NCBI GenBank assembly: GCA_900404475.1
Contig: OUQQ01000523.1
Span: forward strand, 1-14,828
Length of the DNA stretch: 14,828 bases
Direction: 5' to 3'
Source of the DNA: Spongospora subterranea
Taxonomy: Eukaryota; Endomyxa; Phytomyxea; Plasmodiophorida; Plasmodiophoridae
In this document: piece by piece, positions 1 to 14,828 of the stretch
Position numbering within the stretch: the first letter of the stretch is position 1
Layout of the letters: each line of letters starts with the position of its first letter
The notes under the pieces: generated by a model
The model's database searches: none
What the model was told of the DNA's origin: nothing
Seen by the model: the letters and a program-made list of their open reading frames with translations, nothing else
Translations under genes and position numbers: made by a program

Positions 1-159
1 CTAAAACAGAACTACCTAAAACGAGTGTTCTAAACGTGAACTTGATGAAGAGTGTGTTGTATTGAGTCATAGTTAGCAGGTCATAGGGCAGTAGGGCACA
101 TGACCTGCGTAAAGTAAAAAAACTTAAAAATAGTAGAAAATAGGCGATTCTTACGCCTC
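1..159. other. left-edge non-coding stretch
   Basis: No open frame of useful length or recognisable RNA gene is visible here. The stretch is AT-rich with scattered stops in all frames. It probably holds the promoter or 5' leader of the small gene that follows, or the tail of a gene to the left. Confidence 0.4.
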
Positions 160-442
160 ATGATGAAAGTCACCCACAAAACTGAGTATGACCGATTTTT
201 GTTGAAATTATCCGCTAGAATTGAAACAGATGCATTCAATGTTCGTTAGAAATGGCAGAAGAACGGAAGTCCATGTTCGAACGAATCTAACAAATTTGCA
301 GCGAATCGGCATGATACAGGCCTTATTAATGGACGTCAATGATGGAGAATTGCGGAGCCATAAAGAAACAGCAGTCAAATTTGGCTTCCGACAAAGACTA
401 TCCCGTTTTCATCTCAAGTCCGTAACGCAAAAAGCGGCGTGA
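160..442 (+). CDS. small two-exon hypothetical protein, ~73 aa
   Basis: I do not recognise this protein. Exon 160-240 begins with tandem ATGs (160 and 163) and joins exon 302-442 through a 61-nt GT-AG intron (241-301, donor gttcgt, acceptor tttgcag). The phase is clean and the stop is TGA at 440-442. The product would be a small basic protein with no evident signal peptide or membrane span; its C-terminal half is rich in Arg, Lys and Leu. An alternative is an unspliced 70-aa frame from an ATG at 230 that reads straight through the proposed intron. The intron length matches the rest of the window, which favours splicing. The stop lies only 39 nt before the methyltransferase ATG on the same strand, and no AATAAA-like hexamer is seen between them. 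It could also be the last exons of a gene starting to the left, or 5' exons of the next gene. Confidence 0.4.
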
Positions 443-481
443 AACGTGATCTGTAAATTTGCGTCAAAGTGTAACGGCAAG

Positions 482-1630
482 ATGGCCGTAACCGAATTGC
501 CACTGGCGTTCAGACAATTCTTGAGCAATAATGGAATATGCCATGAGCATTATCAAGGACAAGTTAATGCTGATGTCCCTAGGTTTATCCGACTGAATCC
601 ATTTGAAGTCATTGACCTTTGTCAACTGGCCGCTCAGCTGGGCTGCGTTATTGTCCCCACAGTTCTGTCCGATTTTTTCGCTCTTCCTGGGCACGTCAAG
701 ATCGCCACATTGGACTCTTATATCAGTGGCCAATTTTATGGTATTGATCTTGCGTCAGGTGAGTGTTTTAAAAAATATACGACCCATCCCTGTTTTGAGG
801 CCTGTGTCAGGCATTGCTGTCGATAACCTCGATCTCGAGAGTTTGACCGCTAACGATGTTTCGGTATTGGATTTATGCTGTGCACCTGGGGCCAAACTTT
901 CTATGATCTGTGATCGCCTTGGGCGTCGCGGCCATGTTGTCGGCGTTGACATCAATCAATCTCGTCTGAACGTAACTTGTCGGCAGTTTCGCGAAAAGTA
1001 CTCCATGTGCTCAGTGCCAGGTCGGGCCGATTTCAAGTTTGATTTGATCTGTGCCAGTGGAGTCGGATTCGCAATGACAGAACGTTCCTTATTCGACTTT
1101 GTAGTTGTCGATGCGGAATGCACCCATGATGGGTCCCTGAAAGTAACGCGATGTGCAATCAATATCTGTTGTTTTGCATTAATTCCGCTGATTCTGTATA
1201 GCATATCGTTAAGTTTTGTGCCAATGGCTGGGACATGTTTGAGAAGCGATTTTTGAATCCGGAAAGAATTGCCGAGATCACTCAGCTCCAGCGACAATTG
1301 ATATTATCGGGGTTCCACCTCCTTCGACATGGCGGTGTTCTCATTTACTCGACTTGCAGGTTTGTCTAGTGCTTGTGGCTTCACTATCTCACTCTTATCT
1401 GAAATAATGTGAAATACTCTAGTTTTTGCGTCGCGCAAAACGAGGACATTGTTAGATGGTTGTTGGAAACGGAGCCGAGCGCCACGATGCTGCCGTTGTC
1501 CGACTCCACCGTATCTATATCAAGTCCTGGTCATAATCTTCCTCTAGCTAGGAGACTGGATCCTATTTTCTCCAATACCAGCGCTTTATTTATTGCCAAA
1601 ATTAGAAAATCACCATTTCATTCCAATTAA
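482..1630 (+). CDS. NSUN-family RNA cytosine-C5 methyltransferase, 324 aa
   Basis: CDS join(482..758, 811..1142, 1202..1359, 1423..1630), 975 nt and in phase. The three GT-AG introns are 52, 59 and 63 nt. The ATG at 482 has a strong context (aagATGg). It is a SAM-dependent RsmB/NOL1-type enzyme of the class that methylates cytosine C5 in tRNA or rRNA. Seen directly: an N-terminal RFIRLNP segment typical of the family, a SAM-binding motif DLCCAPGAK (residues 113-121), VVVDAECTHDG with the motif IV cysteine (C196) but with the usual Pro-Cys-Ser-Gly core altered, and YSTCSF with the motif VI catalytic cysteine (C255). The length suits a compact member. No PUA domain is visible, so which paralogue (NSUN3/4/5/6 or a lineage-specific one) cannot be fixed. 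The gene is convergent with RFC2 and its stop overlaps a poly(A)-type hexamer. Confidence 0.88.
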
Positions 1631-1631
1631 A
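1626..1631 (+). terminator. poly(A) signal ATTAAA overlapping the methyltransferase stop
   Basis: ATTAAA contains the whole TAA stop (1628-1630). The convergent RFC2 stop begins 58 nt downstream, so the 3' UTR must be very short or overlap RFC2. Confidence 0.5.
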
Positions 1632-1687
1632 CACGTCTATTGTTTCGAATGCCTCGTTTGATCCATCTGGTGTTAGACAAGTATAGG

Positions 1688-1693
1688 TTTATT
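1688..1693 (-). terminator. poly(A) signal AATAAA overlapping the RFC2 stop
   Basis: On the minus strand AATAAA spans the RFC2 TAA stop (1691-1689). A second AATAAA lies ten bases upstream inside the last codons (1703-1698). The gap to the convergent methyltransferase stop is 58 nt, so the two 3' ends are back to back. Confidence 0.6.
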
Positions 1694-3023
1694 CAAGTTT
1701 ATTTCCTGATGCTAAAAGCGTCAGCTTTGAGACTAATCCACTCAATTGCACGATTGTGTCAAGACCGTTTGCGATACGAAGATGGGAAAATCCGATTTCT
1801 CTGATGAAGGCTAACTTCATTCCGGGGTCCATGTCGGCCGTTTTCACAACCCGAAATAGGGTCGTGACAATATCAATCGCCGCATATCCTTGCATGGACA
1901 GCCCTAGAGAGTCTGTCAAAATTGATTTAACGAGAAATTGATTATGACAGAACCTTGTAGACTGGATAACGCCTCACGAATACCACCTTGTATACATTGT
2001 GATAATAAATACTGCAATACTTTTGGATGTGGCTGATCACAGACTTTGAACACATTCTCAGCGTTGATCATGCCGAATCCAGCGTGGGTCGATTGCAAGT
2101 TGTTGAGCGCGTTGCGCATATCACCTTCGGCGGTGAAGAGGATCGCTTCTAGCCCATCTGGAGTATACGTCGTTATGCCTTCCTTCTTCAGAACATCTAA
2201 CAATCTCGACAACACCTCCTCATCAGAAAGGCGCGTATATCGAAGAATAGCGCAACGACCTAGGGCAGGGTTAGACGCAAAAGCCGATACCAAAACCCAA
2301 ACTTTTTTCACACTTTGGATAGGCTCAATAATTTTGCTGGATATATTACAGGCAAGGGCAAATCGGGTGGTGTCTGAATACAATTCCATTGTGCGCCTAA
2401 GGGCTTGCTGTGCACCCGTCGTCATACTATCTGCTTCATCAAGGATGACGATTTTGTGGCGATTAGGAGGGAGACCGGCAACTCGCTGCTGAGCAAACTG
2501 CTTGATAGTATTGCGAACCACATCGATACCGCTAATACCATATTCAACGATTGGGATATTTTCAAAGATGAGTTATTGAACAAACCGGTCATCGGATGCG
2601 TTTAGTTCAAGAACTGCGGATTTGAGATTTGTTCCTAGTAACTCTCGCGCCAAGCACATAATGCTTGTAGTTTTTCCAGTTCCAGGAGGCCCTGCAATCA
2701 TGATATTTGGAACATTGCCATCCTTGGCGATAATCTACCGAGAAACTCCATTAAGCAATAAATGAGATAGGATCGCAATTCCGCACCTTCAGTCGATTAA
2801 CGGTGGGTTCATTGCCGACAACATCATCCAAGACTCGAGGCCTGTATTTCTCGAGCCACGGTTCCTCCATCTGCCCTTGAGGGACTGTCTTGGGCCGGCC
2901 ACTGTCTATCGCCATATTTGATGAGGACGACGTCATGCTTTTCTCTAGCGCCTTCACGTCAACCTCGTTAGGGTGAAATAGGTCAAACTCCGCACCCAAT
3001 CCGCTCACAAATCCAATCATCAT
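1689..3023 (-). CDS. RFC2: replication factor C subunit 2 (RFC40), clamp loader, 377 aa
   Basis: CDS complement(join(1689..1912, 1954..2259, 2314..2531, 2586..2734, 2787..3023)), 1,134 nt and in phase, with introns of 41, 54, 54 and 52 nt. RFC is the five-subunit AAA+ ATPase that loads PCNA onto primer-template junctions in the nucleus. Seen: EPWLEKYRP near the N-terminus, Walker A GPPGTGKT (residues 94-101), [15 protein letters not shown], Walker B ILDEAD (158-163), [20 protein letters not shown], the arginine-finger SRC box (202-204), and the C-terminal collar helices. The recalled alignment to human RFC2 is close over the whole length and fits RFC2 better than RFC4 or RFC5. The 54-nt intron ending at 2260 is open in frame and would add 18 spurious residues inside the SRC box if retained. 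The first ATG after an in-frame stop is at 3023. A shorter start at residue 30 is possible, because the first 50 or so residues are unconserved. Confidence 0.95.
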
Positions 3024-4127
3024 GTAGTTATCTGTGTAGGTCGTGATCTTGTCGCTCGCTTGGTATCATTGTTATTCGCCAGTTTTTTGTAAGGTAGAAA
3101 GATCGACTGACGAAAGCCTGAGCAAACACTTCGTCAAATATTCTTTCCAGTTCTGATTTATGACCTGGTTGACCTTTTCACCTTCAAAAAGTAATGGTTC
3201 AGGTTTCCCACATAATCGGTATCTATACAACGCTGCCGAAACTTTTCATTGATTTCGGCTGAGTTGTTTCAATAACGACATTATTATTTGCAATACCTGT
3301 TAGTGTAAGAGAGTTTGACTACCTAGGCGACGTACGGCACAACTTGATAGTTCGCTATTCTGCAAATACTGTTGCTTTATTGTTATGAATAAATTTGGGA
3401 GTAAAAATCAGTTAGGCAGCGGTCAAAAAGCTAATCCGTTATCGTCAAGCAACTACCAGATGCAATCCACTTTCTGTGTTTGGAGGTTTTATAGATAATG
3501 ATGCTGAGTTGGTACTGTACTTCAAAATTTGTACGCTAACTTCGAAAGGAGAGTGTGTTTTTTTGCGTCAAATTATTTAATCACAACCTCATTCCCTGAA
3601 GGATAGTCCGATTCGTTTTGGAAATCAAAAGCGCCACGGTTTCAAATAATCCGCGTATAATGTTGAAGAGAGAATACCTTCACGTTGTCTGCAGGACTAA
3701 TGTTGATAGCAGCAGATTTTCTGTTAAGACTACCATATTATAGAATTGTAGGGAATTAACGGTAAAAGAACGGGTGGAGGACCTGATATAATGGGGTTTA
3801 CATTTTGCCAACAGTCTCGGCCAATTGCAACATGTCGCCGTGACATGCCCCTCGTGCTACAGTACAGTTTTCGTACAGTGTACAGTGGGAGCAACGCCAA
3901 CTCCAAAGCTACAATGTCGAAACCACACTTCTCTTCTCTATTCGATTCGTATTTATGTCAGGGGTCAGTCCGGCTTTGTTCTTGTTTATCAGGGAAAAGA
4001 ATGTCTACGATGTTCACCATAGAAGCTTGAGTGTAAACTCAAATTTCTGGGCGACATGCTGCCTTGGAAGGTTCAATTGCTATAGGCGCCTTGATCAACA
4101 AAAACCCCAAATTCGGTCACGTTGCAA

Positions 4128-4569
4128 CTTTCTTGAGTGTGAGTATTTACCCAAAGATTCACAGACATGAATTTATCATTTATGGGGCTTTCTTGCAGTT
4201 CAATAAGAAAAGAGTTTTTGTTTTTGTAAACTGTTTGTTCCAAGATGAGACAGTTTTCGATGACGCTTCGCTGTGCGCTCGTTGAACGAGGAAGAGTGAT
4301 ATACAAAACTGCGCGCAAATATTGCCGCATTTGTTGGAGTGCAATCANCTTTCTTGAGTGTGAGTATTTACCCAAAGATTCACAGACATGAATTTATCAT
4401 TTATGGGGCTTTCTTGCAGTTCAATAAGAAAAAGAGTTTTTGTTTTTGTAAACTGTTTGTTCCAAGATGAGACAGTTTTCGATGACGCTTCGCTGTGCGC
4501 TCGTTGAACGAGGAAGAGTGATATACAAAACTGCGCGCAAATATTGCCGCATTTGTTGGAGTGCAATCA
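4128..4569. repeat. 220-bp direct repeat flanking a single N (probable assembly duplication)
   Basis: Copy 1 is 4128-4347 (220 nt) and copy 2 is 4349-4569 (221 nt). Both start ctttcttgag and end gtgcaatca, and they are separated only by the N at 4348. The only difference I see is one extra A in a homopolymer in copy 2 (aagaaaag versus aagaaaaag, near 4208 and 4430). Copy 1 follows unique sequence on its left and copy 2 runs into unique sequence on its right. That is what two contig ends sharing an unmerged overlap would give. A real tandem duplication is the alternative. Confidence 0.85.
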
Positions 4570-4677
4570 ATCGGTTGTGAAGTTGTCTCCAGGATAGAGA
4601 CGGCGGGTTTGGCGGGCATCGCGCCCGAGGCTGGCTGGGTCTACCTTATTTTATAATCTCCCTCGATTACATATACG

Positions 4678-4713
4678 GACACTAAGACCCGATTACGTCT
4701 CGGTCCTGGTGTC
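4678..4713 (+). other. potential stem-loop upstream of the EP400-like gene
   Basis: Arms 4678-4689 (gacactaagacc) and 4702-4713 (ggtcctggtgtc) pair at 11 of 12 positions, including one G-T pair, around a 12-nt loop. It lies about 110 nt before the ATG. It may be an RNA structure in the 5' leader or chance; no known RNA family was recognised. Confidence 0.3.
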
Positions 4714-4820
4714 ATTCGTCGAGTTTATTGTGTAAAGAGGACGATTGCCCAAAGCCGTATGTACTACAGTGCATATTCATCTTGCTACTTATTTTGCATT
4801 AGATCATCACAATATTGTTT

Positions 4821-7800
4821 ATGGATCCAAATAGACGTCCTGCAGATGTGACAATGCGACTAACTGGATCAAATTTTGGTGGTGATCGGTCTCGAATTGC
4901 CACCGCTGCACAATTAAGAAATGCTTTGGCGAAACTTCGCATCAGGTCTTTTGAAACCAAATCATATTTTCCCGGTTGCGCTAACACCTTGCGTGTAGGC
5001 GAGGATTATTGAACCATGAACTTAATTCATTAATTACAGAGATGGGTCCGCCTCAAATATCTACGGATATTTCGACAACTATTGTTGGATCATCGCTGTC
5101 GGTCAACACCGACGTAAATGTTGGGGAGAACGCAGCGCAGGTCTCGAGTCAAAATGCATCTTCTACTGGACCATCTGTGTCCAAGACTGATCAGAATAAC
5201 CAACAAACAACCGCTGTACCTGCTGTTAAACCAGTGGTCTATTCAAATCTGCAACAAGCTTATTTGAGGCAAACTAGCCCGGACGATCTCGAGGAGCTGA
5301 TAAAGCAGCGCAATGCAGTCCAAGAGAAGTTGTTGAATTTTCAGAAGAATGCAGGGAAACGGTTGCCAGCTCCAAAGGAACCCCCGAGGTTGAGAACCAA
5401 CTGGGATTGTTTACTAGACGAAATGAAGTGGATGGCGTCTGATTTTGATCAAGAATTTGTGTGGAAGCGCACTTGTGCCCTCAATGTAGCTTACAAAGCT
5501 CAGAAACATGTGGAAAGGAGAACTTTACGCCGCAAGACCGTGGAGTTTGCCGAAATCGCATCTCGCAGAAATGTGGCTCGTACACTTTCTGCTGCAGTAT
5601 CTAATTTCTGGAAGCAAATTAGCCTTTTAAACAAGTTAAAAGAGGATTCTTATCCTGTAGAATGCTTCGTCACCAGGGCTGATAAGTATTCGTCTCCCGT
5701 AACTAATGATTTAGTGATTGATTCAAGCGCTATACACAAGGTTAGCCGTTATTGTATTTTTAAAATGTGTATTTTTGACTGCTGTTTTACTCAGACTCTT
5801 CGGAATAGTTTCATCGATGATCGGGTCATCTGTTACGGTGACTATCCAGGTTGAATCTCCAAGTTACGTTCAAAATTTTCTGAAATTGGTTTTTTAGAAG
5901 TTTCCAAGTTGCAAAATGTCGATAAACGGAGTTTTTTCAAGCAAGTAGTTGCAGCGCGTAAGTCCCAACCCCAAGGGCTGCTCAAGGCGTCGTGCCCCAG
6001 CGCAAAATATTCATCCTCTTGTGGCACCTCTTTACGTGATTACCAGGTTGTTGCTCTGGATTGGCTTTACAGCGTATCCGACCTTAATGCTGTGCTTGCT
6101 GACGATCCGGGCAAGAACTCTGTCGTTTCGCATTTGTTTTTTCTAACGTGTCTCAGGCCTAGGAAAGCACGTTGTCAGCGTAACGTTCCTGGCTAATCGT
6201 CCTTTGACGGCTGGCCGTCGGCACTTAATTATCGCGTCTCCTGCTTCAATCGACAGATGGCTCAACGAGTTCAACACTCGGTTTCCTTCCTTCACCACCG
6301 TAGTGTATAGTTCAAGGTAAAAACTCATTTTTGTTATGGGTAGTAGGACTCTAAGAACAGTTGTTGTCCAGTAACGCTGAACACAAGTCGACGCGGGCTG
6401 ATTTGGAAACCGCCTGCGTTTGTTTGACTACATTTCAGACAGCATCTACGGATGTGTTCATCCGCTCCGGATTGTGGGATTATATCATCATCGACGTTGC
6501 CGACCAGCTGTTTCCCGATTTTTCGGACAGTCATTGGGTACCGATTTTGTCGTTGGACGCTTCTCATCGTCTACTTCTGGCGACGGTTCACAATCAGGAA
6601 AATTCCAAAATGACATCTCTTCTATTGGAGTCATCGTTATTGCGTTTTATTGCAGCTGGTCTGTTTGAGTCTCTTGAAGACTTTAAGGTACAGAGGAGTT
6701 ATACGCTGTTGCGACCTGCTAAGGTCTCCATTAGTGCTGGGCTGATCAACAAAACGGGGTGTCAACCCCAGGACGACAGGATATATTTAAAAACGTTCAT
6801 TCTTTTCTCTCAGTTTTTGTTTTGCGGAGAACCGATGCTGAAGGTTCGTGCACAATTCAACATTGCTTTTATCGCTTCTGATATGAAGGTAGTTGCAGCG
6901 CAGCTTCCTTCATCAACGGATGAGATCTTTTTCTGCGAACAATCACAAAGGCAGAGTAAGCTTTGCAGTCGATTGCTACCAACTGATGCGAACTCGCTTG
7001 ATCTGCGATATGTCCTCCATCTTGTGATGAAGTTGCACCAGGCAAACTTATCTATCCCTGTTAGTAGTCGCTTTTTCTGATCACAATTTGTGTAGATCTG
7101 CGCTCACCCAGATATTGTGGATCCATTACCTGAACGGGATTCAGTATATTTGGATGTCTTTCCGTATATTCCAAAAATGTTTTCCAACATTATCGAGTAT
7201 AAGCCATTTTCCTACGTTTCCAAGAAGTTCATCACTGCGATTGCTGACGTGCAAATCGCTCCCTCTCGCCAGTCAATTGGATCACCTGTCAAAATGAATG
7301 TTGTTTCTACCCGGACACTCCCGTCAACGTCTCCCCTTTACGAAAATGCATTGAGATCATGCTTTGTCTCGCTTAATCTTGCGCGAATGCCATATACTCC
7401 TGAAGAATTTCATTCTAATACTGTTATCGATGTGAAACCAGTTCCATGTTTCGTCGCATTGTCAATATCAGAAATGTTTGAAGGGGCCGCATCCCTCTCT
7501 TCTATTTACCCTAGGTTCATTTCTCCAGTCATCTCGAGACCTTTTTTCGGAGATGGCATAGCCCTCAAGCACGACATCGTACCTGTCACCGATTACTCTG
7601 GCAGTCTTGTGATTGACGAATTCTGTAGGGACAGGCTACTTTCCCTGCGCCGGTTTCTTCCTGTTTCCATCGTTATTCTACGACTGCTAAGTTGCAACTA
7701 TTGGGAGTTTCCCTTAAGAATCTATTGCAACATGGTCGTCGTGTGATCATCATTGCACAGACTTCCGAAACAATCGATGTTGTGGAGTCGTTTTTACGTC

Positions 7801-10800
7801 AACATAGACATTCATATGTAATTACGTTTTATGAAATCTTTTGGGTCAGGCGATTCTGAGTTTGTGTTTATCAACGTCTAGGCTAGGGATAAGCTCCCGA
7901 ATGAGCTTTGCGAAGTCAAAGCAAAATCTGTTCCGTCGGTAACGCTCTGCTCCACGAGGTCGCCATCAATGCATACATCAATGTTTTTAAAAAACTTCGA
8001 TTCGGCGATTCTGTTTCAGCATGATTGGAATCCTGTTGTTCAGTCTCAGGTTGGCTAAACATGTTACTATTGTCTCCTGATGGTTTCTGACTGTTTGGAA
8101 GGTTGAATGTTTGCTCTCTGCTGCCTCCAAGGCTTCCAGCTTCAGCATCATCAGGCTAATTTGCAAAGATACTGTTGACGAGTTTATTGCAAATAACAGA
8201 CATTCAGTAAGTTGATAATTAACCTTTATCCATTCACTCCAGCTAATATGCTGTACAGCCAATTTTTGAAGCAACTGACCCGTTGAATATTCTTCTTGGC
8301 TCGCAATCCCGTCCCTTATCAGCATGTCCTCCGGTATAAGTGGTTTTTCACCAAAAATTATTGCTGAAATACGCGGCAGGAACACGAAGTTAGCGCAGCT
8401 ATGACGCACGTAGAGACTGCTGTTGATAACCATCTCGGCCAAGTTAGTTTTGTTTGAATTTTTTTCTCTCGTTCTCATTATCTTTAGTTATTACTAAAAC
8501 GATTGCAAGCTTTTCCCGAGCAAAAGATGTTCGCTCTTCTTTCTCAACCAGACATGGAACGCTCTTGGTTGCTGGGTTCGGGACTTCGACCCTTTGAGGT
8601 ATTCCATAATGTTTGATATTTTTTTGATTGTGACTTTCGCGCGCAGTTGTGGGCCCTTCAAAACATCGCGCGTGATCCCAAATGGGTTTCTTCAACATGT
8701 TACGATTTTTCAGCGAAACGACCTCTCACTGCTGTCGATCAGCTTGCGAATGAACCAACCCGCGTGGATGATGAAAGCATGGCGGTGATTAGTAATGGAC
8801 CAATGTGTTTGAGTCAGGTACCTGCCAATTCTCGATTGGCGTTAACTCGGTTGCCTAAACAACGCAAGCACACGGCTAATATTAAGGTTTGCGTTCCTTG
8901 AGCTGTGATTCTAGTTTGTAGTAACGATGTACAGGAGTCAAGCCTGTTTCCCTGTGGCGTTGTCATCGCATCAGGGCATCTTCGCTCCCTCGAAACCGAG
9001 CCTGTTCTTTATTACCTAAAATCCAGAACTGGGTGTTTCGAAGCGCAAGTTCGCCGATTCGCTGATGAACACAAGCTCTTTCTTGAATCTTCCGTTATTG
9101 CTCCTCCGTCTATCCCAGAAAGGGTATTTTTTTTTATTTTGGGAGTTATTTTGTAATCTTTTTGATTAGGATGAACTTTTCATACCGTCTTCAACTGGTG
9201 AGGACGACCTCAACGATTTTAGCCAGTGGGGTCTGTTTGCATCGGTGGACAGCCTTTCCCGAATGTTTCGTGTGCGTACACCACAATCGCGAAAGAAAAA
9301 GACCAAAAAAGCTCGTCGTCGCGGTATTCGGTTGGCGAACGTAATTACGGATGAAAACAGTACATCAATCAAGGTTCGTATTTCGTATTCAAATGTAGCC
9401 GGGTTCAAGAGAAAGGCGTTAGAGCAAACCCCGACTTCAACTGCCGCTAAGAAGCCGCGAACCACAAATGAACCAGTCTCGGTTGCGGCGCAAGCAGCCC
9501 AGGCCGCTGGTCTTGTGGCCGCGTTTCAGATCAAGCCGATCACCATGGCTCATCCAGTGCCTTTCTCTGACGAAGAGGTTCGTATTTTGATCCTAGGCGA
9601 CTCCTTCGGCTGATCAAAATCTAGGATGTGCTTGTTGTTTGTGCTGTTATGCTGTTCGGCTCAAACTTTGTAATTGCTGCAAATTTTTTGGGTAAGTTTT
9701 CATGCTTCTGAACCTCGCAATGGCTAATGATCAGTTCCAGATTCCGATTTGATAGTTTGTGGCCGCCTTAGGACCGCAAAACAATGCGCTGAAAGGTACG
9801 CTCATTTGGTACGCCGGGGCAAAGAAGTCGGGGAGAAATTATGGGAGAAGTTAGAGGCGTCTTCTGAACCAGGTTGCAAATCGTGAACACTTTTGCATCC
9901 CATTCAATGATTGTTTAACGATTCTCAGTTCCTCCAATCCCGGGATGCGACCCGCAAACCGGATATCGCCAAGCATTGGATTGGTTGAGGCATAGGAGTC
10001 AGGTCAGGAATAAAGCAGCGAGTGAGGCGCTGTTTGAAACTGTTTCTAATGCAGTCAGAGGTAACAAACTTATCTGCTTATCGATCATGTCGATTATTAA
10101 AGCGCTTTTAGGCATTACCCAGCATAATTTGTTATGTAAGAAGGCGTTGCGGTCGCCTCTGGCCAGTCTTCCGGTTGAAGCTTTCAAGGAATCACTTGTC
10201 AGAGCACATGCTTCGCATTCATTGGCTCTAACGGCAGGGCATAAAAGTAATTTTACCACTGTTTGCCAATGTCTTTTGTTCCTGACAAGAGTTTAGGATT
10301 AATGATCCCTCCTTCCAACGTCGGTTCGACTTTAAGTCCACGGCAGATTGTGGAACTTCGAGCCCTGCGCGACAGAACTCTGGAGTCGAAAAAGATGGCA
10401 TCGATTCAGACTCCCCAACAGCTGATGAGCCCCGGCCTCCGACCTGGGCAAATGGTCCCGACCTCGATGGTGCCTGCTGCGCGATCAGTGTCTGCTCCGA
10501 TGGCATCTTCCCCGGTTTTAATGAGTAATTCTGGGTCTACCGCCGAGCCCCCTTCAATGTCTACTACTCCCACCATGGCCATCGTCAGCCAGAATGTAGA
10601 TTCTGCTGACTTGGAAATCGACGCCAACAACCAGTTCCTTTTGCGGCAATTGATGCAGAACCACCCCGCAATGAAACCCAGGTTATTGGCCATTTTGCGG
10701 CGATCTGACTTGACGCAAGCACAAAAAATGGAGACGGTGTTGGCGTTGTTTCAGGCTTCGGATGACAACATGCAGGTTGACGGTTCCCTCTCTACATCTT

Positions 10801-10802
10801 AA
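4821..10802 (+). CDS. EP400/Domino-like chromatin protein with degenerate SNF2 ATPase, ~1,647 aa
   Basis: Proposed CDS join(4821..4974, 5040..5740, 5795..5837, 5898..6110, 6157..6316, 6372..7041, 7096..7578, 7629..7817, 7882..8049, 8102..8206, 8259..8333, 8380..8442, 8488..8598, 8647..8886, 8935..9123, 9170..9577, 9625..9691, 9741..9872, 9929..10060, 10112..10246, 10297..10802), 4,944 nt with phase kept throughout. Two donors are uncertain but phase-neutral (4974 or 4992; 5837 or 5849), and exon 6 may hide further introns. EP400/Domino proteins are the large nuclear scaffold and remodeller of TIP60/NuA4-type complexes that act on H2A.Z nucleosomes. Seen: HSA domain (about residues 166-236), SNF2-like region (345 to about 960), a basic Lys/Arg stretch near 9290-9330, a SANT/Myb fold (about 1,319-1,370), and a Ser/Pro/Met/Gln-rich tail. 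The domain order HSA-SNF2-SANT is that of EP400. The ATPase motifs are not intact. It is about half the length of human EP400. Confidence 0.82.
5381..5594 (+). other. HSA domain of the EP400-like protein
   Basis: The encoded segment has the HSA signature: PPRLRTNWDCLLDEMKWMA, then DFDQEFVWKR, then a basic run KAQKHVERRTLRRK. HSA domains form a long helix that binds actin and actin-related proteins (Arp4/BAF53) in NuA4- and SWR1-type complexes. The aromatic and acidic positions conserved in EP400 and Domino (NWD, DEM, WMA, DF) are present, so this part looks functional, in contrast to the ATPase region that follows. Confidence 0.88.
6032..8206 (+). other. degenerate SNF2 helicase/ATPase region (predicted pseudo-ATPase)
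   Basis: Homology to the EP400 ATPase is traceable piece by piece: LRDYQVVALDWL, then LADDP-GLGKH at Walker A (His where Thr/Ser is expected, residue 375), HLIIASPASIDRWLNEF (motif Ia region), WDYIIIDVAD at motif II (Val466 where the DEAH Glu is expected), RLLLATVHNQ at motif III, ICAHPDIVDP (CNHP motif), KLQLLGVSLKNLLQHGRRV, SAILFQHDWNPVVQSQ (motif V region), and SIIRLICKDTVDEF. Between the last two, the motif VI arginines (DRxHRIGQ type) are replaced by CLLSAASKAS. The fold may persist, but ATP hydrolysis is unlikely. Confidence 0.75.
9560..9823 (+). other. SANT/Myb domain of the EP400-like protein, split over three exons
   Basis: After splicing, PFSDEEDVLVVCAV, LFGSNFVIAANFL and GRLRTAKQCAERYAHLVRRG give the three SANT helices. 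They include the expected acidic DEED start, the hydrophobic core and the RTxxQCxxRY motif of helix 3. The introns at 9578-9624 (47 nt) and 9692-9740 (49 nt) fall inside the domain, so it is visible only after splicing. SANT domains in EP400 and Domino contact histone tails or TIP60 complex partners. Confidence 0.8.
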
Positions 10803-10806
10803 TATA
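10801..10806 (+). terminator. variant poly(A) hexamer AATATA at the EP400-like stop
   Basis: AATATA shares two bases with the TAA stop (10800-10802). No AATAAA is visible before the next gene. Its function is only suggested by the same arrangement in neighbouring genes. Confidence 0.35.
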
Positions 10807-10984
10807 TTATCAAGCTTAGTTTTTCTTTTGTGTCACGTTGGGTGGGCAACTGTTGTTGGTCCGTATCTGGAAACAGAGTTTGCCACCCAGTGTACATACT
10901 TGTGAGGGTGTACAGTCTGAGTGCGACTGGAGACACCATCACCCCCGTTTATTGTGTTGCCATTGCCCAACCTCCTTTGGCAAG
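10803..10984 (+). promoter_or_regulatory. short intergenic region upstream of NDUFA5, with imperfect inverted repeat
   Basis: The 182 nt between the EP400-like stop and the NDUFA5 ATG must hold the end of one gene and the promoter, or a trans-splice site, of the other. Arms 10840-10851 (gggtgggcaact) and 10877-10888 (agtttgccaccc) pair at 10 of 12 positions around a 25-nt loop. The frame upstream of the NDUFA5 ATG is open but has no ATG, so it is not treated as coding. Confidence 0.35.
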
Positions 10985-11457
10985 ATGCTCCGATTCGGAA
11001 ACCGTCTCACCTTGCGCTGCATCAACACGAAATGGTCGACTGGCATAAGCGGTCTTGATGTTGTCCCAGATGCTCGTGAAGTTTTGATTGGGCTATACAA
11101 AAAGACGCTCGAAGAGATCAAAGTACTTCCTTTTCATGTTTATCATAGTTTAACCATCAAACACTGGAATAGGTTGTTCCAGAGCATGCTGGATATCGTA
11201 TTGGCGTTGATCAAATCACGAAATTTCGACTCAAAGCATGTGAAGAACTAACGGATTGCAAAGCTATCGAAGATCGGATCGATGACGGTCAGGTCGAAGA
11301 ACTAATCGAACAAGCTCGTGCCGAGCTATCTTTGATTCCAAAGATGGTCGAATGGACACCCTGGGATGTACCTAAAGGGACACCCGAACCCCAAGTAGTT
11401 GACGAAGACGCCAGCGAACGATCTGCCCCTTCACCAACCCCATCGCAGTCAAAATAA
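10985..11457 (+). CDS. NDUFA5: NADH dehydrogenase (ubiquinone) 1 alpha subcomplex subunit 5, 140 aa
   Basis: CDS join(10985..11122, 11173..11457) with one 50-nt GT-AG intron. NDUFA5 (B13) is a small accessory subunit in the matrix arm of mitochondrial complex I. Seen: an N-terminus with basic residues and no acids, then the family's STGxxGL motif (STGISGLDVV), LYKKTLEEIK joined across the intron to VVPEHAGYR, the helical QITKFRLKACEE segment, VEELIEQARAELSLIPKM, and the WTPWDVP tail. This alternation of motifs follows human NDUFA5. A 25-residue acidic, Ser/Pro-rich C-terminal extension goes beyond the human protein (116 aa). It is convergent with the RhoGAP gene, with 39 nt between the stops. 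No clear poly(A) hexamer of its own was found, so its transcript probably ends inside the RhoGAP gene. Confidence 0.92.
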
Positions 11458-11492
11458 CAACCCCATTTCACGCCAATACCTGAAACTATGTC

Positions 11493-11498
11493 TATATT
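11493..11498 (-). terminator. variant poly(A) hexamer AATATA at the RhoGAP stop
   Basis: On the minus strand AATATA overlaps the TAA stop (11499-11497). This is the same arrangement as at the EP400-like stop. No AATAAA is seen in the 39-nt gap to NDUFA5. Confidence 0.35.
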
Positions 11499-13542
11499 AT
11501 GATGTTATCTCTGGCAGTATCGCTGAACTATCGCCATCATCGCTTAGTTCGCTGATTTCCTCGCTGTCTTCGTCGCCTTTTCCGCTAATAGAACGGACCG
11601 TTAATTCGGGATACGCCGTTTCGTATTTTGAATTTCCGTCGTCGGGTTCTGGTTCGCTGGAAAGCTCATCCTGCTCGATCGAATCCCTTTGGGTGAGTGT
11701 TGTCCCTTGTACTCTACTCTGCAACGTCATCGCGTTCATCGATCTCGACAATTGAGACATCGATGGGCCGTTCTTTTGGATGTTGTCTGTTGGCCTAATT
11801 ATTGGTGCAGCTGGCGGCAGATTTATAGCCAACGTCAACTTGGCGCTGTTAGCGACAGAGGGTAGACCCATTCCTTCAGTTGGCTGTTTGAAGCGGAGCG
11901 ATGACGATTTTACCATAGGTGGTGGGCGCTTCTCAGTGGTCGGTAAAGGAGCGGTTTCTGTGGGAAACGTCTCGTTCCTCGCTGATTCGCTGGCTTCGAA
12001 TTTATTTCTCCAGTAAGCGCAGCGTTCCTCAAGCTCCTGTACCCGATTCCGGAGATGGTCGAGCTGTTTCTGTATCCGGGGAGGAATCGGTTCCGGTTCC
12101 ATTGGCTCATCCGGTGGACTATTCTGTCGTTGAACGTTGGTACGATTGACTCCTGATGACATCCCACCAGCCATGCTCTTGCTGACATAAACGGGTGCTG
12201 TTTTCTGTACTGGCTCGGCGCGCTGTATTGACTGAATACTTCCCCTACTCGCCGTTGTGAACAACGTCGACATGAACGTTGATGGTGCTGATTCCTCTTC
12301 GGTTTCTGTGAACATCGGAACCGAAGGCCTTTGCGTTTTTGAAGTTGACTGTGATGATTGAACGCGAGGACGGATCGTTTCCCACACTTTTTGAGCGTGC
12401 CTGGAGGTACGTTTTAGCGTTTTCTGAATGTCGCCTCCGTTCTCAGCCAAGACGGCAGTTATTGCTCGTGCTGACGACGTCTTACTGACACAGTCAACAA
12501 TTGATATGGAATTGTTCCGATGTGAATGTCGACGTTGATCGAGTTCGACTGGGATTCCGTCAAACACTTCATTATATTTTGTGGTCAATATAGTGAAGAT
12601 TTGCTTCATATCGTAGATGGCGCCTGTTTCCGCCCCTGATAGGCAAGGAGAGAAACACATTGCCAGTGATAGTGCCGTCATCTTCGTACTGGCCTGATTG
12701 ATACAAACCTCTGATAATAGCCCGAACAGAGAGTGCATGATGGCGCGATTCTCGAGCGGCATCGACATGACAAGATCGTGGACTTTGGAGGCAGTATCGG
12801 CCTGAAGCATCGCCTGCAGGCGTTCGTGTGTGAATAACGGCGCTGGAAGACACCATAAAAGGCGCTTGATCGCCCCTCCAGTTGACTCCACATCTCGTGA
12901 TTCCTGAGCCGTCAATAGATTCGGCCGGTTCAAATAGACGGATCGACATATCGATTTGATCTGTTGGGATCGACCAGGAATCCGAAATAGCCTAATACAC
13001 CGGGGGTTATGAACGTTCATTATCGAGATGGTTGATGGCGTTTACCCTTCTTGTTGAGCACCACCGTTTGCTTTACAGGATGCGATTAGGTCCAGCAGTG
13101 AAAGAACGACATGACGTGGCATAGCAACTGGCTCATTTATATCGGTCCTTTTGGTATAACATCGTAGATTATAGACCCATGCTTGAGCTTCCTCTGGATC
13201 TGGAGCCAGTAAAAACACGCTCCGGTTTCCAAATAAGAGGACAATGGTTTTCCTTTGCGCGTCATCATCAGATAGATACGCTCCATGCATTTCGCAAAGG
13301 TCAATTGACCCTTTCTCAACATCGTCCTCTGGCCGATTATAGTACTTAAGCTTGCCCCATTCCAATCGAAAATGGCGCCGTTGATAGTAGTTCAGGCCGA
13401 GCTTGTTGTTGGTGAGCTTCTCAAGGACACCCTCCATGCGATATCCTCGAAGACCGCCTTCACTCTGAACCAGAGCGAATTTGGGATGGCACGCGACAAC
13501 GCCATCTCTCTTATATTGCAAACATTGTACGTCAAACATCAC
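11497..13542 (-). CDS. PH and RhoGAP domain protein, 663 aa
   Basis: CDS complement(join(11497..12991, 13046..13542)). One 54-nt intron falls exactly inside the arginine-finger motif. RhoGAP domains speed GTP hydrolysis by Rho-family GTPases; the PH domain usually directs membrane binding. Seen: PH domain about residues 36-131 (starts MEGVLEKL, conserved Trp122 in AQAWVYNL), then RhoGAP about 135-320 with EGLFRIPGR (finger Arg169), the conserved Lys in IKRLLWCLP (Lys208), and KMTALSLAMCFSP. The Asn usually conserved there is Ser274. The rest is low-complexity Ser/Pro/Thr-rich, with a short predicted coiled coil (IQKQLDHLRNRVQELEERC) and an acidic Ser-Glu tail. The order PH-RhoGAP-coiled coil resembles the ARHGAP22/24/25 group, but orthology is not claimed. 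An in-frame stop precedes the ATG pair at 13542. The DCTN3-like gene ends 66 nt upstream on the same strand. Confidence 0.9.
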
Positions 13543-13608
13543 TCAAGAATCAAACCGTAAAAGGGGAGATGGCCAAAAATGCAGAACTTGATCAACGGTG
13601 AAATGACA

Positions 13609-14320
13609 TTATTTTATTGCTGAGGTTTCAACACCCTCTAGTTGTTGTAGACGAAAATCGAGACGATGAAGACGGATTGAACATTTGTGAACCTGAAAAA
13701 TGTGATTCCAACAAGTTTTCGTCATTAAGATATAATGGTTGACCTGAGCGTGATAGGACGCAGCTAGCGCCTCAAGATGATAGCGCAATTGATCGGCGCG
13801 TTCAGCTCGGCTTGTCATGGCCACGATCATGTCATTAATGCGGCGATGGAGTTTGGCGGAATGCATATAATCTGGGTCTTGGTCCAGTACACCTGGTAAA
13901 CGACATTAGCGACGGATTATGGTGGATATCGTGTCACACCGCGAACGGAATCAAAATGCTCAAAAAGAGTGGTCAAATTCCTAACTCGTGGAAGACTCTC
14001 GATTAGGATATCCCATAGAGCAAACGAGTCGCCATGATTGATTAAAGTCGGAGTAATCCGATCATCTACAGATGGTCATTTCGTCCAGAGTGTTTGAGCG
14101 GCGATTGTCATCGGCTCTAACATAATCGGCATGCCTCATCGATATCGGGATGGGATTTCATCATGCTCTCCACCTTGGATTGCACAGCCCGTAGACGCTT
14201 CATCCTCTCTATTCGGGACGCTAACCTGGCTATTCGCAAATGGATGCCGGTTTGTCCATTGTCGACGATGTGGTCACTGATACTGCTTTCTGCATCATTG
14301 CGGTTGTGATCATGACCCAT
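13609..14320 (-). CDS. DCTN3: dynactin subunit 3 (p24)-like protein, 185 aa
   Basis: CDS complement(join(13609..13692, 13744..13892, 13940..14065, 14122..14320)), 558 nt and in phase, with GT-AG introns of 51, 47 and 56 nt. DCTN3/p24 is a helical subunit of the dynactin shoulder, which supports cytoplasmic dynein. The product is nearly all helical with heptad-like segments. Recalled similarities to human DCTN3 (186 aa) are YDRITPTLIN against its YIDRIAIPD region, LTTLFEHFDSVRGVLD against its NALVPMLDS segment, MHSAKLHRRINDMI against EHAARLQRLAQIHI, and a closing run of short helices ending near LQQLEG. These are weak individually but are in order and co-linear with equal total length. Other small coiled-coil proteins cannot be excluded. 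The symbol is a best guess. Confidence 0.6.
13613..13618 (-). terminator. poly(A) signal AATAAA in the last codons of the DCTN3-like gene
   Basis: On the minus strand AATAAA lies just before the TAA stop (13611-13609), so cleavage would fall about 10-30 nt later. That leaves almost no room before the RhoGAP ATG at 13542. Confidence 0.6.
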
Positions 14321-14527
14321 TTGATTGGTAATGACGATCTGTCGTCACGGCGGGAGGGATGCGCCCTGACTAGTGATGCGGATATTTTATAAAATATTTT
14401 ACGCATTTTAAAATGCCTTCAGATTTATTGGATTTTTTAATCGAAAAAAGTCCCAAAACCGTGGATCCGCGCAGCAAACTTCGGGCTCTCGTTTCGTTCG
14501 ACGTTTGTGCACATAGAAGCTCGTTCC
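14321..14527. promoter_or_regulatory. divergent promoter between the DCTN3-like and BED-finger genes
   Basis: A 207-nt region separates two divergent ATGs. Two perfect palindromes lie side by side: 14382-14397 (atattttataaaatat, 16 bp) and 14403-14416 (gcattttaaaatgc, 14 bp). The first contains TATAAAA on both strands, so one symmetric TATA element could serve both directions, about 65 nt from one ATG and 130 nt from the other. Confidence 0.5.
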
Positions 14528-14828
14528 ATGAGTAGCTCAAACAAACGAGGAAGGCCTCAGGCTGCGATCCATGTCCATTTCAAAAAGTTCCTCAAAACCG
14601 GCGATCTCAAGTGTGATCAAGCCGAATGCATTTATTGCGGAAAAAGGTTTGCATATTCGAAACAAGGTCTGGATCGACATGCAAGTAACTGTGCTAAGGT
14701 TAGATTTCCAAATCTCGTACGCCGATTCTCTTCTTGAACCAATATTCCTTAGTTCCCGCGTGGCATTGGCTTGCTTTGTAATGGACCTGTAGAATCTGAT
14801 TATATTTCTGACGATGGGGATGACCATG
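14528..14828 (+). CDS. BED-type zinc finger protein, 5' part (runs off the window)
   Basis: Partial CDS join(14528..14698, 14753..>14828) with a 54-nt GT-AG intron, open to the window end. The start MSSSNKRGRPQ is followed by a BED-like finger: a HFKKF aromatic/basic lead, then CIYCGKRF, then LDRHASNC, giving the Cys2-His-Cys ligand set. BED fingers bind DNA in chromatin factors and in hAT-type transposases, and many host genes with them are domesticated transposases. The second exon is acidic (ESDYISDDGDD). Too little is present to tell a host transcription factor from a transposon-derived gene. It shares a divergent promoter with the DCTN3-like gene. Confidence 0.75.

Follow-up and report, generated by a model that had tools for sequence, protein, structure and literature searches.

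A SWR1/SRCAP/EP400-class protein with a degraded ATPase motor in a plasmodiophorid, a probable scaffold of a NuA4/TIP60-type complex

SRCAP, Swr1 and PIE1 are the ATPases responsible for H2A.Z exchange. They share an HSA domain and a split SNF2 motor with the protein described here, which is encoded in a window of 14,828 nucleotides (the whole stretch of DNA that was analysed) and for which SRCAP gives the top PDB score; the window protein differs from them in that its catalytic motifs are lost and no H2A.Z was found in its genome. Human EP400 and Drosophila DOM-A, scaffolds of TIP60/NuA4, resemble it in the HSA domain, in the split SNF2 motor and in the C-terminal position of a candidate Myb/SANT-like domain, although EP400 scores lower than SRCAP against its lobes; EP400 is reported as the scaffold of TIP60 (PMC11995519). 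Yeast Eaf1 is described as a scaffold with HSA and SANT domains and no motor activity (PMC7239659), and its likeness to the window protein lies in the scaffold function that we propose. Eaf1, however, is devoid of SNF2 lobes, whereas the window protein has both as a remnant (PF00176, Table 1) and thus departs from the Eaf1 arrangement of HSA plus SANT without SNF2. The same publication reports that a DOM-A ATP-binding mutant (K945G) still restores H4K12ac, and cites the finding that Eaf1 function is unaffected when the DOM ATPase is placed inside it. INO80, finally, belongs to the same larger family, also with a split SNF2 motor, and is encoded in this genome by a gene of its own (contig C343).

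The exons of the gene were assembled by hand. The predicted model contains 20 introns of 36-64 nt, 19 of them GT-AG and one GC-AG, and no internal stop over 1665 codons, in agreement with the initial annotation, which had described a frame open across about 21 exons. Upstream of the gene a duplication with 221-222-bp spacing adjoins an N (4348), a sign of local assembly trouble. An Rfam scan of the window gave no match. The coordinates of all features are reported in Table 1.

Table 1. Features of the SWR1/SRCAP/EP400-class gene and of its predicted product in the window
Feature	Position	Strand	Basis
Whole gene, SWR1/SRCAP/EP400-class protein	4821..10802	+	hand-built 21-exon model, 1665 aa; Pfam and PDB matches
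HSA domain, residues 168-215, exon 2	5375..5518	+	PF07529, E 2.5e-8, 34.6 bits, cut-off 23
SNF2 lobe 1, residues 356-634, exons 4-6, including Q motif LRDYQ	6041..6978	+	PF00176, E 3.7e-20
Walker A remnant GLGKH, Thr to His	6157..6170, first base of first Gly codon at 6110	+	spliced model, column alignment
Sole GC-AG intron of the gene, joining the Walker A halves, with CTAAC branch-like site	6111..6156	+	
Motif II remnant DVAD, catalytic Glu to Val	6493..6504	+	column alignment
Motif III position LLLATVHNQ (SRCAP LLLTGTPLQN)	6571..6597	+	alignment
Inter-lobe stretch, mostly exon 7 (7096-7584), approximate limits	7096..7628	+	between matched residues 634 and 844
SNF2 lobe 2, residues about 844-976, exons 8-10	7686..8200	+	phmmer match to SRCAP and EP400 lobe 2
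Motif V position STRSPSMHTSMFL (SRCAP STRSGGVGVNLT)	7951..7989	+	column alignment
Retained DWNP	8023..8034	+	column alignment
Motif VI position VECLLSAASKASSF, both arginines missing	8102..8143	+	spliced model, column alignment
Weak Myb/SANT-like domain, residues 1334-1384, exons 16-18	9557..9799	+	PF00249, sub-threshold

The assignment of the predicted product to the SWR1/SRCAP/EP400 class is supported by an HSA domain upstream of a split SNF2 motor nearest to SRCAP/EP400, and the proposal of an EP400-type SNF2 protein is therefore upheld at the level of this class. In a PDB sequence search with the whole protein, HSA included, SRCAP (138 bits) and EP400 (131) came before INO80 and SWR1 (82 each). 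The HSA stretch, whose match is unique to this gene in the genome search, scored higher against EP400 (53.2 bits) than against SRCAP (45.8), while the ATPase lobes scored higher against SRCAP (63.7 and 33.4 bits) than against EP400 (51.1 and 26.2); with the lobes alone SRCAP was the top match and INO80 was about equal to EP400. The matched stretches of the two lobes lie about 210 residues apart, and INO80/SWR1-type motors likewise have a stretch between their lobes; here it matched no Pfam family. Both flanking domains had been considered well kept, which proved correct for HSA only: the SANT position, where EP400/DOM-A proteins contact TRRAP, gives a Myb match below the cut-off, with E 0.012 in the whole protein and 9.6e-5 as a separate piece (22.9 bits against 24.4), and this piece found no EP400 or Eaf1 chain in PDB at E<=10. 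Concerning close homologues, none was found in the protein collection: one search returned 26 generic SNF2 proteins and in a second one 0 of 59 candidates were related.

The residues initially read at motifs I, II and III, and the loss of the motif VI arginines, were recovered in frame as described, and motif V is gone as well in the column alignment. It should be noted, however, that the loss does not extend to every recognisable catalytic residue, as had been claimed, since the GxGK lysine, the first motif II Asp, the Q motif and DWNP persist. Human EP400 is also off consensus, with DEMQ at motif II, LLLID at motif III (LLLTG in SRCAP) and Trp for the first motif VI Arg, but GKT, DE and the other motif VI Arg are retained, all of which the window protein lacks; the alignment agrees with the earlier description of EP400 as unusual in motifs II and III yet keeping GKT and a DE pair. 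A working ATPase of this class would carry GKT, DExx, motif III and the arginines of motif VI. All of these are absent, and ATP hydrolysis by the predicted protein is very unlikely.

To describe the extent of this loss we counted the columns at least 80% conserved in an alignment of the window protein, the 26 retrieved SNF2 proteins, SRCAP and human EP400. Lobe 1 has 54 such columns and lobe 2 has 40; the window protein retains 28 and 12 of them, against 44-54 (25 of the 26 retrieved proteins and SRCAP) and 33-40 (all 26 and SRCAP), respectively. In human EP400 31 of the lobe 1 columns are retained, another 11 being gaps because the compared segment ends there, and 25 of the lobe 2 columns. 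At mid-conserved columns the window protein and human EP400 give identical counts of matches, 16 of 63 and 19 of 58. The loss is therefore selective for the most conserved columns, while the mid-conserved ones are on a par with human EP400.

A degraded motor without homologues in the protein collection would fit a decaying pseudogene, or of a gene under relaxed selection and soon lost, changing fast and under weak constraint. Against this stand the absence of stops and frameshifts, the GT-AG or GC-AG ends of all 20 introns and the mid-conserved columns kept as in EP400. Moreover, when drift was simulated over the motor region (656 codons), 0.1 random draws per site introduced 5.5 stops on average and 0 of 100 runs remained open, so that stops are gained well before a comparable divergence is reached. 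We consider decay unlikely, and the earlier view that this is not a decaying pseudogene, which the open frame favours, is supported. Less probable still is an error of assembly or of the splice model that hides an active protein. The GLGKH reading depends on the single GC-AG intron, non-canonical and placed exactly at Walker A, and the duplication beside the N lies nearby; but the N falls outside the gene, motifs II, III, V and VI are all exon-internal and all lost, and of the eight splice options that leave the frame open at Walker A, the model included, none yields GK[T/S]. Alternative splicing as a source of an intact Walker A is rejected on this basis, and the search for other splice sites restoring GKT, which had been indicated as a possible refutation, found none among these eight options, at Walker A only.

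Two further explanations accept the motif losses. The protein might still bind nucleotide without hydrolysing it, as a switch or structural ligand, a reading favoured by what is left of motifs I and II (the GxGK lysine and the first Asp) and by the kept Q motif; yet without the Thr of Walker A, the Glu of motif II, motif III and the arginine pair of motif VI, magnesium binding and lobe closure should be impaired on the basis of SNF2 biochemistry, and we regard this reading as improbable. A similarly small probability is given to a Swr1 descendant that works without ATP in a SWR1-like complex, for example as an H2A-H2B chaperone, rather than in NuA4. The higher scores of the lobes to SRCAP than to EP400 are in its favour, as is the failure to find the core NuA4 subunit EPL1 in a genome search whose controls included no eukaryote; on the other side, H2A.Z, ARP6 and YL1 (for which the control sequences gave no match either) were not found in the genome search, whereas genes for TRRAP/Tra1 and MYST exist, the former as Tra1-type matches on two contigs and the latter as two loci on two contigs, of which C144 is nearest to KAT8, then to TIP60/ESA1.

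The remaining explanation, which we consider probable, is that a plasmodiophorid member of the SWR1/SRCAP/EP400 class has turned into a non-hydrolysing, Eaf1-like scaffold of a NuA4/TIP60-type complex. The scaffold role for such a complex had been suggested before and is still the best reading, given the TRRAP/Tra1 and MYST genes. Domain order, open frame, motif loss and these partner genes are observed directly, and the match of HSA and both lobes to EP400/SRCAP and the selectivity of the loss also speak for it. The points against it are the missing EPL1, the sub-threshold SANT domain with no EP400 or Eaf1 chain match, and the lack of an ARP4 for HSA to bind, as none was recognised in the genome (the top scores of C249 are ARP1 and actin). 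If expressed and part of the complex, the protein would hold the actin-type module with its HSA segment and the TRRAP/MYST acetyltransferase part with its C-terminal part, while the motor lobes would keep their fold and serve as a spacer or as a platform for docking. The protein would then behave like yeast Eaf1, or in the manner of the ATPase-independent function of Drosophila DOM-A.

Concerning the rest of the genome (20.6 Mb searched), SNF2 matches occur on 19 contigs including that of this gene. No second SWR1/SRCAP-type ATPase was recognised on the other 18, three of which were scored against PDB and the remaining 15 named from signature motifs and identity to SRCAP. All three scored contigs were rejected as a hidden SRCAP/SWR1: C343 is the INO80 gene (INO80 526.5 bits, SRCAP 369.7, SWR1 341.5), with GKT, DEAQ, TGTP and the motif VI arginines, C204 is closest to SNF2L2 (121 bits) and BRG1 (119) against 84 for SRCAP, and C387 to SNF2L2 (118) against 86 for SWR1 and 79 for SRCAP. 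Only two H2A genes, both canonical, were found in the 20.6 Mb, and no H2A.Z. The idea of another enzyme taking over H2A.Z exchange is therefore unsupported, and the exchange pathway itself may be gone. As for the host, its ARP2 is 90% identical to that of the clubroot organism Plasmodiophora brassicae, the next best among the matches listed being 80%; by this one marker the organism is placed among the plasmodiophorid rhizarians. An animal host, to which the EP400 label and the animal-like histones had pointed at first, was rejected on this result, and an 18S search gave no match. More tentatively, and with somewhat less than even confidence, we propose a plasmodiophorid without the whole H2A.Z exchange pathway (H2A.Z, a working SWR1/SRCAP-type motor, YL1 and ARP6), whose one remaining SWR1-class protein, its ATPase dead, would survive purely as a scaffold for acetyltransferase, a natural parallel to Eaf1 with the dead motor still attached. 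Among the papers listed, neither titles nor abstract openings describe a dead SWR1-class motor, or the loss of H2A.Z, in plasmodiophorids, and Plasmodiophora goes unmentioned in the main text of a SNF2 survey of 180 eukaryotes, two of them Rhizaria (PMC10538959).

According to work in Drosophila and yeast, the EP400-type motor can be dispensable for the acetyltransferase complex (PMC7239659). A species that dropped the chemistry yet kept the EP400-type protein would show this dispensability by natural selection, and a case in which the ATPase is dead and the protein kept would shed light on the separation of Eaf1 from Swr1. If true, a nucleated parasite without H2A.Z would be a clear exception, and one that is directly testable.

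We assembled the exons by hand from the three forward frames, and the resulting predicted model has 21 exons between 4821 and 10802 of the window (positions 1-14828, contig C92 of a 20.59-Mb genome in 679 contigs), with 1665 codons open throughout, which agrees with the roughly 21 exons and open frame of the initial annotation. The introns are 36-64 nt long (19 GT-AG and one GC-AG) and retention of 15 of the 20 would introduce an in-frame stop; the start codon and the region of exons 15-17 are the weakest parts of the model. Upstream of the gene lies a direct duplication at 4125-4569, its copies 221-222 bp apart with stretches of 140 nt at 100% and 101 nt at 93%. It meets at an N (4348) and is probably an assembly join.

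Other frames with Pfam matches in the window
Feature	Position	Strand	Source
RsmB/F-type methyltransferase	807-1253	+	Pfam
Clamp loader (RFC-like, sub-threshold)	1919-2521	-	Pfam
NDUFA5	10985 to about 11450	+	Pfam
RhoGAP	11500-13020	-	Pfam
PH domain	13045-13542	-	Pfam

Pfam matches for the predicted protein comprise SNF2 (E 3.7e-20) and HSA (E 2.5e-8). A SANT domain had been described as well kept, but the Myb match is sub-threshold, the piece alone scoring 22.9 bits against a cut-off of 24.4. Among PDB sequences SRCAP leads with 138.4 bits, followed by EP400 (131) and, further back, INO80 and SWR1 (82); by part, the HSA is closer to EP400 and the lobes of the motor to SRCAP, while for the lobes alone INO80 (82) is about level with EP400 (51 and 26). 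Mainly because of the HSA and the lobes taken together, the sequence assigns the protein to the SWR1/SRCAP/EP400 class as a whole rather than to one branch of it.

Walker A reads GLGKH, motif II DVAD and motif III LLLATVHNQ, and the motif V and VI positions read STRSPSMHTSMFL and VECLLSAASKASSF. The proposal that every catalytic residue had been lost holds as far as motifs I, II, III and VI are altered, but it went too far for the GxGK lysine and the first Asp of motif II, which are retained together with the Q motif and DWNP. Both lobes were aligned with SRCAP, EP400 and 26 retrieved proteins (25/26 passing the length filter for lobe 1 and 26/26 for lobe 2). Columns at least 80% conserved are matched by the window protein at 28/54 (lobe 1) and 12/40 (lobe 2), by SRCAP at 46/54 and 35/40, by the retrieved proteins at 44-54 of 54 and 33-40 of 40, and by EP400 at 31/54 (with 11 gaps, its aligned segment stopping early) and 25/40. 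At columns of 40-80% conservation the window protein and EP400 each match 16/63 (lobe 1) and 19/58 (lobe 2), these columns not being tuned to the SWR1 class because the 26 retrieved proteins are mostly without organism name, the named ones being four bacteria, one fungus and one plant.

Decay as a pseudogene was considered by simulating random drift, under a simple model, over the 656-codon motor region (100 runs per level). With 0.05 draws per site there was a mean of 2.9 stops and 4/100 runs stayed open, and with 0.1 the mean was 5.5 and 0/100 stayed open; the window motor has no stop, though it is much further from SRCAP than the simulated levels. The simulation shows only that the frame was preserved while the motifs changed. 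Homologue searches, covering proteins of 0.55-1.75 times the query length, found no close homologue. The ARP2 of this genome is 90% identical over its full length to that of Plasmodiophora brassicae (next best listed 80%). The window has a GC content of 45.2% and the genome loci examined one of 44.8%; published values are 45.1% for P. betae, 45.7% for S. subterranea and 58.5% for P. brassicae (PMC6328671). This one protein and the base composition together make a plasmodiophorid other than P. brassicae the most likely host.

An SNF2 search of the genome gave 43 matches on 19 contigs. On the 18 contigs other than the window, GK[T/S] was readable on 15 (intron-split on C170, not located on C304 and C249), the DE of motif II on 15 (not located on C304, C576 and C679) and the motif VI arginines on 15 (not located on C450, C23 and C149). 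Wherever readable none was replaced, the ATRX-like C428 having smaller departures (GKS, DEGI, SGYP), and among the readable contigs the window gene is alone in lacking Thr/Ser in Walker A, Glu in motif II and the two motif VI arginines. It had been suggested that H2A.Z exchange might be left to another enzyme; no second Swr1/SRCAP-type ATPase was recognised in the 20.6-Mb assembly by the SNF2 search or a SRCAP-lobe query. The best matches of that query, C204 for lobe 1 and C343 for lobe 2, were rejected as such a motor on PDB scores, which point to SNF2L2/BRG1 and INO80 respectively, the latter gene keeping its motifs.

H2A.Z was not found in the 20.6-Mb assembly with human H2A.Z, its core or a degenerate pattern. 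Two of the 11 histone matches are H2A (C412 and C480), both of which we take to be canonical by sequence signatures, and they alone matched human H2A.Z at E<=0.1 (62-63% identical), the core at E<=10 and the pattern PRHxQLA[I/V]R, which leaves a TTA/TTG leucine at the variable position uncovered. The canonical H2A at C412:8250-8489 ends in SGSQEF, which resembles the tail of H2A.X, and the histone H3 loci (L032-L036) contain, among others, RKYQKS, LRFQGTAVL and AIHGKR in the core, residues that are unusual relative to animal and fungal H3.

Actin-family matches lie on five contigs, C309 being ARP2, C249 nearest ARP1, C379 nearest ARP5, and C241 and C251 presumably actin and ARP3; ARP6 and ARP4 were not found among them. 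YL1 was not found in a genome search in which no control matched either, nor EPL1 in one whose sole control match was archaeal and sub-threshold. MYST loci are present on C144 (nearest KAT8, then TIP60 and ESA1) and C352. Tra1/TRRAP-type matches fall on separate contigs of this small genome, C338 and C212, as would be expected if the lineage retained two complexes built on Tra1. The HSA search gave one match only and misses intron-split domains, since the BRM-type C204, expected to carry HSA, gave none. A quarter of the genome could be absent from the 20.6-Mb assembly, published assemblies being 25.5 Mb for P. brassicae and 27.1 Mb for P. betae (PMC6328671). Single absences carry little weight because EPL1 and ARP4 are also missing; H2A.Z and a second SWR1/SRCAP-type motor are the two stronger ones, as the searches find both families well.

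Among titles and abstract openings, with few subscription papers covered, we found neither a description of an ATPase-dead SWR1-class protein nor one of plasmodiophorids losing H2A.Z. Part of these findings may already be in Grau-Bove and others (2022), reportedly a broad survey of chromatin genes across eukaryotes.

In Drosophila, an ATP-binding mutant of DOM-A restores H4K12 acetylation, and the authors of that study cite that the DOM motor put into yeast Eaf1 left Eaf1 function unchanged (PMC7239659). In human TIP60, EP400 is described as the scaffold: its pre-HSA, together with a portion of its HSA, carries the actin module, its motor and insert make up the base along with the AAA-ATPase ring, and its SANT contacts the TRRAP module (PMC11995519). 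On the simplest reading, the protein encoded in the window would fill an EP400-type scaffold role without ATP; its dead lobes may also still carry a RuvB-like ring.
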